Part shown: positions 1 through 64,000 of the stretch, piece after piece
Position numbering within the stretch: the first letter of the stretch is position 1
How the letters are laid out: every line of letters starts with the position of its first letter
From: an uncultured Slackia sp.
GTDB lineage: Bacteria > Actinomycetota > Coriobacteriia > Coriobacteriales > Eggerthellaceae
Direction of reading: 5' to 3'
Assembly (NCBI RefSeq): GCF_944321625.1
Contig: NZ_CALUMA010000021.1
Coordinates: 1 to 64,000, forward strand
DNA length: 64,000 bases
Position numbers and translations under genes: made by a program
Notes under the pieces: generated by a model
The model's input: only the letters and a program-made list of their open reading frames with translations
The model's database searches: none
What the model was told of the DNA's origin: nothing

Positions 1-78
1 ATTCCGAACTCGGCAGTTAAGCCCGCCATCGCCGGATGTACTGGGGCGCCAGGCCCCGGGAGATAAGGGCGCCGCGCT
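1..78 (+). rRNA. rrf: 5S ribosomal RNA, 3' part (cut by window start)
   Basis: The first bases carry the conserved 5S core CCGAACTCGGCAGTTAAGCCC followed by the GGGAGA-TAAGGGCGCCGC type 3' stem region. The 5' half lies outside the window, so an rRNA operon should end here, reading rightwards. The exact 3' end (about 75-80) is estimated because the closing stem partner is missing. A strong hairpin terminator follows at 110-135. Confidence 0.85.
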
Positions 79-109
79 CGCGAGGGGCGCTCCCCGACGG
101 GGGGCGCAG

Positions 110-135
110 GGGCCGCCTTCGGGCGGCCCTTTTTC
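110..135 (+). terminator. Rho-independent terminator of the rRNA operon
   Basis: GGGCCGCC (110-117), a TTCG loop and GGCGGCCC (122-129) form a perfect 8-bp stem followed by TTTTT. It lies directly after the 5S rRNA. Confidence 0.85.
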
Positions 136-162
136 TCGTCTGCATACTCCATCAAAGTGGAG

Positions 163-168
163 TACAAT
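163..168 (+). promoter_or_regulatory. Possible -10 box (TACAAT) for the TrpR-like gene
   Basis: TACAAT lies 32 bases before the chosen ATG and after the rRNA terminator. No convincing -35 box is seen 17 bases upstream, so confidence is low. Confidence 0.3.
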
Positions 169-199
169 AGTGGTCTGTCCTTAGTGAAAGCGGGTGATT

Positions 200-484
200 A
201 TGAGCAATCTGCGTACGCCAGAGGTCGAAGACTTGCTTGATGTACTTTCTTCGATTACCGATAAAGACGTTCTGTACGCTCTTTTCGAAGACCTTTTCAC
301 TATTCGTGAAATCAAAGAGACCTCGCAGCGTTTGTCTGTCGCCCGTCTGCTTGACGAGGGCAAGCCTTATACCGCCATCGCTGAAGCCACTGGCGCTTCT
401 GCTACCACTATTGCTCGCGTATCCAAGGCGCTAAACTATGGAAGCGGTGGCTACCGTCACGCGTTGGATGTTCTTGAGAAGTAA
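200..484 (+). CDS. TrpR-like YerC/YecD family DNA-binding protein
   Basis: This is a small protein of about 94 residues that matches the TrpR-related YerC/YecD family. It opens with the family-typical RTPEVEDL stretch and has a helix-turn-helix in the C-terminal half (ATGASATTIARVSKALNYG), ending in a short GGYRHALD tail. In the family the HTH resembles the Trp repressor, but members are not known to bind tryptophan and their targets are mostly unknown. A GTG six bases upstream (194) is in frame. I prefer the ATG at 200 because the protein then starts MSNLRTPE, although the ribosome binding site is weak for both. It stands alone between the rRNA terminator and its own terminator at 532, so it is probably monocistronic. 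Family call is firm; function is not. Confidence 0.85.
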   Translation: MSNLRTPEVEDLLDVLSSITDKDVLYALFEDLFTIREIKETSQRLSVARLLDEGKPYTAIAEATGASATTIARVSKALNYGSGGYRHALDVLEK

Positions 485-531
485 TTCTCTTCAAGCTTTA
501 CGGCTTGTGATTCCGCTTCGGTCGTACTTTC

Positions 532-564
532 AAAAGAGCGGCATTTTCGCCGCTCTTTTCTCTT
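532..564 (+). terminator. Rho-independent terminator after the TrpR-like gene
   Basis: AAAAGAGCGGC (532-542) pairs perfectly with GCCGCTCTTTT (549-559) around a six-base loop. The A-tract/T-tract form can work on either strand. Confidence 0.85.
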
Positions 565-591
565 GCTTCTAAGCGCCTTCACGAGGCGTGA

Positions 592-597
592 TATACT
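592..597 (+). promoter_or_regulatory. Possible -10 box (TATACT) for argS
   Basis: TATACT sits 55 bases upstream of the argS ATG and just after the preceding terminator. No clear -35 element is seen. Confidence 0.35.
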
Positions 598-651
598 TGC
601 CCGCATTGAGTTTTTTCAGGCCGCATGCCTCTATATGTAAAGGAAGGAACT

Positions 652-2373
652 ATGCAATCTCGCGAGAAACTGGCTGAGCTAATTGGGGAGGCGCTTGACG
701 CCGCATTGGAAACCGGTGCTTTTGCTTTGGACCAGAAGCCCGAAATCACGCTGGAGCGTCCTCGTGACGAGGGTCATGGCGATTGGGCCTGCACGGTTGC
801 AATGCGATGCGCCAAGGCTGCCAAGAAGAACCCCCGCGATATCGCACAGGCCATCGTTTCCGCGCTTCCTGCGTGCGATTTCGTGGAAAAGGTCGAGGTT
901 GCCGGTCCTGGCTTCATCAATTTCTACCTGAAGAATGATGCCCTCCAAAACGTAATCAACACCGTGCGCACTCAGAAGGGCGATTACGGCAAGGGCACGC
1001 TCGCCGATGGCCCCGTCAAGGTGAACATCGAATACATTTCTGCCAACCCCACGGGCCCCATGCATTTGGGTCATGGCCGTTGGGCGGCGCTTGGTTCTGC
1101 CATGGCGAACCTGATGCGCCATGCGGGTTACGACGTGTTCGAGGAGTTCTACGTCAACGACCATGGCGTACAGATGGACAAGTTCGGCTACTCCATTGCT
1201 GCTCGCTACCTGCAGCAGCTTGGTCAGGACGCCGAGGTTCCCGAGGGCGGCTACCATGGTCTGTACGTCAATGATATCGCCAAGGCGATTATCGATCGCG
1301 ACGGCGACAAGTGGCTCAACGCTGATGAGCATGAGCGCATGATTGAGTTCCGTGAATTCGGCTACGCCTATATCATGAACATCTTCCGCGACATCACGAC
1401 GCGTTTTGGCAACCATTTTGAGCGTTGGCAGTCCGAACGCGAGATGTACCTACCTTCCGACGAGTTCGACGGCAAGAGCCCGTTTGAGTTCTGCATGGAC
1501 GAGCTGCGCGCCAAGGGCGATTTGTACGAGAAGGACGATGCGGTGTGGTTCCGTTCGTCGCAGTACGGCGATGAGAAGGATCGCGTGATTCGCAAGGCCG
1601 ACGGCGCCTATACGTATTTCGCGTCTGACGTTGCTTACCACTACATGAAGAAACTTCGCGGCTTCGATATTCTGATCGATATCTGGGGCGCTGACCACCA
1701 TGGCTACATCGCGCGCGTTGCCGCCGTGCTGTCGGCTATGGGTTACCCTGGAGCCCTCGAGGTTGTTCTTGGCCAGCTGGTCAACCTGTTCCGCAACGGC
1801 AAGCCCGTCCGCATGTCCAAGCGCACCGGCGAGATGGTGACGTTCGAGGAACTTATCGACGAGGTGGGCATCGACGCGACGCGCTATTACATGCTGAGCC
1901 GCTCCACCGAGCAGCCCATCGATTTCGATATCGAAGAGGCTAAGAAGCAGGATGCTTCCAACCCGGTGTATTACGATCAGTATGCTCATGCGCGCATCTG
2001 CAAGATGCTGCGCGATGAGGCCGGCCGTTCTGACGAGGAGAACCTCGACATGGACGCCGTGGCCGCCGAGTGCATCCCCGCCGATGTCGACCTGAGCGTG
2101 CTTACCGATCCCTCTGAGTTCGCCCTGATGCGCAAGATGAGCGAATTCGGCGATCTGGTCGCGCTTGCTGCGCGCGACCGTGCGCCGTTCCGCCTGACGC
2201 ATTATGCCCAGGAGCTCGCAAGCCTGTTCCATCAGTTCTATACGAACTGCCCGGTGCTCAAGGCCGAGACCGCCGAGCTCAAGCAGGCTCGTTTGGCTTT
2301 GTGCGATGCCACGCGTATCGTCATGGCGACGACGCTGGGTATTCTGGGGATTTCTGCTCCGCAGCGCATGTAA
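652..2373 (+). CDS. argS: Arginyl-tRNA synthetase
   Basis: This class I aminoacyl-tRNA synthetase charges tRNA-Arg with arginine in the cytoplasm. The predicted 573 residues are the usual length. The N-terminal Add1 domain (about 1-115) is followed by the catalytic core with the HIGH-type signature ANPTGPMHLGHGR (131-143) and the KMSK-type loop RMSKRTGE. The C-terminal DALR anticodon-binding domain includes the YDQYAHARI segment. An in-frame ATG at 625 exists, but AAGGAAGG at 640-647 lies just before the ATG at 652 and decides the start. The gene is alone, with a TATACT box upstream and hairpins downstream. Confidence 0.97.
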   Translation: MQSREKLAELIGEALDAALETGAFALDQKPEITLERPRDEGHGDWACTVAMRCAKAAKKNPRDIAQAIVSALPACDFVEKVEVAGPGFINFYLKNDALQNVINTVRTQKGDYGKGTLADGPVKVNIEYISANPTGPMHLGHGRWAALGSAMANLMRHAGYDVFEEFYVNDHGVQMDKFGYSIAARYLQQLGQDAEVPEGGYHGLYVNDIAKAIIDRDGDKWLNADEHERMIEFREFGYAYIMNIFRDITTRFGNHFERWQSEREMYLPSDEFDGKSPFEFCMDELRAKGDLYEKDDAVWFRSSQYGDEKDRVIRKADGAYTYFASDVAYHYMKKLRGFDILIDIWGADHHGYIARVAAVLSAMGYPGALEVVLGQLVNLFRNGKPVRMSKRTGEMVTFEELIDEVGIDATRYYMLSRSTEQPIDFDIEEAKKQDASNPVYYDQYAHARICKMLRDEAGRSDEENLDMDAVAAECIPADVDLSVLTDPSEFALMRKMSEFGDLVALAARDRAPFRLTHYAQELASLFHQFYTNCPVLKAETAELKQARLALCDATRIVMATTLGILGISAPQRM

Positions 2374-2380
2374 GTCTTTC

Positions 2381-2426
2381 CAAGGGGGAGGGGGAAGGGG
2401 ATGTGTCCCCTTCCCCCTCCCCCTTG
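2381..2426. repeat. Perfect 20-bp G-rich inverted repeat
   Basis: A purine-rich arm (2381-2400, three G-tracts of 5, 5 and 4) and its exact complement (2407-2426) enclose the loop ATGTGT. It begins 8 bases after the argS stop codon. There is no T-run after it, so it is not a textbook terminator, though such a stem could stall polymerase or protect the argS mRNA 3' end. Confidence 0.75.
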
Positions 2427-2462
2427 AACCCCGGCGCGCTCTCGCGCGCAGAAGTCAGGGAC

Positions 2463-2485
2463 TAAACACGCCACTGGCGTGTTTA
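2463..2485. repeat. Short perfect hairpin
   Basis: TAAACACGCC (2463-2472) and GGCGTGTTTA (2476-2485) form a 10-bp stem with the loop ACT. No T-tract follows. It lies in the gene-free region 2374-2794. Confidence 0.6.
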
Positions 2486-2540
2486 CTGCTCCAGGGCGCA
2501 TGGGAAACCGGCCAATCGGGGCTTTGTTGCCCACATGGCG

Positions 2541-2750
2541 GGCATCGCTTTCGCTCGCCCGCGGTTCGTGGGGACGGTGGGGCTTGAGGCATTGCCAAGT
2601 GTCTCGATGGTTGGTTCGCGCTTCGCGCGATGGGCATCGCCTTCGGCTCGCCCGTGGTTTATAGCAATGGAAAAGCTCGAGACAATAGCAAGCGTCTCGA
2701 GCTTTTTTATTCGCGGCTCGCACGGCGGGCGTCGGTTTCGCTTGCCCGCG
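2541..2750. repeat. Degenerate tandem repeat, about 94-bp unit, three copies of a GC hairpin
   Basis: The motif GGCATCGCTTTCGCTCGCCCG (starting 2541), a variant GGCATCGCCTTCGGCTCGCCCG (2633) and GGCGTCGGTTTCGCTTGCCCG (about 2729) recur 92 and 96 bases apart. Each can fold as GGC..GCCC. The segments between also align: GCATTGCCAAGTGTCTCGA near 2590 against GACAATAGCAAGCGTCTCGA near 2681. The copies have diverged by eye. I see no coding potential here; the short open frames look like GC noise. Confidence 0.55.
2671..2710 (+). terminator. Bidirectional hairpin terminator
   Basis: AAAAGCTCGAGAC (2671-2683) pairs with GTCTCGAGCTTTT (2694-2706), a perfect 13-bp stem followed by TTTTTTATT. It lies between the convergent argS and LuxR-type genes and has A/T tracts on both sides. 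Confidence 0.8.
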
Positions 2751-2773
2751 AGGGTGCGGCGTTGGGTGATTTT

Positions 2774-2796
2774 AGGCACCTTCGGGTGCCTTTTTT
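2774..2796 (+). terminator. Second hairpin terminator in the argS downstream region
   Basis: AGGCACC (2774-2780), loop TTCG and GGTGCCT (2785-2791) with TTTTTT on the + strand. On the minus strand the tail is only weakly T-rich, so it serves the LuxR-type gene poorly. Confidence 0.7.
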
Positions 2797-4234
2797 ATTC
2801 GTTTGAGGGCTTGGCTCGCTCCACGATGTCGAAAACGCTGCGGCGGTCGCCTACGCCAAGTTTGCGGTAGATGTTGCTCACGTGGTGTTTGGCGGTGCCT
2901 TGCGCGATTGAGAGCTCTTCGCACAGGCCTTGGACGGTGCGTCCGCGTACGAGGAGTTCGAGGACTTCGGTTTCGCGGGCGGTGAGGCCGGCTGCTTCGG
3001 CGACGATCTGGCAGCGTTGCGTTGTCGTCGACGTGTCGTGCGCGGGCGGCTCGCTCGCTTCGGGGGAGTAAGGGCTTACGTAGAGGCTTTGAAGGTCGGC
3101 CTGCGTGAACACGATCATGCCTGCGATGACCAGTATCGCAAGGCTCAGCATTGCGACTGTGATGAACGTGCGATCGAAGGGCGCGGCTTCGACAAGGGGG
3201 AGGGGCAGCATGTAGACGGCGAACGAGCCGAGGAACGTGCCTATTCTGGACGAAACCAACGCGATGCCGAACGCTAGGGGCGATGCGATGCGCGCCCGGA
3301 ACGCGATGTCGGTCGATGCGAGCATGATGAGCATATCCAGGCAATAGATGCCGATGGTGAGTAATCCGTTTCCTATGAACGACCAAGAACCTGGGAATAA
3401 GAAAAACGTCGTCATGCCTATCGCCATGCAGGGCACGATAGGGCGATAAAGCGCGGCGGTTTCGCTTTCGGGGGAGGAGAGCATCAGGCTGAGCGCAAAT
3501 GCGCCCAGGGCGACGCCTGCCACGAGCATACTGAGCGCTATGAACTCAGAGGTTTCGTTCGAGGAGAAAAGCTGAGGAACGATATGCTGGGTGCTTCCCC
3601 AGATGATGCTTAGCAGGATGATGAAGCATATCGCCTTGGCGGCAAGCGTTCGGTCGAGTGCGAATGGTGTGCTCGAAGGTTTGCGGCGCGGCTCGCTGGC
3701 GCATGAGACAAGGATGACGCATGAGGCGATGGGGAACAGGCAACATAGGACGCCGCCTGCGGGGTAGGGCAGGAAGTAGCACAGGAAGAACGGGATGAAC
3801 GCGAACGCGTAGGAAAGGTAGAGATGGCGTCCGACACGACCGGTCGCCAGCGTGGACCAGAGTTCTCCCCACATGAAGAGCAGAGCCGCATTGCCGTACG
3901 ATACGGCGATGAGCGCCACGGCAAGCGCCACTATGGAAAGCGAAGGGTCGGGAATCGCCGACGCCAGCATAAGGATGAACGTACCGCCGGACATAGAAGC
4001 GGCCGCCATCGGGATAGCCGCTCTGCTTTTCAGGACGAGGTCCGTGAAGCGAGATGCTGCCATGATCACGAGATAGCCAACGGTGGTGGCGAGAATGATG
4101 GCAAGCGTGAGACCTTGCTGATCCGCTTCGGGCGTGACGATGACTTCGGTGCAAAGGACAACCATTTGCCATGCCTGCCAGAAGCCGAGGCCGATGAGAT
4201 GATGGCGCGCGATGCGCGTTTTGGATGTTTCCAT
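2795..4234 (-). CDS. LuxR-type regulator with a 12-TM membrane N-terminus
   Basis: The 479-residue protein has about twelve hydrophobic helices in residues 12-400, laid out like an MFS transporter. They are followed by a cytoplasmic tail and a LuxR/GerE helix-turn-helix at the very C-terminus (GLTARETEVLELLVRGRT, then a recognition helix SIAQGTAKHHVSNIYRKLGV). Large families of such membrane-anchored LuxR proteins are typical of Eggerthellaceae, often next to one reductase gene each. The start is the ATG at 4234, preceded by AGGAGGGG at good spacing; the open frame extends 56 codons further upstream without a site. It is divergent from the Tat flavoprotein at 4587, which is therefore its most likely target. 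Ligand sensing by the membrane part is inference. Confidence 0.88.
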   Translation of the reverse strand: METSKTRIARHHLIGLGFWQAWQMVVLCTEVIVTPEADQQGLTLAIILATTVGYLVIMAASRFTDLVLKSRAAIPMAAASMSGGTFILMLASAIPDPSLSIVALAVALIAVSYGNAALLFMWGELWSTLATGRVGRHLYLSYAFAFIPFFLCYFLPYPAGGVLCCLFPIASCVILVSCASEPRRKPSSTPFALDRTLAAKAICFIILLSIIWGSTQHIVPQLFSSNETSEFIALSMLVAGVALGAFALSLMLSSPESETAALYRPIVPCMAIGMTTFFLFPGSWSFIGNGLLTIGIYCLDMLIMLASTDIAFRARIASPLAFGIALVSSRIGTFLGSFAVYMLPLPLVEAAPFDRTFITVAMLSLAILVIAGMIVFTQADLQSLYVSPYSPEASEPPAHDTSTTTQRCQIVAEAAGLTARETEVLELLVRGRTVQGLCEELSIAQGTAKHHVSNIYRKLGVGDRRSVFDIVERAKPSNE

Positions 4235-4376
4235 TGATTCCCCTCCTAGCGCCATAGGATAGCGCATCCCCGGGGGAGGAAACGCGTCAAGAGCAAGGTT
4301 TAGTCCAGAGGGCCGGGGGTTTATCGTCTTAATCGTAAAAAGAATGAGGAAATCACGATAGCACCAGGTCAGAAGA

Positions 4377-4397
4377 TATGGGCCATAACGGCCCATA
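4377..4397. promoter_or_regulatory. Palindrome between the LuxR-type regulator and flavoprotein; candidate operator
   Basis: TATGGGCC (4377-4384), five bases, GGCCCATA (4390-4397): a perfect 8-bp inverted repeat in the 352-bp divergent region 4235-4586. It lies 143 bp before the regulator start and 190 bp before the flavoprotein start. The rest of the region holds no gene that I can support. Confidence 0.45.
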
Positions 4398-4519
4398 GGC
4401 AAAATGAACCGTTCTGCCGATTGAATCGAGCCTTTATTCTTCGGTAAAGTCTACATCGTTGCAGCGAAAAGGGTAGCTGCGGCGGCTCATTGGGCAAGGG
4501 AAGCCCGATGCGTCAAATC

Positions 4520-4533
4520 GCGCACGTGTGCGC
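4520..4533. promoter_or_regulatory. Second palindrome near the flavoprotein gene
   Basis: GCGCAC-GT-GTGCGC is a perfect 14-bp dyad 54 bases upstream of the flavoprotein ATG, followed at once by CATACTG, a possible weak -10. Its position suits an operator or activator site; this is inference. Confidence 0.35.
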
Positions 4534-4586
4534 ATACTGTTTTGCGCGGGGCAAGGTAATCCCCGCAAGAACCAAGAGGAGGGAAC

Positions 4587-6245
4587 ATGGAAAAGGGAAT
4601 CTCCAGGCGTAATTTCCTGACCGGTGCCGCTTTGGCGGGCGCCGCGGCGGCGAGCTTGGGCATCGCGGGCTGCAGCCCTGCGGCATCCACCTCGACCGAG
4701 GGCGGCAGCGACGCTGCTTCCGCCGAGTCCGGCCAGTCCACCCAGTACTCCTGGGAGGTCAAGCCCGAGCCCATCACCGACATCGCCAACACGGTCGACA
4801 CCGACATCCTGGTGATCGGTGCAGGCCTTGCCGGCTGCGCGTGCGCATGCTCCGCGGCTGAGAACGGCGGCAAGGTGACGGTCGTCGAGAAGACCAGCAG
4901 CTGGAACGGCCGTGGCGGCGGATTCGGCGCCATCAACTCCCGCTACATGGACGAGTTGGACATCAAGGTTGACAAGGTGAACGCCAAGCAGCACTGGATC
5001 GCTCAGTGCGCCAGCCGTATCAACGAGGACCTGCTGGTCAAGTTCATGAACAACTCCGAGGAAGCCTCCAACTGGCTGCTCGACAAGTGCGAGGCCATCG
5101 GCGGCTCTGCTATGGTGGGCGCGTTCTACAGCCATGACGACGTGTACGCTGAGCAGCCCGGCTACCACATGCTCATCATTCCCGAGGATGCCGGTCTGAC
5201 CTCCACGGGCTTTGCGGGCGCTGAACTGTGCTACAACGACGCCGTTGCCGCCGGCGCGGAGTTCGTGTTTGATTCTCCCGCCGTCCAGCTGGTGCAGGAT
5301 GACTCCGGCAAGGTGACCGGCTGCATCTGCGAGACCGCCGACGGCTACGTGCAGTACAACGCCGCCAAGGGCGTGGTGCTGTGCACCGGTGACATCAGCG
5401 GCGACATCGAGATGTGCAAGGCCTACGCTCCCATCTGCGTCGAGTACGGCCAGCCGCGCAGCCAGTACACCCCGATGGGCGTGAACACCGGCGACGGCCA
5501 CAAGATGGGCATGTGGGCAGGCGCCCAGCTGCAGGATTTGCCGCTGCCCACGATGATGCACCCGCAGGCGTTCTGCTGGTTCCACGGACCCTTCCTGTTC
5601 GTGAACGACAACGGCGAGCGCTTCATGTGCGAGGACACCTGGGTACAGGGCAAGTCGCTGGCCATCAACCGTCAGCCCAACGGCCAGGCGTGGTCCATCT
5701 TCGACGCCAACTTGAAGACCGACCTGGTGAACGGCCTGCCTTACGGCGGCGGCATGTTCTGGGATAGCTTCCGTCCGTACGGCAGCGACCTCGAGCTTGC
5801 TCCCGAGTACTTCGAGACCCAGATCCCGACCTACATCGAGGCCGGCAACGCGTACGAGTGCGACACGCTCGAAGAGCTGGCCGAGAGCATCGGCTGCGAT
5901 CCTGCGACCCTGCAGGCGACGGTCGACCGCTACAACGAGCTGTGCGAGAAGGGCGAGGACACCGACTACTACAAGAAGCCCGTGTTCCTGACCCCCGTCA
6001 AGGAAGGCCCCTTCTATGCGCTGAAGGTTGGCCCCGCCATTCTGAGCATCACCGGCGGCCTGAAGGTCAACATCGACTTCCAGTGCCTGAACGCCGACGG
6101 CGAGCCGATTGAGGGCCTGTATGCCCTGGGCAACTGCATGGGCGACATCACCGCGGTTGACTACCCGATCAACGTCGCCGGCAACAGCCACGGCCGCTGC
6201 ATCACCTACGGCTACCTGCTGGGTCGCGACCTGGCTCAGGCGTAA
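4587..6245 (+). CDS. Tat-exported FAD-dependent reductase (fumarate/urocanate-reductase-like flavoprotein)
   Basis: The 552-residue protein begins with a twin-arginine signal (SRRNFLTG, Arg7-Arg8) ending in a lipobox-like IAGC (Cys29), so it is probably a lipoprotein outside the membrane. The FAD-binding_2 domain starts with DILVIGAGLAG (dinucleotide fold, about 73-82) and ends with the family motif NVAGNSHGRCITYGYLLGRD. There is no N-terminal FMN-binding domain as in urocanate reductase, so electrons probably come from a separate carrier. Such enzymes reduce activated C=C bonds of fumarate-like or aromatic acrylate-like compounds as terminal electron acceptors; the substrate cannot be read from the sequence. 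The ribosome binding site is GAGGAGGGAAC before the ATG. The divergent LuxR-type gene is its likely regulator. Confidence 0.88.
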   Translation: MEKGISRRNFLTGAALAGAAAASLGIAGCSPAASTSTEGGSDAASAESGQSTQYSWEVKPEPITDIANTVDTDILVIGAGLAGCACACSAAENGGKVTVVEKTSSWNGRGGGFGAINSRYMDELDIKVDKVNAKQHWIAQCASRINEDLLVKFMNNSEEASNWLLDKCEAIGGSAMVGAFYSHDDVYAEQPGYHMLIIPEDAGLTSTGFAGAELCYNDAVAAGAEFVFDSPAVQLVQDDSGKVTGCICETADGYVQYNAAKGVVLCTGDISGDIEMCKAYAPICVEYGQPRSQYTPMGVNTGDGHKMGMWAGAQLQDLPLPTMMHPQAFCWFHGPFLFVNDNGERFMCEDTWVQGKSLAINRQPNGQAWSIFDANLKTDLVNGLPYGGGMFWDSFRPYGSDLELAPEYFETQIPTYIEAGNAYECDTLEELAESIGCDPATLQATVDRYNELCEKGEDTDYYKKPVFLTPVKEGPFYALKVGPAILSITGGLKVNIDFQCLNADGEPIEGLYALGNCMGDITAVDYPINVAGNSHGRCITYGYLLGRDLAQA

Positions 6246-6249
6246 AGCA

Positions 6250-6268
6250 GTTCCGCCGTTCTGCCGAA
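6250..6268. repeat. 19-bp dispersed repeat, copy 1
   Basis: GTTCCGCCGTTCTGCCGAA occurs here, five bases after the flavoprotein stop, and again at 42551-42569, three bases after another stop codon. In the second copy it forms a full hairpin; here the second half has diverged (GCGGGG). Confidence 0.6.
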
Positions 6269-6311
6269 GCGGGGCAAGCCGCACCTCCCTCCCCTTAAGG
6301 CTTGCCCCTTT

Positions 6312-6349
6312 CGAAAAAACGAGGCTCCCGTATGTGCTGGAGCCTCGTT
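6312..6349 (-). terminator. Terminator of the DUF1177 gene (also faces the flavoprotein)
   Basis: AACGAGGCTCC (6318-6328) pairs with GGAGCCTCGTT (6339-6349). On the minus strand the stem is followed by TTTTTTCG, so it best serves the minus-strand genes ending at 6395. Confidence 0.75.
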
Positions 6350-6394
6350 GCGTAGCGGGGTGTTTTCGGACGATTGAGCCGTCGGGCTGGCGGT

Positions 6395-7354
6395 TTAATC
6401 GTTGGGATCGGTGGCGGGGAGGTTGCCCATGCCCTGGAGGCGGGACATATCGCCGTAGCGAGCAACGAACAGGTCGTAATCGGCCTGGTTGTAGAAGCTT
6501 ACCTGGCCGCGGCCGTATGCCTTGGCCACCTCGATCATGAACGTGCCGGCCTCGTCGAGGTCGGGCAGGCGGGTGGCCCCGGTCGCGCATCCCGGCACGG
6601 GCGTTTCGGTGGCGATGGCCACGCCCACCACGGGGGCATCGGTGCAGGTGCACGGCTGCATGATGCTGTTGAGATGGTACAGGCCGTTACCGTAAGGCGT
6701 GATGTCCATCGTGGAAATGGCGAACACCTGCGGTGCACGGCCGGTGGCAATCTGCATGAGGTCAAGCAGGTCTTCGCTCGTGTTCAGCACCACGCCCTGC
6801 TTGACAGTGGGGCTGATGGCGAAGCTGCGCGTATTGATGATGCGATTGCCCTTGGTGGTGTCAACGACCAAGATGGCGTCCAGGTCGTCGGTCACTTCCT
6901 GCTTATTAATGTCCGCCGTGCTTACGGGCGAGCCCATGAACGGCACGGGCTCGTGCGGGCTGGTGGGCGAATCGGGGCACACATGGGTGGAGATGAACAC
7001 GTCACCGTCGAGGACGTCGCCCTTCTTGTGCATGTCGATGAGCTTGGCCGCGATGGCGAGCGCGGTGAGCGCGCCGTCGCCGTCGGACACGAAGCCGATG
7101 CGCTCAGGGCGTGCTCCCAGGCCGCCCAGACGACCCAGAAGGCCGATGGTGGGGGCGTCTCCGCCGGATGCCTTGCCGTGCGAGCCGGGGATGCGCACGC
7201 GCACCATGTCGGTGGTTCCCGCAAAACCCTCGATGGGATATGTTTCCACGTCGCATTCGGGGTCGATGGAGCGCAGATGCGCCGCCACCTTCTCGCCCGA
7301 CGCATCGGGAGCGTCGAGGATTTCGTACAGGTCGATCAGATGTTTGAAGAGCAT
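6395..7354 (-). CDS. DUF1177 family protein
   Basis: A soluble 319-residue protein with no signal or membrane segment. I recognise the DUF1177 family from the overall sequence, including a glycine-rich TIGLLGRLGGLG segment, FISTHVCPDSPTSPHEPVPFMGSP and a C-terminal conserved TETPVPGCATGATRLPDLDEAGTF split by short variable parts. The CPDSPT and His-rich middle looks like a possible metal or amide-hydrolase centre, but no activity is established that I know of. The minus-strand ribosome binding site AGGAGG precedes the ATG at 7354. It lies downstream of the AroM-family gene in the same direction with a 186-base gap; these two families are often neighbours in amino-acid or peptide-use loci. Confidence 0.75.
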   Translation of the reverse strand: MLFKHLIDLYEILDAPDASGEKVAAHLRSIDPECDVETYPIEGFAGTTDMVRVRIPGSHGKASGGDAPTIGLLGRLGGLGARPERIGFVSDGDGALTALAIAAKLIDMHKKGDVLDGDVFISTHVCPDSPTSPHEPVPFMGSPVSTADINKQEVTDDLDAILVVDTTKGNRIINTRSFAISPTVKQGVVLNTSEDLLDLMQIATGRAPQVFAISTMDITPYGNGLYHLNSIMQPCTCTDAPVVGVAIATETPVPGCATGATRLPDLDEAGTFMIEVAKAYGRGQVSFYNQADYDLFVARYGDMSRLQGMGNLPATDPND

Positions 7355-7540
7355 GCCCGCCTCCTAGTGCTCATGCCTGCGCGTCGTCTGGATAGCGGCG
7401 GTATGGGAACCGCAAAGCGCAGGCGAAGGATACCGCGCCCATTGTACGGCGAAGAAAGGCGGTGCGATAGACCGAAGACGCAATGTCTTGGAAGATGCAA
7501 CATGCGGGAGGTGCCCCGGACGCGCTTCGGCTGGGCATGG

Positions 7541-8230
7541 CTAGGCGAGCTCCTGCACGACGCGCGCAAGAAGGGTGCGCGGAAGAATCGTGGGAATGCC
7601 CGACCTTTCGCGGAATCGCCGCTTTCCCTCCAACGAGAATCCGATGCAGTCGAGTACGGCCAGGTCGGCCTGTAATTCGCGCGCCGCATCGGCCGTACGG
7701 TCAAGGGCTGCGGCAAGGGAGTCGTGCTCGTCGTAGGGGTTGGCCGCGTACACGCACACGTCATCAACGGAATGGAGCCATTGGGCGCGCGTCTGTTCGA
7801 TTTGGGATGCATCGGGAATCACGACGGCCAAGCGACGCGGGGCGATGGCGCTTACGGTGCGCGAGAGGAGGCGTGAGGGGTAGAGCACGGGGACGTTCGC
7901 GCGCAGCGGCATGGGGAATTCGCCCGTGCACCACATCATGATGCTCGAGGCGCCTTGTTCCTCGAGGCGCGCGATTGCCTGTTGGACGTGCGGGATGATT
8001 TTACGCTCGGCCATGGGGACGCTGCGTCCGTCGCGCAGGCGTGAAACCAGGACATAGTCTCCGGGTTCAGGCGCGATGGACTCGAAATCGGTCACGCTGT
8101 CGAGCGCGCCGGCCTGAATCAGTTCGAAGGAATTGCCAAGCAGGGGCAGCACGTCGGGCGTGACGTCGGTGCGGGGCGCCTGTCCGATGGTGACGGCTCC
8201 GATGATGGGTTTCGGTTGGTTCGCTGGCAT
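7541..8230 (-). CDS. AroM family protein
   Basis: The 229-residue soluble protein matches the AroM family: N-terminal IGAVTIGQAPRTDV, a central VSRLRDGRSV with conserved Arg-Asp-Gly, and a C-terminal LAVLDCIGFSLEGKRRFRE. AroM is a small family named after an E. coli gene in the aroL region; its reaction is unknown. The fold resembles the Asp/Glu/hydantoin racemase superfamily, with a Cys in each half (MMWCTGE and LDCIGF), which would suit a racemase or isomerase; that is inference. The start at 8230 follows GAGGAGGA; the frame continues 68 codons upstream without a site. It shares a 220-base divergent region with the nitrilase-family gene. Confidence 0.8.
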   Translation of the reverse strand: MPANQPKPIIGAVTIGQAPRTDVTPDVLPLLGNSFELIQAGALDSVTDFESIAPEPGDYVLVSRLRDGRSVPMAERKIIPHVQQAIARLEEQGASSIMMWCTGEFPMPLRANVPVLYPSRLLSRTVSAIAPRRLAVVIPDASQIEQTRAQWLHSVDDVCVYAANPYDEHDSLAAALDRTADAARELQADLAVLDCIGFSLEGKRRFRERSGIPTILPRTLLARVVQELA

Positions 8231-8450
8231 CCGGTCGTCCTCCTCGACGATTTGTTTTGGCAGATGGCGGATATGGGGCTTCTGCGGTACGGCGTCTTCG
8301 CCCGAGGTGAGGGGCTTGGCGTTGCCTGCATCATATCCTGCCAAATTCGTCTCAATTCTCGTTTGATATATCTGCGCACGTATCCGCATGATAGCATGGT
8401 GGCATGTGATAAGGGCCTTAGTAAAGGCGGGCAAAACGAAGGGGGCCGCA

Positions 8451-9278
8451 ATGGAAGATTCGACGAAGAAGATGCGTATCGCGCTGGTTCAGTTCGAGGG
8501 CGTGTTGGGCGATGTCGAGGGCAACGTGGCCAAGGCGGTAGGCCAGATCGCTGAGGCTGCGAGCAATGGCGCCGACATGGTCGTGTTCCCGGAACTTTTT
8601 AGCACTGGGTATCATTTAGATACTGTTGGACCGAAGATGACCGAATATGCGGCTATGGACGAATCCACCATCGAGGCTCTTTCTGTCGCCGCGCGCGAGA
8701 ACAACTGCTACGTGGTGGCCGGCATCGCGATGCTGCACGGCCTGGTGGGCGTGCCGTTCAACAGCGCCGTGTTCATCGATCGCACGGGCGAGGTGCAGGG
8801 GTCTTTCGACAAGGTGCATCTGTGGGCGCTCGAGCGCTTCTACTTCCGCAGCGGCGATGAGTTCCCGGTGTTCGAGACGGAATTCGGCAAGGTGGGTATC
8901 ATAATCTGCTACGACCTGGGATTCCCGGAGGCCGCACGCATCCTGGCGCTGCGCGGTGCTGAGCTCATCCTGTGCCCGAGCGCGTGGTGCGTGGAGGATA
9001 TGGATATCTGGCACACCAACGTGCCGTGCCGTGCGCTCGAGAACACGTGCTTCGTGGCGGCGGTCAACCGCTTCGGCCGCGAGGGCGAGGACTTGTACAT
9101 GCCGGGCCACTCGATGGTGTGCGAGCCGCGCGGGCATCGCATCGCCTACGTGGAGGAAGAGGCCGAAGCCATCCTGTACGCCGACATCGACTTCGACGAG
9201 GTGCGCAAGAACCGCATGAGCAGCCCCTACCTGCGCGACCGTCGCCCCGACACCTACGACGAGGTTATGTACTGGTAA
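8451..9278 (+). CDS. Nitrilase-superfamily carbon-nitrogen hydrolase
   Basis: This 275-residue protein is a single CN-hydrolase domain. The catalytic triad is visible as Glu48 (VVFPELF), Lys121 (FDKVHLW) and Cys153 (IICYDLGFPE). Members cleave C-N bonds of amides, carbamoyl compounds or omega-amides; the substrate here is unknown. The ATG at 8451 is chosen because GAAGGGGG lies just upstream, while the frame extends 21 codons further. It is divergent from the AroM/DUF1177 pair and could share regulation with them, suggesting one small pathway for an amide-bearing or amino-acid substrate (inference). A terminator hairpin follows at 9306. Confidence 0.88.
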   Translation: MEDSTKKMRIALVQFEGVLGDVEGNVAKAVGQIAEAASNGADMVVFPELFSTGYHLDTVGPKMTEYAAMDESTIEALSVAARENNCYVVAGIAMLHGLVGVPFNSAVFIDRTGEVQGSFDKVHLWALERFYFRSGDEFPVFETEFGKVGIIICYDLGFPEAARILALRGAELILCPSAWCVEDMDIWHTNVPCRALENTCFVAAVNRFGREGEDLYMPGHSMVCEPRGHRIAYVEEEAEAILYADIDFDEVRKNRMSSPYLRDRRPDTYDEVMYW

Positions 9279-9305
9279 GAGACGCTGCTCTTAACATAAG
9301 TAGGA

Positions 9306-9342
9306 AAGCCCGGTCTGCGCCACATGCAGGCCGGGCTTCTTC
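9306..9342 (+). terminator. Hairpin terminator after the nitrilase-family gene
   Basis: AAGCCCGGTCTGC (9306-9318) and GCAGGCCGGGCTT (9326-9338) form a 13-bp stem with one G-U pair. The T-tail is short (CTTC). Confidence 0.65.
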
Positions 9343-9414
9343 ATGCTTGCTAGGTATCAAAAAGAAACCGCATGTCAGAGGGCGAAAACAGTGTGAATTT
9401 TCATAAATTCTTTA

Positions 9415-9443
9415 TTGACTGGCTTAAATGCCCTTTATATACT
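9415..9443 (+). promoter_or_regulatory. Strong sigma-70-type promoter of rplM-rpsI
   Basis: TTGACT (9415-9420), a 17-base spacer and TATACT (9438-9443) are close to consensus with ideal spacing. It drives a leader of about 145 bases before rplM. Confidence 0.85.
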
Positions 9444-9449
9444 GCAAAA

Positions 9450-9595
9450 GTTCGCTTCAAAAGCCCCGTAAACGCTGCACGCACCAAGCACGGCAGGAAG
9501 GGAGTCCAGGCCCGGAATGTCGGTTCGGCGTAGGAAACCGAACGGCTTTGGAGGCAGCACTTTTGACTTGAACATCCAACCGTATGGAGGACACA
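9450..9595 (+). other. rplM 5' leader, possible ribosomal-protein autoregulatory RNA
   Basis: An untranslated leader of about 145 bases lies between the promoter and the rplM start. It contains GTTCGG...CCGAAC (about 9523-9549) as a clear hairpin and other GC-rich segments. L13 leaders that bind L13 are known in Firmicutes; no exact match to that structure could be confirmed here by eye. Confidence 0.35.
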
Positions 9596-10033
9596 GTGAA
9601 GACGTATTACGCAAAACCGAATGAGGTTGAGCGCGAGTGGTTCGTCATCGACGCCACCGACCAGGTTCTGGGTCGCGTTGCCGCTAAGGCCGCCCAGATT
9701 CTGAAGGGCAAGCACAAGCCCCAGTACACTCCCCATGTTGACACCGGTGACTTCGTCATCATCGTCAACGCCGACAAGATCCGCGTTACGGGCACCAAGG
9801 CTCAGAACAAGGTGTACTCCCGTCACTCCGGATTCCCCGGCGGACTGAAGCAGGAGACCTTCACCGAGGCCATGCAGAAGCATCCCGAGCGCGTGATCGA
9901 GCACGCCGTCAAGGGCATGCTGCCGAAGAACACCCTCGGCCGCAAGCAGGGTATGAAGCTGAAGGTGTATGTGGGCCCCAACCACCCGCATGCCGCCCAG
10001 AAGCCCCGCGAGCTCAAGATTGAGGAGATGTAA
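9596..10033 (+). CDS. rplM: Ribosomal protein L13
   Basis: L13 of the 50S subunit, about 145 residues from the GTG start, the usual bacterial length. Family signatures include [15 protein letters not shown] near the N-terminus, [16 protein letters not shown] and the C-terminal [12 protein letters not shown] and YVGPNHPH. An in-frame ATG at 9584 overlaps TGGAGG, which is more plausibly the ribosome binding site for the GTG at 9596 (spacing five). That gives the standard L13 start MKTYYAKP. It is followed after two bases by rpsI in the conserved rplM-rpsI operon, behind the strong promoter at 9415. Confidence 0.97.
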
Positions 10034-10035
10034 TC

Positions 10036-10428
10036 ATGGCTAACGAAGCTGTTTACTACGGCACCGGCCGCCGCAAGAACGCCATCGCCCGCGTGCGTCT
10101 GGTTCCCGGCACCGGCAAGATCACCGTCAACGGCCGTGACGGCAACGAGTACTTCGGCCGCGAGGCGCTGGTGAACTACGCCTCCGCCCCCTTCAAGGTC
10201 ACTGACACCGTGGGTGCCTTCGACGTCATCGCTCGCCTGAATGGCGGCGGTGTTTCCGGTCAGGCTGGCGCTCTGCGCCACGGCATCAGCCGCGCTCTGC
10301 TCCAGGCTGGCGAGTATCGCCCCGAGCTGAAGAAGGCTGGCTTCCTGACCCGCGACGCTCGTATGGTCGAGCGCAAGAAGTACGGTCTGAAGAAGGCCCG
10401 TCGTCGTCCGCAGTTCAGCAAGCGCTAG
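10036..10428 (+). CDS. rpsI: Ribosomal protein S9
   Basis: S9 of the 30S subunit, 130 residues, full length. It carries [19 protein letters not shown] at the N-terminus, the [14 protein letters not shown] segment and the invariant basic tail [11 protein letters not shown] that reaches the ribosomal P site. The start codon follows GAGGAGATG with normal spacing and lies two bases after rplM. A terminator with a TTCG loop follows. Confidence 0.98.
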
Positions 10429-10459
10429 GCTGCAGGTCGAGAAGACTTTTTGCAATGGA

Positions 10460-10490
10460 GAGGTCCACTTCGGTGGGCCTCTTTTCGTTT
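10460..10490 (+). terminator. Terminator of rplM-rpsI
   Basis: GAGGTCCAC (10460-10468), TTCG, GTGGGCCTC (10473-10481), then TTTTCGTTT. One G-U pair in a 9-bp stem. Confidence 0.85.
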
Positions 10491-10632
10491 GCCCATCGCT
10501 ACGCTTAGGGCAAGCTTGGCTCTGGCTTATCGGCGGTGGTGACGGTTGCGCTACGAATGGAGGGCGCTGCCGTAAGCTGCGATATACTGACAGACAACGA
10601 TTGGTTGCTGCTCCAACTAAGGGGAGGTTTTC

Positions 10633-10725
10633 ATGGCTGGCAATGAACGCGGGTGCTGCGCGTCTATTCTGATTATTGCGTTGGGCATTGCCCTTGGCTT
10701 ATGCATCTTCTCGTTCTGCGGTTAA
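10633..10725 (+). CDS. Tiny 30-residue membrane protein or leader peptide
   Basis: An ATG at 10633 is preceded by a very strong ribosome binding site (AAGGGGAGG, five-base spacing) and opens a 30-codon frame ending in TAA at 10725. The product begins MAGNERGCC and then has one hydrophobic helix (SILIIALGIALGLCIFSF) ending in Cys-Gly. The last 25 bases overlap the likely start of the next gene in another frame, so it may act by translational coupling, as a small membrane protein, or both. It is too short for normal gene calling. The evidence is the ribosome binding site and the clean helix; no homolog is recognised. Confidence 0.6.
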   Translation: MAGNERGCCASILIIALGIALGLCIFSFCG

Positions 10726-11198
10726 AGAAATACGGAGCGCTCGACGCGTGCCTGTTTGTGGCCGCGCTTGCGCTGTTTGCCGTTAACGAGCATCTGGTTA
10801 AGCCCGCCGTGCTGGGCGCTGCTTCCGCGAACGGTTCGCTTGCGGAGGGTGACTCGGCGGCGGGCTTTTCTTTTGTTGAACTGATTATCCTGGGGCACTT
10901 CAATGATTTTTTGGGTGGACTCGCCTTCATGGCGTACACGAACCTGCTTATTTCGCTCGTTGAGCCCCGGTTCCGCATACGCAACCCGTTTATCGGGGTA
11001 GCTTATATCTTCTGCTGCGGTCTCTTCTGGGAATATGCGGCACCGCTGTTCGTGCCCGATAGCGTAAGCGACCCCTGGGATGTGTTTGCCTACTGCCTAG
11101 GCGGCGCAACGTATTGGGCAATTATGGGCGCGAAAAAGATGATTCAAAAGCGTACTAAGTCTGCGCAAAAGGATAAGCCTGCGCACATGAAAAGGTAA
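10701..11198 (+). CDS. Uncharacterised four-helix membrane protein
   Basis: A frame of about 165 codons with roughly four membrane helices (near 10-30, 55-85, 97-115 and 125-145) and a strongly basic tail (KKMIQKRTKSAQKDKPAHMKR). The loop FWEYAAPLFVPDSVSDPWDVFAYCLGG has the look of VanZ-like or YjdF-like proteins (acidic residues in a short loop before the last helix), but I cannot assign it. The frame stays open upstream to a GTG at 10653. I prefer the ATG at 10701, inside the tiny ORF, with coupling to its stop at 10725; the ATG has no site of its own. Confidence 0.6.
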   Translation: MHLLVLRLKKYGALDACLFVAALALFAVNEHLVKPAVLGAASANGSLAEGDSAAGFSFVELIILGHFNDFLGGLAFMAYTNLLISLVEPRFRIRNPFIGVAYIFCCGLFWEYAAPLFVPDSVSDPWDVFAYCLGGATYWAIMGAKKMIQKRTKSAQKDKPAHMKR

Positions 11199-11339
11199 TC
11201 TACTTGCCATCAATCGGGCGAAAAGGCGCTCGAGGGCCCGGGAGGGACGGAGGGGCGCGCAAAAGCACTCGGCTTTCTCAAATATGTAAAATAAAAACTG
11301 GAAAGCCGAAATGGGGCGCATAGAGAGCGAAGCGATTGG

Positions 11340-11371
11340 GGGCGGAGGGTGTTTTGCGTGCCCCTCCGCCC
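11340..11371 (-). terminator. GC hairpin downstream of luxS
   Basis: GGGCGGAGGG (11340-11349) pairs perfectly with CCCTCCGCCC (11362-11371), seven bases past the luxS stop. There is no T-run on the minus strand, so efficiency is uncertain. Confidence 0.5.
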
Positions 11372-11377
11372 TCAGGT

Positions 11378-11845
11378 CTATTCAGCGTACTTCAGATTCT
11401 CGGGCGTCCAATCGCGCAGGATGGGAATCATCTTGTTCGCGATGGCATGGGCGCCTTCCAGGTCCTGCTCGCGGTAGTTGCCGCATTCTTTCTCCGTCGC
11501 GCCAGGGATGGGGCCCTCATACGACGCCACGAACTGCAGCATGTCATTGACCAGCTTGATAGCAACCTCCGGCGTCATGGAATCGCGCACAAGGAAGTAG
11601 AAGCCGGTGCGGCAGCCCATGGGGCCAACGTAGATCACCTGGTCGCTCAGCTCGCCCGAGCGCACATAGGTGGCAAACAGGTGCTCGAAGCTGTGGATGG
11701 CGGCATAGGGTAGGTACTCGCCGCAGTTGGGCTTGACCATGCGAATATCGTACGTGACCACATCGCCATCGATGCGCGAAGTGTACATGCCGGGATCGAG
11801 CTTGGTGTGGTCGACCTGGAAGCTGGCGATCTGCTTGAGTTCCAT
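11378..11845 (-). CDS. luxS: S-ribosylhomocysteine lyase (autoinducer-2 synthase)
   Basis: LuxS cleaves S-ribosylhomocysteine to homocysteine and DPD, the precursor of autoinducer-2, as part of the activated methyl cycle. The 155-residue protein has the metal ligands His51 and His55 in HSFEH, Cys121 in ATEKECGNY, and the catalytic Cys78 in MGCRTGFY. The start at 11845 is set by AAGGAAGGAACCCC just upstream on the minus strand; the frame reads 30 codons further up without a site. No Pfs nucleosidase gene is adjacent. Whether AI-2 acts as a signal here or is only a by-product cannot be judged from the window. Confidence 0.96.
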   Translation of the reverse strand: MELKQIASFQVDHTKLDPGMYTSRIDGDVVTYDIRMVKPNCGEYLPYAAIHSFEHLFATYVRSGELSDQVIYVGPMGCRTGFYFLVRDSMTPEVAIKLVNDMLQFVASYEGPIPGATEKECGNYREQDLEGAHAIANKMIPILRDWTPENLKYAE

Positions 11846-11984
11846 GGGGTTCCTTCCTTGCGAGGCGTTTTGCGAGTTGAGCGGTGTGCCGTCCGCTGCG
11901 ATGTCGGAATGGCGCGTCGAAGCGGTGGCGAGCATTCATTTTTTACATTGGTGAGATGATACGCTATTTGTTAAGCTATGCCGC

Positions 11985-12950
11985 ATGACTGAATCGAAGG
12001 ACATACAAGAAACGAGCGCTGCGAAGGGTGCCGGCGGGGCGGCCAGCAAGGGTGCTGGCGGAAGGAAATCCGACCTTGGCGGCATCATGTTCGCGCTCAT
12101 CGGCGGCATCGGCTGGGGCTTTTCGGGGGCGTGCGCCCAGTTCTTGTTCGGCGCATATGGGGTGGAAACGCTCTGGGCTACGGTCATGCGCCTTCTGGGC
12201 GCCGGCGTGGTTCTGATGGCCGTGTGCGCCGTTCGCTTCCGCCGCGACTTGCGCGCGCTGTGGACGTGTCCGCGCGATATTGCTCACCTGGTGCTGTTCG
12301 CCCTGGCGGGCTTGGCGTTTTGCCAGGCGGCCTATCTGCTTGCCATCGAGAATTCCAATGCGGGTACGGCGACGGTGCTCCAATACATCGGCCCCGTTCT
12401 TATCGTTGTGTTCTCGTGCTTTAGGGGGCGCAAGCTGCCTACGCCGCGTGAGGCGGCTGCCGTTGCGTGCGTAGTGGTGGGCACGTTCCTTATTGCCACG
12501 CATGGCAACCCGGCGACCATGGTGCTGACGCCCGCGGGTCTTACGTGGGGCCTGCTCGCGGCGCTGGGCGTGGCGCTGTATTCGCTTCTCCCCGTGAACC
12601 TGATGCTGCGCTACGGGTCGGTGCCGGTGGTGGGGAGCGCCATGCTTGTGGGCGGCGTCGTCATGTGCGTGGGCACGCAGGCGTGGGCGGTGCCGGTTGC
12701 GCTCGACGCCACAGGATGGCTGGCGCTTTTGGGCGGCCTGGTGCTCATAGGCACGGCGGTGGGGTACACGTTCTACCTGCAGGGCGTGAACATGATTGGC
12801 GCGTCCAAGGCGAGTTTGATTGCCAGCGTCGAGACCGTTTCCGCTACGCTGTTCGCAGTCGTGTGGCTGGGTACGGCGTTCTCGTGGATTGATATCGTGG
12901 GCTTCGTATTCATCATGGCCACGGTGTTTTTGCTGGCGAAAAAAGGGTAG
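11985..12950 (+). CDS. EamA-family (DMT superfamily) membrane transporter
   Basis: A 321-residue protein with about ten membrane helices in two homologous EamA halves (about 30-165 and 175-320). The first half has the typical GIGWGFSGACAQFL start, and the second half ends with TAVGYTFYLQGVNMIGASKASLIASVETVSATLF, the family signature before the last helices. Members export metabolites or amino acids; the substrate is unknown. Residues 1-28 form a Gly/Ala/Lys-rich cytoplasmic tail. The ATG at 11985 has no good ribosome binding site, so initiation may be weak or from a short leader. It diverges from luxS. Confidence 0.88.
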   Translation: MTESKDIQETSAAKGAGGAASKGAGGRKSDLGGIMFALIGGIGWGFSGACAQFLFGAYGVETLWATVMRLLGAGVVLMAVCAVRFRRDLRALWTCPRDIAHLVLFALAGLAFCQAAYLLAIENSNAGTATVLQYIGPVLIVVFSCFRGRKLPTPREAAAVACVVVGTFLIATHGNPATMVLTPAGLTWGLLAALGVALYSLLPVNLMLRYGSVPVVGSAMLVGGVVMCVGTQAWAVPVALDATGWLALLGGLVLIGTAVGYTFYLQGVNMIGASKASLIASVETVSATLFAVVWLGTAFSWIDIVGFVFIMATVFLLAKKG

Positions 12951-12970
12951 CGCGTGGCGGTTTGGGGCGC

Positions 12971-13017
12971 TTGAACGCCCCAGCGGCAATCGATGATAAA
13001 ATATGAGGGTTCATATT
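12971..13017 (+). promoter_or_regulatory. Candidate glmM promoter with adjacent palindrome
   Basis: TTGAAC (12971), a 17-base spacer and GATAAA (12994) form a moderate sigma-70-like promoter. Right after it, AATATGA-GGGT-TCATATT (13000-13017) is a perfect 7-4-7 dyad that would cover the transcription start, so it could be an operator. TTGAAC also overlaps a small GGGGCG...CGCCCC hairpin after the EamA gene. Confidence 0.4.
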
Positions 13018-13190
13018 CTTAGCGCGAAGAGCGGCGGATGAACAGGGGCCGGATTAACGCGGGCGTGCACGGGCGTGTCTGCGGCGGATGCGTCAGATGC
13101 GTTTGAGCGTTTGACACACGGTCTTGGTTCGCAAGCGACGGGCAAAGGCGACCGCGCACCCGCTTGAGCGCATTGGAGATGGGAGCATCT

Positions 13191-14564
13191 ATGGCTCGAC
13201 TTTTTGGAACCGATGGCGTGCGCGGCATCGCCAACTCCGAGCTTACCTGCGAGATGGCGTATCGCCTGGGTCAGGCGGCAGCCACGTTCATGGGCAAGAC
13301 CATCGTGTTGGGCAAGGATACGCGCAAGAGCGGCGACATGCTTGAGGCGGCCGTGGTGGCCGGTATCACAAGCGGTGGCGGCGATGCGCTTCTGGCCGGC
13401 GTCATCCCCACACCTGCCGTGGCGCTGCTCGTGCGCGAGCTGCACGCCGATGGCGGCATCGTGATTTCCGCATCGCATAATCCGCCGGAGTACAACGGCA
13501 TCAAGTTCTTCGATGCGCAGGGCTATAAACTGCCCGACGCCGTGGAGGACGAGATCGAGGAATTCATCAACGCCGGTGGCCTTGAGGGTCAGGTGGCGCG
13601 CGCCAAAGAGGCGGGCGACGAGGATGCCTCCATGCCGGTGGGGCCCGAGGTGGGCGTTGCCATCGAGGTGGAAGACGCCTGCGAGATCTATATCGACCAC
13701 GCGGTGAAAACCGTCGAATCGCAGGGCATCGACTTCGAGGGCCTGCATGTGGCGCTTGATACGGGCCATGGCGCGTCTTCGCTGACGAGCGCCGAGGCGC
13801 TGCGTCGTCTGGGCGCCGAGGTCACGGTGATCAACGACGACTTCGACGGCACCGACATTAACGTGGGGTGCGGTTCCACCCATCTGGGGCCGCTGGCCGA
13901 TCTCATGAAGGAATGCGGCGCCGATGTGGGTATCGCGCACGACGGCGACGCTGACCGCGTGATGCTGATGGCTGCCGACGGCACCGAGATCGACGGCGAT
14001 ATCGTCGAGGCGGTGCTGGCGGTCGACCTCAAGCATCGCGATGCGCTGCCGGGCAATGTGGCCGTGTCTACCGTGATGACCAACCTGGGCTTCGTGCGCG
14101 CTATGGAGCGCGAGGGCATCGAGGTCATCCAGACCAAGGTGGGCGATCGCTACGTGCTGGAGGCCATGCGCGAAGGCGGCTACGCCGTGGGCGGCGAGCA
14201 GTCGGGTCATATGATTCTGCTGGAGTACAACTCCACGGGTGACGGCCTGGTGACGGCCTGCCAGTTCCTGGCGGCGGTGCGTCGCAGCGGCAAGCCGGTC
14301 GAGGAGGCCATCAAGGTGATGACCAAGTTCCCGCAGACGTTGATCAACGTGCGCGTGAAAGACAAGCATGCGCTTGAGGGCAACGGTTCCATCTGGGATT
14401 CCGTGCATGCTGCCGAGGACGAGATGGGCGATACGGGCCGCGTGCTGGTGCGCACGAGCGGCACCGAGCCCGTGGTGCGCGTAATGGTGGAGGCCGAGAC
14501 GCAGGAGGCCGCCGACGCCCATGCGAAGGCTATCGCCAAGGTGGTCGAAAGCGAGCTTTGCTAA
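13191..14564 (+). CDS. glmM: Phosphoglucosamine mutase
   Basis: GlmM converts glucosamine-6-phosphate to glucosamine-1-phosphate for UDP-GlcNAc and peptidoglycan synthesis; glmU, the next step, lies at 21407. The protein of 457 residues begins MARLFGTDGVRG, the family hallmark. The phosphorylated serine is Ser95 in ISASHNPPEYNG, the metal loop is DGDADR, and the sugar loop GEQSGH and the C-terminal phosphate-binding RTSGTEP are present. The ATG at 13191 follows GGGAG; the frame extends nine codons upstream. A long terminator stem follows that overlaps a regulatory palindrome for the next operon. Confidence 0.97.
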   Translation: MARLFGTDGVRGIANSELTCEMAYRLGQAAATFMGKTIVLGKDTRKSGDMLEAAVVAGITSGGGDALLAGVIPTPAVALLVRELHADGGIVISASHNPPEYNGIKFFDAQGYKLPDAVEDEIEEFINAGGLEGQVARAKEAGDEDASMPVGPEVGVAIEVEDACEIYIDHAVKTVESQGIDFEGLHVALDTGHGASSLTSAEALRRLGAEVTVINDDFDGTDINVGCGSTHLGPLADLMKECGADVGIAHDGDADRVMLMAADGTEIDGDIVEAVLAVDLKHRDALPGNVAVSTVMTNLGFVRAMEREGIEVIQTKVGDRYVLEAMREGGYAVGGEQSGHMILLEYNSTGDGLVTACQFLAAVRRSGKPVEEAIKVMTKFPQTLINVRVKDKHALEGNGSIWDSVHAAEDEMGDTGRVLVRTSGTEPVVRVMVEAETQEAADAHAKAIAKVVESELC

Positions 14565-14584
14565 GCCGTTTGTCGATAATTTAG

Positions 14585-14630
14585 TAAGGCGGTGTTACGA
14601 TTCTTGAATTCGTAACACCGCCTTATTATT
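14585..14630 (+). terminator. glmM terminator (overlaps operator 1)
   Basis: TAAGGCGGTGTTACGA (14585-14600) pairs with TCGTAACACCGCCTTA (14610-14625) followed by TTATT. The top of the stem is at the same time the first GTGTTAC palindrome. Confidence 0.65.
14592..14618. promoter_or_regulatory. Operator 1: GTGTTAC-N13-GTAACAC
   Basis: A perfect 27-bp dyad, identical in both half-sites (extended to GTGTTACGA-N9-TCGTAACAC) to operator 2. The half-site and 13-base spacing match the NikR site form I recall for delta-proteobacteria. It covers the -35 box of the importer promoter. Confidence 0.7.
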
Positions 14631-14632
14631 AT
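14604..14632 (+). promoter_or_regulatory. Promoter of the ABC importer operon
   Basis: TTGAAT (14604-14609), a 17-base spacer and TATTAT (14627-14632). The -35 lies in the centre of operator 1 and operator 2 starts two bases after the -10, a layout expected for repression. Confidence 0.7.
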
Positions 14633-14633
14633 G

Positions 14634-14660
14634 GTGTTACGAATTACGAATTCGTAACAC
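14634..14660. promoter_or_regulatory. Operator 2: GTGTTAC-N13-GTAACAC
   Basis: The second perfect 27-bp dyad, its centre exactly 42 bp (four helix turns) from operator 1. It covers the expected transcription start of the importer operon. Confidence 0.7.
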
Positions 14661-14745
14661 TGGGATGGTTGGCAGGGCCTCCCGGCCATGCGACCCTCGT
14701 TTGAAGAGCGGGCGCGTTCGTTTGATTTGCGGAACGGGAGGGATC

Positions 14746-16419
14746 ATGAACCATTCTTCAAGAAGCATCAGCCGCCGCGGGTTCGCGAAGGTGGCAGCAA
14801 CGGGTGCAGCGGCGCTTTCGTTGGGCGGCATGCTTTCGGCATGTTCGGGCGGCTCGCAAGGGTCGAGCGGCGCGTCGGGTTCGACGGGCGCATCGGCGGG
14901 CACGGGTCCCAACGGCGAATCCCAGGTGATTATCACCATGACGACGAGCTCTGAGCCGGCGGCCGGATTCGACCCCCTCATTTCCTGGGGCTGTGGCGAG
15001 CATGTGCACGAGCCGCTCATTCAGTCCACGCTCATCACCACCGACACGAACCTCGCATTCGTGAACGATCTGGCCACGTCCTACAAAGGCTCCGAGGACG
15101 GCATGGAGGGGACCTTCACCATTCGCGACGACGTGAAATTCACCGATGGCGAGCCCCTGACCGCCGAGGACGTGGCTTTCACCATCAACGGCATCAAGGA
15201 TTCCGCTGCTTCCCAGGCTGACCTCACCATGGTGAACGAGGCCGTGGCGGTAGACGACACCACGGTGGTCATCAAGATGGCCAAGCCTTTCAATGCCCTG
15301 CTGTATACGCTCGCCGTGGTGGGCATCGTGCCTGCTCATGCCTATGACGAGAATTACGGCGCCAACCCCATCGGTTCGGGCCGTTACATGCTCGAGCAGT
15401 GGGACCGCGGCCAGCAGGTGATTCTGCGCGCCAATCCCGATTATTACGGCGAGGCACCTCTCATGGAGCGCGTGGTGGTGCTGTTCGTCGAAGAGGATGC
15501 ATCGCTTGCTGCGGCGCAGGCGGGCACGGCGGACGTTTCCTATACCTCTGCGACGCTCGCGAACGGTGTGCCCCAAGGCTATTCCCTGATGGATTGCGCT
15601 TCGGTCGACTCGCGCGGTATCTCGCTTCCGGTGGTCGAGCCGGGTGGCACGGTGGAGCACCAGGGTGCCGAATATCCTACGGGCAACGCCGTCACCTGCG
15701 ATCTGGCGCTGCGCCGCGCCATCAATTACGCGGTTGATCGCCAGGCGGTAGCCGACCATGTGCTCAACGGCTATGGGCGCGTCGCCTACAGCGTAAGCGA
15801 CGGAATGCCGTGGTCGAGCGACGATATGAAGTGCGAACGAGACGTGGCGGCGGCGCAGGCGTTGCTCTCGGATGCGGGCTGGGCCATGGGCGATGACGGC
15901 GTACTGGTCAAGGGCGACGTGCGTGCGGAATTCGACCTGTATTACGCTGCCGGCGATTCGGTGCGCCAGGCTATCGCCAACGAGTTTGCCAGCCAGATGG
16001 CTGAGTTGGGCATCAAGGCAAACGTGATCGGCGACAGCTGGGACGTGCTTTACCAGCATCAGTTCAGCGACCCCATTGTGTGGGGATGGGGCAGTAATTC
16101 TCCCATCGAGGTGTACAACCTCAACTATTCCGAGGGTTCGGGCAATTACGCCTGCTTGGACAACGCATCGGTGGATTACTATTTTGACGAGGCGCTCGCG
16201 CAGCCGCGCGTAGAGGACTCGTACGATTACTGGAAGAAGGCCCAGTGGGATGGAGAGGCGGGGTTTGCGCCGCAGGGCGATGCCTCGTGGGTGTGGTTCG
16301 TGAACGTAGATCATCTGTATTTCGTTCGCGATGGGCTCAAGGTGGCAGAGCAGAAGCCGCATCCGCACGGACATGGCTGGAGCTTGGCAAATAACGTGGA
16401 CAAGTGGAGCTGGAGCTAA
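14746..16419 (+). CDS. ABC importer substrate-binding lipoprotein, nickel/peptide type (SBP_bac_5)
   Basis: The 557-residue protein has a twin-arginine-like start (ISRRGFAKV) and a lipobox ending at Cys33 (MLSAC), followed by a Ser/Gly linker, so it is a lipoprotein facing outside. The rest is a full-length family 5 extracellular binding protein (DppA/NikA type): ESLI-like HVHEPLIQSTL, the FTIRDDVKFTDGEPLTAEDVAFT signature, and NPIGSGRYML. It ends with HPHGHGWSLANNVDKWSW, a His-rich tail that suits nickel or a nickel chelate. The start at 14746 follows GGGAGGG. It is the first gene of a four-gene importer operon behind two GTGTTAC palindromes. Nickel is an inference; a peptide substrate is possible. 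Confidence 0.85.
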   Translation: MNHSSRSISRRGFAKVAATGAAALSLGGMLSACSGGSQGSSGASGSTGASAGTGPNGESQVIITMTTSSEPAAGFDPLISWGCGEHVHEPLIQSTLITTDTNLAFVNDLATSYKGSEDGMEGTFTIRDDVKFTDGEPLTAEDVAFTINGIKDSAASQADLTMVNEAVAVDDTTVVIKMAKPFNALLYTLAVVGIVPAHAYDENYGANPIGSGRYMLEQWDRGQQVILRANPDYYGEAPLMERVVVLFVEEDASLAAAQAGTADVSYTSATLANGVPQGYSLMDCASVDSRGISLPVVEPGGTVEHQGAEYPTGNAVTCDLALRRAINYAVDRQAVADHVLNGYGRVAYSVSDGMPWSSDDMKCERDVAAAQALLSDAGWAMGDDGVLVKGDVRAEFDLYYAAGDSVRQAIANEFASQMAELGIKANVIGDSWDVLYQHQFSDPIVWGWGSNSPIEVYNLNYSEGSGNYACLDNASVDYYFDEALAQPRVEDSYDYWKKAQWDGEAGFAPQGDASWVWFVNVDHLYFVRDGLKVAEQKPHPHGHGWSLANNVDKWSWS

Positions 16420-16422
16420 TTC

Positions 16423-17469
16423 GTGCCCAAGTTCGTTCTCAGACAGATCGTTCGGTTCGTGCTGCTGATGCTGGCGGTCAGCTTGGTGGTGTTCGCCCTG
16501 GTGAGCGCGTCGCCTGTCGATCCCGTGCAGGCGAACGTGGGGCAGGCCGCCGTCATCGGCATGTCCGACGAGAAGCAGGCGCAGCTTGCCGCCTATTGGG
16601 GGGCGGATGCGCCGTTTTGGGAACGCTACTTGAATTGGCTGAGTGCGTTCGTTCAGGGTGACATGGGTGAATCGCTGCGCTTCAATGCGCGGGTGGCCGA
16701 TGTCATAGCCACCCGCGCTCTCAACTCACTTGCGCTCATGGCAATCGCGTGGGTTGCGAGCGGCGTGCTGGGACTTGCCCTGGGCATCGTGGCGGGCGCG
16801 TTTCGTGGCCGCTGGCCCGACAAACTGGTAAAAGGATATTGCTACCTACTCGCTTCGACGCCCACGTTTTGGCTGGGCTTGGTGGCGCTTATGGTGTTCT
16901 CGGTATGGCTGGGATGGTTCCCTTTGGGATTTTCGGCCCCGGTTGGCGTGGCTGCGTCCGAGGTGACGCTTGCGGATGCGGCCTACCACATCGTGCTGCC
17001 CGCCCTTGTGCTCTCGCTTTCAGGTGTGGCGAACATCGCACTCCATACGCGCGAGAAACTGGTAGACGTTTTAGAGTCCGACTATGTTCGGTTCGCCCGC
17101 GCGCGCGGCGAAAAGCTTGGCGTTATCGTGCGACGTCATGGGCTGCGCAACCTGCTGCTGCCGGCGATAACGCTCCAATTCGCATCCTTGTCTGAGATTT
17201 TCGGCGGATCGGTGCTGGTGGAGCAGGTCTTCTCATATCCGGGGCTGGGGCAGGCCGCCATCACGGCGGGACTCGGCGGCGACGCGGCGCTTTTGGCGGG
17301 CATCGCGGTGGTTTCTGCTGCGTTGGTGTTCGGCGGCAACCTGATCGCCAATCTGCTCTACGGCGCGGTGGACCCGCGTATGCGCGTCGCGTTCCGCAAG
17401 GATGCTTCCGACGGGCGCGGTAGCCATGGGAATGCCTCCGATGCGAAGGAGGCCGCCCATGTTGGCTAG
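16423..17469 (+). CDS. ABC importer permease, DppB/NikB type
   Basis: The 348-residue inner-membrane permease starts with GTG three bases after the binding-protein stop. It has the typical single N-terminal helix with VSASPVDPV, then five helices in the BPD_transp_1 domain. The EAA-type loop DYVRFARARGEKLGVIVRRHGLRN contacts the ATPase, and GGSVLVEQVFSYPGLG is the family motif near the C-terminus. Its last four codons overlap the start of the next permease, indicating translational coupling. The C-terminal tail (about 25 residues, Asp/Gly/His/Ala rich) looks non-conserved. Confidence 0.88.
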   Translation: MPKFVLRQIVRFVLLMLAVSLVVFALVSASPVDPVQANVGQAAVIGMSDEKQAQLAAYWGADAPFWERYLNWLSAFVQGDMGESLRFNARVADVIATRALNSLALMAIAWVASGVLGLALGIVAGAFRGRWPDKLVKGYCYLLASTPTFWLGLVALMVFSVWLGWFPLGFSAPVGVAASEVTLADAAYHIVLPALVLSLSGVANIALHTREKLVDVLESDYVRFARARGEKLGVIVRRHGLRNLLLPAITLQFASLSEIFGGSVLVEQVFSYPGLGQAAITAGLGGDAALLAGIAVVSAALVFGGNLIANLLYGAVDPRMRVAFRKDASDGRGSHGNASDAKEAAHVG

Positions 17470-18340
17470 CTGGCAGGAGGGGTATGCCACCCAGGGCGCC
17501 GTGCTGCATCTTCCTCGGTCATCGGGCTCTAACCGCCTGGTCGCTCTTGCGGCTTGTATCGGGGCGGCGCTGGCGCTGGTCGCCGTCGTGATCGCGGGCA
17601 TCGCGCTGACTCCCGTCGCGTCGGCGGTGGATTTCGAGGCGAAGAACCTCGCACCCTGCTTGGCGCATCCGTTCGGCACCGATTGGATGGGGCGCGACAT
17701 GCTGGCGCGCACGCTGGCCGGCCTTTCCACAAGCGTGCTTTTGGGCGTTGCCGCCGCCGTTGTTTCGTCGGTCATTGCCGTGGTGCTGGGTGCGGCGGCC
17801 GCGTTGGGCGGTCCCAAGGTCGATGCCGTGGTCAATTGGATGATCGATCTCATGCTGGGCATTCCCCATATCGTACTGCTGGTGCTTATTTCCTATGCGC
17901 TGGGCAAGGGATTTTGGGGCGTGGCCGTGGGCATCGCCATAACGCACTGGCCAAGCCTTGCCCGCGTGGTGCGTGCCGAGATTCTGCAGTGCCGCCAGGC
18001 GCCCTATATCCAGGCGGCGCGCGCGCTGGGCAAAAGCCGCGTGAGCATCGCCGTGCGTCATATGATTCCGTTCGTATTTCCCCAGTACCTGGTAGGGCTC
18101 ATCCTCATGTTTCCGCATGCGATTTTGCATGAGGCGTCCATCACGTTTTTGGGGTTCGGCTTGCCGCCCGAGCAGCCCGCTATCGGCGTGATTCTCAGCG
18201 AGTCGATGACATATCTTTCGGCCGGCATGTGGTGGCTCGCGGTGTTTCCGGGGCTGGCGCTTATCGCGGTGGTGCTGGTGTTCGACATCGCGGGTTCGAG
18301 CCTTCGGGCGCTCATCGATCCGCATAGGTCGCAGGAATAG
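17459..18340 (+). CDS. ABC importer permease, DppC/NikC type
   Basis: The second permease, 293 residues, has an N-terminal helix at about 20-45, then HPFGTDWMGRDMLART (the DppC hallmark) and a BPD_transp_1 domain. The coupling loop is APYIQAARALGKSRVSIAVRHMIP and the end motif is EASITFLGFGLPPEQPAIG. I chose the ATG at 17459 because AAGGAGG lies six bases upstream, inside the previous gene; the open frame extends 19 codons further. The 11-base overlap with the first permease is typical of this operon type. Confidence 0.88.
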   Translation: MLASWQEGYATQGAVLHLPRSSGSNRLVALAACIGAALALVAVVIAGIALTPVASAVDFEAKNLAPCLAHPFGTDWMGRDMLARTLAGLSTSVLLGVAAAVVSSVIAVVLGAAAALGGPKVDAVVNWMIDLMLGIPHIVLLVLISYALGKGFWGVAVGIAITHWPSLARVVRAEILQCRQAPYIQAARALGKSRVSIAVRHMIPFVFPQYLVGLILMFPHAILHEASITFLGFGLPPEQPAIGVILSESMTYLSAGMWWLAVFPGLALIAVVLVFDIAGSSLRALIDPHRSQE

Positions 18341-18350
18341 AGGAGGGGAT

Positions 18351-20048
18351 ATGCAGGAGAAGCATGACGATATTTCCTCCCGTCCGGCCATGGGGGAGCT
18401 GACGGTGCAAGGGGCGAAGCCGGCCGAGCACGATTGCCGCGAGGCCGCGCTCAATCACGAGCGCTTGATCCACGCTTCGGCGGAATTCCACCATCATCAC
18501 AGCCATGCGTCCGCTTCGCATCATGCTGGCGGGCACCATTTGCTGCAGGTGGAAAACCTGAGCATGGGTTTTTCGATGTACGACCCCGACGAGCCGCGTT
18601 TCTTCCGCGCCAAAAAACGTCTTGTGCCTGCCATTAAAGACCTGAGCGTGTCGGTGCATGCGGGCGAGGTGATGGCGGTTGTGGGTGCCTCCGGGTCGGG
18701 CAAGACGCTTCTTGCCGATGCGATATTCGCCCTGTTCGAGCCCAATGCCGAGGCGCGAGGCACCGTGTGGTTCGATGGAGAACACTGCGGTGCGGATAGT
18801 TTGGCGCGCCTGCGTGGGCGCGGCATCTCGCTTGTGCCGCAGAGCGTGTCGCATCTCGACCCGCTCATGAAGGTGGGCAAGCAGGTGCGGGGCGTGGCGC
18901 GTGACGCCGCCGATGCGAAAAGGCGCGAGCGGAAACAGCGCGAGCTGTTCGAGCGCTACGGCCTTGCGCCCGAAGTGGAAGAGATGTATCCCTTCGAGCT
19001 TTCAGGCGGCATGGCGCGGCGTGTGCTTCTGTGCAGCGCCCTCATCGATGAGCCGCGCCTGATAGTGGCGGATGAGCCGACGCCTGGCCTTGACCTCGAC
19101 CTGGCGGTAAAAGCGTTGGATGACCTGCGGGCGTTCGCCAATGAGGGCGGCGGCGTGCTGCTTATCACGCACGATATCGAGCTCGCCTTGCGCGTGTCCG
19201 ACCGCATCGCCGTGTTCAAGGACGGCACGGTGGTGGAGGAGACGTCGGTGGCTGCGTTCGAGTCGCCCGAGACGCTGCGACACCCGTTTTCGCGGGAGCT
19301 TTGGCATGCGGTGTTTGGAAGCGAAGCGAATTCGGGCTCGGCAAAGCCGGAGAGGCGTTTCGATGTGCGGGGGCGTACGGGCGAGAAGGACCGCGTAAAC
19401 GACAAAGATGCTCTGCGCCCTGACCGCCAAGGGTCGAGAAACGAACCGGATCAATGCCTGGAAGCGTGTGACATCTCGTTCGCCTATCCGGGCGGACGGC
19501 AGTTGTTCAACGGTCTTGAGCTTCGCGTCGAGCCGGGGGAACGTGTGGCGCTCACCGCGCCGAGCGGATTCGGCAAAACCACACTGTGTCGCATCCTTGC
19601 TGGGTATCTTGTGCCCGCTGGGGGCAGCGTAACGGTTGACGGCGAGCCGCTTCCCAACCGAGGGGCGCTTCCTGTCCAGCTTATCGGTCAGCATCCGGAA
19701 ACCATGGTCGACCCGCGCATGCGCATGCGAGCGATTATGGAGGAGGCGGGCTTTGTGAGCGATGAAATCGTGCAGGGGCTGGGCATCCGCGAGGCGTGGA
19801 TGCGCCGCCATCCGCATGAGCTTTCCGGCGGTGAGCTGCAGCGTTTCTGCATCGCCCGCGCGCTGGCCGCCAATCCGCGATACCTGATTTGCGACGAGAC
19901 CACGGCGATGTTCGACGCGGTGGCGCAGGCGGAAATATGGCGTTATCTCGTGGACTATACGCAGCGGCATGGCATAGGACTTGTGCTGGTGAGCCATTCG
20001 CCGTCGCTCGTGGAACGCGTGGCGACGCGTGTGGTGAAACTGGATTAG
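18351..20048 (+). CDS. Fused double ATPase of the importer with His-rich N-terminus (NikD-NikE type)
   Basis: The 565-residue protein joins the two ATPases that are usually separate. ABC domain 1 has Walker A GASGSGKT (112-119), signature LSGGMARR, Walker B IVADEPTPGLD and the switch His (LLITHD). Domain 2 has Walker A APSGFGKTT (about 403-411), signature LSGGELQRF, ICDETTAMFD and VLVSHSP. In domain 2 the Asp of Walker B is followed by Glu-Thr, still with Glu in place. Residues 41-63 hold ten histidines (HHHHSH, HH, GHH) ahead of domain 1, as in metal storage or metal-sensing tails, which supports a metal substrate. It starts ten bases after the permease stop, with GAGGGG as the ribosome binding site. 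Confidence 0.88.
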   Translation: MQEKHDDISSRPAMGELTVQGAKPAEHDCREAALNHERLIHASAEFHHHHSHASASHHAGGHHLLQVENLSMGFSMYDPDEPRFFRAKKRLVPAIKDLSVSVHAGEVMAVVGASGSGKTLLADAIFALFEPNAEARGTVWFDGEHCGADSLARLRGRGISLVPQSVSHLDPLMKVGKQVRGVARDAADAKRRERKQRELFERYGLAPEVEEMYPFELSGGMARRVLLCSALIDEPRLIVADEPTPGLDLDLAVKALDDLRAFANEGGGVLLITHDIELALRVSDRIAVFKDGTVVEETSVAAFESPETLRHPFSRELWHAVFGSEANSGSAKPERRFDVRGRTGEKDRVNDKDALRPDRQGSRNEPDQCLEACDISFAYPGGRQLFNGLELRVEPGERVALTAPSGFGKTTLCRILAGYLVPAGGSVTVDGEPLPNRGALPVQLIGQHPETMVDPRMRMRAIMEEAGFVSDEIVQGLGIREAWMRRHPHELSGGELQRFCIARALAANPRYLICDETTAMFDAVAQAEIWRYLVDYTQRHGIGLVLVSHSPSLVERVATRVVKLD

Positions 20049-20070
20049 GCGAGCGATGCGCTGGCATGCT

Positions 20071-20079
20071 TGATATACT
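20071..20079 (+). promoter_or_regulatory. Extended -10 promoter (TGATATACT) for trmB
   Basis: TG-A-TATACT is an extended -10 element 81 bases upstream of the trmB GTG; no good -35 is visible, as is common with extended -10 promoters. Confidence 0.45.
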
Positions 20080-20159
20080 TGCAGACTTTGGACGTTCCTT
20101 GCGGTTGCTCGCCGCCCTGTCGCGTCCGATTGTCGTTTTGCTTGCTAGGAGGAATAACC

Positions 20160-21167
20160 GTGCGCACGCCGCGTTCCCGTTTGCCCAAGGACTTTTCGCT
20201 GGAGGAGCATCTTGCCGGATGCGCGCAGGCGGTGGAGTTTTATCCGGAAGCCAGCAGGGGCCACTGGCATGCGTGGTCGCCTGCGGAATCCGTATCGGGC
20301 GCGGAAGGCGTCGCTGCATGGGCGGACGCCAGGCGTGGCGCTCCGGGTAGGCGGATGCGTGCTTCTTCGGCACAGGACGATGCCGTCGGGTCGTTCGGCC
20401 CTTTGGTGGGCGATACGCCATCTGCCGCCGCTGAGCACGTAAGGGCGTTTTCTTCCGAATCGCGACACGAGCGCGTCGTTCTCGATCTGGGTTGTGGCAA
20501 GGGCGAATACACGGTGGCGGTGGCCAAGCTGCACCCGGCCACGTTGTTCGTCGGTCTTGACGTGGAAGAAATCTGCGTGATGCGCGCCGCCGAGCTTGCG
20601 GTTGAGGAAGGCGTGTCCAACGTGGTGTTCGTATACGCCGACGACCCCGATTTGCGTGAGCTATTCGCGCCCGGCGAGTTGGACGGCATTCTCATGAACT
20701 TTCCCACGCCGTTTCACAAGAAGAAAAAGGCACATCTGCGACTGACGTACCTTGATCGCTTAATGGCATATCGTGAGATTTTGGCGCCCGAAGCGTCGAT
20801 CAGGCTTCGCACTGACAGCATGCCGTTTCGCGATTTCTCGCTTACGCAGCTTGAACTTGCGGGCTATGACCTGCGGTGGAACACCGATGACGTGCGCGCG
20901 ATGTTCCCCGATGAGCCGATGAGCGCCTACGAGTCCAAGCTGACCGCCCAAGGTGCCACGGTATGCGGGTTCGAGGCGGTGCCGGGGCCGGCGCCCGAGC
21001 ATGTGGAGCAGACGGCGCCCTTGAGCCTGGTGAGCTATCTGCCCGAAAGCATCGAGGATATAGATTATGTCCCCCACGGCATGCAGGGATGCGTGGCCAA
21101 CATGCGCGGCCGCCGCGCCAACCGCCGCGCAAAGGGGCTTTCCGAATGGACCCCGCCGGTGGTGTAG
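20160..21167 (+). CDS. trmB: tRNA (guanine-N7)-methyltransferase with long N-terminal extension
   Basis: The enzyme puts the m7G46 mark on tRNA using S-adenosylmethionine. The catalytic domain starts near residue 120 with VLDLGCGKGEYTVAVA, then GLDVEEICVMRAAE, and the TrmB-type NFPTPFHKKKKAHLRLT (usually NFPDPWPKxRHxKRR). The Pro-Asp-Pro-Trp motif is altered here to Pro-Thr-Pro-Phe. At 335 residues it is roughly 110 longer than common TrmB, because the N-terminus carries an unfamiliar region (Trp- and Glu-rich, HWHAWSPAESV). The GTG at 20160 follows AGGAGG. It directly follows the importer ATPase but has its own promoter. Confidence 0.85.
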   Translation: MRTPRSRLPKDFSLEEHLAGCAQAVEFYPEASRGHWHAWSPAESVSGAEGVAAWADARRGAPGRRMRASSAQDDAVGSFGPLVGDTPSAAAEHVRAFSSESRHERVVLDLGCGKGEYTVAVAKLHPATLFVGLDVEEICVMRAAELAVEEGVSNVVFVYADDPDLRELFAPGELDGILMNFPTPFHKKKKAHLRLTYLDRLMAYREILAPEASIRLRTDSMPFRDFSLTQLELAGYDLRWNTDDVRAMFPDEPMSAYESKLTAQGATVCGFEAVPGPAPEHVEQTAPLSLVSYLPESIEDIDYVPHGMQGCVANMRGRRANRRAKGLSEWTPPVV

Positions 21168-21406
21168 ATTTTGCCGCTGACGCCGGCTTGCGACTGCGCT
21201 ATACGTCCCGCGACTGGCAATCACCGCTTCGGGCGATGGCGAGGCATGCACGGGTGGGTGCGTTTCTGCGCTGCTTGCGTGGTGTCGCGGCGCTGTTTGC
21301 GTCGGTCGTTCACGAGGCTGCTATACTTTTGCGCACATGAACGCATCGAGAAAGAAGGTTCTTGGTGGAAGCGAATACGATGAATGAGGCGACGGAGGTC
21401 CAGGCC

Positions 21407-22822
21407 ATGGACGCGAAAGCCCTGATTCTTGCTGCGGGTGCCGGCACCCGCATGAAGTCCGAAAAGCCCAAAGTTGCCCACGAGGTTCTGGGCAAGCCGC
21501 TGGTGCGCTGGGTAGTGGATGCTGCGCACGATGCCGGCATGTCCGAGGTCATCAGCGTGCTCGGCCACATGGCCGACAAGGTGTCTCCGCTGGTGGAGGG
21601 CGATACCACCATCGTCATGCAGACCCAGCAGCTGGGCACGGGCGACGCTGTGAACGCCGCCCGTGAGGCCATGACCGGCGAGGACGGCACGATTGCCCCC
21701 GGCACGCTCGTGGTGCTTTCCGGCGACTGCCCGCTCATCACTCCCGAAACCATCCGCGCGCTGGTGGCTAAGCGCGAGCAGACGAACGCCGCCGTGGTGG
21801 TGCTCACTATGCATATGGACGATCCGTTCGGCTACGGCCGCATCGTGCGCGAAGGCGAAGGCGACGCGGTGGCGCGCATCGTGGAGCAGAAGGACGCCTC
21901 GCCCGAAGAGGCCACCATCACCGAGTGCAACGCAGGCTTCTATGCCTTCGACGCGCCGGCGCTGTTCGACGCGCTGACCCGCGTGTCCAACGACAACGCG
22001 CAGGGCGAGTACTACCTCACCGACGTGCTGGAAATTTGCCGCAACGACGGCCGCGAGGTGCTGGCGCTTATGACCGACGACGCCGAGGAGGCCATGGGCG
22101 TGAATTCGCGCATCCAGCTGGCCCAGGCGACGCGTGCCATGCAGCGCCGCATCAATGAGCGCCACATGGCGGCGGGCGTCACCATGTGGGATCCGACCAC
22201 GGTGTGGATCGGTCCTGACGTCGTGCTGGAAAACGACGTCGAGCTTCTGCCTAACGTGATGCTTCTGGGCAAGACCTCGGTGGGACGTGACAGCGTGATC
22301 GGCCCCAACACGCGCCTGACCGACACGGTGGTAGGCCGCGGCTGCCGCGTGGACGAGACGGTGGCCGAGGGCGCCCAGATCGACGACGAGGCCACCAGCG
22401 GTCCGCGCGCGTATCTGCGCACGGGCGCGCATCTGTGCGAGGGCGCGAAGGCCGGCACGCACGTGGAAATCAAGAAATCCACCATCGGCGCAGGCAGCAA
22501 GGTGCCGCATCTTTCCTACATCGGCGACACCCAGATGGGCGCGGGCGTGAATATCGGCGCCGGCTCGATCACCTGCAACTACGACGGCGTGAACAAGAAC
22601 AAGACCGTCATCGGCGACAACGTGTTCGTGGGCAGCGACACCATGATGGTAGCTCCGGTGACCATCGGCGAAGGTGCCATCATCGGCGCGGCGTCCTGCA
22701 TCACGCACGATGTGGCGCCCGACGCTCTGGCGCTCGAACGCAGCGAGCAGAAGGAGATTCCCGGCTGGGCTGCCAAGCATATGGCCAAGCTCAAGGCTGC
22801 CAAAGAGCAGAAAGCACAGTAG
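21407..22822 (+). CDS. glmU: Bifunctional UDP-GlcNAc pyrophosphorylase / GlcN-1-P acetyltransferase
   Basis: GlmU acetylates glucosamine-1-phosphate and transfers UMP to it, giving UDP-GlcNAc for the cell wall. The N-terminal uridyltransferase has LILAAGAGTRMKSEKPK at the start, QQLGTGDAV, and LSGDCPLI. The C-terminal half is a left-handed beta-helix of hexapeptide repeats with the acetyltransferase loop NYDGVNKNKTVIGDNVFVGSD. The ATG at 21407 is preceded by GGAGG at eight bases and gives the normal start. In-frame starts at 21362 (TTG), 21365 (GTG) and 21380 (ATG) are also possible and would add up to 15 residues. Length 471 fits the family. It is followed by a strong terminator. Confidence 0.96.
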   Translation: MDAKALILAAGAGTRMKSEKPKVAHEVLGKPLVRWVVDAAHDAGMSEVISVLGHMADKVSPLVEGDTTIVMQTQQLGTGDAVNAAREAMTGEDGTIAPGTLVVLSGDCPLITPETIRALVAKREQTNAAVVVLTMHMDDPFGYGRIVREGEGDAVARIVEQKDASPEEATITECNAGFYAFDAPALFDALTRVSNDNAQGEYYLTDVLEICRNDGREVLALMTDDAEEAMGVNSRIQLAQATRAMQRRINERHMAAGVTMWDPTTVWIGPDVVLENDVELLPNVMLLGKTSVGRDSVIGPNTRLTDTVVGRGCRVDETVAEGAQIDDEATSGPRAYLRTGAHLCEGAKAGTHVEIKKSTIGAGSKVPHLSYIGDTQMGAGVNIGAGSITCNYDGVNKNKTVIGDNVFVGSDTMMVAPVTIGEGAIIGAASCITHDVAPDALALERSEQKEIPGWAAKHMAKLKAAKEQKAQ

Positions 22823-22871
22823 TCGCGCACCAGGAATCTCGCCGTGCGCTCAAGCGATCAAGATTGCATGC

Positions 22872-22909
22872 AAACGCCCGCAGCCGTTTCTTTGGCCGCG
22901 GGCGTTTTT
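22872..22909 (+). terminator. Terminator of glmU
   Basis: AAACGCCCGC (22872-22881) pairs with GCGGGCGTTT (22898-22907), then TTC. The loop may pair further through GCC/GGC. Confidence 0.8.
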
Positions 22910-23049
22910 CGTCCTTCTGCCTTTTCTTGCGACAGCTGCTATTTCGCTGCGGTTTTTAACGGAAATTGCGCGATAATAATAAAGTTGTGTATGCAGACGG
23001 ATGGCGCAGCAGTGCGACGATGTGCCAAGCGACAGGGCAGGAGTAGAAC

Positions 23050-24006
23050 ATGACCCAGATGGAGAAGAATCTGATGCTGTTCAGCGGTTCGGTGAACCCC
23101 GAGCTTGCCGAGCAGATTGCCAAGGAACTTGGCATGTCTTTGGGCAACGTCAAGCTCGAGACGTTCGCCAACGGCGAAATCTACGCTCGCTATCAGGAAA
23201 GCGTGCGCGGCGCCGACGTGTTCCTGATTCAGTCCGTCGCGGGCCCGCACATCAACGATGCGCTGATGGAACTGCTCATCATGGCCGATGCCGCCAAACG
23301 CGCCTCCGCCCGCAGCATTTCCGCCGTGGTCACCCATTACGGCTATGCCCGCCAGGAGCGCAAGGCAGCTCCGCGCGAGCCCATCACGGCTAAGCTGGTC
23401 GCCGATCTGATTACCGCTTCCGGCGTTGACAACATCGTGACCATCGACCTGCACCAGGACGCCATCCAGGGCTTCTTCGACATGCCGGTCAACCACATGA
23501 CCGCCATGCCCATCTTCGTGGATTACTTCAAGAACAAGGGCTTGAACTTCGAAGAGGTGTGCGTAGTTTCCCCCGACGTGGGACGCGCCAAGGCTGCCAA
23601 GAAGTTCCAGATGCTGCTTGATTGCGACATTGCCATCATGCACAAGGATCGTCCGAAGCATAACCAGGCCGAGATTACCGCGCTAATTGGCGACGTGACC
23701 GACAAGATCTGCATCCTCAACGATGACATGATCGATACGGGCGGATCGCTGGTTGCCGCCGCCGCTACGCTCAAGGCTCGCGGCGCCAAGCAGGTGTACG
23801 CATGCGCCACGCATGGCCTGTTCAGCGGCCCTGCGTATGAGCGCATCGAGAATTCCTGCATCGAGGAGGTCGTGGTGACCAACGCGGTGCCCGTGCCGCT
23901 GGAGCGCCAGACTGGCAAGATCAAGGTGCTGTCTGTGGCGCCGCTGTTCGCCAAGACCATCAAGAACGTTTACGAGAACGGCTCCGTCGCTTCTCTGTTC
24001 GCGTAA
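23050..24006 (+). CDS. prs: Ribose-phosphate pyrophosphokinase
   Basis: Prs makes PRPP from ribose-5-phosphate and ATP for nucleotide, His and Trp synthesis. The protein has 318 residues, the normal length. Signatures are FANGEIYARYQESVRGADVF near the N-terminus, the flexible ATP loop YGYARQERKA, the metal site TIDLHQDAIQGFF and the PRPP loop ILNDDMIDTGGSL. The start is preceded by AGGAG. In many Actinobacteria glmU and prs are neighbours, as here. A terminator follows at 24033. Confidence 0.97.
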   Translation: MTQMEKNLMLFSGSVNPELAEQIAKELGMSLGNVKLETFANGEIYARYQESVRGADVFLIQSVAGPHINDALMELLIMADAAKRASARSISAVVTHYGYARQERKAAPREPITAKLVADLITASGVDNIVTIDLHQDAIQGFFDMPVNHMTAMPIFVDYFKNKGLNFEEVCVVSPDVGRAKAAKKFQMLLDCDIAIMHKDRPKHNQAEITALIGDVTDKICILNDDMIDTGGSLVAAAATLKARGAKQVYACATHGLFSGPAYERIENSCIEEVVVTNAVPVPLERQTGKIKVLSVAPLFAKTIKNVYENGSVASLFA

Positions 24007-24032
24007 GAGCATCCGAACATATCTGATATGTG

Positions 24033-24063
24033 TGGGCGTCGTTAGCAGCGGCGCCCATTTTTT
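24033..24063 (+). terminator. Terminator of prs
   Basis: TGGGCGTCG (24033-24041) and CGGCGCCCA (24049-24057), one G-U pair, then six T. Confidence 0.85.
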
Positions 24064-24190
24064 GCCAGCCTCTCAATCGCAGAGGCGGATTTTGCTAGAA
24101 GCGTGGCGGGTTCGTGGATTCGGTGGGCATGAGACGTCGCGGCGTTGCGATTAGTGCGAAAGTAAATGCGTTTCTGGAAAGGCAGGACGC

Positions 24191-25375
24191 ATGGCCACCA
24201 TTATCGACTATCTCGAACATGAGTTTGCGACCTTCGAAGAGGTCCCGTTCAATCCCGTAGACTCGCTCATTCTGTCCGAGTTTTGCATGGTGCGGATGGA
24301 AGGGGTGCTAGAGCCCAGCGAAACGGGGGTTCGCCCCGGGGTTATCGGTCGTCTTTCGGAGCGTTTCATTCCCGCGAAGCACGCTCAGTTCCGCGACGCG
24401 CTTCGTGCCGAATTCTACGACGACATGTTCACGGGCTTGGTCCCGTCCAAGGTCAAAGAACTCGCGTTGGCGCTTGCTGCCAGCCCGCGGTTCCGCGACA
24501 TGCTCATCACCCGTTATGCAAGCGTGTTCGACGATGACGATCCGGTGCAGTTTGCCGCGTACGCGTTCACCTATAAGGACCAATTCACGTATGTAGGTTT
24601 CCGCGGGACCGATACGTCGTTTGCGGGCTGGCGCGAGGATTTCGACATGGCATACATGCAGTCGGTTCCTGCGCAGGAGTACGCGGCGCAATACCTGGAG
24701 GATATCGCCCCGTACGTGCCGGGCTCGCTCATCGTGGGCGGGCATTCCAAAGGCGGAAACCTCGCGATTTATGCCGCCGCCAACGTGTCGGAAAAGGTGT
24801 TCTCGCGCATCGAGAAGATTTATTGCCATGACGGACCGGGATTCAGGCGCGATACGTTTTCTGATGACCAGGTCAAGCGTACGGTTGGGCTCTTGCATAA
24901 AACCGTGCCCCAGGATTCTGTAGTGGGCATGCTCATGGAAACGCGTGCGAATTATCGCGTGGTTCATAGCACCGCCAAGGGCATCATGCAGCACGATCCC
25001 TTTTCGTGGCAGGTGGACGGGCGCGATTTCGTGTACGACGAACGCCTTTCCGACGGTGCGCTGTTCATGGACCGCGTGTTTGACGAGTGGCTTTCGCGTT
25101 ACAGCGACGAGGAGCTGCGCGTGATCGTGGATGCCCTGTTCGAGATGTTCGAGGCGTCGGGAACCACCAACCTCTCCGAGCTGTTCAGCGGCGGGGCCAA
25201 AATGGTGGGTGGCCTGATGGATGCGGCGCGCAACGCGAGTGGCAAGACGCGTGGCGTGCTCACCGGGGCGGCTGCCACTCTGTCTGAAGTGGTGTTTAAG
25301 AACGTGGGCGGCGACTTGAGCCAAATATTCCGCCGCGGCGTATCCGAGGTTTTGGGGCCTAAGACGGAGGAATAG
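24191..25375 (+). CDS. Mbeg1-like (DUF2974) alpha/beta-hydrolase protein
   Basis: The 394-residue cytoplasmic protein has the start pattern of the DUF2974 family (MATIIDYLEHEFATFEEVPFNPVD, shown in two parts by the acidic FEE and the PVDSLIL segment) and FVGFRGTD-like YVGFRGTDTSFAGWREDF. The nucleophile elbow is VGGHSKGGNLA. A lipase- or esterase-like activity is likely but no substrate is known. The last 80 residues are Ala/Gly-rich, low complexity and may be a flexible tail. The ATG at 24191 has a modest AAAGGCAGGA site. It stands alone between prs and pth. Confidence 0.82.
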   Translation: MATIIDYLEHEFATFEEVPFNPVDSLILSEFCMVRMEGVLEPSETGVRPGVIGRLSERFIPAKHAQFRDALRAEFYDDMFTGLVPSKVKELALALAASPRFRDMLITRYASVFDDDDPVQFAAYAFTYKDQFTYVGFRGTDTSFAGWREDFDMAYMQSVPAQEYAAQYLEDIAPYVPGSLIVGGHSKGGNLAIYAAANVSEKVFSRIEKIYCHDGPGFRRDTFSDDQVKRTVGLLHKTVPQDSVVGMLMETRANYRVVHSTAKGIMQHDPFSWQVDGRDFVYDERLSDGALFMDRVFDEWLSRYSDEELRVIVDALFEMFEASGTTNLSELFSGGAKMVGGLMDAARNASGKTRGVLTGAAATLSEVVFKNVGGDLSQIFRRGVSEVLGPKTEE

Positions 25376-25555
25376 CACGGCGGTTTCGGCTATCGCGCAC
25401 CAGGCGCAGGTTCATCGGACGGTGGGTGTGTTCTGTTTTCTTTCCCGATGACTGCCGCTTTGTTTGTTTTTTCGTACAATCGCGTGAAGACATGAGCGCA
25501 ATGCCGTGACGCCTTTGGGGCGTGGCGAATTCATAGAGCAAGAAAGAGCATTTGG

Positions 25556-26113
25556 ATGAAGATGATCGTGGGCCTGGGCAATCCGGGCGATGAATACGCG
25601 CATACGAGGCACAATGCCGGTTTCGACACCGTGGACCTGATTGCCGAGGAGTATCGCGCGAATTATTGGAAAACCGAATGCGGCGCGCTGACCGCGAAGG
25701 TGAAAATCGCTGGCGAAGAGGTGCTGCTGGCAAAGCCGCAGAGCTATATGAACACGTCGGGCGGGCCGGTCAAGCAGCTGTGCTCGACGTATAAGCTTAC
25801 GCCGGCCGACATCGTGGTGGTTCACGACGAGCTCGATATCGACCCCGGGACGATTCGCGTGAAGTTTGGCGGCGGCCTTGCGGGGCACAACGGTCTCAAA
25901 TCGATCGCCGATAAGCTACAGACCAAGGATTGGACACGCGTGCGTGTGGGCATCGGTCGTCCGCCGGGACGCATGCCGGTGGTGGATTGGGTGCTTTCCG
26001 TGCCCAAGAAAGAGGCGTGGGACGATTTTGTCCAGGGCACGCAGCTTGCCGCCGAAGCGGCGCCGTTTTTCCTGGAGAACGGTCTGGAGAAAACGCAGCA
26101 GAAGTTCAACTAA
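25556..26113 (+). CDS. pth: Peptidyl-tRNA hydrolase
   Basis: Pth frees tRNA from peptidyl-tRNA lost by the ribosome. 185 residues, standard length. Signatures: MIVGLGNPGDEYAHTRHNAGF with the catalytic His19 and Asn20, KPQSYMNTSG, VVHDELDID and the GGLAGHNGLKSI segment, in which Ala replaces the usual Gly-His order only slightly. A TACAAT box lies at 25475. A hairpin at 26116 follows the stop codon after two bases. Confidence 0.96.
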   Translation: MKMIVGLGNPGDEYAHTRHNAGFDTVDLIAEEYRANYWKTECGALTAKVKIAGEEVLLAKPQSYMNTSGGPVKQLCSTYKLTPADIVVVHDELDIDPGTIRVKFGGGLAGHNGLKSIADKLQTKDWTRVRVGIGRPPGRMPVVDWVLSVPKKEAWDDFVQGTQLAAEAAPFFLENGLEKTQQKFN

Positions 26114-26115
26114 CG

Positions 26116-26143
26116 AAATCGCCGGCAAAGATGCCGGCGATTT
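26116..26143 (+). terminator. Hairpin after pth
   Basis: AAATCGCCGGCA (26116-26127), loop AAGA, TGCCGGCGATTT (26132-26143): perfect 12-bp stem; T-tail short. Confidence 0.7.
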
Positions 26144-26206
26144 GCTTTACGGTGCCGTACAATGTCCTAGGATTATTAAAGGCGGGAACGGCGAAAGGCG
26201 GGAGGC

Positions 26207-27277
26207 ATGCTGAGCAATCTGGTCGTGTGCTACCTGTTCTTGGGTGGTGCCGGTGGGGGTGCCTGCATGGTGCTGTCCGTTCTGGGGCTTCTTTCGCCAC
26301 GCGATGCGATTGCTGCTGCCTGCTCGTCGCGAGGCGGCGCTGCACTTGCCAATGCTGCCGCCTTTTCGGATGGCTCTGCGCGTTTGCGCGCGAACGCTTC
26401 CGTCTGCTGCCAGCCTGTCGTGTGGCGGTTTGCACCAGTCGGTATGTATCGTCGGTTATTCGTTTCCGGGCACACCGCTTCGCTTATCGCGCTTGCGCTT
26501 GGGGCGTTCTGTCTCGTGGCCGATCTTGCACGCTCGGATAGGGTAGCGCTCCTTTTCCTCAGCCCTACGCCGACTTTCATTACGATGGGCACATGGCTTC
26601 TCGTGGCCGCTCTATCGCTTACGTGCGTCACGCTTCTCATGTGGGGCTCCGCAAACGGCGCACGTTTTGCCCTCGTGCGCATCGTGCAGGCGCTGTCGTG
26701 CGTCGTGGGCCTGGGCGTGATTCTCTACACGGGGCTTTTGCTGCAGGGGATTGCGGCGGTGCCTCTGTGGGCTACGCCTTGGCTGCCCATTCTCTTCGTG
26801 CTTTCCTCTGTCTCGTGCGGGGTTGCGTTGGTGCTGCTCTCGTCCTATGCGGCGGGTGCGCTTTCGGCTTTCGAGTCAGTCATGCGCAGGCTTCTCACCG
26901 CCGATATTCTGGTCATTGCGCTTGAGGCGCTGGCGACAATCCTACTGGTGGCGGCCTCGCTCCATGGTGTCTCGCCGCTGAACGCCGCAAATGGTCTGGG
27001 GTTTGCGAATAACCCCACCGATGCGGCGGCAATCGCTTCGGCGGGCGAGCTATTGTGCGGGGCAAACGCATGGGTGTTCTGGCTGTGCTTCGTGGCGACG
27101 GGCCTAGTGATTCCGCTTATTCTCGAATGCATCAGTTTGAACGACTCCCGCAAGAGGCCCGCAATTGCATGCGTGATTGCATGTTGTGTTTTGCTGGGCG
27201 GTTTCGCAATGAGATACTGCGTCATCATGGCGGGCCTGCACCCCGTGGCGGTGTCTGCGATGATGTTCCTTGGATGA
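26207..27277 (+). CDS. NrfD-like membrane protein without partner subunits
   Basis: The 356-residue protein has about nine to ten membrane helices. It fits the NrfD/PsrC family of quinol-handling membrane subunits: N-terminal CYLFLGGAGGGACM, a repeat-like VILYTGLLLQG segment, and the C-terminal RYCVIMAGLHPV, which matches the NrfD end motif. NrfD proteins normally pass electrons between menaquinol and an Fe-S subunit, yet no ferredoxin or molybdoenzyme gene is adjacent. Residues about 37-75 contain an unusual Ser/Ala/Cys-rich stretch absent from typical NrfD. It is followed after 20 bases by a GntR regulator and an SPFH gene in the same direction. Family assignment is fair; role unknown. Confidence 0.68.
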   Translation: MLSNLVVCYLFLGGAGGGACMVLSVLGLLSPRDAIAAACSSRGGAALANAAAFSDGSARLRANASVCCQPVVWRFAPVGMYRRLFVSGHTASLIALALGAFCLVADLARSDRVALLFLSPTPTFITMGTWLLVAALSLTCVTLLMWGSANGARFALVRIVQALSCVVGLGVILYTGLLLQGIAAVPLWATPWLPILFVLSSVSCGVALVLLSSYAAGALSAFESVMRRLLTADILVIALEALATILLVAASLHGVSPLNAANGLGFANNPTDAAAIASAGELLCGANAWVFWLCFVATGLVIPLILECISLNDSRKRPAIACVIACCVLLGGFAMRYCVIMAGLHPVAVSAMMFLG

Positions 27278-27296
27278 GAAAGACGGATGTGACTAA

Positions 27297-27713
27297 ATGG
27301 CCGAGTTTCCCTTTGAAGTAGATACGACGAGCAATGTGCCTCCATGGGTGCAGCTTGCTCAGCGCATCGCGTACCTGATTAGCTCGGGGTACTTCAAACC
27401 GGGCGATCAGTTGCCTACGGTTCGTGCACTGGCGTCAGACATATCTCTTAACTTCAACACCGTGAACAAGGCGTATTTGAGCTTGTCGAACGATGGCTAC
27501 CTGGAGTCCATTCGCGGCAAAGGCGTATTCGTGCGAAGCTTGGACGCCGAGTTGGGAAACGAATGCACGCAAGAGGTCGACCGAATGCTGGACGACTTCA
27601 TTTCCGGCTGTCGCGATCTAGGTCTTTCGCTCGATGACATTCAGCAGCGGGTGAACCGCAGGGTCAAAAAGCTCAAGAAGGAAGAAGAAACCGCGCAGGA
27701 AAGGCGGATGTAG
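27297..27713 (+). CDS. GntR-family regulator, YtrA subfamily
   Basis: The 138-residue protein has a winged helix at about 20-80 (ISSGYFKPGDQLPTVRALASDISLNFNTVNKAYLSL) and only a short helical tail instead of a ligand domain, which defines the YtrA type. It opens with FEVDTTSNVPPWVQLAQRI, the usual YtrA N-terminus. YtrA regulators typically control adjacent membrane or ABC transport genes. It sits between the NrfD-like and SPFH genes, with a one-base gap to the latter, so it is likely autoregulatory for this run. The ribosome binding site is weak. Confidence 0.85.
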   Translation: MAEFPFEVDTTSNVPPWVQLAQRIAYLISSGYFKPGDQLPTVRALASDISLNFNTVNKAYLSLSNDGYLESIRGKGVFVRSLDAELGNECTQEVDRMLDDFISGCRDLGLSLDDIQQRVNRRVKKLKKEEETAQERRM

Positions 27714-27714
27714 C

Positions 27715-28725
27715 ATGAGGGGCAAACGAGAGGGCGGAAACTGGGGCGTGCGCCCCGATGCGGCTTCGATGTCGGCGCGGGAGCGTTTTGCCGTGCGTCC
27801 CGACGCAATCACCACGCTTGCGGAGGGCGAACGCGCGTCGAATGCGGGCGTATGGCTCTTTTCCGCCATGGTGTTCGTGGTGACATTCGCGGCGGTAGCT
27901 GCCGTTTTCGCGGCCGTGCAGGGCGAGATTGGTCTGGTGGCGGTACTGGTCAGCGCCATCATCGCGATGCTTGCCACGATGGCGATTCATATCGCGCAGC
28001 AGTGGGAGAAGGTCATCGTGCTGCGCTTCGGCAAATTCAACCGTGTGAGCGGGCCGGGGCTCTTCTGGACGATTCCCTTTATCGAGCAGAATACGATGCG
28101 TGTGGACGGCCGCATGCGCGTGACCACGTTCGGAGCTGAGGAAACGCTCACGGCCGACTTGGTTCCGCTCAATGTGAACGCCGTGCTGTTCTGGATGGTG
28201 TGGGATGCTAAAGCGGCGTGCCTGGAAGTGGGTAATTTCACGCATGCCGTCGAGCTTGCGGCGCAGACCGCGCTGCGCGATGCCATCGGTCGCGCGGGTG
28301 CCGCCGAGGTTGCTATTCGTCGCGAACAGCTGGATCGCGAGCTCAAGCGCGTTCTCGAAGAAAAGGCGGATCAGTGGGGCATCAGCATTCTCTCGGTGGA
28401 GGTGCGCGATATCTTGGTGCCCAAGGAGCTTCAGGATGTGATGTCGCTTGAGGCTCAGGCAGAGCAGCGCAAGAAAGCGCGCATCATCCTGACCGAAGCG
28501 GAGCAGGACATCTGTCAGGCATATGACGAGATGGGCGAGGTGTACGGCAACAACGATGGGGCCATGCGTCTGCGCGCGATGCATCTACTCTACGAGAGCG
28601 TGCGTGAGACGGGCGGCACCGTGGTGGTGCCTTCGAGCTTCAGCGAGGGCTTTGGCGATGTGCTGGGCGATGGTGGCAAGGATGCTGCCGCAAAGGCTCT
28701 GCGAGATTTAGCGACGGGGAAGTAG
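27715..28725 (+). CDS. SPFH/Band 7 (slipin-like) membrane protein
   Basis: The 336-residue protein has two membrane helices (about 44-66 and 72-93), then a Band 7 domain with QQWEKVIVLRFGKFNRVSGPGLFWTIPF, ADLVPLNVNAVLFW and a coiled-coil part around LDRELKRVLEEKADQWGI and SLEAQAEQRKKARI. Slipins form ring-like scaffolds that organise membrane microdomains and often pair with an NfeD-type partner, which is absent here. The N-terminal 40 residues are basic and unfamiliar. It shares a run with a YtrA-type regulator and an NrfD-like protein. Confidence 0.85.
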   Translation: MRGKREGGNWGVRPDAASMSARERFAVRPDAITTLAEGERASNAGVWLFSAMVFVVTFAAVAAVFAAVQGEIGLVAVLVSAIIAMLATMAIHIAQQWEKVIVLRFGKFNRVSGPGLFWTIPFIEQNTMRVDGRMRVTTFGAEETLTADLVPLNVNAVLFWMVWDAKAACLEVGNFTHAVELAAQTALRDAIGRAGAAEVAIRREQLDRELKRVLEEKADQWGISILSVEVRDILVPKELQDVMSLEAQAEQRKKARIILTEAEQDICQAYDEMGEVYGNNDGAMRLRAMHLLYESVRETGGTVVVPSSFSEGFGDVLGDGGKDAAAKALRDLATGK

Positions 28726-28734
28726 GGACGCCGC

Positions 28735-30126
28735 CTATTCCCTCACCATATCCTTGAACGATATCAGCGTCACATTGTCCATCGCCTGAGCTTTGGTATG
28801 GCATGCATCGGTGAATCCGCTTTTGCTGAAAACCATGTAATGCCTTTTGGAGTAACGGAACAGCTCGCTTCGGAAAACAAGGGTATCTAGAATATCGCTG
28901 CCCACCTGCTCGTTGCGCCATTTGCATTCAGCGAAGCAGGCGTTTCCGTCGGAATCATCGAACACGATGTCTATTTCTTCCTGGCTTTTTGTCCGCGGGT
29001 CGCTGCCCCACCATCTGCCCATGCGAATGGGCATGACGGGCACCTTGCCCAGGCGTGCTAGGCGATAGATGTACTGCGAGCAGATTTTTTCGAACACGGC
29101 TCCCATGAATTCGGGAATGTGAGGCTCAATTCGCTTCATGGCCAGATCGCCCATCTCGTTTTGGATGAGCCCCATGGATTGGGGAACGAACTTATACCAA
29201 AATCGAAACATGGAATCGTCGACGCAATAGATGGCGCGTTTATTGCTGGACTCTCCAAAGGGGAGCTCTCTGCGAATGATGCCCAACGAAGAAAGCTTAG
29301 CAAGGTATGTGCTCGTATTGCTTTCGGTGATTTTTGCCGTAGTTGCAATTTCGTTCAGTCGCGTTTTCCCTGATGCCACGGCTGTGATGATGCTGTCGTA
29401 TTGGGCAGGGTTTCGGCATTCTTGCAACAAAAGATTGCCCGGCTCCTCAAAAAGGTATCCGCTGGGTGTGAGGTAGAGGCGCTCGATATTCTGCTTGAGG
29501 CTTAACGAGGAGTCTATCTTTTCTGCATAGGCCGGTATGCCGCCTGTGATGCCGTAGTACACCGCTGCGTCGGTTTCGCTCGCCTGCGGCCAACAATGTT
29601 TGGCCGTGAAAAAATCGAGGGGGTTGATTTTGAACTGTGCAGTACGTCGTCCATAGAGCGGGCTTTCGTAACCAAGCACTTGCTCCTCCATAAAGGAGAG
29701 GGATGAGCCGCATAGGACGAGTTTCAGTTTGGTGCTCTGCTTATAAACGTGGTCGATTTTCTCTTGCAGAAGGGATGAAATCTCGGGGGATGATTGCGCA
29801 AGGTAGGGGTATTCGTCGATGACGAACACCAATCGCTGTGCTTGAGAAAGCTGGGCAAGGGCGTCGAACGCATCATCAAAGCTTTCGAATGCGCCGCCTG
29901 ACGGCCCCTCGGAAAACGCGAATATAGCATCGCTCAGCATGCGAAGATTTGCTTGCGCGTTTGTGCGTCGGGCCTGAACATAAATCGCTCGCTTGCCTCG
30001 GATGAATTCAGAAATGAGTCGGGTTTTCCCAACGCGCCTGCGGCCATAGATGACCGGCATTTCAAAGGTGTCTGTTTCGTAAAGCCTATTGAGCTCTGCG
30101 AGCTCTTTCTCGCGTCCGACGAACAT
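28735..30126 (-). CDS. P-loop ATPase with DUF234-type C-terminus (archaeal-ATPase family)
   Basis: The 463-residue protein has FVGREKELAELNRLY at the start, Walker A YGRRRVGKTRLI, Walker B LVFVIDEYPYL and a sensor-like KLVLCGSSLSFM, followed by a winged helix (NEIATTAKITESNTSTYLAKLSSLGII) and a DUF234 region with the nuclease-like motif EIDIVFDDSDGNACFAECKWR. The E-x(n)-ECKWR part resembles a PD-(D/E)XK nuclease core. The family is common and mobile in anaerobes and may act on nucleic acid, but no role is proven. Its lower GC content than the neighbours suggests acquisition. The ribosome binding site is AGGAGA. It converges on the SPFH gene with only nine bases between. Confidence 0.82.
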   Translation of the reverse strand: MFVGREKELAELNRLYETDTFEMPVIYGRRRVGKTRLISEFIRGKRAIYVQARRTNAQANLRMLSDAIFAFSEGPSGGAFESFDDAFDALAQLSQAQRLVFVIDEYPYLAQSSPEISSLLQEKIDHVYKQSTKLKLVLCGSSLSFMEEQVLGYESPLYGRRTAQFKINPLDFFTAKHCWPQASETDAAVYYGITGGIPAYAEKIDSSLSLKQNIERLYLTPSGYLFEEPGNLLLQECRNPAQYDSIITAVASGKTRLNEIATTAKITESNTSTYLAKLSSLGIIRRELPFGESSNKRAIYCVDDSMFRFWYKFVPQSMGLIQNEMGDLAMKRIEPHIPEFMGAVFEKICSQYIYRLARLGKVPVMPIRMGRWWGSDPRTKSQEEIDIVFDDSDGNACFAECKWRNEQVGSDILDTLVFRSELFRYSKRHYMVFSKSGFTDACHTKAQAMDNVTLISFKDMVRE

Positions 30127-30230
30127 GGGTCTCTCCTATGAGTTAATCTTATGTCTTGCTATATTATAGTGGCATATATTATAGATAGCTATAAGAATCA
30201 CTAAAGTGCGGTTTATCACAAAATAGAATA

Positions 30231-30275
30231 ATCCTAGGACAAATAATCCTAGGATAGGTATTGATTATCCTAGGA
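30231..30275. promoter_or_regulatory. Three ATCCTAGGA operators upstream of the molybdoenzyme operon
   Basis: ATCCTAGGA, a TCCTAGGA palindrome, occurs at 30231, 30246 and 30267 (spacings 15 and 21 bases); copies two and three extend to ATCCTAGGATAGG. Copy three fills the spacer of the promoter at 30261-30289. The whole gene-free region 30127-30472 is AT-rich. It also holds repeated TATAAT-like boxes near 30160-30190 facing the ATPase, and an AGAATT-TGGCC-AATTCT dyad near 30298-30314. Confidence 0.6.
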
Positions 30276-30289
30276 TAGGTTCGTATAGT
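30261..30289 (+). promoter_or_regulatory. Promoter of the molybdoenzyme operon
   Basis: TTGATT (30261-30266), 17 bases, TATAGT (30284-30289). It lies 184 bases upstream of the catalytic-subunit ATG, implying a leader of about 175 bases. Confidence 0.65.
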
Positions 30290-30472
30290 GCGAGCTAGAA
30301 GAATTTGGCCAATTCTGAAGGAGTATTGGGGGATACCCGAGAGTTGAGCTAACCATGCCCGCATGATGCGACCAGGGCAAAACCTGTAAAACGCAGCGCG
30401 AGCAATACGGCCGACGGGCCGCAGGGGGAACCAATTTAGAGGGGTATCCTGACTATCTTCGAAGGGGGAGAA

Positions 30473-32899
30473 ATGTCAGGAGCTACAAGCCCGCATGCCG
30501 GGATGACGCGCAGGAACTTTCTCAAAACCGCAGGCGTAGCGGCGGGCGCATTGGGCCTTGCCGGCGCTGCAAGCATGACCACCGCCGATAATTGGCTAGC
30601 ACCCGCCGAGGCGCACGCCGACGGCGAGGAGCGCGTGGCGCATCTGTGCCATCAATTCCACTGCCTCACGGGATGCAATCTGAAGTGCACCATCCGCGAT
30701 GAGCGCGTCTCCATCATTGAGCCCAGCGATCTCGCCGAGGAAAGCCATCAGACCATCTGTCTGCGCGGCATCGGCGAAGTCGATCACATCTATGCCGCCG
30801 ACCGCATCCAGACTCCGCTCAAGCGCGTGGGCGAGCGCGGCGAAGGCAAGTTCGAGGCTATCAGCTGGGATGAGGCAATTCAAACGATCGCCGACGCCAT
30901 CAAATCTGCTCAGGAGCAGTATGGCGAGGGCTCGGTATTCATCCGTAAGTCCACCGAGGCGAGCATCGACTTCGACTTCTTTGGTCAGCTGATGAAGGCC
31001 GATTCTGGCGGAAACTGGGGCCTGGACCGCGGCCAGCCGAACGGCACCGCTGCGGCGTTCGGCGCATTCAGCTACTGCCCGAATCGTTCTATCCATGAGT
31101 TCTCGGATGCGTCCACCATCATCGAGCTCGGCCACAACCCGCTCGAGAGCGGCATCGTGTGGTCTCGTGCTCTGATGGATGCTAAGGAGGCAGGCGTCTA
31201 CATCGTGACCGTCGACCCGCGCTTCACCGGCACCGCATCCAAGTCCAATGAATGGCTGCCCGTGCTGCCCGGCACCGACGCTGCACTGATCCAGGGCATG
31301 ATTCGCGCTATCGTCGACGAGGGCTGGTATGACGAGGAGTTCATCAAGAGCAAGACGTCGCTGCCGTATCTGGTCGATCGCGAGACCGGCAAGACCTATC
31401 GCAGCGAAGACGTCATGTGCCCCAACCCGACGGTCGTGGGCATGCTGACCGTGGGCGCTCCCTATGTGTGGGATGAGGCCGAGGGCAAGGCACGCCTGTA
31501 CAACGAGGAAGGCGTCCAGCCTGCTCTCGAAGGTACGTGGACGATTAACGGCAAGGAATACACCACCGAATGGACGCTCCTGAAGGAGTGGATCTCTGAG
31601 TATTCCGTCGACTGGGCTGCCGAGACCTGCGGCATCGCCAAGGAGACCATCATCGCTCTTGCCGACCGCTATGCCAACAACGGTCCCGCCATCATCGACT
31701 TTGGCCTGGGTGGTCCCGACAAGTACACCAACGCCGACGTGCTCGGTCATTCCACGTCCATCCTGGTCGCCATCACCGGCAACTATGGACGCAAGGGCTC
31801 CGGCATGGGCTTCTTCGGTGGCGTAGGCGTTGACGATCCGGCCGCAACGGTGAACTACTGGACGCTTCCCGAAGGTTACGGCTACACGAGCTGCGGCACC
31901 GCCATGTACGACATGCCGTACAACGAGAACCCGATTCATGTTGCCCTTACGTTCGGCGACGCCTTCACGCTTGAGGCCGCTGCTGCGAATGACATGCTGA
32001 ACTGGGTGAAGTCGCTCGACTTCTTCGCCATCATCGACATTTATCACTCCTCTGCTGTGGACTACGCCGACATCGTGCTGCCTGCATGCTCTAAGTTCGA
32101 GTCCGAGGAGAACGTGAAGTCGCTTCGTGCGAGTTACGGTCATGTCATGCTTGCAAACAACCTGATTAAGCCGCTGTTTGAGTCCAAGACCGACCTGCAG
32201 ATCGAACGCCTGCTTGCTGCTCAGTGGGGTCTCGAGGACACGTTGCCCGAAACCTACGAGGAGCTGGCGCGCTTCATGCTCGACGGAGTTGAGGAGCTCG
32301 ATCCCCGCATGGCGGGCATCACCTACGACGCTCTCCTTCAGCAGGGTGGCTGCATGGCGCTTCCTGAGACCGGTCCCGATTATCGCCCTGACGGTACCGC
32401 CGACAATCTGCCGACGCCTTCCGGCAAGGTGGAGCTCTACTACGAGTATCTGACTGACTGGGGTCATCAGTTCCCGGTGTACACCGATGCGAACGAAGCG
32501 TACGCCTCCAACCCGATCAAGGAACAGTATCCGCTGTACTTCATGCAGGGTAAGAGCCGCTACCGCATCCATGCGTACTACACCGCATGCGAGTGGTTCC
32601 AGGAGAACTTCGGTCCGTATGTCAACATCAGCCCCGAGGACGCTGAGGCTCGCGGCATCCAGACCGGCGACACCGTGCGCGTGTTCAACGACCGTGGCGA
32701 GTTCAAGTGCGGCGTCCATGTGAACCGCAGCCTGCAGCCCGGCGTGCTCTTCATGGCTGAGACCACGTACACCCGCTACTACGACGAGGGCTTCCTGCAG
32801 AACGTGACGAACTCTCATCGCGAAGATCGTCAGTACGACATGTATTTCGGTCCGCAGATTCCGTACAACGATGTTCTCGTCCAGATTGAGAAAGCGTAG
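30473..32899 (+). CDS. Tat-exported molybdopterin oxidoreductase, DMSO-reductase family, catalytic subunit
   Basis: The 808-residue protein has a twin-arginine signal (TRRNFLKTAG, Arg13-Arg14). The N-terminal [4Fe-4S] site uses C64-x3-C68-x3-C72 and C96 (TICLRG); an extra Cys59 precedes it. The molybdopterin-binding body follows, with IIELGHNPLESG, VDPRFTGTASKSNEWLPVLPGTDAALI and the C-terminal dinucleotide-binding domain (YRIHAYY, VNISPEDAEARGIQTGDTVRVFND). It is the first gene of a complete operon: Fe-S subunit, NrfD anchor and TorD chaperone. The set suits a menaquinol-fed terminal reductase outside the membrane, for example for an S- or N-oxide; the substrate is not decided by sequence. 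GAAGGGGGAG precedes the ATG. Confidence 0.9.
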   Translation: MSGATSPHAGMTRRNFLKTAGVAAGALGLAGAASMTTADNWLAPAEAHADGEERVAHLCHQFHCLTGCNLKCTIRDERVSIIEPSDLAEESHQTICLRGIGEVDHIYAADRIQTPLKRVGERGEGKFEAISWDEAIQTIADAIKSAQEQYGEGSVFIRKSTEASIDFDFFGQLMKADSGGNWGLDRGQPNGTAAAFGAFSYCPNRSIHEFSDASTIIELGHNPLESGIVWSRALMDAKEAGVYIVTVDPRFTGTASKSNEWLPVLPGTDAALIQGMIRAIVDEGWYDEEFIKSKTSLPYLVDRETGKTYRSEDVMCPNPTVVGMLTVGAPYVWDEAEGKARLYNEEGVQPALEGTWTINGKEYTTEWTLLKEWISEYSVDWAAETCGIAKETIIALADRYANNGPAIIDFGLGGPDKYTNADVLGHSTSILVAITGNYGRKGSGMGFFGGVGVDDPAATVNYWTLPEGYGYTSCGTAMYDMPYNENPIHVALTFGDAFTLEAAAANDMLNWVKSLDFFAIIDIYHSSAVDYADIVLPACSKFESEENVKSLRASYGHVMLANNLIKPLFESKTDLQIERLLAAQWGLEDTLPETYEELARFMLDGVEELDPRMAGITYDALLQQGGCMALPETGPDYRPDGTADNLPTPSGKVELYYEYLTDWGHQFPVYTDANEAYASNPIKEQYPLYFMQGKSRYRIHAYYTACEWFQENFGPYVNISPEDAEARGIQTGDTVRVFNDRGEFKCGVHVNRSLQPGVLFMAETTYTRYYDEGFLQNVTNSHREDRQYDMYFGPQIPYNDVLVQIEKA

Positions 32900-32909
32900 G
32901 TGAAGCGTC

Positions 32910-33527
32910 ATGACGAGACTAGCTATTGCTATCAATAAGACGCGCTGCATCGGTTGCCAGACGTGCGCTTTCGCCTGCAAGATGCAGAACAACGTGCCTG
33001 AAGGCATGCGTTGGAATAGGGTCATCACCGAGGGCTGCGATGTCGAAGACGGTGCGCTCGGAACGTATCCCAACCTGAGCCGTTCGTATCTGCCCATCGC
33101 CTGCCAGCACTGCGAAAACCCCGCGTGCCAGCGCGTATGCCCCACGGGCGCTACGTATAAGGACGACAAGGGCCGCGTCGAAATCGATTACGACAAGTGC
33201 ATCGGTTGCCGCATGTGCATGGCGGCGTGCCCGTACAACGCACGTGTGTTCAACTGGAACGAGCCGGTTCGCAAGCCCGATTTCAACTTCGGCGACAAGG
33301 AAGTTCCTGTACGCCCCAAGGGCGTTGCCGAGAAGTGCACGCTGTGCAAGGAGCGCACCGATCGCGGCGAAGAGCCCATGTGCGTGAGGTGCTGCCCCAC
33401 CAAGGCCCGCACCTATGGCGACCTGGACGATCCCAATTCTGAGATTTCCAAGCTCATCGCTGAGCGCCATGCCTATGTCCTGCTCGAGGAGCAGGGCACC
33501 AAGCCGCAAGTCCATTACTTCGAATAA
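32910..33527 (+). CDS. Four-cluster ferredoxin-like subunit (DmsB type)
   Basis: The 205-residue Fe-S protein has four cysteine groups: CIGCQTCAFAC, CQHCENPACQRVCP, CIGCRMCMAACP and CTLCKERTDRGEEPMCVRCCP. These are enough for four [4Fe-4S] clusters that wire the membrane subunit to the molybdenum site. There is no signal peptide, so it is carried across by the Tat signal of the catalytic subunit, as in DmsAB. It starts ten bases after the catalytic-subunit stop and is followed by the NrfD gene 15 bases on. Confidence 0.95.
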   Translation: MTRLAIAINKTRCIGCQTCAFACKMQNNVPEGMRWNRVITEGCDVEDGALGTYPNLSRSYLPIACQHCENPACQRVCPTGATYKDDKGRVEIDYDKCIGCRMCMAACPYNARVFNWNEPVRKPDFNFGDKEVPVRPKGVAEKCTLCKERTDRGEEPMCVRCCPTKARTYGDLDDPNSEISKLIAERHAYVLLEEQGTKPQVHYFE

Positions 33528-33542
33528 GGAGGGGGTGCAACC

Positions 33543-34757
33543 ATGACTTCTGGCAAGACGAAAATCGCGTACGCCGTGCTGGGCATTCTGACCGTCGCCG
33601 GCATCGCCGCCTGGATCTATCAGTTGATGGGCGGCTTGGGCGTGACCGGTATGAACAACGGCACGTCGTGGGGCCTCTACATCGGATGCTTCATGTTCTT
33701 CGTGGGCCTTTCCGCTGGCGGCCTGATTGTGGCCTCTTCGGCGAGCGTGTTCCACGTGGCCGAGTATAAGAAGGTGGCGCTTCCCGCCGTCATTCTGTCC
33801 ACGGCATGCATCTGCGTTGCTGGTATTTTCGTCCTGGTTGACCTGGGCGGTATCCAGCGTGTGTGGCGCATCATCACCGGATTCAATCCCACCTCGCCTC
33901 TGTGCTGGGATATCTGCGTGATCTGCCTCTATCTGGTCATCAACATCATCTACCTGGTGTTCATGACCTCCAACAAGGACGACGCTGACCGCAAGGTTGC
34001 CATCGTGAGCCGTTTCGCTCTGCCTGTGGCAATTCTGGTTCACAGCGTGACCACATGGATTTTCGGCCTGCAGCTTTCTCGCGAGGGCTGGTATTCCGCC
34101 ATCATGGCTCCGCTGTTCGTCGTCTCCGCCATGGATTCCGGTCTCGCTCTGCTGATGCTGGTCTTGGGCGGCCTCAACAAGTCCGGCTGGTTCAAGACCG
34201 AGAAGAAGCTCATGTCCAGCCTTGCCGGCCTGCTTGCCACCTGCGTGGCAATCGACGCCTTCCTGGTTGGCTGCGAGATTCTGACCATGGTCTATCCCGG
34301 CGCTGCCGGAGCTGAGACGCTCGCCATCATGGCGTCCGGCGTTACCGCGCCGTTCTTCTGGGCAGAGATCCTGCTGGGTCTTCTGATTCCGTTCTGCATC
34401 CTTGTGTTCGCTCGCAACCGCGAGAACATGGGGCTCGTGATGTTCGCGAGCGTGTGCATCGTGATCGGCGTGTTCTGCAAGCGCATCTGGCTGCTGTTCA
34501 CTTCCTTCTTCATGCCCAACGTGTATGGCGCTCCGGGTATCATCAGTGGCTCCAGCGCTTCGGCGCATGCGACCGGCATGGACGTTTGGGCCGTTGTGGG
34601 CACCTATGCTCCTACGTGGGTCGAGATCGTCATCGTGATCGGCGTGATTTCGCTTGGCGCTCTGGCGTTCCTGGTGTTGTGCCAGAAGCTTCTGCCCGCC
34701 GCCAAGACGGCCGAGGCGGATGGCGCGAATGCTGCCGCCGAGGGTGCTGCCGCCTAA
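33543..34757 (+). CDS. NrfD-type membrane anchor and menaquinol-oxidising subunit
   Basis: The 404-residue protein has about nine to ten helices. Its N-terminus carries the family motif MNNGTSWGLYIGCFMFFVGLSAGGL, seen as GTSWGLYI followed by VGLSAGG. Later motifs are GGIQRVWRIITGFNPTSPLCWD (in two parts) and SREGWYSAIMAPLFVVSAMDSGLALL. It should take electrons from menaquinol and pass them to the Fe-S subunit. AAGGAGGGGG lies before the ATG. The C-terminal tail is Ala/Glu rich. A hairpin with a T-tail separates it from the chaperone gene. Confidence 0.92.
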   Translation: MTSGKTKIAYAVLGILTVAGIAAWIYQLMGGLGVTGMNNGTSWGLYIGCFMFFVGLSAGGLIVASSASVFHVAEYKKVALPAVILSTACICVAGIFVLVDLGGIQRVWRIITGFNPTSPLCWDICVICLYLVINIIYLVFMTSNKDDADRKVAIVSRFALPVAILVHSVTTWIFGLQLSREGWYSAIMAPLFVVSAMDSGLALLMLVLGGLNKSGWFKTEKKLMSSLAGLLATCVAIDAFLVGCEILTMVYPGAAGAETLAIMASGVTAPFFWAEILLGLLIPFCILVFARNRENMGLVMFASVCIVIGVFCKRIWLLFTSFFMPNVYGAPGIISGSSASAHATGMDVWAVVGTYAPTWVEIVIVIGVISLGALAFLVLCQKLLPAAKTAEADGANAAAEGAAA

Positions 34758-34835
34758 ATCGCGCGGAATAGCCGCTGCGGGCACCGCCACGGGGCAATCC
34801 CTTAAAGCGCGGCGCCTCAAACGGCCTCTTCCTTG

Positions 34836-34878
34836 GGGCCGCACGTACCTCCCTCCCCAACGTGCGGCCCTTTATTTT
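34836..34878 (+). terminator. Terminator-like hairpin between the NrfD and TorD genes
   Basis: GGGCCGCACGT (34836-34846) pairs with ACGTGCGGCCC (34860-34870), then TTTATTTTGC. It lies inside the operon and likely lowers chaperone-gene expression relative to the structural genes. Confidence 0.75.
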
Positions 34879-34903
34879 GCTAGTACACGACGGAGGTGCT
34901 TTC

Positions 34904-35608
34904 ATGACGAAAGAGTCCATGCCTTGGCAAACGCTTTCCGAGGCGTATGCGTTTCTGGGCAACTCGCTGCTCGCTCCTATGAGCCAGACGTCTGCGGTGG
35001 GGCTTGACCCTGAGTTTTGGCGGGCGTTCCCCGATTTCGGCGATGCTGGCGTGTCTGACGCGGCTGCTGGATGCCTTGGCTATGCCGAAGGTGCTGTTGC
35101 ACGTGCCGAAGAGGGTGCGAATGTCGTTCAGGATGCCTCCGTCGAATACACCAAGCTGTTCATCGGCCCGCCTTCGCCTTCAGCAGCTCCATGGGAAACT
35201 ATGTATCGTTCAGATACTAATGTGGGTTTTGGCGAGGCGACCTTCCAGATGAAGGCATTGCTCAAGAATGCCGGTCTTGAGGTGAAGAACGAAAACCACC
35301 AGTACGAAGACCATATGGGCATCGAGCTTTTGTACCTTTCCGAACTATGCCGTCGCCGCGCGATGCAGGAGGCGGGTGGCCGTGATGCCGCTTCGGCATC
35401 GGACAAGCCCGCGGATGGCGCGGAAGACTTAGCATGTGCTTCCGAAAGCGATGCTTCTGTGTTCACGTTCATCGAGACGCATCCCCTGAGCTGGATCGAT
35501 ACATTCCATGCCCGCATCGTCGAGACGTTTCCCGAGGGCTATTTCGCCAATCTGACGGCGCTTGCCGCCGCGATCTTGCGGTTCCACACCAAGGCGATTG
35601 CCCGATAG
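34904..35608 (+). CDS. TorD/DmsD-type redox enzyme maturation chaperone
   Basis: The 234-residue all-helical protein matches the TorD family: VEYTKLFIGPPSPSAAPWETMY (E-Y-x-x-L-F-x-G-P and P-W-E), then NHQYEDHMGIELLYLSELCRR (D-H-x-x-x-E-L). It binds the Tat signal of the molybdoenzyme and holds it until cofactor loading. An insert at about 167-193 (Ala/Asp/Ser-rich) is longer than usual. The ATG at 34904 follows CGGAGG; the frame extends 14 codons upstream. It is the last gene of the operon, followed by a terminator. Confidence 0.88.
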   Translation: MTKESMPWQTLSEAYAFLGNSLLAPMSQTSAVGLDPEFWRAFPDFGDAGVSDAAAGCLGYAEGAVARAEEGANVVQDASVEYTKLFIGPPSPSAAPWETMYRSDTNVGFGEATFQMKALLKNAGLEVKNENHQYEDHMGIELLYLSELCRRRAMQEAGGRDAASASDKPADGAEDLACASESDASVFTFIETHPLSWIDTFHARIVETFPEGYFANLTALAAAILRFHTKAIAR

Positions 35609-35647
35609 CTGCTCTAGGCGTTGCGCAATAACTGAGTTAATTCATGT

Positions 35648-35690
35648 AAAGATGGCCGGCGATTCGCCGCCATCTTTTTGTTTTTTGCCC
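35648..35690 (+). terminator. Terminator of the molybdoenzyme operon
   Basis: AAAGATGG with CCGGCGA on the left pairs with TCGCCG and CCATCTTT on the right (35648-35679, one mismatch base), then TTTGTTTTTT. Confidence 0.8.
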
Positions 35691-36037
35691 TATGAGTCTG
35701 AGAGAGACTCTTCATGCTGCAGTTTATCCGGGGTGTGCAAAGTAGCCTCGATTGCATTTCTGCGTTTTCCCAGTTCATAGCCTTGGTGGGTGAGGCGTAT
35801 ATTTTCCATATGCGTCAAAAACTGCAGCACGAGCAATTTTTAGGTGGGGAAGGGCGGTGAATTGGCTGAGTTCGCTGTTCCAGCGTCCAGTTTTTACGGC
35901 GGTGCGGGCGATGGTGCCGTATCATGCATCGTCCCAGGTTCACCCTGTTTGCACAATACGGCCCGCCTCGTGCATAACCTGCGCCAAGTGTGCGAAAATA
36001 GCCTGCGAAAGACACGATGTAAGGCAGGCACGTCATT
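35691..36037. other. Gene-free stretch before recJ
   Basis: About 350 bases without a frame I can support. It holds AT-rich patches (TATATTTTCCATATG near 35797, TATCAT near 35920) that could be promoter parts for recJ, but no -35/-10 pair with good spacing and no clear dyad. Confidence 0.4.
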
Positions 36038-39000
36038 ATGGCAGCGCAATTCAGGATCGCGCCGGCTGACCCGGCGCTTGTTTCGCTTATTCAACAGGAA
36101 TTCGGCCTCGCGCATTTCGTTGCGCGAACCATGGTCGCACACGGCGTGGGCAGCGTCGAAGAGGCGCGCATGTTCCTTTCGCCCGATATCGAGCGCGACT
36201 GGCGCAACCCCTACGAGATTCCGCAGATGAAAGAGGCGGCCGATCGCATCGAGCGCGCGATTCGCGACGGCGAGCGCGTTCTGGTGTTCGGCGACTTCGA
36301 CCTGGACGGCATTTCGGCCACCACGGTGCTCACGCGCGGATTGCGCGAGCTGGGTTGCGACGCCGTGCCGTTCATCCCCAAGCGTTTCGATGAAGGTTAT
36401 GGCCTGACGCCCGCCGCAATCGAGCGCGCGTGCGCCTACGAACCCAGCCTCATCGTCACGGTTGACTGCGGCATCTCGTGTAAAGAGGAAGCGCTTCTTG
36501 TGACGGATGCGGGCATCGACCTGGTGGTGACCGACCACCATGAGCCCGGCACCATGGTGCCCGAGGGCGTGCCCGTGGCAGATCCCAAATGCGACCCCTC
36601 GTGCGAAAGCTCCATTCTCGCCGGCGTGGGCGTGGCTCTTAAGATGGTGCAGGTGTTGGGAGGTCGCATGGGCCATCCGCATCTGTGGCGCGAATACACT
36701 GACTTTGCCACGCTGGGAACGGTGGCCGACCTCATGCCGCTGACGGGCGAGAACCGCGCTCTGGTCGCCGACGGCATCGCCCGCATGAATGCTACCCCGC
36801 GCCCCTGCATCGCCGCCCTTGTGGGCGTGTGCAATGTGGCGGGCAAGCCCCTCTCTTCCACGAATCTCAGCTTCTCGCTTATTCCGCGCCTCAATGCGGC
36901 GGGCCGCATGGGCAACGCCGATTTGGCGCTCGATCTTCTGATGACCGACGATTTCGAAGAGGCCCAGCAAAAGGCCGCCGAGCTCGACTGCGTGAACAGC
37001 GAGCGCCGTGCCATCGAGGCTGAGCTCGCCGAGGCCGCCAAGGCGAAGGCCGCCGCGTCATATTCCGGCGAGCGCGCGCTGGTGGTCGCGGGTGAGGGCT
37101 GGCACGAAGGCGTCAAGGGCATCGTCGCATCGCGCCTGGTGAACACCTATGGCGTTCCGGCGTTGCTCTTCACCATCGACGGCGACGAGGCGCGTGGAAG
37201 CGGTCGCAGCGTGGGCAGCGTGAACCTGTTCAAGGCCGTGGAGTCCACCTCCGACATCCTCACGCGCTTCGGTGGACACGAGGCCGCTGTGGGCGTGACG
37301 CTTCCCGTGGGCAAGCTCCCCGAATTCACTGAGCGCCTGTGCGCCTATATGGACACGCTCCCCGAAGACAGCTTCCACCCGCTTATCGAGGTGGACGCGG
37401 TGATCGACCTGTCCGAGCTCACGCTTCCCGCCGTGGAGAGCCTCGACCGCCTGGCTCCGTTCGGTCAGGAAAATCCCACGCCGCGCTACCTGGCGCACAA
37501 CGTTCGCCTGGCCAATTGCCGCGCGGTGGGCGCGAACAAGAACCATCTCTCGTGCTCGCTTACCGATGGCGTGACCTCGGTGGACGGCATCATGTTCCAC
37601 TGCGACGGCATCAGCTCGCTCATGACCTGCGGCTGCGTAGTGGATGCGGCGTTCCAGGCCCAGGTGGACGAGTGGCGCGGCCGCCGTTCCGTCAAGTGCA
37701 TGCTCGATGCCATCGAGCCGGCGAGCACCTGCCCCGCGCTACGTGCCTGCCTGCCCGATGAAGAGATCGACTTCGTGAGCGAGCTTTACGACATCGACCG
37801 CGACCTTGAGGAGGCGGGCGACGACCCGTGCGGCTGCGGCCAGGCCGACTGCCGCGCGCGCTGGCAGACGCTCTTCCGCGAGGACCCCCAGGAATTTACG
37901 CGCCGCCTGATTGCGGCGTTCATCGGCGATGCCTCGCTCCACGACTCCCAGCGCCGCGCGCTCGACGCGCTTGCGCAGGGCAAGAACACGCTCGCGGTCA
38001 TGGGCACGGGGCGCGGCAAATCGCTCATCTTCCAGGTGCATGCCGCACGTGTCGCGCTCACGCAGGGCAAAGCATCGGTGTTCGTGTACCCGCTGCGCGC
38101 GCTCCTTGCTGACCAGCGATTCCATCTCGCCTCGGCCTTCGAGAGCCTGGGGCTTGCCGTGGCCGCGCTTTCGGGCGAGACGCCCCTGTCTGAGCGCCGC
38201 CGCGTATACGCCGGTCTTGCCGACGGCAGTGTGGATGTGGTGCTGACCACGCCCGAATACCTAGCGTTCCATGCGGACGATATCGCCGCGTGCCATCGCG
38301 TGGGCTTCTTCGTGGTTGACGAGGCCCATCATGTGCTCCAATCGGGCGCCGGCCGCCGTACCGCCTATCTGAACCTGGGCATCGTGGTGTCCAAACTCGG
38401 CAACCCCACGGTGCTCGCCGTGACCGCCACCGCTCCGGCCGAGGTCGAGGAATCGGTGTGCCAGACGCTGGGCATCGAAGAGGTGGTGCGCGACGACCAC
38501 GCGCGCTTCAACCTGGGGCTCGATGATCGCCGCAGCATGCGCGACAAAGACAGCTACGTGGCAGGCATTATCGCCACGGGTGAGAAGACCGTGGTGTACG
38601 TGAATTCGCGCCTGGGCACGGTGGACGTTGCCCGCACGCTGCGCACCATGGTGCCGCAGGTGGCCATGCAGATTGGCTTCTACAACGCTGGCCTCTCGCG
38701 CGAGGAGCGCGAGCGCGTTGAGCGCCTGTTCCGCGAGGGCGTGCTGCGCGTGCTCGTGTGCACGTCGGCATTCGGCGAGGGGGTTGATATCCCCGACATC
38801 CGCCACGTGGTGCTCTATGGCATGCCGTTCTCCGAGATCGAATTCAACCAGATCAGCGGGCGCGCCGGGCGAGGCGGCCAGGACGCGTGCATCCATGTGC
38901 TCTTCGGCAAGCGCGATGTCATGCAGAACGAAGGCATCCTGCAGGGAAGCGCTCCCGACCACGACGCCATGGCGTGCATCTATCGCGAGCTCAAGCGCCT

Positions 39001-39442
39001 GCAGCGCGAGGCTGAGGTGCAGGTTGCCGCCGGCGCGTTGGCGCATGGCGGCCAGCCGTCGGGTCCGGGTGCGGCCTCGGTGCACGAGGGCGAGGTTTTC
39101 TTTACAATATCCGATGAAGACTTGGCGGGTGCCTGCATGGCGCGCCGGCCTCGTTTCGTCATAGATGCTCAGGCATGCAGCTGCGGCATTTCGGTGTTCG
39201 AGGAGCTGGGCCTGGTGCGCACGTACGATCCGTGCGGATGCGCCTCGCGCGCGCATGCGGTGCACGTGTGCATGGGCGCGAGCAAGGTCGAGCTGACCGA
39301 CAGCGTGCTGTATCGCGAGGGGATGGGCGACATGGAAGAGTTCGCCCGCTTCAGGGAATGGGTTATGCGCAGCCCTGCCGACGTGCTGCGCGGGCGTATC
39401 GTGCGCCCCATGCTGTCGGATGAACCGCAAGGGGGAGAGTAG
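36038..39442 (+). CDS. recJ: RecJ exonuclease fused to a RecQ-like helicase
   Basis: One 1134-residue frame joins two enzymes. Residues 1-570 are RecJ: DHH-family motif I FGDFDLDG (84-91), VDCGIS (142-147), TDHHEPG (165-171), the DHHA1 region GGHEAAVGV and the OB-like PFGQENPTPRYL. From about 630 there is an SF2 helicase: Walker A MGTGRGKS (about 654-661), the YPLRALLADQ segment, DEAH (VDEAHHVL, about 760-767), TATAP and motif VI QISGRAGRGGQD (about 936). Cys clusters lie in the linker (CGCGQADC) and near the end (CSCG, CGC). RecJ degrades 5' ends of ssDNA and RecQ unwinds for it, so the fusion joins RecF-pathway partners. No frameshift or internal start is evident. It is followed after two bases by rel. 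Confidence 0.92.
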   Translation: MAAQFRIAPADPALVSLIQQEFGLAHFVARTMVAHGVGSVEEARMFLSPDIERDWRNPYEIPQMKEAADRIERAIRDGERVLVFGDFDLDGISATTVLTRGLRELGCDAVPFIPKRFDEGYGLTPAAIERACAYEPSLIVTVDCGISCKEEALLVTDAGIDLVVTDHHEPGTMVPEGVPVADPKCDPSCESSILAGVGVALKMVQVLGGRMGHPHLWREYTDFATLGTVADLMPLTGENRALVADGIARMNATPRPCIAALVGVCNVAGKPLSSTNLSFSLIPRLNAAGRMGNADLALDLLMTDDFEEAQQKAAELDCVNSERRAIEAELAEAAKAKAAASYSGERALVVAGEGWHEGVKGIVASRLVNTYGVPALLFTIDGDEARGSGRSVGSVNLFKAVESTSDILTRFGGHEAAVGVTLPVGKLPEFTERLCAYMDTLPEDSFHPLIEVDAVIDLSELTLPAVESLDRLAPFGQENPTPRYLAHNVRLANCRAVGANKNHLSCSLTDGVTSVDGIMFHCDGISSLMTCGCVVDAAFQAQVDEWRGRRSVKCMLDAIEPASTCPALRACLPDEEIDFVSELYDIDRDLEEAGDDPCGCGQADCRARWQTLFREDPQEFTRRLIAAFIGDASLHDSQRRALDALAQGKNTLAVMGTGRGKSLIFQVHAARVALTQGKASVFVYPLRALLADQRFHLASAFESLGLAVAALSGETPLSERRRVYAGLADGSVDVVLTTPEYLAFHADDIAACHRVGFFVVDEAHHVLQSGAGRRTAYLNLGIVVSKLGNPTVLAVTATAPAEVEESVCQTLGIEEVVRDDHARFNLGLDDRRSMRDKDSYVAGIIATGEKTVVYVNSRLGTVDVARTLRTMVPQVAMQIGFYNAGLSREERERVERLFREGVLRVLVCTSAFGEGVDIPDIRHVVLYGMPFSEIEFNQISGRAGRGGQDACIHVLFGKRDVMQNEGILQGSAPDHDAMACIYRELKRLQREAEVQVAAGALAHGGQPSGPGAASVHEGEVFFTISDEDLAGACMARRPRFVIDAQACSCGISVFEELGLVRTYDPCGCASRAHAVHVCMGASKVELTDSVLYREGMGDMEEFARFREWVMRSPADVLRGRIVRPMLSDEPQGGE

Positions 39443-39444
39443 CC

Positions 39445-41838
39445 ATGGCAGAACAGAACCACGCTCACAGTGTTATCGCATTGCCGGTCGAGCCCGAGCT
39501 CGCCGATGCGATCGGCGCCCTCTCCATAGATTCCTACGACGGGGGCATCGCTCCTTCGGCCGCGGCGGGCGAGGATATGGCGCCTGATGCGCGCTTCGCT
39601 GAGCTCGAAAAACGCGCGTCGGCATACCTCTCCGAGGACGCCATGGAGCTCTTGCGCAAGGCCTACCATTTCGCCGACAAGGCCCATGCCGGCCAGCAGC
39701 GCAAAAGCGGCGAGCCTTTCATCGCGCACCCCATCGAGGTGGCGCTCATCCTCGCCGATCTGCGCATGGATGTAGACACGCTGTGCGCCGCACTGCTCCA
39801 TGACACGGTGGAGGACACCGATGTGACCGTCGAGCAGGTGGCCGAGGACTTCAATCCTGAAATCGCGCAGCTGGTGCAGGGCGTGACCAAGATCACGCAG
39901 ATTGCCGTGGAGAGCCTGACCGACGAGCAGGCGGCTACCATCCGCAAGATGTTCGTGGCCATGAGCAAAGACATTCGCGTCATCGTGATCAAGCTTGCCG
40001 ACCGTCTGCATAATATGCGCACGCTGCAGGCGCTTCCCGAGGACCGCCGCATCTTCAAGTCGCACGAGACGCTCGAGATTTACGCGCCCATCGCCCATCG
40101 CCTGGGCATCGGCTCCATCAAGTGGGAGCTCGAAGACCTGTCGTTCTTCTACCTGGAGCCCGCTAAGTTCAAGCAGATCTCGCGCATGGTGGCCGAGAGC
40201 CGCGAAGAGCGCGAGCGCTATCTGGCCAACGTGATTGAGACGCTCTCCGCCGAGCTTACGCGCCTGGGCATCAAGGCGCACATCGCGGGGCGCCCCAAGC
40301 ACCTGTACTCCATCTACCAGAAGATGACCAAGCGCGGCAAGGGTTTCTCCGAGATTTACGACCTGATTGCCGTGCGCGCCATCGTGGAGTCGGTGAAAGA
40401 CTGCTATTCGGCACTGGGCGCGGTGCACTCACTGTGGCACCCCATGCCGGGCCGCATCAAAGACTACATCGCCATGCCCAAGCTCAACATGTACCAGAGC
40501 TTGCACACCACGGTCATCGGCCCCTCTGGTCGTCCGCTCGAGGTGCAGATTCGCACCGAAGAGATGCATCGCATGAGCGAGTACGGCGTTGCCGCGCACT
40601 GGCGTTACAAAGAGAAGGGCAGCAAGGCCGACGCCGCATTCGACAAGCAGATCGCGTGGCTTCGCCAGGTGGTGGAGCGCATGGAGGAGACGGACGATTC
40701 GCGTGAGTTCATGAGCGAGCTCAAGATGGACCTCGCGCCCACCGAGGTGTTCGTGTTCACGCCCACGGGCGACGTGAAAAGCCTGCGCGCCGGATCGACG
40801 CCGGTGGATTTCGCCTACGCCGTGCATTCCGAGGTGGGCAATCACTGCGTTGGCGCCAAGGTGAACGGCGCGATCGTGCCGCTTTCCTACGAGCTTCAGA
40901 CGGGCGACCGCGTGGAGATTCTCACGCAGAAGAGCGCCACGCCCTCGCGCGACTGGCTCAAGATGGTGAAGACGCCTTCGGCCCGCAGCAAGCTACGCAG
41001 CTATTTCTCCAAGGTCAGCCGCAGCGACGATCTGGCGCTCGGCCGCGAGAAGCTTGCCCGCGAGCTCAAGAAGCACGGGCGGGGCCTGGGGTCTACTGCC
41101 AGCATCCGCGCGCAGAAGGCTGTGGCCGAGCAGATGGGCTACAAGGACGCCGACGACATGATGGTGGCGGTGGGCGCCGGCAAGGAAACGGTGCTCCATG
41201 TTGCCAACCGCCTGGTGAAGGCATTGGCGCCTGAGCCCGAGGCGGAGCCGCGCCCCGTGTCCACCATCATGACCACGGGCACCATGCCGCCCATGCTCAC
41301 CATGACCAAGCGTCCCGCCGCAGCCGCCCGCAAGGGCAAGTCTTCCAACGGCGTCGTGGTGGCGGGCCTGGACAACGCGCTCGTGCGCCTGTCGCGTTGC
41401 TGCAACCCCGTGCCCGGCGACGAGATCATCGGCTTCGTCACGCGTGGTCGCGGCGTGTCCATCCATCGCGCCGACTGCCCCAATGCCAACGACCTGATGC
41501 GCGACAAGGGCCGCCTGATTGAGGTGCATTGGGAGGATTCCGCCGAAAGCGCGGCATCGTTCCAGGTGGAGGTATATATCGAGGCGCTCGACCGCCTGAA
41601 CCTCCTGCGCGATATCATCAACACCATCTCGGACACCGGCGTGAACGTGCTTTCGTCCAACACCGTGAGCCATTCCGACGGCATCGTGGAGATGCGCTAC
41701 CTGTTCCAGGTGTCGCAGCTCTCTAACATTGAAAAGATTCTGGAATCGTTGCGGCATATCGAGGGCGTGTTCGAGGCGCGTCGTATGCTGCCAGGAAACA
41801 ATCCCCACGCCGGACGCGGCGGGAAGAAGAAGCACTAG
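39445..41838 (+). CDS. rel: Bifunctional (p)ppGpp synthetase/hydrolase
   Basis: The 797-residue RelA/SpoT homolog makes and breaks the stringent-response alarmone. It has the HD hydrolase domain with His95 and His119-Asp120 (LLHDTVEDTD) intact, the synthetase domain (RPKHLYSIYQKMTKRG, IYDLIAVRAIV), TGS (VFVFTPTGDVKSLRAGSTPVDFAYAVH), a helical/zinc-finger part with RLSRCCNPVPGDEIIGFVTRGRGVSIHR, and a C-terminal ACT domain. Both activities should be present. There is an N-terminal extension of about 50 residues. It starts two bases after recJ (site GGGGGAG) and is followed by an MBL-fold gene. Confidence 0.95.
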   Translation: MAEQNHAHSVIALPVEPELADAIGALSIDSYDGGIAPSAAAGEDMAPDARFAELEKRASAYLSEDAMELLRKAYHFADKAHAGQQRKSGEPFIAHPIEVALILADLRMDVDTLCAALLHDTVEDTDVTVEQVAEDFNPEIAQLVQGVTKITQIAVESLTDEQAATIRKMFVAMSKDIRVIVIKLADRLHNMRTLQALPEDRRIFKSHETLEIYAPIAHRLGIGSIKWELEDLSFFYLEPAKFKQISRMVAESREERERYLANVIETLSAELTRLGIKAHIAGRPKHLYSIYQKMTKRGKGFSEIYDLIAVRAIVESVKDCYSALGAVHSLWHPMPGRIKDYIAMPKLNMYQSLHTTVIGPSGRPLEVQIRTEEMHRMSEYGVAAHWRYKEKGSKADAAFDKQIAWLRQVVERMEETDDSREFMSELKMDLAPTEVFVFTPTGDVKSLRAGSTPVDFAYAVHSEVGNHCVGAKVNGAIVPLSYELQTGDRVEILTQKSATPSRDWLKMVKTPSARSKLRSYFSKVSRSDDLALGREKLARELKKHGRGLGSTASIRAQKAVAEQMGYKDADDMMVAVGAGKETVLHVANRLVKALAPEPEAEPRPVSTIMTTGTMPPMLTMTKRPAAAARKGKSSNGVVVAGLDNALVRLSRCCNPVPGDEIIGFVTRGRGVSIHRADCPNANDLMRDKGRLIEVHWEDSAESAASFQVEVYIEALDRLNLLRDIINTISDTGVNVLSSNTVSHSDGIVEMRYLFQVSQLSNIEKILESLRHIEGVFEARRMLPGNNPHAGRGGKKKH

Positions 41839-41867
41839 AACCCGCGAACGACTCGATAGGAGAACCC

Positions 41868-42548
41868 ATGCGCGCGAATTGCAAGCGAATTATCACCGAG
41901 GGCCACGGCTGCGTGCCCGTTTCCGTGCTGACCATCGGCATGATGGACAACAACTGCATGATTGTGTCTGACGGTCGCGAGGAAGGCGCACCTGCCATGG
42001 TGGTCGACCCTGCCGGCGATGCGCAGGCCATCATCAAGGCGCTCGGCTGGCTTAAGCTCGAGTACATCGTATGCACGCACAACCACAACGACCACCTGAT
42101 CGCTCTGCCCGAGCTCGTCGAGGCAACGGGCGCCAAGGTTGTCGCCCATACCGCCGATTGCGCCATCATCGAATCGGGCCAGCCCGGTTACTTCGGGGCC
42201 TGGGATTCCGTCGCTCCGGTGCATGTCGACGTGAAGGTGAACGACGGCGACACGATCAAGCTGGGGTCGCTGGAGTTCAAGGTCATCCACACGCCGGGCC
42301 ACACCAAGGGCGGTATGTGCCTGTACCTTGAGGGCTTCGGCGGCAAGCCGGGCATCCTGTTCTCGGGTGACACACTGTTCCGTGGGGCTACCGGCCGCGT
42401 GGACTTCGAAGGCGGCAGCGCGAAGGAGATGCGCGCGAGCCTGCGCACCAAGCTGGCGCCTCTGCCCAACGACACCATCGTGTTCCCCGGCCATGAGGGG
42501 CTGACTACGATCGGCATCGAACGCCATCGCGTAATCGAGGCGTTCTAA
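41868..42548 (+). CDS. Metallo-beta-lactamase-fold hydrolase (glyoxalase II-like)
   Basis: The 226-residue protein carries the zinc motif THNHNDH (HxHxDH, 71-76), then HTPGHTKGG, FSGDTLF with the bridging Asp, and FPGHEG at the end. The architecture is that of short YcbL/GloB-like hydrolases that act on S-lactoylglutathione or other thioesters. The frequent pairing of such a gene downstream of rel and near hisS (rel-MBL-hisS) is known in Actinobacteria, though here hisS is 13 kb away. AGGAGAACCC precedes the ATG. The 29-base gap to rel suggests one transcript. Confidence 0.9.
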   Translation: MRANCKRIITEGHGCVPVSVLTIGMMDNNCMIVSDGREEGAPAMVVDPAGDAQAIIKALGWLKLEYIVCTHNHNDHLIALPELVEATGAKVVAHTADCAIIESGQPGYFGAWDSVAPVHVDVKVNDGDTIKLGSLEFKVIHTPGHTKGGMCLYLEGFGGKPGILFSGDTLFRGATGRVDFEGGSAKEMRASLRTKLAPLPNDTIVFPGHEGLTTIGIERHRVIEAF

Positions 42549-42550
42549 TT

Positions 42551-42578
42551 GTTCCGCCGTTCTGCCGAACGGCGGAAC
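42551..42578. repeat. Hairpin with the second copy of the 19-bp dispersed repeat
   Basis: GTTCCGCCGTTC (42551-42562), TGCC, GAACGGCGGAAC (42567-42578): perfect 12-bp stem. The first 19 bases are identical to 6250-6268. It lies three bases after a stop codon and has no T-tail. Confidence 0.6.
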
Positions 42579-42604
42579 GGCACGAATAAGCGCCACGACG
42601 CTGC

Positions 42605-42704
42605 AACGCGCTCTCGCACCGAATCTTCGCGCGTTCTCGCAGGCTAGCGTACGAAGTACGCGTCGCCTCCGAGAACCCACGAATCTCCGGCACGAGAGCG
42701 CGTT
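42605..42704. repeat. 100-bp structured (cruciform-like) element
   Basis: Nested complementary segments: AACGCGCTCTCG (42605-42616) with CGAGAGCGCGTT (42693-42704); GTTCTCG (42633-42639) with CGAGAAC (42670-42676); AGGC with GCCT; and GCGTAC (42647-42652) with GTACGC (42656-42661) around the loop GAA. It could be an RNA 3' structure, an extragenic palindrome or a decayed mobile element. It sits in the gene-free region 42549-42929. Confidence 0.55.
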
Positions 42705-42758
42705 TCGCTGTTTCGTCCTGATTCCGCAAGCTATAAACTTGCTTAAGCTACTCTGAGG

Positions 42759-42786
42759 TTGATGCATTTTCTTAACAGGTAAAATC
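42759..42786 (+). promoter_or_regulatory. Candidate promoter for the PiT phosphate operon
   Basis: TTGATG (42759-42764), 16 bases, TAAAAT (42781-42786) in an AT-rich block. A second TAAAAT lies at 42803. Confidence 0.45.
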
Positions 42787-42821
42787 TAAGTCAATTTTTT
42801 GTAAAATTACGCGTATCATAG

Positions 42822-42850
42822 AGGGTGCACGTTTTGGGCGCCCTCTTTTG
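42822..42850 (+). terminator. Hairpin with T-run in the PiT leader, possible attenuator
   Basis: GAGGGTGC (42822-42829) and GCGCCCTC (42839-42846, one G-U) followed by TTTTGTTG. It lies between the candidate promoter and the GTG start, so it could terminate upstream read-through or attenuate the operon. Confidence 0.5.
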
Positions 42851-42929
42851 TTGTGCGCTCTTGATGCAGGTCATATTTCTGCGAGGGCGCGGCTGCGGAG
42901 CCGTTCGCCGTTTCGAAGGGAAGGGTGCC

Positions 42930-43982
42930 GTGAGCGTAGAACTGGGGACGTTTATAGCCCATCTCATGACCAACCCTCTCATGGTTGCCGTCACGCTTCT
43001 CAACGTGGGCGTCATCATCGTCAATGGCGCTACCGACGCTCCTAACGCCATCGCCACGGTGGTATCCACGCGCTCTATGAAGCCGCGCCCTGCCATCATT
43101 CTTGCTGCGGTATGCAACTTCCTCGGTCTTCTGGTGGTGTCCATGTTCACCAGCGCCGTGGCAAGCACCATCTTCAACATGGTCAATTTCGGCGGCGACA
43201 ACACCGTCGCCATCGCCGCTCTTGCCGCCGCCATGGTGGCCATCATCGTGTGGGGCGGTGCGGCATGGTACTTCGGCATTCCCACGTCGCAGAGCCATTC
43301 GCTGATCGCTGGCCTTACGGGCGCGGCTATTGCCGCCATGGGCAGCCTGGATGCCATCAACTGGAACGAGTGGATCAAGGTCATCTACGGCATTCTGCTT
43401 TCGACGTTTTTGGGTTTTGGCCTGGGTTGGTTCACCGCCAAGGTGGTCGCGTTTCTGTGTAGGGGCGTCAACCGCCATAAAGCCAACGAGGTGTTCCATT
43501 GGTGCCAGATTGCCGCAGGTGCTGGCGTGGCGTTCATGCACGGCGCGCAGGACGGCCAGAAGTTCATGAGCGTGTTCCTGCTGGGCATCGCGCTTTCCGC
43601 GGGCCTCGGTCAATCCGCCGAGCTTGCTCTGCCGATATGGCTTATGGTGCTGTGCGCTATCAACATGGGTCTGGGCACCGCCATCGGCGGCGAGCACATC
43701 ATCAAAAACGTCGCCATGAACATGACGCACCTCGAGGTGTATCAGGGCTTTTCCGCCAGCTTCTCCGCGACGCTGTGCCTGATTCTCGCGACCTTCACCG
43801 GCATGCCGGTTTCCACGACGCATGTCAAGACCACCGCCATCATGGGCGTCGGCGCCGCCAAGCGCAAGACCGCTGTGAAATGGCAGGTGGCGATCGATAT
43901 GGTTAAGACCTGGGTGCTTACGTTCCCGGGTTGCGGCCTGATCGGCTTTTTGATGGCGGAGCTGTTCCTGATGTTCATCTGA
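42930..43982 (+). CDS. PiT-family inorganic phosphate transporter
   Basis: The 350-residue permease has about ten helices and both PiT signature repeats: NVGVIIVNGATDAPNAIATVVSTR near the N-terminus and GAGVAFMHGAQDGQKFMSVFLLG in the second half. The GIPTSQSHSLIAGLTGAAIA and GMPVSTTHVKTTAIMG segments are the paired P-S/T-S/T-H motifs. It imports phosphate (often as a metal-phosphate complex) using an ion gradient. I chose the GTG at 42930, preceded by GAAGGGAAGGG; the frame stays open upstream, and an ATG at 42966 is an alternative. The PhoU-like partner follows. Confidence 0.92.
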   Translation: MSVELGTFIAHLMTNPLMVAVTLLNVGVIIVNGATDAPNAIATVVSTRSMKPRPAIILAAVCNFLGLLVVSMFTSAVASTIFNMVNFGGDNTVAIAALAAAMVAIIVWGGAAWYFGIPTSQSHSLIAGLTGAAIAAMGSLDAINWNEWIKVIYGILLSTFLGFGLGWFTAKVVAFLCRGVNRHKANEVFHWCQIAAGAGVAFMHGAQDGQKFMSVFLLGIALSAGLGQSAELALPIWLMVLCAINMGLGTAIGGEHIIKNVAMNMTHLEVYQGFSASFSATLCLILATFTGMPVSTTHVKTTAIMGVGAAKRKTAVKWQVAIDMVKTWVLTFPGCGLIGFLMAELFLMFI

Positions 43983-44078
43983 CGTATGTCGCGGCGCAGG
44001 GGCTCCGATGCGAGCGGGCGCCGTTAGTTTGGTCTGACGCGACGGCCGTGCGCGGCGCGCTTCAAAGAGAGGATTGCC

Positions 44079-44708
44079 ATGAGCCTTAAGTCACGTTTCA
44101 ACTACTTCGATGCGTTCGAGAAGCAGGTTGACCTTGCCTGTCAGGGGGCCGAGCTTCTGATTGAAATCATCGAGAACTTCACGACGTCCGATGCCGTGCT
44201 CCCCGAAATCACGCGCGCCCATGCCATCGAGCATGAGGGCGATGAGGTGTGCCACGAGGTATTCGAGGCTTTGGCGGTCGACTTCATCACCCCCATCGAG
44301 CGCGAGGACGTGATCGCGCTCACGCAGGGGCTCGATGACGTGGTGGACTACATGGAGAGCACCATTCAGCGTTTCTACATGTACAACGTGACGTCCATGC
44401 ACCCGCGCGCGGTGGAATTCGCCCGTCTGCTGCTGAAGAGCTGCCAGGCGCTCAAGGCCGCCATGTGCGACTTCCGCGATTTCAAGAAATCCAAGAAGCT
44501 CAGCGCGCTGCTGGTAAGCGTTTCTGACGTTGAGGAAGAAGCGGACGATCTGTTCTTCCACGTGATGCGCGATTTGTACCTGCGCAGCGAGGAAAGCCCG
44601 GCAGACGTATTCATCTGGGACAAGCTGTTCCAGCGCCTTGAGAACACGGCAGACGCCTGCGAGCACGTGGTTGACACGATGCGCATGGTGATGCTGAAGA
44701 ACGCATAG
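44079..44708 (+). CDS. DUF47/PhoU-like partner of the phosphate transporter
   Basis: The 209-residue helical protein matches the DUF47 family (YkaA-like): FNYFDAFEKQVDLACQGAELL near the start, then HAIEHEGDEVCHEVFEAL, FITPIEREDVIALTQGLDDVVDYME and LFQRLENTADACEHVVDTMR. The conserved E-x-x-x-D clusters form metal sites as in PhoU. In many bacteria it lies next to pit and modulates its activity. AGAGAGGA precedes the ATG; the gap to pit is 96 bases. A bidirectional terminator follows. Confidence 0.92.
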   Translation: MSLKSRFNYFDAFEKQVDLACQGAELLIEIIENFTTSDAVLPEITRAHAIEHEGDEVCHEVFEALAVDFITPIEREDVIALTQGLDDVVDYMESTIQRFYMYNVTSMHPRAVEFARLLLKSCQALKAAMCDFRDFKKSKKLSALLVSVSDVEEEADDLFFHVMRDLYLRSEESPADVFIWDKLFQRLENTADACEHVVDTMRMVMLKNA

Positions 44709-44765
44709 CCGAAGCGCTCGTGCGACAAGCCGAAGCACTTGCGCAACAAACATGATTACGCAACT

Positions 44766-44793
44766 AGAAAGGGCCCTAGGGCCCTTTCTTTTT
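44766..44793. terminator. Bidirectional terminator between convergent genes
   Basis: AGAAAGGGCCC (44766-44776), TA, GGGCCCTTTCT (44779-44789), then TTTTCT. It serves the phosphate operon and the trigger-factor-like gene whose stop is at 44794. Confidence 0.8.
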
Positions 44794-45705
44794 CTATCGA
44801 ATCAGGTTGTCGACCGCCCACACAAGCGCCTTGGCGCGGCGGGTCTTTTGGGTGAGCATCCAGAGCTTGCCGGCGTTATCGAGCTCCTGGCGCAGGGCCT
44901 CTTCGCGGCCGGGGGCCATTTCGTGCAGGATGGCTGCTTCGTCCTCGGGCGTCACCTCGAGGTTCTGTTCGCGGAAGATGGTTTCCAGGGCTATCTCGTC
45001 GTAGAGCTGGCGCATGGCGCCGCGGCGCAGGTCGGCCTCGACCTCCTGCGGTTTCTTACCCGTGCGGATGCGGTATTCGCGATAGGTTTCGCCGTCTTCT
45101 TCAAGCGCGGCGTGGAATGCCTTGTTCTCGCGGGCGAATGCCGCGCTCTCGAGCGTCGCAGAGACGGTGCCCGTCAGACGTGCGCGCAGGGCGCGAAGGA
45201 TGTGCTTCTCGAGTTTGGGCGAAACTGAGGGCAGGGAGGGGCTTGCGGCGTCCTTATTGGCATCGGTGCGCTCTGCCTTTTGGGGGGCAACCTCCGCGCG
45301 TAGTTCTTTAGTGAGCTCGATGGGCGTTTCCAGGTCCAGTTCCATGGGCGGTATGGCGTGGAGCGATGTTTCGAACGCATAGGGCGCGCCTTCTTGGTAG
45401 GGCAGCGTCGAGCGCGTGGACGGCTCCAGCAAAAATGTCAGGCCAAGCTTGCGAATGGCGTGGTCGGTTGCCCGTGCCTTGACGGTTTCCTCCAAAAACA
45501 CGCCCATTTCCATGTCGGTGAGCATGAAGCATGCCTTCTCGAGGGCGGCCGCTTCGTCGGTGCCCAGCACGGTTGCCAATCGTCGATGCGCCCCTCGTAC
45601 AAACTCGGCAGCCTCTTCCGCAGTGAGAGAGCCCGAGAATTCAATGGGCATGTCGGACGGCTTTTCTCCATCGGCATCATTCATCTGGGGCATCGTGATT
45701 TCCAT
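44794..45705 (-). CDS. Trigger-factor C-domain-like protein, function unknown
   Basis: A 303-residue soluble protein rich in Glu and Ala. The last 120 residues are predicted helical and resemble the C-terminal chaperone arm of trigger factor (LRRGAMRQLYDEIALETIFREQNLEVTPEDE in two parts, then ILHEMAPGREEALRQEL and a TRRAKALVWAVDNLI end). There is no peptidyl-prolyl isomerase domain. The first half contains LTAEEAAEFVRGAHRRL and a Pro/Ala linker. It may be a ribosome-free chaperone; this is inference from weak similarity. The ATG at 45705 is set by GAGGTCC; another ATG lies 12 bases on. It converges on the phosphate genes. Confidence 0.6.
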   Translation of the reverse strand: MEITMPQMNDADGEKPSDMPIEFSGSLTAEEAAEFVRGAHRRLATVLGTDEAAALEKACFMLTDMEMGVFLEETVKARATDHAIRKLGLTFLLEPSTRSTLPYQEGAPYAFETSLHAIPPMELDLETPIELTKELRAEVAPQKAERTDANKDAASPSLPSVSPKLEKHILRALRARLTGTVSATLESAAFARENKAFHAALEEDGETYREYRIRTGKKPQEVEADLRRGAMRQLYDEIALETIFREQNLEVTPEDEAAILHEMAPGREEALRQELDNAGKLWMLTQKTRRAKALVWAVDNLIR

Positions 45706-45929
45706 AGGACCTCGATTCGTTTGCCAAGCTGGCTGAAAGGGCAACCAGCAGCATGTCCGATATAGCTTCAATTCTACTGGCAGCGAATGAAGAAATGCGA
45801 TTATGCGCTGACTTTTCAAAGAAAGCTCTACGCCGGAGGCCTATATGTAGGTTTGGGGCTTCTAAAACTCGACTCGCGGACTTCCGAGGCGTTGAAATGT
45901 GCTCGCGGTCCAAGCTTTCTGAGGCGAAA

Positions 45930-46060
45930 CCCCTTGAAAATCAGGGTTTTCGAGTGCCTGTTCGAGTAGAAACGGAGTTTGTGCAGCATCGCACCAGGTC
46001 AGATGTGTGTTCAATTCTGGATACTTAGCAAGACATCCGAAAACCCTGATTTTCAAGGGG
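45930..46060. repeat. Foldback element with perfect 23-bp terminal inverted repeats
   Basis: The arms are at 45930-45952 (starting CCCCTTGAAAATC) and 46038-46060 (ending GATTTTCAAGGGG), exact complements, with 85 bases between. The interior has no frame of note. There is no obvious target-site duplication next to the arms. It lies in the gene-free region 45706-46215, whose remainder holds nothing I can identify apart from possible promoter parts for the M16C gene. Confidence 0.7.
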
Positions 46061-46215
46061 TCTTGGTGTTTTGCGGGGCTTGCAGGTCTTGAAGGGCGTC
46101 AAATTATTCGCGAGGCTGCTGCGCTATAATCCCTCGCGTTACACGATGAAGCCTGCGGCGCCGGCATGGGATTGATGTTGCTGCGCGTTTTGCCGCGGCT
46201 TATGAGGAGGCATGT

Positions 46216-49182
46216 ATGCTCACTTCCGACCAGATTGGCGTCATTGCCGCTGCTCACGGCTTTGGTCCGGTGCAAAGCGAGCCGCTGAACGAGATCGATG
46301 GCGTGGCGCACGTGATGCGCCATGAAAAAAGCGGCGCCCGCCTGCTGTTTTTGGAGAACGAGGATGAGAACAAGGCGTTCTCCATCACGTTTAAGACGCC
46401 GCCCGCCGACGACACCGGCGTGTTCCACATCCTTGAGCACTCGGTTCTGTGCGGATCCGACAAGTTCCCGGTCAAAGAGCCGTTCGTGAACCTGCTCAAG
46501 ACCTCAATGCAGACGTTTCTGAACGCGCTCACCTTTCCCGATAAGACCATGTATCCGGTGGCGAGCACCAACGACCAGGACTTGCTCAACCTGATGGATG
46601 TGTACATGGACGCCGTGCTGCATCCGATGATCTACAGCAAGCGCGCCATCTTCGAACAGGAGGGCTGGCACTTTGAGCTGGACGAGGCTGAGGGCGACGC
46701 ACCCGAGGCGCTGCGCTATAACGGCGTGGTGTTCAACGAGATGAAGGGCGCCTTGGCCGACCCCGATAGCGTGCTGTACCACGCGGTGAACGCGGCGCTG
46801 TTTCCGGGCACGTGCTACGAGTTCGAGTCGGGCGGGCATCCGCGCGCCATCCCGCAGCTGACCTACGAGGGATACTTGGACACGCATGCGCGCCACTACC
46901 GTTTGGATAATTCTTATATCGTGCTGTACGGCGACCTCGACCTTGACCGCGTACTGGGCTTTTTGGACGAGCGCTACCTTTCCGCGGCGGATTGCGCGCC
47001 GCGCACTGATGACGCCCCTAATGAGATCGGCATCGCTGCGCCGCGCGTGACGCTGGACGTCGAGGTGCCCATGGATACCGCTCCCGAGAACGCGACGGTG
47101 GGCGTGGGCTACGTGATTGGCGAGGCGCGTGATTTCGAGCGCGTGCTGGCAGCGGACGTGCTGATGGATGCGCTCATGGGCGGCAACGAATCGCCCATCA
47201 AGCGTGCGGTGCTTGATGCTGGTTTGGGTGGCGATGCTACGGCGTATCTGTTGGATTCGCAGGCGCAGCCGGTTGCCATGTTCCAATTGAAGGGCGCGAA
47301 GCCGGGCGTCGCTTGCGCGTTCATGGAGCTTATCGAATCTGAGGCACGACGCCTTGCTGAAGAGGGCATCCCGCGCGATCTGCTCGAGGCGTCACTTTCG
47401 CAGATGGCGTTTGACCTGCGTGAACGCGACCGCGGTATGGCCGACGGCGTGCCGCTGGCCATGAACGCGCTGGCCGGTTGGCTTTATGGCGACGATATGG
47501 CCACCACGTATCTGCACTACGAAGATGTGCTGGCGCATATGCGCGCCGGTCTGGACGGGCGCTATTTCGAGGACGTTTTGGCGTCGCTTCTGCCGGCGAA
47601 CGGTCACAAGGCGCTCGTGGACGTGGTGCCTCAGGAGACCGGCGGCGAGACCGAAGAGGCCGCCGAACTTGCGGTGAAGCTCGCCTCAATGAGCAGCGAG
47701 GATAAAGAGCGCGTGCAGGGGGACGTCGCTGAACTGCGTCGTTTGCAGGAAGAGCCCGATTCGCCCGAGGCTCTGGCGACGCTGCCGCAACTGCATGTGA
47801 GCGATATCGGGGCTGCGCGACCCGATACGCAGGCGCGGCGCTTCGAGGGCGCGCCTCTTACGTGCCTGCACTACGATATGCCCACGCGCCATATCGACTA
47901 TCTGCGTCTATATATCGATATCGACCACCTCAACTGGGATGACTTGCCGTACGTGACCATTTTGTCCATGCTGCTGTGCCGTTTGGATACCGCGCAGCAT
48001 ACGGCGGCTGATTTGGACACCTATGCCCGCTCGCATCTGGGGAACTTGAGGTTTGCGGCGAACGTGTATGCTCCTGACGGGGCGCCTGATGATCTGTCGC
48101 TCAAGATGGTGGTGTCGGCAAGCGCTCTGTCTGAGGAGCTTGAGCATCTGGCAAGCATTCCGCGCGAGATATGGGAGACCACGCGCTTTGACGACGCGGG
48201 TAAGATTCGCGATGTACTGGTGCAGCGCCGCATCGCCATGGAACAGGCGTTCATGAACGAGGGGCATACGCGTGCCATTAGCCGTATGACCTCGTATTTC
48301 TTCAAGTCGTGCGTGCTGCGCGAGCAGATGAGCGGCGTGGATTTCTACTTGTTCCTGAAGGATTTGATCGAGCACTTCGACGAGCGGTTCGACGAGCTCA
48401 AGGCGCGTCTCGAAGATATGAGGGCGCGCGTGTTCTCGGGCGAGCGCGTGACGGCGAGCTTTGTGGGCTCGCGCGAGGACTGCGCGAAGTTCTGGGAGCT
48501 TGCGGGAACGCTCGGCTTTGCCGCGGAGGGCCCGGCATGCGTGCTGGGGGCTGAGTCGGCGGCAGAGGATGTCGAACGCTCGCGCATCGCCATACCCGAG
48601 CCGCAGGCTAAAGACGAGGCGTTCGTCGTGTCCGGCGATGTGGTGTATGTGGCGAAAGGCGCCGACGTGTCCGGCATGGGTGCGTTCGATGGCGCATGGT
48701 CGGTTGCGTCTAACGCGCTTTCGTTCGATTACCTGTGGAACGAAGTGCGCGTGAAAGGCGGCGCATACGGCGTTGGGTTCCGCCGTGTGGCGGCGGGGCT
48801 CGCGCGCTACTATTCGTTCCGCGATCCGGCGGTCGACCCCACCATCAAACGTTTCGACGCGGCGGGGGAGTGGCTTGCCGCCTTTGAGCCCGATGCCGAC
48901 GAGATGGAAGGCTACATCGTTTCTACGGTGGCGACGCATGATGCGCCGGTCAAGCCCAAGGCGGCGGCGCTTCGCCAGGACGGTGCCTACTTCACGGGCA
49001 AGCCTGTGGATTGGCGTGAAAAGACGCGCGAGCAGATTCTTGCGGCAACGCCCGAAGTACTGCGCGGCTTCGCGCCGACGCTCGATGCTGTGGCGAAGAG
49101 CGGTCACGTATGCGTGTTCGGCAGCAAAGAGTTGATTTCCGCCGCGAAATCGGTCGATCTCGAGGTCACGGAGTTGTTCTAG
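46216..49182 (+). CDS. M16C-family zinc metallopeptidase (presequence-protease-like)
   Basis: The 988-residue protein is a full two-half insulinase-type peptidase. The inverted zinc motif HILEH is at 71-75 in VFHILEHSVLCGSDKFPVKEPF (in two parts), and the downstream glutamate is in YNGVVFNEMKGALADPDSV. The M16C_assoc linker and an inactive second half follow, with FDYLWNEVRVKGGAYGVGFR near the C-terminus. Without a signal peptide it is cytosolic and likely degrades short peptides. ATGAGGAGG lies before the ATG. It stands alone and is followed by a terminator. Confidence 0.93.
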   Translation: MLTSDQIGVIAAAHGFGPVQSEPLNEIDGVAHVMRHEKSGARLLFLENEDENKAFSITFKTPPADDTGVFHILEHSVLCGSDKFPVKEPFVNLLKTSMQTFLNALTFPDKTMYPVASTNDQDLLNLMDVYMDAVLHPMIYSKRAIFEQEGWHFELDEAEGDAPEALRYNGVVFNEMKGALADPDSVLYHAVNAALFPGTCYEFESGGHPRAIPQLTYEGYLDTHARHYRLDNSYIVLYGDLDLDRVLGFLDERYLSAADCAPRTDDAPNEIGIAAPRVTLDVEVPMDTAPENATVGVGYVIGEARDFERVLAADVLMDALMGGNESPIKRAVLDAGLGGDATAYLLDSQAQPVAMFQLKGAKPGVACAFMELIESEARRLAEEGIPRDLLEASLSQMAFDLRERDRGMADGVPLAMNALAGWLYGDDMATTYLHYEDVLAHMRAGLDGRYFEDVLASLLPANGHKALVDVVPQETGGETEEAAELAVKLASMSSEDKERVQGDVAELRRLQEEPDSPEALATLPQLHVSDIGAARPDTQARRFEGAPLTCLHYDMPTRHIDYLRLYIDIDHLNWDDLPYVTILSMLLCRLDTAQHTAADLDTYARSHLGNLRFAANVYAPDGAPDDLSLKMVVSASALSEELEHLASIPREIWETTRFDDAGKIRDVLVQRRIAMEQAFMNEGHTRAISRMTSYFFKSCVLREQMSGVDFYLFLKDLIEHFDERFDELKARLEDMRARVFSGERVTASFVGSREDCAKFWELAGTLGFAAEGPACVLGAESAAEDVERSRIAIPEPQAKDEAFVVSGDVVYVAKGADVSGMGAFDGAWSVASNALSFDYLWNEVRVKGGAYGVGFRRVAAGLARYYSFRDPAVDPTIKRFDAAGEWLAAFEPDADEMEGYIVSTVATHDAPVKPKAAALRQDGAYFTGKPVDWREKTREQILAATPEVLRGFAPTLDAVAKSGHVCVFGSKELISAAKSVDLEVTELF

Positions 49183-49214
49183 GTAAGGTTTGCTGCAAAA
49201 GGGAAAGCCTATCC

Positions 49215-49255
49215 AAAACGGGACGGGAGCACTAAGCTTCCGTCCCGTTTTATCC
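49215..49255 (+). terminator. Terminator of the M16C gene
   Basis: AAAACGGGACGGGAGC (49215-49230) with GCTTCCGTCCCGTTTT (49236-49251), 16 bp with one G-U pair, then ATCC; the T-run is part of the stem. Confidence 0.75.
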
Positions 49256-49334
49256 ACGCGGCATCATGACATCGCGGCTTCTTCCCGAGCTCTTCTGTAT
49301 AGAAGCAATGAGGGGCCGACAGGGGCGGGTCAAA

Positions 49335-50036
49335 TTACCCCAAAGAGGCCGTATTCATTTGTTTGCGTCGTGCCTGCTTGAGCCAGTTTTTCTTGAATGC
49401 GCCTATGCTGCCGAAAAACTTATCGTACGTGCCGCCGTTTTCTTTGGCGGCATATTTTACTGCGGCAAGCTCAATAGTGCAGAGGTAGTCAGCTACCTGT
49501 TCCAAGCGATAGTCTGACATGGAGGTATGCCTTTGTTCAACAGCATTTTTTGAGAGTACGAACCCGATGGATTGGTCGAGTGCCCGCTTCACGATGTCTT
49601 GCCCATGGTCGTAATAGACTTTCACATCATCAAATGACTGGAAGAATGCCAAATTGTCGAACATCAAGTTAGATACATCGCGCTTCATTTTTGCAGAGAG
49701 CGCGAGAGGGTTGTCGTACTCGCGACGTCGGTATACGAATGTTCGATATGCGATAGGAAGTCGCTGCGTCAGGATATTGAATGCGTACAACAGTTTTTTG
49801 CGACTTTCAAGCGGAAGGTGCTCATAGGGGCCGTGCCCATTAAGGAGCGGCTCCGAATGGAAGGGAATGTTGGGCAAATTCGCCGCGAGAAGAGACTGTT
49901 CGTAAGCGGATATTTTCTCAGCAATGGAATCAGCTTGATTATGGAAAACAAGGGTGAGGAGGTAATAGCGAGAGGTTCCACCTCGGCCTCCCGATTCGTC
50001 AGCGAATATCGAAAGTTCCCTTGCCAACTTTGCCAA
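49335..50036 (-). CDS. DUF3800 family protein
   Basis: The 233-residue protein has the DUF3800 hallmark IFADESG close to the N-terminus, YLLTLVFH, an internal VYYDHGQDIVKRAL and QVADYLCTIE near the end, a layout resembling an RNase H-like fold with acidic residues. DUF3800 proteins are frequent in mobile and defence-associated loci; function is unknown. I propose a TTG start at 50036 because CGGGAGG lies five bases before it on the minus strand. The open frame reaches an ATG at 50108, but that region also forms a strong GC hairpin. GC content is lower than in the neighbours. Confidence 0.72.
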   Translation of the reverse strand: MAKLARELSIFADESGGRGGTSRYYLLTLVFHNQADSIAEKISAYEQSLLAANLPNIPFHSEPLLNGHGPYEHLPLESRKKLLYAFNILTQRLPIAYRTFVYRRREYDNPLALSAKMKRDVSNLMFDNLAFFQSFDDVKVYYDHGQDIVKRALDQSIGFVLSKNAVEQRHTSMSDYRLEQVADYLCTIELAAVKYAAKENGGTYDKFFGSIGAFKKNWLKQARRKQMNTASLG

Positions 50037-50059
50037 TATAGCCTCCCGAATATGAAAAT

Positions 50060-50080
50060 GCCGGGGGATAAGCCCCCGGC
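50060..50080. repeat. Perfect GC hairpin just upstream of the DUF3800 gene
   Basis: GCCGGGGG (50060-50067), ATAAG, CCCCCGGC (50073-50080). It has no T-tail on the minus strand apart from ATTTTCAT, where a weak terminator is possible, between the DUF1648-type gene and the DUF3800 gene. Confidence 0.5.
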
Positions 50081-50185
50081 GCTTGGAGGTAGCAATACTT
50101 GCCACCATTGGCTTTATACCATACTTTGCTCGTGCCTGTCAGTGGATAATTTGCGCAGGTGTTGCGAACGAGATTGCTTCTGGCT

Positions 50186-50533
50186 TTACGGAGCAAAAGC
50201 GAGAGAAAGCGCTAGGAGCAGAATTGTGACGATGATGAATAGGACCGCGACGATAACGAGCGCTACCCGTCCGCTTTGCGGCGTTTTCGTTTTGATGAAG
50301 CCGTATGCGTGGAGCTTATCGGAAAAGGCATAGAACAAGAAGAAAAGCGCATTACACGTAGACATGAAGCCACCTGTAATGAGAAGCTCGAACCTGCTGC
50401 CGTATCTATCAACCTGTCCGTTAAATCCAAAATGCATCGCCACCACGTCGGGCGCTGCGGCAAAGAATGCGAGCGAAATCGCAAATGGCGCGATCACGAG
50501 AATAATCCAGAATGCGAGTGTCAGGGGTTTCAT
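50186..50533 (-). CDS. DUF1648-domain membrane protein (SdpI-like N-terminus)
   Basis: The 115-residue protein has three helices (about 5-27, 45-66 and 90-112). Between the first two lies APDVVAMHFGFNGQVDRYGSRFE, a DUF1648 motif of the form P-x-x-V-x-x-H-F-x-x-x-G-x-x-D. DUF1648 is found in SdpI-type immunity proteins and in small membrane proteins near regulators. The ATG at 50533 has AGGAG eight bases upstream; an ATG at 50539 is too close to it. It runs towards the DUF3800 gene and diverges from the YhgE/Pip pair. Confidence 0.72.
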   Translation of the reverse strand: MKPLTLAFWIILVIAPFAISLAFFAAAPDVVAMHFGFNGQVDRYGSRFELLITGGFMSTCNALFFLFYAFSDKLHAYGFIKTKTPQSGRVALVIVAVLFIIVTILLLALSLAFAP

Positions 50534-50587
50534 GGGCATTCTCCTAAGAACATTGTTATTGTATATCACGCTTTGAGGTTGCTTTAT

Positions 50588-50659
50588 CGTGGCCACAATG
50601 CAATTCGTAGCCGGCTCTCATATAATCAGATTATTCATTTGAGTAACGAATTGGCCACG
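50588..50659. promoter_or_regulatory. Bipartite inverted repeat around a TATAAT box upstream of the YhgE/Pip pair
   Basis: CGTGGCC (50588-50594) and AATTCGT (50602-50608) are complementary to ACGAATT-GGCCACG (50646-50659), a 14-bp arm split by seven bases on the left. TATAAT (50621-50626) lies in the loop. It could be an operator pair for the divergent genes at 50533 and 50749. Confidence 0.45.
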
Positions 50660-50748
50660 AAACAGGAAAGACGTGAGCGGAAACAAGTCCATCTGCCATG
50701 GTGGCGCGTGGTTTTTAGTGCGACAATGCGACAAGAAAGGAGGCGCTC

Positions 50749-53430
50749 ATGGGCAACGTGTTTCGCGTATTCGCGCGCGATGTGAAGCGCGTGGCAAAGG
50801 TGCCGGCGGCGTGGCTCGTGGCGCTGTTCCTCATCGTGCTGCCGTCGCTCTATGCGTGGTTCAATGTGATAGGGTTCTGGAACCCCTACGAGAATACGGG
50901 CAATTTGCGCATCTGCGTGGTGAACGAGGACGTGGGTACGCATGACGAGGTGCTGGGCGACCTTGATTTGGGCTCCCAGATTGTCGATCAGCTCAAAGAC
51001 AACGATCAACTCGGATGGGATTTCGTCGATCGCGACCAAGCTATGCAAGCGGTGGAATCGGGCGATGCGTACGCGGCATTCGTGATACCGCAGAATTTCA
51101 GCTCCGACATGGCTACGATTCTGACGGGCGATTTCACTGCGCCGAAGCTCGAATACTACGTCAATGAGAAAACCGGCCCCGTGGCGCCCAAGATCACCGA
51201 TACGGGCGCAACCACGCTTGACACCACGGTGAACGATACTTTTGTATCCACCGCGAGCGAGGCGGTGGCAAAGGGCATCGACGAATGGCTGGGCGATTCC
51301 AAAACCGACCTGGAAACCGCGCAGGGTGGCGCCATCGACCGCCTTGATGCGGCGAGCGGCGATGTCTCCGACGCGCGTGATGCCCTTGATGAGCTGGCGG
51401 CATCCGCCGAAGAGGCGCAAGGCAAGGCGGATGACGCCAAGCAGACGCTCGCCGACGCAAAAGCGCAGGCCGTACTGCTTTCTTCTGCGTTGGGCGACGT
51501 ATCGGCGCTAACGGGCGAGGCTACGTCGGGAATCGTCAGCTTTTCAACTTCAATGGGCAGCGTGCTTGACCAAGGCTCGCTTCTGTTGTCCCAATCATCG
51601 GCGCAAACGAATGCCGCCATCGGCCAAACGGCGTCGGGCATCGTGGCGGCGCAAGGCGATGTGGATGCCGCGATTTCGCGGGCGAATGCGGTGGTCCAGG
51701 AAAACGCCCAGATGGCGGAGGCGCTTGATGCCATAGTAGCGGGCTTGCCCGAAGGGGAGGGAAAGGATGCGCTTGCTCAGGCGGTAGCTTCTCTGCAGGG
51801 GGCGAACGACCAGGCCCAGCAGACCCTCGACGGGCTTTCTGCGCTGTCTTCCGACATTGCCGGCACGGCAACGTCTGTTTCGGGCGCGTCGGGGTCGGTC
51901 GATTCCGCCGTACAGGGCACCATTGAGAGCGTGGATGGATTCCGAGCATCCCTGACCAACGATACGGTGCCGTCGCTGAGCGCTGGCTTGGGCCAGATAG
52001 GCACCGCCGCCAACGGGCTTTCGTCCACGGTGTCGGGTCAGGTCGTGCTCATCGACCAGACGTCCTCGGCGCTCGACGAGCTCAAATCAACCCTTCAGCT
52101 ATCCGCCGACGCGCTTACCCAGACGGACGATCTGCTGGCGGGCATCCAATCCGATTTTGATACCGCCGCAACCGACATCAAAGCGCTCGGATCGTCGAAC
52201 GCCATCCAGGAGCTTTTCGACGGCGACCTCGATCCGCAGAAGGTGGCCGACTTCATGATGTCACCCACCACTGTGCAGACGGAAAAACTCTATCCGCTGA
52301 ATGCGTACGGCTCGGCCATGGCGCCGCTGTTCATCAACCTGACGCTGTGGATTGGTGCGTTCATGCTGATGGTGATCATGCGCATCGAGGTGGACGGCGA
52401 AGGCGTGCCGGGCATCAAAGCGTGGCAACGCTATCTGGGGCGTTGGCTGTTGCTTGCGTTCATGGTGGCGCTTCAAGCCATCGTGTGCGTGACGGGTTGC
52501 CTCGCGATTGGCGTGCAAACCGCGAGCGTTCCGGCGTTCTATCTGACCGCCATCGGCGCGTCGCTTGCCTATCTGAGCATCCAATATGCGCTTTCCGGCA
52601 CATTGCAGCATGTGGGCATGGGCCTTTGCATCATCCTGGTGTTCATTCAGATCCCTGCGGCTACGGGTCTGTACCCCATCGAGATGACCACGGGATTCTT
52701 CCAGGCGGTGTACCCGGCGTTCCCGTTCACGTACGGCATCAACGCCATGCGTGAGGTCATCGGCGGGTTCTACGACGGGGCATGGCTGCACGACATGGGC
52801 GTGCTGGCGGCGTTCTTCGTCGCGTTCATGGCTATCGGCCTTGCCGCGCGCCCGTATGTAGCCAATCTCAACCGCCTGTTCGCGCGACAGCTCGAGGAAA
52901 GCGACCTGATTAACAGCGAAGCCGTGCAGCTGCCTGAGCGGCGCTATCGCCTTGCACAGCTTATCCGCGTGCTGTCCGACCGCGATGAATATCGCGACGC
53001 CATCAAAGCGCGTGCGACCCGCTTCATGAAGATGTATCCGCGCCTCAAGGCGGGTGCGCTCGTGCTGGGCGTGGCGGTTCCCGTTGCCGCCATGACGGTG
53101 CTCGCGGTCACGCAGGCCGAGAAGGTGGTCATGCTCACGGTGCTGCTGGCGTGGTTCGTGCTGCTGGTGGGCTTCTTGATCGTGGTCGAATACGTGCGCG
53201 ATAGCCTGGTCAGGCAGGCGGCGCTTGATTCGATGACCGACGATGAGGTGCTGTCGCTGTACGTCGATCGCAGCAAGGTGGAGCGCTGGCACGACAGCGA
53301 GGCCAAGGTTGCCCATCACGCTGCGCACGCACCGGGTTCGCCGATGGCGCGTCCTACGGTGAACCCGGTAATTCCCCGCGGCAAGCATGCCGCCGGGCAG
53401 AAGAATCCGCCGAAAGGAGGCGTGCGATGA
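50749..53430 (+). CDS. YhgE/Pip-family membrane protein, first of a pair
   Basis: The 893-residue protein has one N-terminal helix (about 20-42), a long extracytoplasmic part, and six C-terminal helices (about 525-820). The N-terminal RVFARDVKRVAKVPAAWLVALFLIVLPSLYAWFNVIGFWNPYENTGN (in parts) is the YhgE/Pip hallmark. The outer region (about 170-500) is an Ala/Ser/Asp-rich heptad-like coiled coil. The C-terminal part resembles ABC-2 permeases. Family members include phage-infection and type VII secretion accessory proteins (EsaA-like). A 70-residue cytoplasmic tail ends in Pro/Lys. The site is GAAAGGAGG, and its TGA overlaps the next ATG (ATGA). Confidence 0.85.
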   Translation: MGNVFRVFARDVKRVAKVPAAWLVALFLIVLPSLYAWFNVIGFWNPYENTGNLRICVVNEDVGTHDEVLGDLDLGSQIVDQLKDNDQLGWDFVDRDQAMQAVESGDAYAAFVIPQNFSSDMATILTGDFTAPKLEYYVNEKTGPVAPKITDTGATTLDTTVNDTFVSTASEAVAKGIDEWLGDSKTDLETAQGGAIDRLDAASGDVSDARDALDELAASAEEAQGKADDAKQTLADAKAQAVLLSSALGDVSALTGEATSGIVSFSTSMGSVLDQGSLLLSQSSAQTNAAIGQTASGIVAAQGDVDAAISRANAVVQENAQMAEALDAIVAGLPEGEGKDALAQAVASLQGANDQAQQTLDGLSALSSDIAGTATSVSGASGSVDSAVQGTIESVDGFRASLTNDTVPSLSAGLGQIGTAANGLSSTVSGQVVLIDQTSSALDELKSTLQLSADALTQTDDLLAGIQSDFDTAATDIKALGSSNAIQELFDGDLDPQKVADFMMSPTTVQTEKLYPLNAYGSAMAPLFINLTLWIGAFMLMVIMRIEVDGEGVPGIKAWQRYLGRWLLLAFMVALQAIVCVTGCLAIGVQTASVPAFYLTAIGASLAYLSIQYALSGTLQHVGMGLCIILVFIQIPAATGLYPIEMTTGFFQAVYPAFPFTYGINAMREVIGGFYDGAWLHDMGVLAAFFVAFMAIGLAARPYVANLNRLFARQLEESDLINSEAVQLPERRYRLAQLIRVLSDRDEYRDAIKARATRFMKMYPRLKAGALVLGVAVPVAAMTVLAVTQAEKVVMLTVLLAWFVLLVGFLIVVEYVRDSLVRQAALDSMTDDEVLSLYVDRSKVERWHDSEAKVAHHAAHAPGSPMARPTVNPVIPRGKHAAGQKNPPKGGVR

Positions 53431-55610
53431 AAAATATCTGGCGCCTCTTCGTAGGCGATCTCAAACGCATGGGCAGCAACGTGGTCACGGTCATCATCGT
53501 GTTGGGCCTGGTGGCGCTGCCGTCCATATTCTCGTGGTACAACATCATCGCGTGCTGGAATGTGTTCAACAACACGGGCAACCTGACAGTAGCCGTGGCC
53601 AATTCCGACGAAGGTTATCAGAGCGATCTGGTGCCCATCCGCGTGAACATCGGCGACCAGGTGGTGTCGGCTCTGCGTGCGAACGACCAGATGAAATGGG
53701 AGTTCACTGACGAAGAGGACGCGATTGACGGCGCCAAATCGGGTAAATACTACGCGGCGGTGGTCATCCCCAAGAGCTTCAGCCGCGACATGATGACGTT
53801 CTACACCGGCGACGCGCAGCATGCGAGCATCGTGTACTACACCAACGAGAAGAAGAACGCCATCGCGCCCAAGGTGACCGACCAGGGGGCCGACCAGATA
53901 TCTACCCAGGTGAATCGTGTGTTCGCCGAAACGCTTTCCGAGGCAGCGTTGGGAATCTCGTCATCGCTGATGGACTATTTGGATTCTGCCGGCGCAAGCG
54001 GCGCCATCGCGAAGCTGGGTGATCGCGTGGGGTCGGTAGGCGAGCAGATGACGCAGGCGTCGCAGGTTTTGCGCACGTATTCCCAGGTAATGGGCACGGC
54101 GGGTGCACTGGTGGAAGATTCCGGCGACCTGATCGCTCAGGCGCGCGTTTCGGCGGGCGATGTGGCATCGGAAGCCGGAGAGGCCAAAGATGCTGCAGGA
54201 ACGGTGACGGGTGCGCTGGACGATGCCGCCGGCGCTCTTTCGTCGGCAATCGAGCAAAGCTCGGCGGGGTATGGGGCTGTGGCCGATTCCGTTGATGCGG
54301 CGTTCGATTCTGCGGGCGCGCTTGCGTCGGATTCCGCCGATCAGCTGCGCTCCCAGGCATCTGCAATCGACAGCCAGATCGCGAATTATCAAGATCTAGC
54401 GGCGCAGTTGGAGACCATCAAGGCCAACCTGCCCGAAGAGGACCAGGCGGCGGTCGATGCCGTGATTACGCGCCTGAATTCGTCCATCGAGCTTCAGGGA
54501 CAGCTGCGCGATTCGCTGAATTCGGCCGCCGATTCCATCGAGGCGGGCAGCTCGGACACGCAGGCAAAGCGCGATGAGGTCAAGCAGCTGGCGGCGCAGG
54601 CGCAGGAAAGCCTGGCGGGCGCGAAGGCCGATTATGATTCCAACCTCAAGCCTACGCTGCAGCAGCTGGCCAGCGACGTGGGGGATGCGAGCACGTCGCT
54701 GGCGGCAATAGGGTCGCAGCTTGATGCTGCGGCGTCCGACCTGACGGGCGCGACCGATTCCGTGGCGGGCAAGGTGGATGCTGCGCAGCAGGGGCTCGAT
54801 GACGCCGCCGACCAAATGGAAGAATCGGGCGCCAAGCTCACCGAGCTCTCGCAGGATATCTCGAAGGCCTTGGCGTCCAACGACACTGAGGCGCTGCGCA
54901 AGGTGATAGGCAGCGACCCTTCGGCGCTCGCGACGGCGCTTTCGGCTCCGGTGCAGCTCGATCGGCATGCGGTCTACCCGGTGGAGAACTTCGGTTCAGC
55001 CATGGCGCCGCTCTATACCACGCTTGCGCTGTGGATCGGCGCGCTGCTCATCATGGTGGCGCTCAAGGTGAACCCGTCGCAACGCACGCTGGAGGGGCTC
55101 GACAATCCCACGCCGCGCCAGCTGTTCATCGGCCGCTTCGGCGTGGTGGCCGTCATCTCGCTCATGCAGAGCACGTGCGTGTGTCTGGGCAACCTGTTCT
55201 TCCTGCGCGTGCAGGCTAACGAGCCGCTTTTGTACCTGCTCATCTTCTGGGTGGCGGGGCTGGTGTTCGCGTTCATCATCTATACGCTGGTGGCGTCGTT
55301 CGCCAACTTCGGCAAGGCGCTTTCGGTGTTTTTGCTGATCATCCAGGTGTCGGGCGGCGGCGGAAGTTATCCGCTGCAGCTGCTGCCGCAGTTCGTGCAG
55401 GACGTGAGCCCGTATCTGCCCATCACGCACGCGGTGAACGCCATGCGTGCCGCGCAGTTCGGCGTATACCAGGGCGATTTCTGGGTGCAGCTGGGCACGC
55501 TCGCACTGTTCACCCTGCCGTTCATCGTGCTGGGGCTGGTGCTGCGCAACCCGCTTATCAAGCTGGTGGGCAAATTCGTGGAGAAGGTGGAAAGCACCAA
55601 GGTGATGTAG
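53427..55610 (+). CDS. YhgE/Pip-family membrane protein, second of a pair
   Basis: The 727-residue partner has the same plan: WRLFVGDLKRMGSNVVTVIIVLGLVALPSIFSWYNIIACWNVFNNTGN at the start (in parts), an Ala/Asp-rich coiled coil at about 170-500, and a six-helix C-terminal region with YPVENFGSAMAPLYTTLALWIGALL. It lacks the long cytoplasmic tail of the first. The start overlaps the first gene by four bases, with GAAAGGAGG upstream, so the two are translated together and likely form a heteromeric complex. No ESX/type VII ATPase or WXG100 gene lies in the window. Confidence 0.85.
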   Translation: MKNIWRLFVGDLKRMGSNVVTVIIVLGLVALPSIFSWYNIIACWNVFNNTGNLTVAVANSDEGYQSDLVPIRVNIGDQVVSALRANDQMKWEFTDEEDAIDGAKSGKYYAAVVIPKSFSRDMMTFYTGDAQHASIVYYTNEKKNAIAPKVTDQGADQISTQVNRVFAETLSEAALGISSSLMDYLDSAGASGAIAKLGDRVGSVGEQMTQASQVLRTYSQVMGTAGALVEDSGDLIAQARVSAGDVASEAGEAKDAAGTVTGALDDAAGALSSAIEQSSAGYGAVADSVDAAFDSAGALASDSADQLRSQASAIDSQIANYQDLAAQLETIKANLPEEDQAAVDAVITRLNSSIELQGQLRDSLNSAADSIEAGSSDTQAKRDEVKQLAAQAQESLAGAKADYDSNLKPTLQQLASDVGDASTSLAAIGSQLDAAASDLTGATDSVAGKVDAAQQGLDDAADQMEESGAKLTELSQDISKALASNDTEALRKVIGSDPSALATALSAPVQLDRHAVYPVENFGSAMAPLYTTLALWIGALLIMVALKVNPSQRTLEGLDNPTPRQLFIGRFGVVAVISLMQSTCVCLGNLFFLRVQANEPLLYLLIFWVAGLVFAFIIYTLVASFANFGKALSVFLLIIQVSGGGGSYPLQLLPQFVQDVSPYLPITHAVNAMRAAQFGVYQGDFWVQLGTLALFTLPFIVLGLVLRNPLIKLVGKFVEKVESTKVM

Positions 55611-55749
55611 GGAAGCGGGCGGCGTCTCGGCGGCGTATCCTGCACCTTCTCTGTTGTTTTGCGGGAATTTGCATTCATGGTGTTAAAATACCGCGTTACG
55701 TATAACGCCATGTCACGCGTGATTCGCGCGCTAGAAACGAAGGACGCAC

Positions 55750-57135
55750 ATGCCTTACAACGCACCCGAGGGTACCGCCGATATGCTGCCTGCCGCCGCA
55801 CGACTGTGGCGACAGACCACCGACACGGCTGCCAAACTCTTTTCTACGTATGGATACGAGCCCATCGACACGCCTCTTTTCGAGCTGACCGAGGTATTCA
55901 CCCGCGGCATCGGCGAGGCCACCGACGTGGTGGGCAAGGAGATGTTCGTGGTGCGCAGCGGCGAGAACTACAAGCGCGCGCTTGCCGCCGGCGACGATTC
56001 GGGCCTGAAGTCCAAGCAGAAGCTGTCGCTCCGCCCCGAGGGCACGGCGGGCGTGGTGCGCGCTGTGGTACAGCATAACCTGGTGGAGCAGGGTGCTGCC
56101 CCCGCCAAGCTGTTCTATGCCGGACCGATGTTCCGCGCCGAGCGCCCGCAGAAGGGTCGCTTGCGTCAGTTCCATCAGATCGGCGCCGAGTGCCTGGGCT
56201 CCACCGAGCCCACGGCCGATGCCGAGATGATCATCATGCTGATGCGTTTCTTCGAGCGCATGGGCGTGCCGGCGAAATCCATGCAGCTGCTGATTAACTC
56301 CATGGGCGATGAACACTGCCGCCCCGCCTATCGCGAGAGCGTGCGCCAGTACATTCTGAACCACGAGGGTGAGATGTGCGAGGAGTGCCGTCGCCGCGCC
56401 GATACCAATCCGCTGCGTGCGTTCGACTGCAAGAACGAGACGTGCGCGCATGTGATGGCGGGCGCCCCCAAGATTACCGACCATCTGTGCGACGATTGCC
56501 GCGAGCACTATGAGGCCGTGAAGAGCCTGCTGGATGCCGCTGGCATTAAATACATCGAAGACCCCACGTTGGTGCGCGGCCTTGACTACTACACGCGCAC
56601 CGTGTTCGAGGTCCAGGTGACCGAGGGTATGGGTTCGCAGAGCGCCATCGGCGGCGGCGGCCGTTACGACAAGCTGGCCGAGGCTGTGGGCGGCCGTCCT
56701 ACGCCGGGCCTGGGTTTTGCGCTGGGCTTCGAACGCATGGTTCTGGCGCTTGAAGCGGCAGGTGCGCTTTCCGACACGCCCAAGCGTGTGGACGGCTATA
56801 TCGCCTGCGTGGATGACTCCGTACGTCCTACCGCGTTCGACCTGCTGTGCGCGGCGCGCGATGCAGGCCTCACCGTGGAGATGGACCACCAGGGCAAGAG
56901 CCTGAAGAGCCAGTTCAAGATGGCTGACAAGCTGGGCGCGCGCCACGTATTCGTGCTGGGTCCTGACGAGTTGGCCCAAGGCAAGGCGCGCGTGCGCAAC
57001 ATGGCTTCGCACGAGGAGCGCCTGGTGGATATCGCTGCGGCGCGCAAGCTTTTGGCGCACTTCGGCGGACAGCCCATGGGTGCGGCGAGTACGCCCGTAT
57101 CCCTCGACGAGCTGTTCTCATCCGAGAATCTGTAG
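55750..57135 (+). CDS. hisS: Histidyl-tRNA synthetase
   Basis: A 461-residue class II synthetase for tRNA-His. Motif 1 region YEPIDTPLFE, motif 2 FRAERPQKGRLRQFHQIG with its catalytic Arg, the His-specific LVRGLDYYTRTVFEV, and motif 3 LGFALGFERM are present. The anticodon-binding domain is at about 340-440. An internal Cys-rich insert (CEECRRRADTNPLR and CDDCREHYE) is the type seen in many bacteria. GAAGGACGC precedes the ATG. I see no T-box leader. aspS follows after a 245-base gap. Confidence 0.97.
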   Translation: MPYNAPEGTADMLPAAARLWRQTTDTAAKLFSTYGYEPIDTPLFELTEVFTRGIGEATDVVGKEMFVVRSGENYKRALAAGDDSGLKSKQKLSLRPEGTAGVVRAVVQHNLVEQGAAPAKLFYAGPMFRAERPQKGRLRQFHQIGAECLGSTEPTADAEMIIMLMRFFERMGVPAKSMQLLINSMGDEHCRPAYRESVRQYILNHEGEMCEECRRRADTNPLRAFDCKNETCAHVMAGAPKITDHLCDDCREHYEAVKSLLDAAGIKYIEDPTLVRGLDYYTRTVFEVQVTEGMGSQSAIGGGGRYDKLAEAVGGRPTPGLGFALGFERMVLALEAAGALSDTPKRVDGYIACVDDSVRPTAFDLLCAARDAGLTVEMDHQGKSLKSQFKMADKLGARHVFVLGPDELAQGKARVRNMASHEERLVDIAAARKLLAHFGGQPMGAASTPVSLDELFSSENL

Positions 57136-57380
57136 GCGTCGGCGCGAACGTCGCTGAAGGGCCTTGCGGGTTCGGACGCACGTTTCGCTGTCGGCGCCGC
57201 CTCCTGCGCCTTCCGCGCATCGAAGGCGCTGCGGCCGCATTGCGCTGCCGCGTTTGGGCGTGGATGCATGAATGAGCCGCCTGCTTGCTTATAGCGGCCA
57301 CCTGCGTCCGCGTAATTCTCGTTGATATGACGAACCGCCTGATCAGCGGCTTCGTTTAAAGATAAGGAGCATTGGATATC

Positions 57381-59159
<1,779 letters not shown>

Positions 59160-59196
59160 AGCGCGAACGCGGTGCAACAAAATCTGCTTCATAGGC

Positions 59197-59233
59197 AAAG
59201 CGCCCGGAGTCCAGACGGCTCCGGGCGCTTTTG
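59197..59233 (+). terminator. Terminator of aspS
   Basis: AAAGCGCCCGGAG (59197-59209) and CTCCGGGCGCTTT (59219-59231), a perfect 13-bp stem, then TGC. Confidence 0.8.
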
Positions 59234-59256
59234 CGTTGCGGGCTTTTGCTGCGGCT

Positions 59257-59334
59257 TCAGTCTCCTTTGCCTCTGGCGGCGAAGATGACGCAGAACATGA
59301 CGGTTGCCAAAGCTATCCATACGGCTAAATCCAT
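59257..59334 (-). CDS. Tiny 25-residue single-helix membrane protein
   Basis: A minus-strand ATG at 59334 with AAGGAG five bases upstream opens 25 codons ending in TGA. The product starts MDLAVWIALATVMF, continues as one helix, and ends in ARGKGD, so it is a single-pass protein with a basic C-terminal end. An extended -10 (TGATATAGT) lies 44 bases upstream of the start. Too short for normal gene calling; I do not recognise a family (size is KdpF-like, but no kdp genes are nearby). Confidence 0.6.
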   Translation of the reverse strand: MDLAVWIALATVMFCVIFAARGKGD

Positions 59335-59377
59335 GGATACTCCTTAGTGGTCTTGGCTTTTGAGCGTTTCCGACCAC

Positions 59378-59386
59378 ACTATATCA
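59378..59386 (-). promoter_or_regulatory. Extended -10 promoter for the 25-codon gene
   Basis: On the minus strand, TG-A-TATAGT reads from 59386 to 59378, 44 bases before the ATG. No clear -35. Confidence 0.5.
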
Positions 59387-59451
59387 GCCGTCAGCAAAGG
59401 TTTTGTAAAGCCTTAGGTGAGGCGGGGATGCGCGCAACAGGACCTGTTGTC

Positions 59452-59910
59452 CTACGGCATGACCACCATGAGGAGGCCGAGGCCGATGAGCGCTAAGCCG
59501 GGGCCGGGGAGGATGAGCAGCGGCACGCCGATGGCCGCGATACCGAGCCCCGCGATGCGTCGCCCCAGATGAAGCGAGCGCTTGGGCGCTGCCGTAGTGG
59601 CATCAACGGTGGTGAAGGGGCTCTGCGGCGCATAGCCATGGGCATTCGTCCCGGTGCCGGCGCATCTGCATTCGGCACGCTTGGCGTACCAACGTGTATA
59701 TGACTGAGCGGCCCGGGAGGCTTCGCCCGCATCGGTGCGAACGCTTCCGGCGTTGCCGCGAGCGAATCCGCGCTTGAAAGATTCAACGCACTCCGCCGCA
59801 ACATTTCCGCCGGTGGAGGACGCGCCTCCGTCATTGACAAAGTTAACGGGAATGGCGGTTTTGGTGCCGTCGTCGTTGATGACGTATGCTTCTGCGTTGG
59901 TGCTGCTCAT
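59452..59910 (-). CDS. Small membrane protein with PGPG motif, function unknown
   Basis: The 152-residue protein has a hydrophilic Gly/Ala/Thr-rich first part, a basic RSLHLGRR just before a C-terminal hydrophobic segment (about 118-150), and LLILPGPGLALIGLGLL within it. The PGPG-plus-helix segment resembles the putative transmembrane PGPGW family, usually longer and with Trp after the motif. The ATG at 59910 follows GGAAAGGC; the frame extends 17 codons upstream. No known role. Confidence 0.6.
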   Translation of the reverse strand: MSSTNAEAYVINDDGTKTAIPVNFVNDGGASSTGGNVAAECVESFKRGFARGNAGSVRTDAGEASRAAQSYTRWYAKRAECRCAGTGTNAHGYAPQSPFTTVDATTAAPKRSLHLGRRIAGLGIAAIGVPLLILPGPGLALIGLGLLMVVMP

Positions 59911-60317
59911 GATGTGCCTTTCCGCTTGCGCGGGCGGCGTTTCGTGGAAACGCGCTGCCATGGCGCTTTGCTGCGACGGTTTGGGATGAGGCAGGCGGCG
60001 GCGCTCTGCGACGCATGCATTGCGAGGTGCAGATTTGCCTGCCTGCCTTTTCCTGCGCGACTACTATCCCATACGGCGCGGCGCAATAGGCCCGCATCCG
60101 TCAATCGTTGGCAGCCCGTCACGCCGCCGTCAACAAATCGTCAGGTTGCTTAACGGCGGATGCTTGAAACGCGCTGCTCGGTGGCTTTCGCCGCATTGCC
60201 TTGCAGATCCATCCAACAAATCCCGTCTTTTTGACGCTAAAAATCGCTGGAGCGGGGGATTTTCATGTCAAAAAGACGGGATTCCTCTATCAGAATGTCG
60301 GGCGTGTCGGGCGAAGC
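59911..60317. other. Gene-free stretch of about 400 bases
   Basis: No frame with good support on either strand. It contains the foldback at 60219-60283 and otherwise GC-rich sequence with short chance frames. Confidence 0.4.
60219..60283. repeat. 65-bp foldback with perfect 17-bp arms
   Basis: AATCCCGTCTTTTTGAC (60219-60235) and GTCAAAAAGACGGGATT (60267-60283) are exact complements. Inside, AAAATC...GATTTT can pair further, giving one long hairpin. It lies 35 bases from the stop of the zinc-ribbon gene at 60318 and could act as its terminator (a T-run TTTTT lies within the arm), or be an extragenic palindrome. Confidence 0.65.
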
Positions 60318-61544
60318 CTAAAGCTTCTTCCAGGAGATGTCATCCGCGATGGGGTGCTCCTCGTTGAACGTTTGCAGGGCCTCGGTGGCTTCGCTGTAGG
60401 TGACGGTTTCTTCGAGCTCGTGGCCGTCCTTAAGAGTGGTCAACTCGTAGGGGCTGTCCGGATTGCCACGGTCCGCATCGGAAACATAGGTGTAGCCCAC
60501 GCTCGCCTCCTTAATCAGCTTGTCGCCGTTCCAGGAGCAAAGCGTTGAAGCGTTGGTGTCAAACCCGCCCGACCCGCGGTTGATAAGCTGGCCGTCTTCG
60601 GTGATGTAGTAGCCACCTCGCACGATGGACTCTCCAAATCGCTTCATGTAGCCCTCGTCGTTAAAATCGAAGGCGCAGATGATAGGCGTGTCATACGAAG
60701 GGTCGTCGATTGATTGGCGAATGAAAAGCTCGTCGATGGAATCGCCGTCGATATCCTGGTAGGCGTATTCGAGCGCGATCGAGCTGGGGTCGATCCCAAT
60801 GAGAAAGTCGCCTACATATACATTGGGGTATTCCATGTTGTCTATATCGCCGCTCAGCATGAGCATGGCTTCATCGTCTGGGGCGGACTGGACGTCTTTG
60901 ATGTACGTGCGGTAGGAATCCAAGACGTTCTCATATGTCTGCGCGGCTTCCGCTTGGGCAGCGGCCAACGTGTCCTCCTCGGAAGGTGCCTCCTGCTCCT
61001 GGCTGGACGGCTGCTCCTGCTCGAATGCGCCGTTTTCGGGCTGAGCGTCTTGCGTCGGTTGCTCCTGCGCCGGCTGATTGTGCGGCGCAACGAAGGTCGT
61101 GTACACGTAATGCGCAGCAAACGCCGTTCCCGCTGCTAGCGCAAGCGCCAGGGCCACGATGACTACAAGCGGCATGCGGCGCCGGCTGCGTTGCTTGGTT
61201 TGCTCCATCGCGTTTTTGAGGGATGTTCCAAAGGGATGCTGATGGGCTTGATTGCTTTGGTCACCTTGAGGGTCTGCTTGGTTCTGCCAATTCGTTTGGT
61301 CTAGCTGGCTTGTCTGCTCAGGCTGCACCAAGGGGACTGTTTTGCCCGCCTGATTCGATTGGGCCATTGTGGAGGATGCCGTTGACGGGTTGTCGGATGA
61401 GAGCGCCTCGCGATTGTCCAAAGCGGCAGTCTCGTCGGGCGCTTCGGGAAGCGGCTCCTTTGCTTCCCGCACAACGGGCTTGCCGCATTTCGTGCAGAAG
61501 TTGGCATCGTCCGCCAATTTGGTTCCGCAATACATGCAATACAT
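60318..61544 (-). CDS. Zinc-ribbon membrane protein
   Basis: The 408-residue protein starts with a zinc ribbon, YCMYCGTKLADDANFCTKCGKPV (two CxxC pairs), then a Gln/Asn/Ser-rich linker (about 40-120), one helix at about 138-165 (VVIVALALALAAGTAF), a second Gln/Glu/Pro-rich stretch (about 170-210), and a folded outer domain. That domain includes YAYQDIDGDSIDELFIRQS-type sequence, a pattern with Asp-Ile-Asp-Gly-Asp as in calcium-binding or FG-GAP-like loops. Such zinc-ribbon plus outer-domain proteins are common in Firmicutes and Coriobacteria; function unknown. The ATG at 61544 follows GAAAGAGAG. Confidence 0.78.
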   Translation of the reverse strand: MYCMYCGTKLADDANFCTKCGKPVVREAKEPLPEAPDETAALDNREALSSDNPSTASSTMAQSNQAGKTVPLVQPEQTSQLDQTNWQNQADPQGDQSNQAHQHPFGTSLKNAMEQTKQRSRRRMPLVVIVALALALAAGTAFAAHYVYTTFVAPHNQPAQEQPTQDAQPENGAFEQEQPSSQEQEAPSEEDTLAAAQAEAAQTYENVLDSYRTYIKDVQSAPDDEAMLMLSGDIDNMEYPNVYVGDFLIGIDPSSIALEYAYQDIDGDSIDELFIRQSIDDPSYDTPIICAFDFNDEGYMKRFGESIVRGGYYITEDGQLINRGSGGFDTNASTLCSWNGDKLIKEASVGYTYVSDADRGNPDSPYELTTLKDGHELEETVTYSEATEALQTFNEEHPIADDISWKKL

Positions 61545-61691
61545 AGCAATTCTCTCTTTCGGGTTGAAGCTCACGATGTGCGCCACGGCGATGCTGTGAC
61601 GCGTCAGCGGGCGGTTGTGTGCCTGGCGCACGTTGGAGAGTCCAGGCACTACGATTGAGAAGTTTCTCGTGTCTCTGGCTTTTACCCTTCA

Positions 61692-62452
61692 CTATACGCC
61701 AAGGCTTTGGGCGTGCTGGCGTGCAAGAAGGGCGTCTTCGCGTGCCTGGGGAATTTTGGCCATCAGATAAATGAGGTAGATCGGCCCTACGATAATTGAG
61801 AACATGAGGGCGATCATTGCCGCTATGCAAAGGAACACTAGGTTGAACACGATAAAAAAGCCGTGGTTGTCTATGAAGTGCTTAAGCGGCGCAAACCCGA
61901 AAGGGACAAAGAAGAAGCAGCAGGTCAGAAAGATGCAGACCCCAATAATCTGTCCCATATCCGTGAAAGTGTCGGGGTTTGACTGGTGCGCGCTGATGAA
62001 CATGCCCAGCAAAGCCTGGAATCCGAGCACGGCGATGACGATTGCCCAGATGAAGCACGTGCGTCGTGTGTGCAACAGGCGCTGATATTTGGCCTCTGCG
62101 AAGTTGGCGATGTCGCTTGCCTGCTGCGCGGCAACGATGGCGCTAGCGAGCTGGGCATGCTGCGATGTTGGCTGACCATATGGCGAAACCGGCATGCCGG
62201 CGGGAGCGTTTTGGGGAAGAGGGTATGGCGCGGAGCGTTGGCGGAGGAGCTTATTGGGGCGGAAGGGGCGGCCGGGGCAGCGAGCTGCTGCGATGCGCCG
62301 ATAGAGGCAACGTGAGCCGCCAGGGCTTCGGCGATTTTCTGGCCGGGCTCATAGGGGGCTCCGTCGTCTGCGACTTGGTGTAGGTTTGTCCCGCAATTCT
62401 AGCAGAACTGGGCTTCTTCGGGCAATGTCTGTCCGCATGTCGGGCACTGCAT
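61692..62452 (-). pseudogene. Broken zinc-ribbon membrane protein gene (amber codon and frameshift)
   Basis: From a well-placed ATG at 62452 (site AAGGAGG) the reading is MQCPTCGQTLPEEAQFC, then TAG, then NCGTNL: an amber codon exactly inside the zinc ribbon where Gln (CAG) would fit. The frame continues to about 62225-62235 and there the open frame moves to another phase (ANAP then YPLPQNAPAG). That phase stays open to 61692 with an N-terminal linker and three helices (about FIWAIVIAVLGFQALLGMF, IIGVCIFLTCCFFF and IVFNLVFLCIAAMIALM). An ATG at 62195 could still give the 167-residue membrane part. The gene is related in plan to its neighbour at 60318-61544. Confidence 0.72.
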
Positions 62453-62709
62453 GGCAACCTCCTTGCTGCTGTTTCACACTGCGATAATAGTCATTGGCAC
62501 ATCTCAATAAAAGGTATTTTGACCGGGTAAATTTATATTGTTACAATCGCCAAAAGATGGAGGACGTCGCGGGCCAAGGGGGGGGCACCCTCGGGCGAAT
62601 GGAATCCGGGCAAGGCAATGCCGTGCCGGAATGAGCAGGTGAGGCACTGATTTCGAATGAGCAGGATGCCTGTTGGGCTGCTCAAAGAAGGATTGGAGCG
62701 GGACGCAAG

Positions 62710-64000
62710 ATGGATATTCTCGATCAAATCAAAACGCCTCAAGGCCGTCTTCCTGTGCGCAACGTTGCGCTTGTGCCAAACTCTGAGGGGCGGGAGGGCA
62801 AAGGCGGCTCGCCAGGCGAAGGCGGCTTGCCCGTCCTCGAATTCTCGTTTGCCAATCCGCAGGATATCGCGGGCAACCCGATTCTTGCGCGTATGAGGGC
62901 GGTTCTCGAGGATGTTGCGTTTGTGGGTCGCGACACCCTGCTTTCGGTTGCCAAAACCACGGGGCCGTTGTTTGGCGCGTCCGCCCGTGAATCGGTGCTC
63001 GACTGGCAGAGCGCCGCGAATATCGCAAGGGCGGCAATCATGATGCAGGAAGTGGCGAACGGCTCAAAGCCGCCCCTCGTCTTGAAGGCCGGAATCGGAC
63101 CCGATGAGTCCGGCGCATGCCTGGTGGGAAAAACGAGCGTACAGAGTGCTTTGACGGGTGAGGAGTTTCTCATGTATGCCGTCTCGTTCGCCGTTGATGC
63201 GGAGCGGGCGGGCGGATACGTGGCCATGCTGCCCAGGCTTCCGTGGTTCAAGAAATTCTCCGGCTCAGGCTGCTTCGACTATCTTTTCGTCAATATTGAC
63301 CACGAGGGCGGAAGAGCGTTTCTGTCGGTTGTGCTGCTGTCTTTCACCCGGGAGATAGCACCTGAGGATTTTGCCGCCATGCTTCTCTGTTACTGCGATG
63401 GCGAGGAAGCGGCCCGCTCGGTTTTGGGCAGCTTGCGCGACGGGAGTGCGCTTTCAGGGGCGTTCCTGGATGCGGGCGATGTGCTCGGCCTGCTTGCGAA
63501 CGGCGGCGAGCTTTTTGTGCGCGAAGAGGAGATTGACGAAGGCGATAGGCCGAAACTGGCGCGCCTCGTTCAAGGCATCGTGTCGCTGCATGTTCAGGGG
63601 GCGACGGTCGACCTGTTTCGATCGGACGAGACGACGGGCTTTTTGGCGTTCAATTCGGCACTTGCGTTTCTGTGGTACGACTTCGCCCGCAAGCTCGGTC
63701 AGGTTCGCGTGGGGTATTGCCAGCAATGCGGTCGGCCGTTTTCCCTTTCGGGGCATCGCGGCATTCCGAAGAGGTTCTGCAGCGAGGCGTGCAAGACCAA
63801 GGCGAAAAACGAACGGCAGCGGTCGGCCAACGAGCGCCTGCGCAGGCGGTTCCTGGAAGGTGAGTCGGTGGAGGACGTCGCGCGTGCATGCTATCCGAAA
63901 GATGCAGGTGGCGTTGCACGGGAGAAGGTTCTTCGGTCGCTGCGCCAATGGGTTGAGCTGCGTCATAAGGTAGAGGACGAGTTAGCGCACGATGGCGGTC
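62710..64000 (+). CDS. Zinc-finger protein, 3' end outside the window
   Basis: A frame of 430 codons runs from the ATG at 62710 (GGAGCGGGA upstream) to the window end without a stop. The product has no signal or membrane helix. A zinc-finger module starts near residue 338: YCQQCGRPF, then RFCSEACKTKAKNERQ (C-x2-C ... C-x3-C), like CGNR-type or treble-clef fingers that end ABATE-like regulators, followed by a basic, helical region. The first 300 residues do not match a family I know; a DNA- or RNA-binding role is inference. The first Gly-rich segment (residues about 26-40) is low complexity. Confidence 0.7.
   Translation, partial: MDILDQIKTPQGRLPVRNVALVPNSEGREGKGGSPGEGGLPVLEFSFANPQDIAGNPILARMRAVLEDVAFVGRDTLLSVAKTTGPLFGASARESVLDWQSAANIARAAIMMQEVANGSKPPLVLKAGIGPDESGACLVGKTSVQSALTGEEFLMYAVSFAVDAERAGGYVAMLPRLPWFKKFSGSGCFDYLFVNIDHEGGRAFLSVVLLSFTREIAPEDFAAMLLCYCDGEEAARSVLGSLRDGSALSGAFLDAGDVLGLLANGGELFVREEEIDEGDRPKLARLVQGIVSLHVQGATVDLFRSDETTGFLAFNSALAFLWYDFARKLGQVRVGYCQQCGRPFSLSGHRGIPKRFCSEACKTKAKNERQRSANERLRRRFLEGESVEDVARACYPKDAGGVAREKVLRSLRQWVELRHKVEDELAHDGG

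Follow-up and report, generated by a model that had tools for sequence, protein, structure and literature searches.

Predicted NikR operators on the promoter of a putative nickel importer operon in Slackia and related gut actinobacteria

The 64,000-nucleotide stretch of an uncultured Slackia sp. genome analysed here (contig NZ_CALUMA010000021.1, hereafter called the window) carries a pair of GTGTTAC-N13-GTAACAC palindromes on the promoter of an ABC importer operon. On the basis of sequence comparisons, we consider it very likely that the two palindromes are operators through which NikR would repress nickel uptake. The comparisons support a model in which the pair would belong to an established type of switch, as a variant distinguished by a conserved tandem arrangement and by swaps of half-site orientation. 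The relevant features of the window are as follows.

13164 to 14564, + strand: glmM-like phosphohexosamine mutase, the upstream neighbour, outside the nickel unit (open reading frame, kept in two related Slackia loci)
14582 to 14628, + strand: hairpin predicted by RNA folding, made of operator 1 plus a 7-bp flanking extension (TAAGGCG/CGCCTTA); possible glmM terminator
14592 to 14618, + strand: predicted NikR operator 1 (upstream), GTGTTACGATTCTTGAATTCGTAACAC; exact consensus match that covers the -35 and belongs to a pair kept in relatives
14604 to 14609, + strand: -35-like hexamer TTGAAT within operator 1 (consensus scan)
14627 to 14632, + strand: -10-like hexamer TATTAT, ending one base 5' of operator 2 (consensus scan); a -10-like element is at the same place in most relatives
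14634 to 14660, + strand: predicted NikR operator 2 (main), GTGTTACGAATTACGAATTCGTAACAC; exact consensus match that adjoins the -10 and spans the likely transcription start
14746 to 16419, + strand: substrate-binding lipoprotein, SBP_bac_5, YntA/NikA-like nickel-binding type, with a twin-arginine and lipobox signal
16423 to 17469, + strand: ABC permease, NikB/Opp type (family profile)
17402 to 18340, + strand: ABC permease, NikC/Opp type, with an uncertain start codon (the open reading frame overlaps the preceding one)
18351 to 20048, + strand: fused double ABC ATPase, NikDE-like, with a histidine-rich N-terminal extension

The first-pass annotation described two perfect, identical palindromes. 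A scan of the whole window returns exact matches at 14592-14618 and 14634-14660, for which the chance expectation is 0.00 (100 shuffles). The half-sites are indeed the same in both copies, but the 13-bp spacers differ, and site 2 is a perfect 12-bp inverted repeat with a 3-nt centre. Apart from these two importer-promoter sites, the 2.4-Mb genome holds no third exact match. When up to three mismatches are allowed across the whole genome, no other convincing site emerges (23 places for the motif versus 98 for a reversed control). A search of this genome and the genus for other half-site orientations with N13 gave one isolated, chance-like match beyond the known sites, in a genome (G007) that lacks nikR.

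The sole match of a promoter consensus scan is a sigma-70-like promoter, TTGAAT-17 bp-TATTAT. Site 1 contains its -35 element, and its -10 element ends one base before site 2, just as had been proposed, and the first importer gene starts at 14746, 85 bases 3' of site 2.

The genes that follow the sites encode a transporter of the nickel/peptide class, made up of a substrate-binding protein (SBP), a fused double ATPase and two permeases, in agreement with the earlier reading of an ABC importer. This composition (SBP_bac_5, two BPD permeases and ATPases) is that of Nik/Ynt/Opp nickel/peptide importers. The best named relative of the gene downstream of the sites is in Slackia equolifaciens (89% protein identity), which places the genome in Slackia and agrees with the Eggerthellaceae origin presumed in the first-pass annotation. 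The closest solved relatives of the SBP are 3ry3 and YpYntA, a nickel-binding protein from Yersinia (PDB 4ofl), the latter matching over nearly its full length with an E value of 2.3e-95. The SBP scores under the equivalog cut-offs both for NikA (138 versus 393 bits, TIGR02294) and for Opp5A (110 versus 600 bits, NF045468), and so the assignment of nickel as the probable substrate draws on the similarity to YntA and on context; it is well supported but not proven. The genome also carries a [NiFe] hydrogenase (small subunit, large subunit and a cytochrome b-like gene) and therefore needs nickel.

The histidine-rich N-terminal extension of the fused ATPase (residues about 40-64, AEFHHHHSHASASHHAGGHHLL) is kept in most Coriobacteriia homologues as HHHH[ST]HA...H..GHHLL. 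Possibly, this segment is a cytosolic tail that holds nickel.

Exactly one nikR gene is present in the genome (G000:C3:29027-29257, PF08753, E 2.9e-26), so that the objection foreseen earlier, a genome devoid of nikR, does not apply. The encoded protein of 170 residues scores 156 bits against an NCBI NikR equivalog cut-off of 105 bits, and its alignment with solved NikRs, including those of E. coli and H. pylori, spans its length. It combines a ribbon-helix-helix N-terminus with an ACT-like nickel domain, and the alignment to solved NikRs indicates that all four nickel ligands of the His/His-x-His/Cys set are kept (QH...LHVH.....C). The gene is on another contig than the importer operon and is unlinked to it; no motif copy that might point to autoregulation was found near nikR in this genome. 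The DNA-contact strand reads RFSVT, and nearly all other Coriobacteriia NikRs examined, Collinsella included, have RFSVA or RFSIA. The contact residues of Geobacter uraniireducens NikR are Arg-Gly-Ser, from which the Arg-Ser-Ala/Thr set found here, and the R-F-S-V-T strand of Slackia in particular, differs, a point against the assignment. The Geobacter uraniireducens protein uses the same half-site and is reported to bind co-operatively as tetramers.

The proposed link between the palindromes and this protein builds on a published delta-proteobacterial NikR consensus, GTGTTAC-[N13/14]-GTAACAC, which is distinct from the enterobacterial signal, GTATGAT-[N13/14]-ATCATAC (PMC545781). The first-pass annotation had likened the half-site and spacing to delta-proteobacterial NikR sites, and this proves correct because both Slackia sites are perfect matches to the consensus.

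Evidence that the sites are tied to the importer comes from a class-wide set of 78 orthologous importer loci of Coriobacteriia, in which 510 bp per promoter were searched with at most one mismatch. A NikR-type site in any orientation is present in 73 of the 78 promoters, where its absence from orthologous loci had been named as a result that would count against the assignment. The controls, 1427 random chunks of equal size and 878 kb of flanking DNA from the same loci, gave no hits (0/1427 chunks and 0 sites outside the promoters). The site is inverted in 55 promoters, whereas in 18 the same two 7-mers stand 13-14 bp apart in another orientation (13 direct, 2 direct on the other strand and 3 everted). 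Three of the five remaining promoters have inverted sites with two mismatches, and another (L077) has a degraded direct repeat, as judged by eye. Only the promoter of L089 has no trace of a site. Its genome, a MAG labelled Propionibacterium, is one of only two without nikR among 48; possibly the locus was passed from Coriobacteriia to another lineage, or the bin carries a wrong label.

Within the genus, the motif is found in 10 of 12 genomes. The two that lack it have no importer orthologue, and nikR too is missing from one of these. A further genome, G004, likewise has no importer but carries the motif upstream of a fused gene of the nik(MN) type. At the level of the family Eggerthellaceae, 96 of 138 genomes carry the motif and 132 of 138 carry nikR. 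The downstream genes at most readable family loci are orthologues of the Slackia importer, and other sites precede nik(MN) followed by a CbiQ-like gene and, at one locus, what is probably a methyltransferase gene accompanied by a Nik-type permease. No obvious metal gene is beside the site at two loci (L115, L121). The earlier worry that the motif might stand widely before unrelated genes is thus not borne out, since sites in both genus and family mostly precede nickel or metal uptake genes. Moreover, the site pair is retained in species whose importer has different upstream neighbours, which assigns the sites to the importer rather than to glmM.

Two further associations among the family loci involve other gene classes. 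In L132, a one-mismatch NikR-type site at 1501 is followed by a FecCD/BtuC-type permease and an ATPase, which suggests that an uptake system for a nickel complex or of the cobalamin type might be under NikR control. Three family genomes (L122, L135 and L137) have a NikR-type site (1501 or its complement) followed first by a gene for a small membrane protein, MACF[IL]VGG.EA..., that matches no known family, and then by another small membrane gene. The first of these proteins is a candidate for a new member of the nickel regulon.

Two inverted sites are present in 37 of the class-wide promoters. Conservation is higher at the downstream site, which usually has a -10-like element (often TGCTATAGT) directly 5' of it, while the first bases of the upstream site are usually degenerate. 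This pattern points to site 2 as the probable main operator and to site 1 as an auxiliary one, and the two are perhaps bound co-operatively. The start-to-start distance of 42 bp was originally equated with four helix turns. This spacing is found here and in S. equolifaciens, but pairs in other relatives are 38-46, 50-54 or 63 bp apart; in a group with 53 bp the upstream site is farther out, whereas in this window it lies over the -35. Helical phasing across the set is only suggestive (R = 0.51 for 37 non-independent pairs and 0.41 for 12 distinct spacings, with 39 bp common). We do not claim a fixed four-turn phasing, given the lack of clean helical phasing and the varied spacing in relatives.

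The half-sites themselves appear to change direction. In Collinsella and its relatives the left 7-mer is reversed, giving GTAACAC-GAAT...ATTC-GTAACAC, and the inward flanks stay in nearly all cases. In this group, direct repeats of the form GTAACAC-N13/14-GTAACAC are found at the orthologous importer in L052, L059, L062, L083, L088, L090, L092, L095, L096, L102, L105, L108 and L109. NikR contacts DNA with a pair of symmetric ribbon-helix-helix dimers. Because the outer GT..AC is common to the 7-mer and its reverse complement, both orientations could be legible to each dimer, and the use of the same GTGTTAC 7-mer at 13-14 bp, usually with the GAAT/ATTC flank, would fit a dimer that reads its half-site either way. 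We lean slightly towards a model in which the half-sites of Coriobacteriia NikR can be flipped in place (inverted, direct or everted) and the tandem operators of Eggerthellaceae are bound by two tetramers, probably co-operatively, which would sharpen the response to nickel. The everted form has already been seen in Desulfotalea (PMC545781); no earlier report of the direct-repeat form was found in the literature searched.

Site 1 can also be read as RNA. The hairpin at 14582-14628 begins 17 nt after the glmM stop codon (site 1 itself begins 27 nt after it) and has a 19-bp stem of -30.8 kcal/mol (z = -8.4), of which site 1 forms the upper part. The RNA of site 2 likewise folds stably. These folds could mean that the palindromes act mainly as RNA hairpins, one a terminator and the other a 5' leader structure, and that their likeness to NikR sites is coincidental. 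We regard this as extremely improbable. The complementary extension of the stem is 7 bp here but 0-3 bp in 75 other instances, whereas the 7-mers are kept; direct-repeat versions in relatives cannot form the hairpin at all; and in S. equolifaciens (L006), glmM is followed by a classic terminator of its own (GAGTCGG...CCGACTCTTTTATTT). A terminator-only reading of the sites is rejected because the stem flanks are unconserved and the direct-repeat relatives are unable to fold.

A more modest role for the hairpin would add to the NikR assignment rather than replace it. The earlier description of site 1 as the top of the glmM terminator stem is right as far as the fold in this genome goes; the stem is confined to this genome and was not called by a terminator scan, whose loop limit of 8 nt is exceeded by the predicted loop of 9 nt. 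The tail after the stem (UUAUUAUUAU) is also an imperfect U-tract. On the other side, the glmM stop lies close by, the fold is strong, the 7-bp extension is unique to this genome, and the region that holds the separate terminator of S. equolifaciens is missing here. We slightly favour a double job for site 1 in this genome, as an operator for NikR in the DNA and as the terminator of glmM in the transcript, by which the nickel operon would be insulated from read-through. The feature is seen in one genome only and thus draws no support from conservation, and the recruitment of a terminator into site 1 is best described as plausible.

The other alternative is that the sites serve a different regulator, some other metal sensor or an as yet uncharacterised protein, whose recognition sequence coincides with that of NikR. 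The location of nikR away from the importer operon would be compatible with this idea, as would the few genomes that bear the motif with no nikR detected (G044, G053 and the genome of L064), at least two of which are incomplete or MAG assemblies. Nevertheless, we consider another regulator very improbable: the sites are identical to the published NikR consensus (PMC545781), the family almost always carries nikR, the one promoter devoid of any site (L089) is in a genome that lacks the gene, and the targets are nickel or metal uptake genes.

If NikR is indeed the regulator, its nickel-bound tetramers would occupy site 2 in the -10/+1 region and site 1 at the -35 under nickel sufficiency and would keep RNA polymerase off the promoter of the YntA/Nik-type importer. 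When nickel is scarce, NikR would leave, and the importer would be made to supply nickel for the [NiFe] hydrogenase. What the sequences show directly are the sites with their conservation, the presence of NikR, the type of target and the agreement with the consensus; binding, nickel dependence, repression, tetramer-tetramer co-operation and termination at site 1 are deduced from these comparisons.

The system resembles the NikR-nikABCDE system of E. coli in having a NikR family regulator, a nickel ABC importer of the same superfamily and an operator over the promoter. E. coli has one NikR operator, and the Slackia SBP is unlike that of E. coli in being YntA-like, not NikA-like. The SBP is a full-length homologue of Yersinia YntA (PDB 4ofl) from a different phylum, and the Slackia operon differs from the Yersinia system in its two fused ATPases with a histidine-rich N-terminus. 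The E. coli half-site is also different, GTATGAT-N13/14-ATCATAC (PMC545781). The operators are more like those of delta-proteobacteria (Geobacter and Desulfovibrio; PMC545781, Table 4), with 7-bp half-sites, a 13/14-bp spacer and nickel uptake genes downstream, and fused nik(MN) genes are among the NikR targets in Geobacter as well (PMC545781). Unlike those operators, the Slackia sites are in an actinobacterial host, control a YntA/Nik-type peptide/nickel ABC importer if the assignment is correct, and form a conserved two-site arrangement on one promoter. The direct-repeat orientation of Collinsella is absent from Table 4 of PMC545781, whereas the everted one (Desulfotalea) is present there.

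No relevant NikR study in these gut actinobacteria was found in the literature searched. With the predicted operators, an experimentally tractable switch for nickel would be extended to a large actinobacterial group of the human gut that includes Eggerthella, Gordonibacter, Slackia and Collinsella. Together they form a natural operator series, with one or two sites, spacers of 13 or 14 bp and inverted, direct or everted half-sites, against an almost constant set of NikR contact residues. Thus, the tolerance of a symmetric ribbon-helix-helix tetramer for the orientation and spacing of its half-sites becomes directly testable.

Follow-up and report, generated by a model that had tools for sequence, protein, structure and literature searches.

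The gene at positions 36038..39442 (+ strand) of the window, the 64,000-nucleotide stretch of DNA that was analysed, encoded a RecJ family protein and an SF2 helicase motor in one chain. This RecJ-helicase fusion was a class-wide architecture, near-universal in Coriobacteriia, and not a local novelty. The gene formed a single uninterrupted frame from ATG to TAG (1134 codons, 1134 aa), with zero N and uniform GC3 (0.79-0.87).

Domain architecture and linker

Along the chain, the RecJ part (DHH, DHHA1, OB) was followed by the SF2 helicase and a C-terminal domain (CTD). A domain search along the protein placed DHH, DHHA1, RecJ_OB, DEAD and Helicase_C all above the Pfam cut-off. The features were (invariant residues counted over the aligned fusions):

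36038..39442, +: recJ-helicase fusion gene, 1134 aa (open frame, Pfam and NCBIfam)
36275..36721, +: DHH phosphoesterase domain, residues 80-228 (PF01368, above cut-off)
36290..36310, +: DHH motif I GDFDLDG, residues 85-91 (D86, D88, D90 invariant, 32/32)
36530..36541, +: DHH signature TDHH, residues 165-168 (D166, H167, H168 invariant, 32/32)
37076..37351, +: DHHA1 domain, residues 347-438 (PF02272, above cut-off)
37391..37705, +: RecJ OB domain, residues 452-556 (PF17768, above cut-off)
37706..37912, +: Cys-bearing short linker (residues 557-625) at the position that HIRAN takes in most deep relatives, empty here (Pfam, linker lengths)
37946..38452, +: SF2 helicase lobe 1 (RecA1, DEAD), residues 637-805 (PF00270, above cut-off)
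38006..38023, +: Walker A TGRGKS, residues 657-662 (T657, G660, K661, S662 invariant, 32/32)
38318..38332, +: motif II DEAHH, residues 761-765 (D761, E762, H764, H765 invariant, 32/32)
38453..38911, +: lobe 2 (RecA2), residues 806-958 (PF00271 at 843-947; a homologous region without the motifs occurs in helicase-free RecJs)
38849..38872, +: motif VI QISGRAGR, residues 938-945 (Q938, G941, R942, G944, R945 invariant, 32/32)
38945..39439, +: CTD, residues 970-1134, common to helicase-free RecJ C-termini (hhalign E 1.8e-6 to 2.6e-9, four groups)
39445..41838, +: relA/spoT, starting 2 bases past the fusion stop (TIGR00691, 815 bits)

The whole protein scored 476.2 bits against the NCBIfam model TIGR00644 (recJ; cut-off 396.9). 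Since it scores as a RecJ, name-based annotation would hide the motor; a Pfam run on the protein shows the fusion readily. D143 of the DHH domain was likewise invariant (32/32 fusions). By the equivalog model, the DHH motifs and DHHA1, the protein belongs to the RecJ family, with a predicted 5'-3' ssDNA exonuclease activity, and its SF2 helicase motifs are intact as read from the sequence. The preliminary description, which had seen both intact motif sets in one 1134-codon frame, was thereby borne out, the catalytic motifs being invariant in all 32 aligned fusions. Its proposal of zinc-binding Cys-rich linkers was abandoned: a conserved zinc site was rejected because the linker and C-terminal cysteines recurred in few of 33 fusions (C598 6%, C600 12%, C605 6%, C1066 6%, C1068 3%).

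A HIRAN domain was detected with Pfam in 18/32 fusions (best E 1.5e-18) and was absent from the window protein. When scanned individually, 6/8 fusions carried HIRAN between OB and helicase, including two proteins from families f30 and f83. The linker measured about 167-190 residues in HIRAN-type fusions, 238 in one protein without a HIRAN match (L159), 69-82 in Eggerthellaceae (71 in the window) and 15 and 39 in the f6 proteins. Because HIRAN occupied the same place in f30/f83 and the Eggerthellaceae linkers are short, it was probably ancestral in the linker and then lost in the window's family (Eggerthellaceae). A HIRAN remnant in the short linkers was considered and rejected, as the only matches were weak (i-E 0.038 at best) and fell on the helix that ends the HIRAN-type linker. 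Some HIRAN match occurred in 194/296 class genomes, in many cases as a short frame of its own; in the window's genome, one such frame (127 aa) lay on a different contig.

Proposed function

In textbook accounts, RecJ and RecQ are two separate proteins that work as partners. Passages of PMC4846377 describe RecQ as a 3'->5' helicase that frees the 5' strand for RecJ and is needed in E. coli at blunt or 3'-overhang ends, and report that RecJ of D. radiodurans is enhanced on 3' overhangs by RecQ and SSB. We consider it fairly likely that the fusion combines nuclease and helicase in a single chain to resect 5' ends and process stalled forks, with activities, polarity and coupling as predicted here. 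The RecQ-like motor would load onto the 3' single strand, travel 3'->5' and peel off the opposite strand, starting at the 5' end of the latter; the tethered RecJ core would digest the peeled strand 5'->3'. HIRAN, located between nuclease and motor in most deep relatives, may hold the 3' strand or end, or the fork junction. With the motor tethered to it, RecJ would need no partner at blunt or 3'-overhang ends. In Bacteroidales, the separate recJ and recQ genes were adjacent (with a gap of 9 bp or an overlap of 8 bp), which lends the coupling independent support. The AlphaFold model of the fusion (pLDDT 69.6, pTM 0.41) was weak across domains, so the relative domain placement cannot be read from it. 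The absence of HIRAN from the window's own copy and the helicase-less RecJ of two genomes (G007, G091) count against the mechanism.

Alternatively, the motor could serve mainly fork remodelling (HLTF-like regression) or gap repair, with RecJ trimming the nascent strand and break resection being minor. We judge this reading less likely than not. It draws on the HIRAN domain in most deep relatives; sections of PMC4666394 describe the HIRAN of HLTF as binding ssDNA and forks with a preference for forks, as bringing HLTF to forks and as required for fork reversal. Against it, HIRAN was lost in the window's family. The window's genome contained recO, which is compatible with a fork-remodelling or a resection role. 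AddA was not found over the cut-off in this genome, in which weak matches lay in frames of 1252 and 813 aa.

Distribution and origin of the motor

The class search covered 296 Coriobacteriia genomes, of which 292 matched, and the architecture was read for all 296. RecJ and helicase lay in one frame in 274/296 genomes, five of which (G257, G163, G255, G246, G028) had one stop codon within the match. The parts were on separate contigs or apparently cut at a contig end in 14/296 (G244, G285, G092, G183, G293, G087, G131, G061, G119, G135, G032, G125, G190, G258), and the gene was split by a frame change in one (G234). No RecJ was found in 5/296 genomes (G103, G041, G113, G145, G149), with an estimated completeness of 59-86%. 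RecJ without a helicase occurred in 2/296, G007 (estimated 100% complete) and G091 (92%). In both, HIRAN, helicase and CTD were all gone, the frame stopped just past the OB domain and relA followed immediately. Their congeners G003 and G005 retained the fusion, which indicates a clean, recent loss; the motor is therefore dispensable somewhere.

The gene occupied an ordinary recJ locus with the motor inside the gene, as indicated by the conserved relA neighbour. relA lay downstream of the fusion in 13/13 named relatives and immediately after recJ in two Clostridia; in Listeria, an adenine phosphoribosyltransferase gene sat between recJ and relA. In the window, the ribosome-site-like GGGGGAGAG of relA/spoT was within the last codons of the fusion. 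The fusion was inherited with its class as one gene just upstream of relA.

In the phylum search, 123/296 genomes had a recJ match with E no higher than 1e-3, and in 77 the match exceeded the cut-off. Of the non-class RecJ loci fetched (24 of 30), 5 were fused (families f30 and f83) and 19 unfused, and no fused Bacillota RecJ was seen among a few plasmid and phage records. In the RecJ tree the fusions fell in two places (2 changes), and 0/200 bootstrap trees required a single change. In the helicase tree, which had a small outgroup of 4 RecQs and long f6 branches, a 100/100 branch separated all fused motors from these RecQs. An earlier helicase tree that included four distant fragments had long branches and needed 2 changes for the fusion group; the tree was rebuilt without those rows.

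The C-terminal half of the fusion matched that of RecJs without a helicase. In profile-profile comparison, lobe 2 plus CTD matched helicase-free Actinomycetota RecJs colinearly at their C-terminus (E 1.7e-11, 240 columns); for the pair L163/L164, the match reached E 3.5e-15 over 189 columns. The best of 200 column shuffles of the lobe 2 plus CTD comparison reached E 0.087, with a maximum score of 22.0; an earlier shuffle set (CTD against the 'act' group) had contained one outlier of 132.5 versus an observed 46.7. A second alignment pair (13 Eggerthellaceae versus 9 helicase-free sequences) gave E 2.5e-14 over 230 columns. Lobe 2 alone matched the helicase-free Actinomycetota RecJs at E 7.4e-5 and 5.3e-5, and lobe 1 was at noise level (E 0.098 and 0.62). 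The GRxGR motif was missing at the aligned position in the helicase-free RecJs, so no working motor is left in them.

The CTD was also common to Bacilli RecJ (PF10141; E 2.2e-7, 0/100 shuffles as good) and to Oscillospiraceae-type RecJ (E 1.5e-8). Significant lobe 2 homology was limited to the helicase-free Actinomycetota RecJs: against Oscillospiraceae-type RecJ, lobe 2 gave E 0.0051 across just 19 columns, and a match of lobe 2 alone to Bacilli RecJ (N-terminal half of PF10141, E 0.14-0.4) was not significant. PF10141 had no Pfam match in the window protein; with E allowed up to 10, it matched 5/32 fusions (4.7e-4 at best), and L144 scored 19.2 versus a cut-off of 26.4 bits. A PDB sequence search with the last 184 residues returned nothing significant, and a PDB profile search with the helicase-free RecJ C-termini returned no helicase, only non-significant, weak matches to eS19 and GntR (E 0.06-0.57). 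When the C-terminal model (pLDDT 78.2) was searched by fold, the matches were mostly to RecQ lobe 2, and the S. aureus RecJ 8y30 was not among the 50 matches listed.

A decayed second helicase lobe seems to persist in the helicase-free RecJs, and the simplest reading of the lobe 2 plus CTD homology is an older motor that decayed there. Against this reading stand the two positions of the fusions in the RecJ tree and the lack of a helicase among the PDB profile matches of the remnants. The motor probably predates the class and decayed in relatives that keep a motif-less lobe 2 and the CTD, a direction of change that we infer from these comparisons. In a late-acquisition scenario, which we regard as unlikely, the helicase was instead gained independently in Coriobacteriia and in f30/f83. 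The two groups of fusions in the RecJ tree agree with separate gains or with transfer, possibly of the whole gene. Separate gains are at odds with the identical order of parts, HIRAN included, in both groups, with the placement of all fused motors on one side of the 100/100 branch, and with the lobe 2 remnant and shared CTD of the helicase-free RecJs.

The decay of an older motor can be extended further back, to a point where its chance falls somewhat short of even: the RecJ of the Actinomycetota-Bacillota ancestor may have been a nuclease-HIRAN-helicase, kept whole by Coriobacteriia and a few deep lineages, with lobe 1 and HIRAN lost elsewhere and a dead lobe 2 and CTD left. The decayed lobe would then be a possible origin of an unexplained domain, and the poorly understood C-terminal domain of firmicute RecJ (Listeria, S. 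aureus) would be a helicase fossil.

Relation to RecQ and other known systems

The best solved relative of the motor by sequence was RecQ (4tmu, 108 bits), and its best fold matches were RecQ family members (Z about 28-32 over 330-343 residues). The fusion nevertheless remained below the cut-offs of both RecQ models, with 171.6 versus 219.8 bits for TIGR00614 and 172.3 versus 640.2 bits for TIGR01389. In RecQ proteins, motif II is followed by a loop rich in aromatic residues (SQWG.DFRP). Its tryptophan was found in the RecQ of this genome and in a Prevotella RecQ and was missing in every fusion that the motif pattern caught (23/27). Up to E 10, Pfam detected no RQC, HRDC or RecQ zinc domain in the window protein; in the structural comparison of the C-terminus for RQC parts, the fold search was dominated by RecQ lobe 2. 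By these sequence features the motor is RecQ-like and not a RecQ, with polarity and unwinding as predictions. Without the aromatic-rich loop and RQC parts, the behaviour of RecQ may not carry over to it. The preliminary description had joined RecJ to a RecQ-like helicase; the joining of the two enzymes stood (Pfam, NCBIfam, motifs), and a true RecQ identity did not.

The genome encoded three DHH proteins: the fusion and two others, whose frames (321 and 333 aa) are too short for RecJ. This leaves the fusion as the sole recJ; a check for separate genes found a recQ and no second recJ. The complete RecQ, on contig C14, exceeded the cut-off, with 670 bits once its parts were joined. It is thus very unlikely that the chain is RecJ joined to the organism's RecQ and standing in for the separate protein. 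The nearest neighbours of the motor in structure and sequence are RecQ family members, as that reading would have it; the separate RecQ contradicts it, and the sub-threshold scores, the missing loop and accessory domains and the branch of their own (100/100) formed by the fused motors apart from the 4 RecQs also speak against it.

Slackia equolifaciens, the nearest named relative, encoded a protein of likewise 1134 aa that was 95% identical to the window fusion, which places the window within or close to the genus Slackia. The RecJ half differed by 185 synonymous and 19 non-synonymous codons and the helicase half by 100 and 14. As synonymous changes dominate in both, the two enzyme halves are under purifying selection by this codon comparison, and the gene is genuine. 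The same one-frame protein was seen in named isolates and hundreds of further genomes, which excludes a local assembly join. The preliminary description had named an assembly join of two genes as a possible refutation; such a join, or a chimera, was itself refuted by the same frame in 274/296 genomes, isolates and MAGs alike, and by purifying selection on either side of the junction.

Each part of the fusion is known by itself. The literature searched held no account of the architecture, of its fixation across the class, of the HIRAN module or of the link to RecJs without a helicase. This search covered titles and abstract openings, with subscription papers and preprints outside its scope, and returned no description of a RecJ-helicase or RecJ-HIRAN protein and no paper pairing RecJ with the phrase 'HIRAN domain'. 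A whole bacterial class, including this gut bacterium, would rely on a RecJ with a built-in motor; the fusions of relatives also contain HIRAN, which in eukaryotic HLTF/Rad5 is the domain that binds forks. The fusion would be a ready-made covalent system for studying how unwinding and 5' digestion are coupled.

Among known systems, the RecJs of S. aureus (8y30), D. radiodurans (5f54) and T. thermophilus (2zxo) share the DHH-DHHA1-OB order and the motifs of the fusion, and 8y30 was among the top matches of the fusion model, but none of the three has a sequence match to the SF2 motor. We know of no HIRAN between the OB and C-terminal domains of such RecJs. RecQ (E. coli and C. sakazakii RecQ and the BLM, WRN, RECQL family) is the closest match to the motor in sequence and fold, from which the fusion differs in its scores below the RecQ cut-offs and in having no aromatic-rich loop, RQC, HRDC or zinc site. 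The Bacteroidales recJ-recQ pair is adjacent and in the same order as the fusion halves, but encodes two proteins. Another helicase-nuclease fusion, S. aureus DinG with an N-terminal exonuclease, is described in parts of PMC12345164, which report it in Eggerthellales and Coriobacteriales too; there, a 3'-5' exonuclease is placed on a 5'-3' helicase, and the parts are unrelated to those of the RecJ fusion. The HLTF/Rad5 HIRAN-SWI/SNF fork remodellers, as outlined in sections of PMC4666394, have HIRAN beside an SF2 motor like the HIRAN-bearing fusions, which differ in their SF2 subfamily, an extra 5'-3' nuclease and the lack of a RING domain. RecQ-RecJ-SSB resection, as presented in passages of PMC4846377, combines the same pair of activities, proposed for the same DNA end; the fusion would place them in one chain instead of separate proteins, with HIRAN added in most deep relatives.

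Loss of the helicase half and other gene structures

In two relatives that belong to a single genus (genomes G007 and G091; loci L185 and L186, respectively), the HIRAN domain, the helicase and the C-terminal domain of the fusion were all cleanly lost, and the remaining RecJ directly preceded relA. Separately, an apparent frame change within the RecJ half split the fusion gene of a further Coriobacteriia genome, G234 (locus L188). Several hundred residues of upstream open frame were observed in some actinomycetotal RecJ proteins lacking the helicase motor (loci L171–L174).

Neighbouring operon and stand-alone HIRAN proteins

The two features considered here were located as follows:

Window 30473–35608: DMSO-reductase-like molybdoenzyme operon (catalytic, iron–sulphur and membrane subunits and a TorD-like chaperone)
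Contig C26 of the window's own genome (G000), 19062–19337, minus strand: stand-alone HIRAN protein in a 127-aa frame (L184/L189)

Every component of the molybdoenzyme operon scored below the specific family cut-offs. The operon was also found immediately upstream of the fusion in S. equolifaciens and in one Slackia metagenome-assembled genome. Small HIRAN frames, such as the one on C26, were common in families with a RecJ fusion without HIRAN.

The recJ–recQ pair of Bacteroidales

In Bacteroidales, recJ and recQ were neighbouring genes (L135, L136 and L140), separated by a gap of 9 bp or overlapping by 8 bp. In a Prevotella record, the recJ and recQ frames were successive, with both in the same reading frame.
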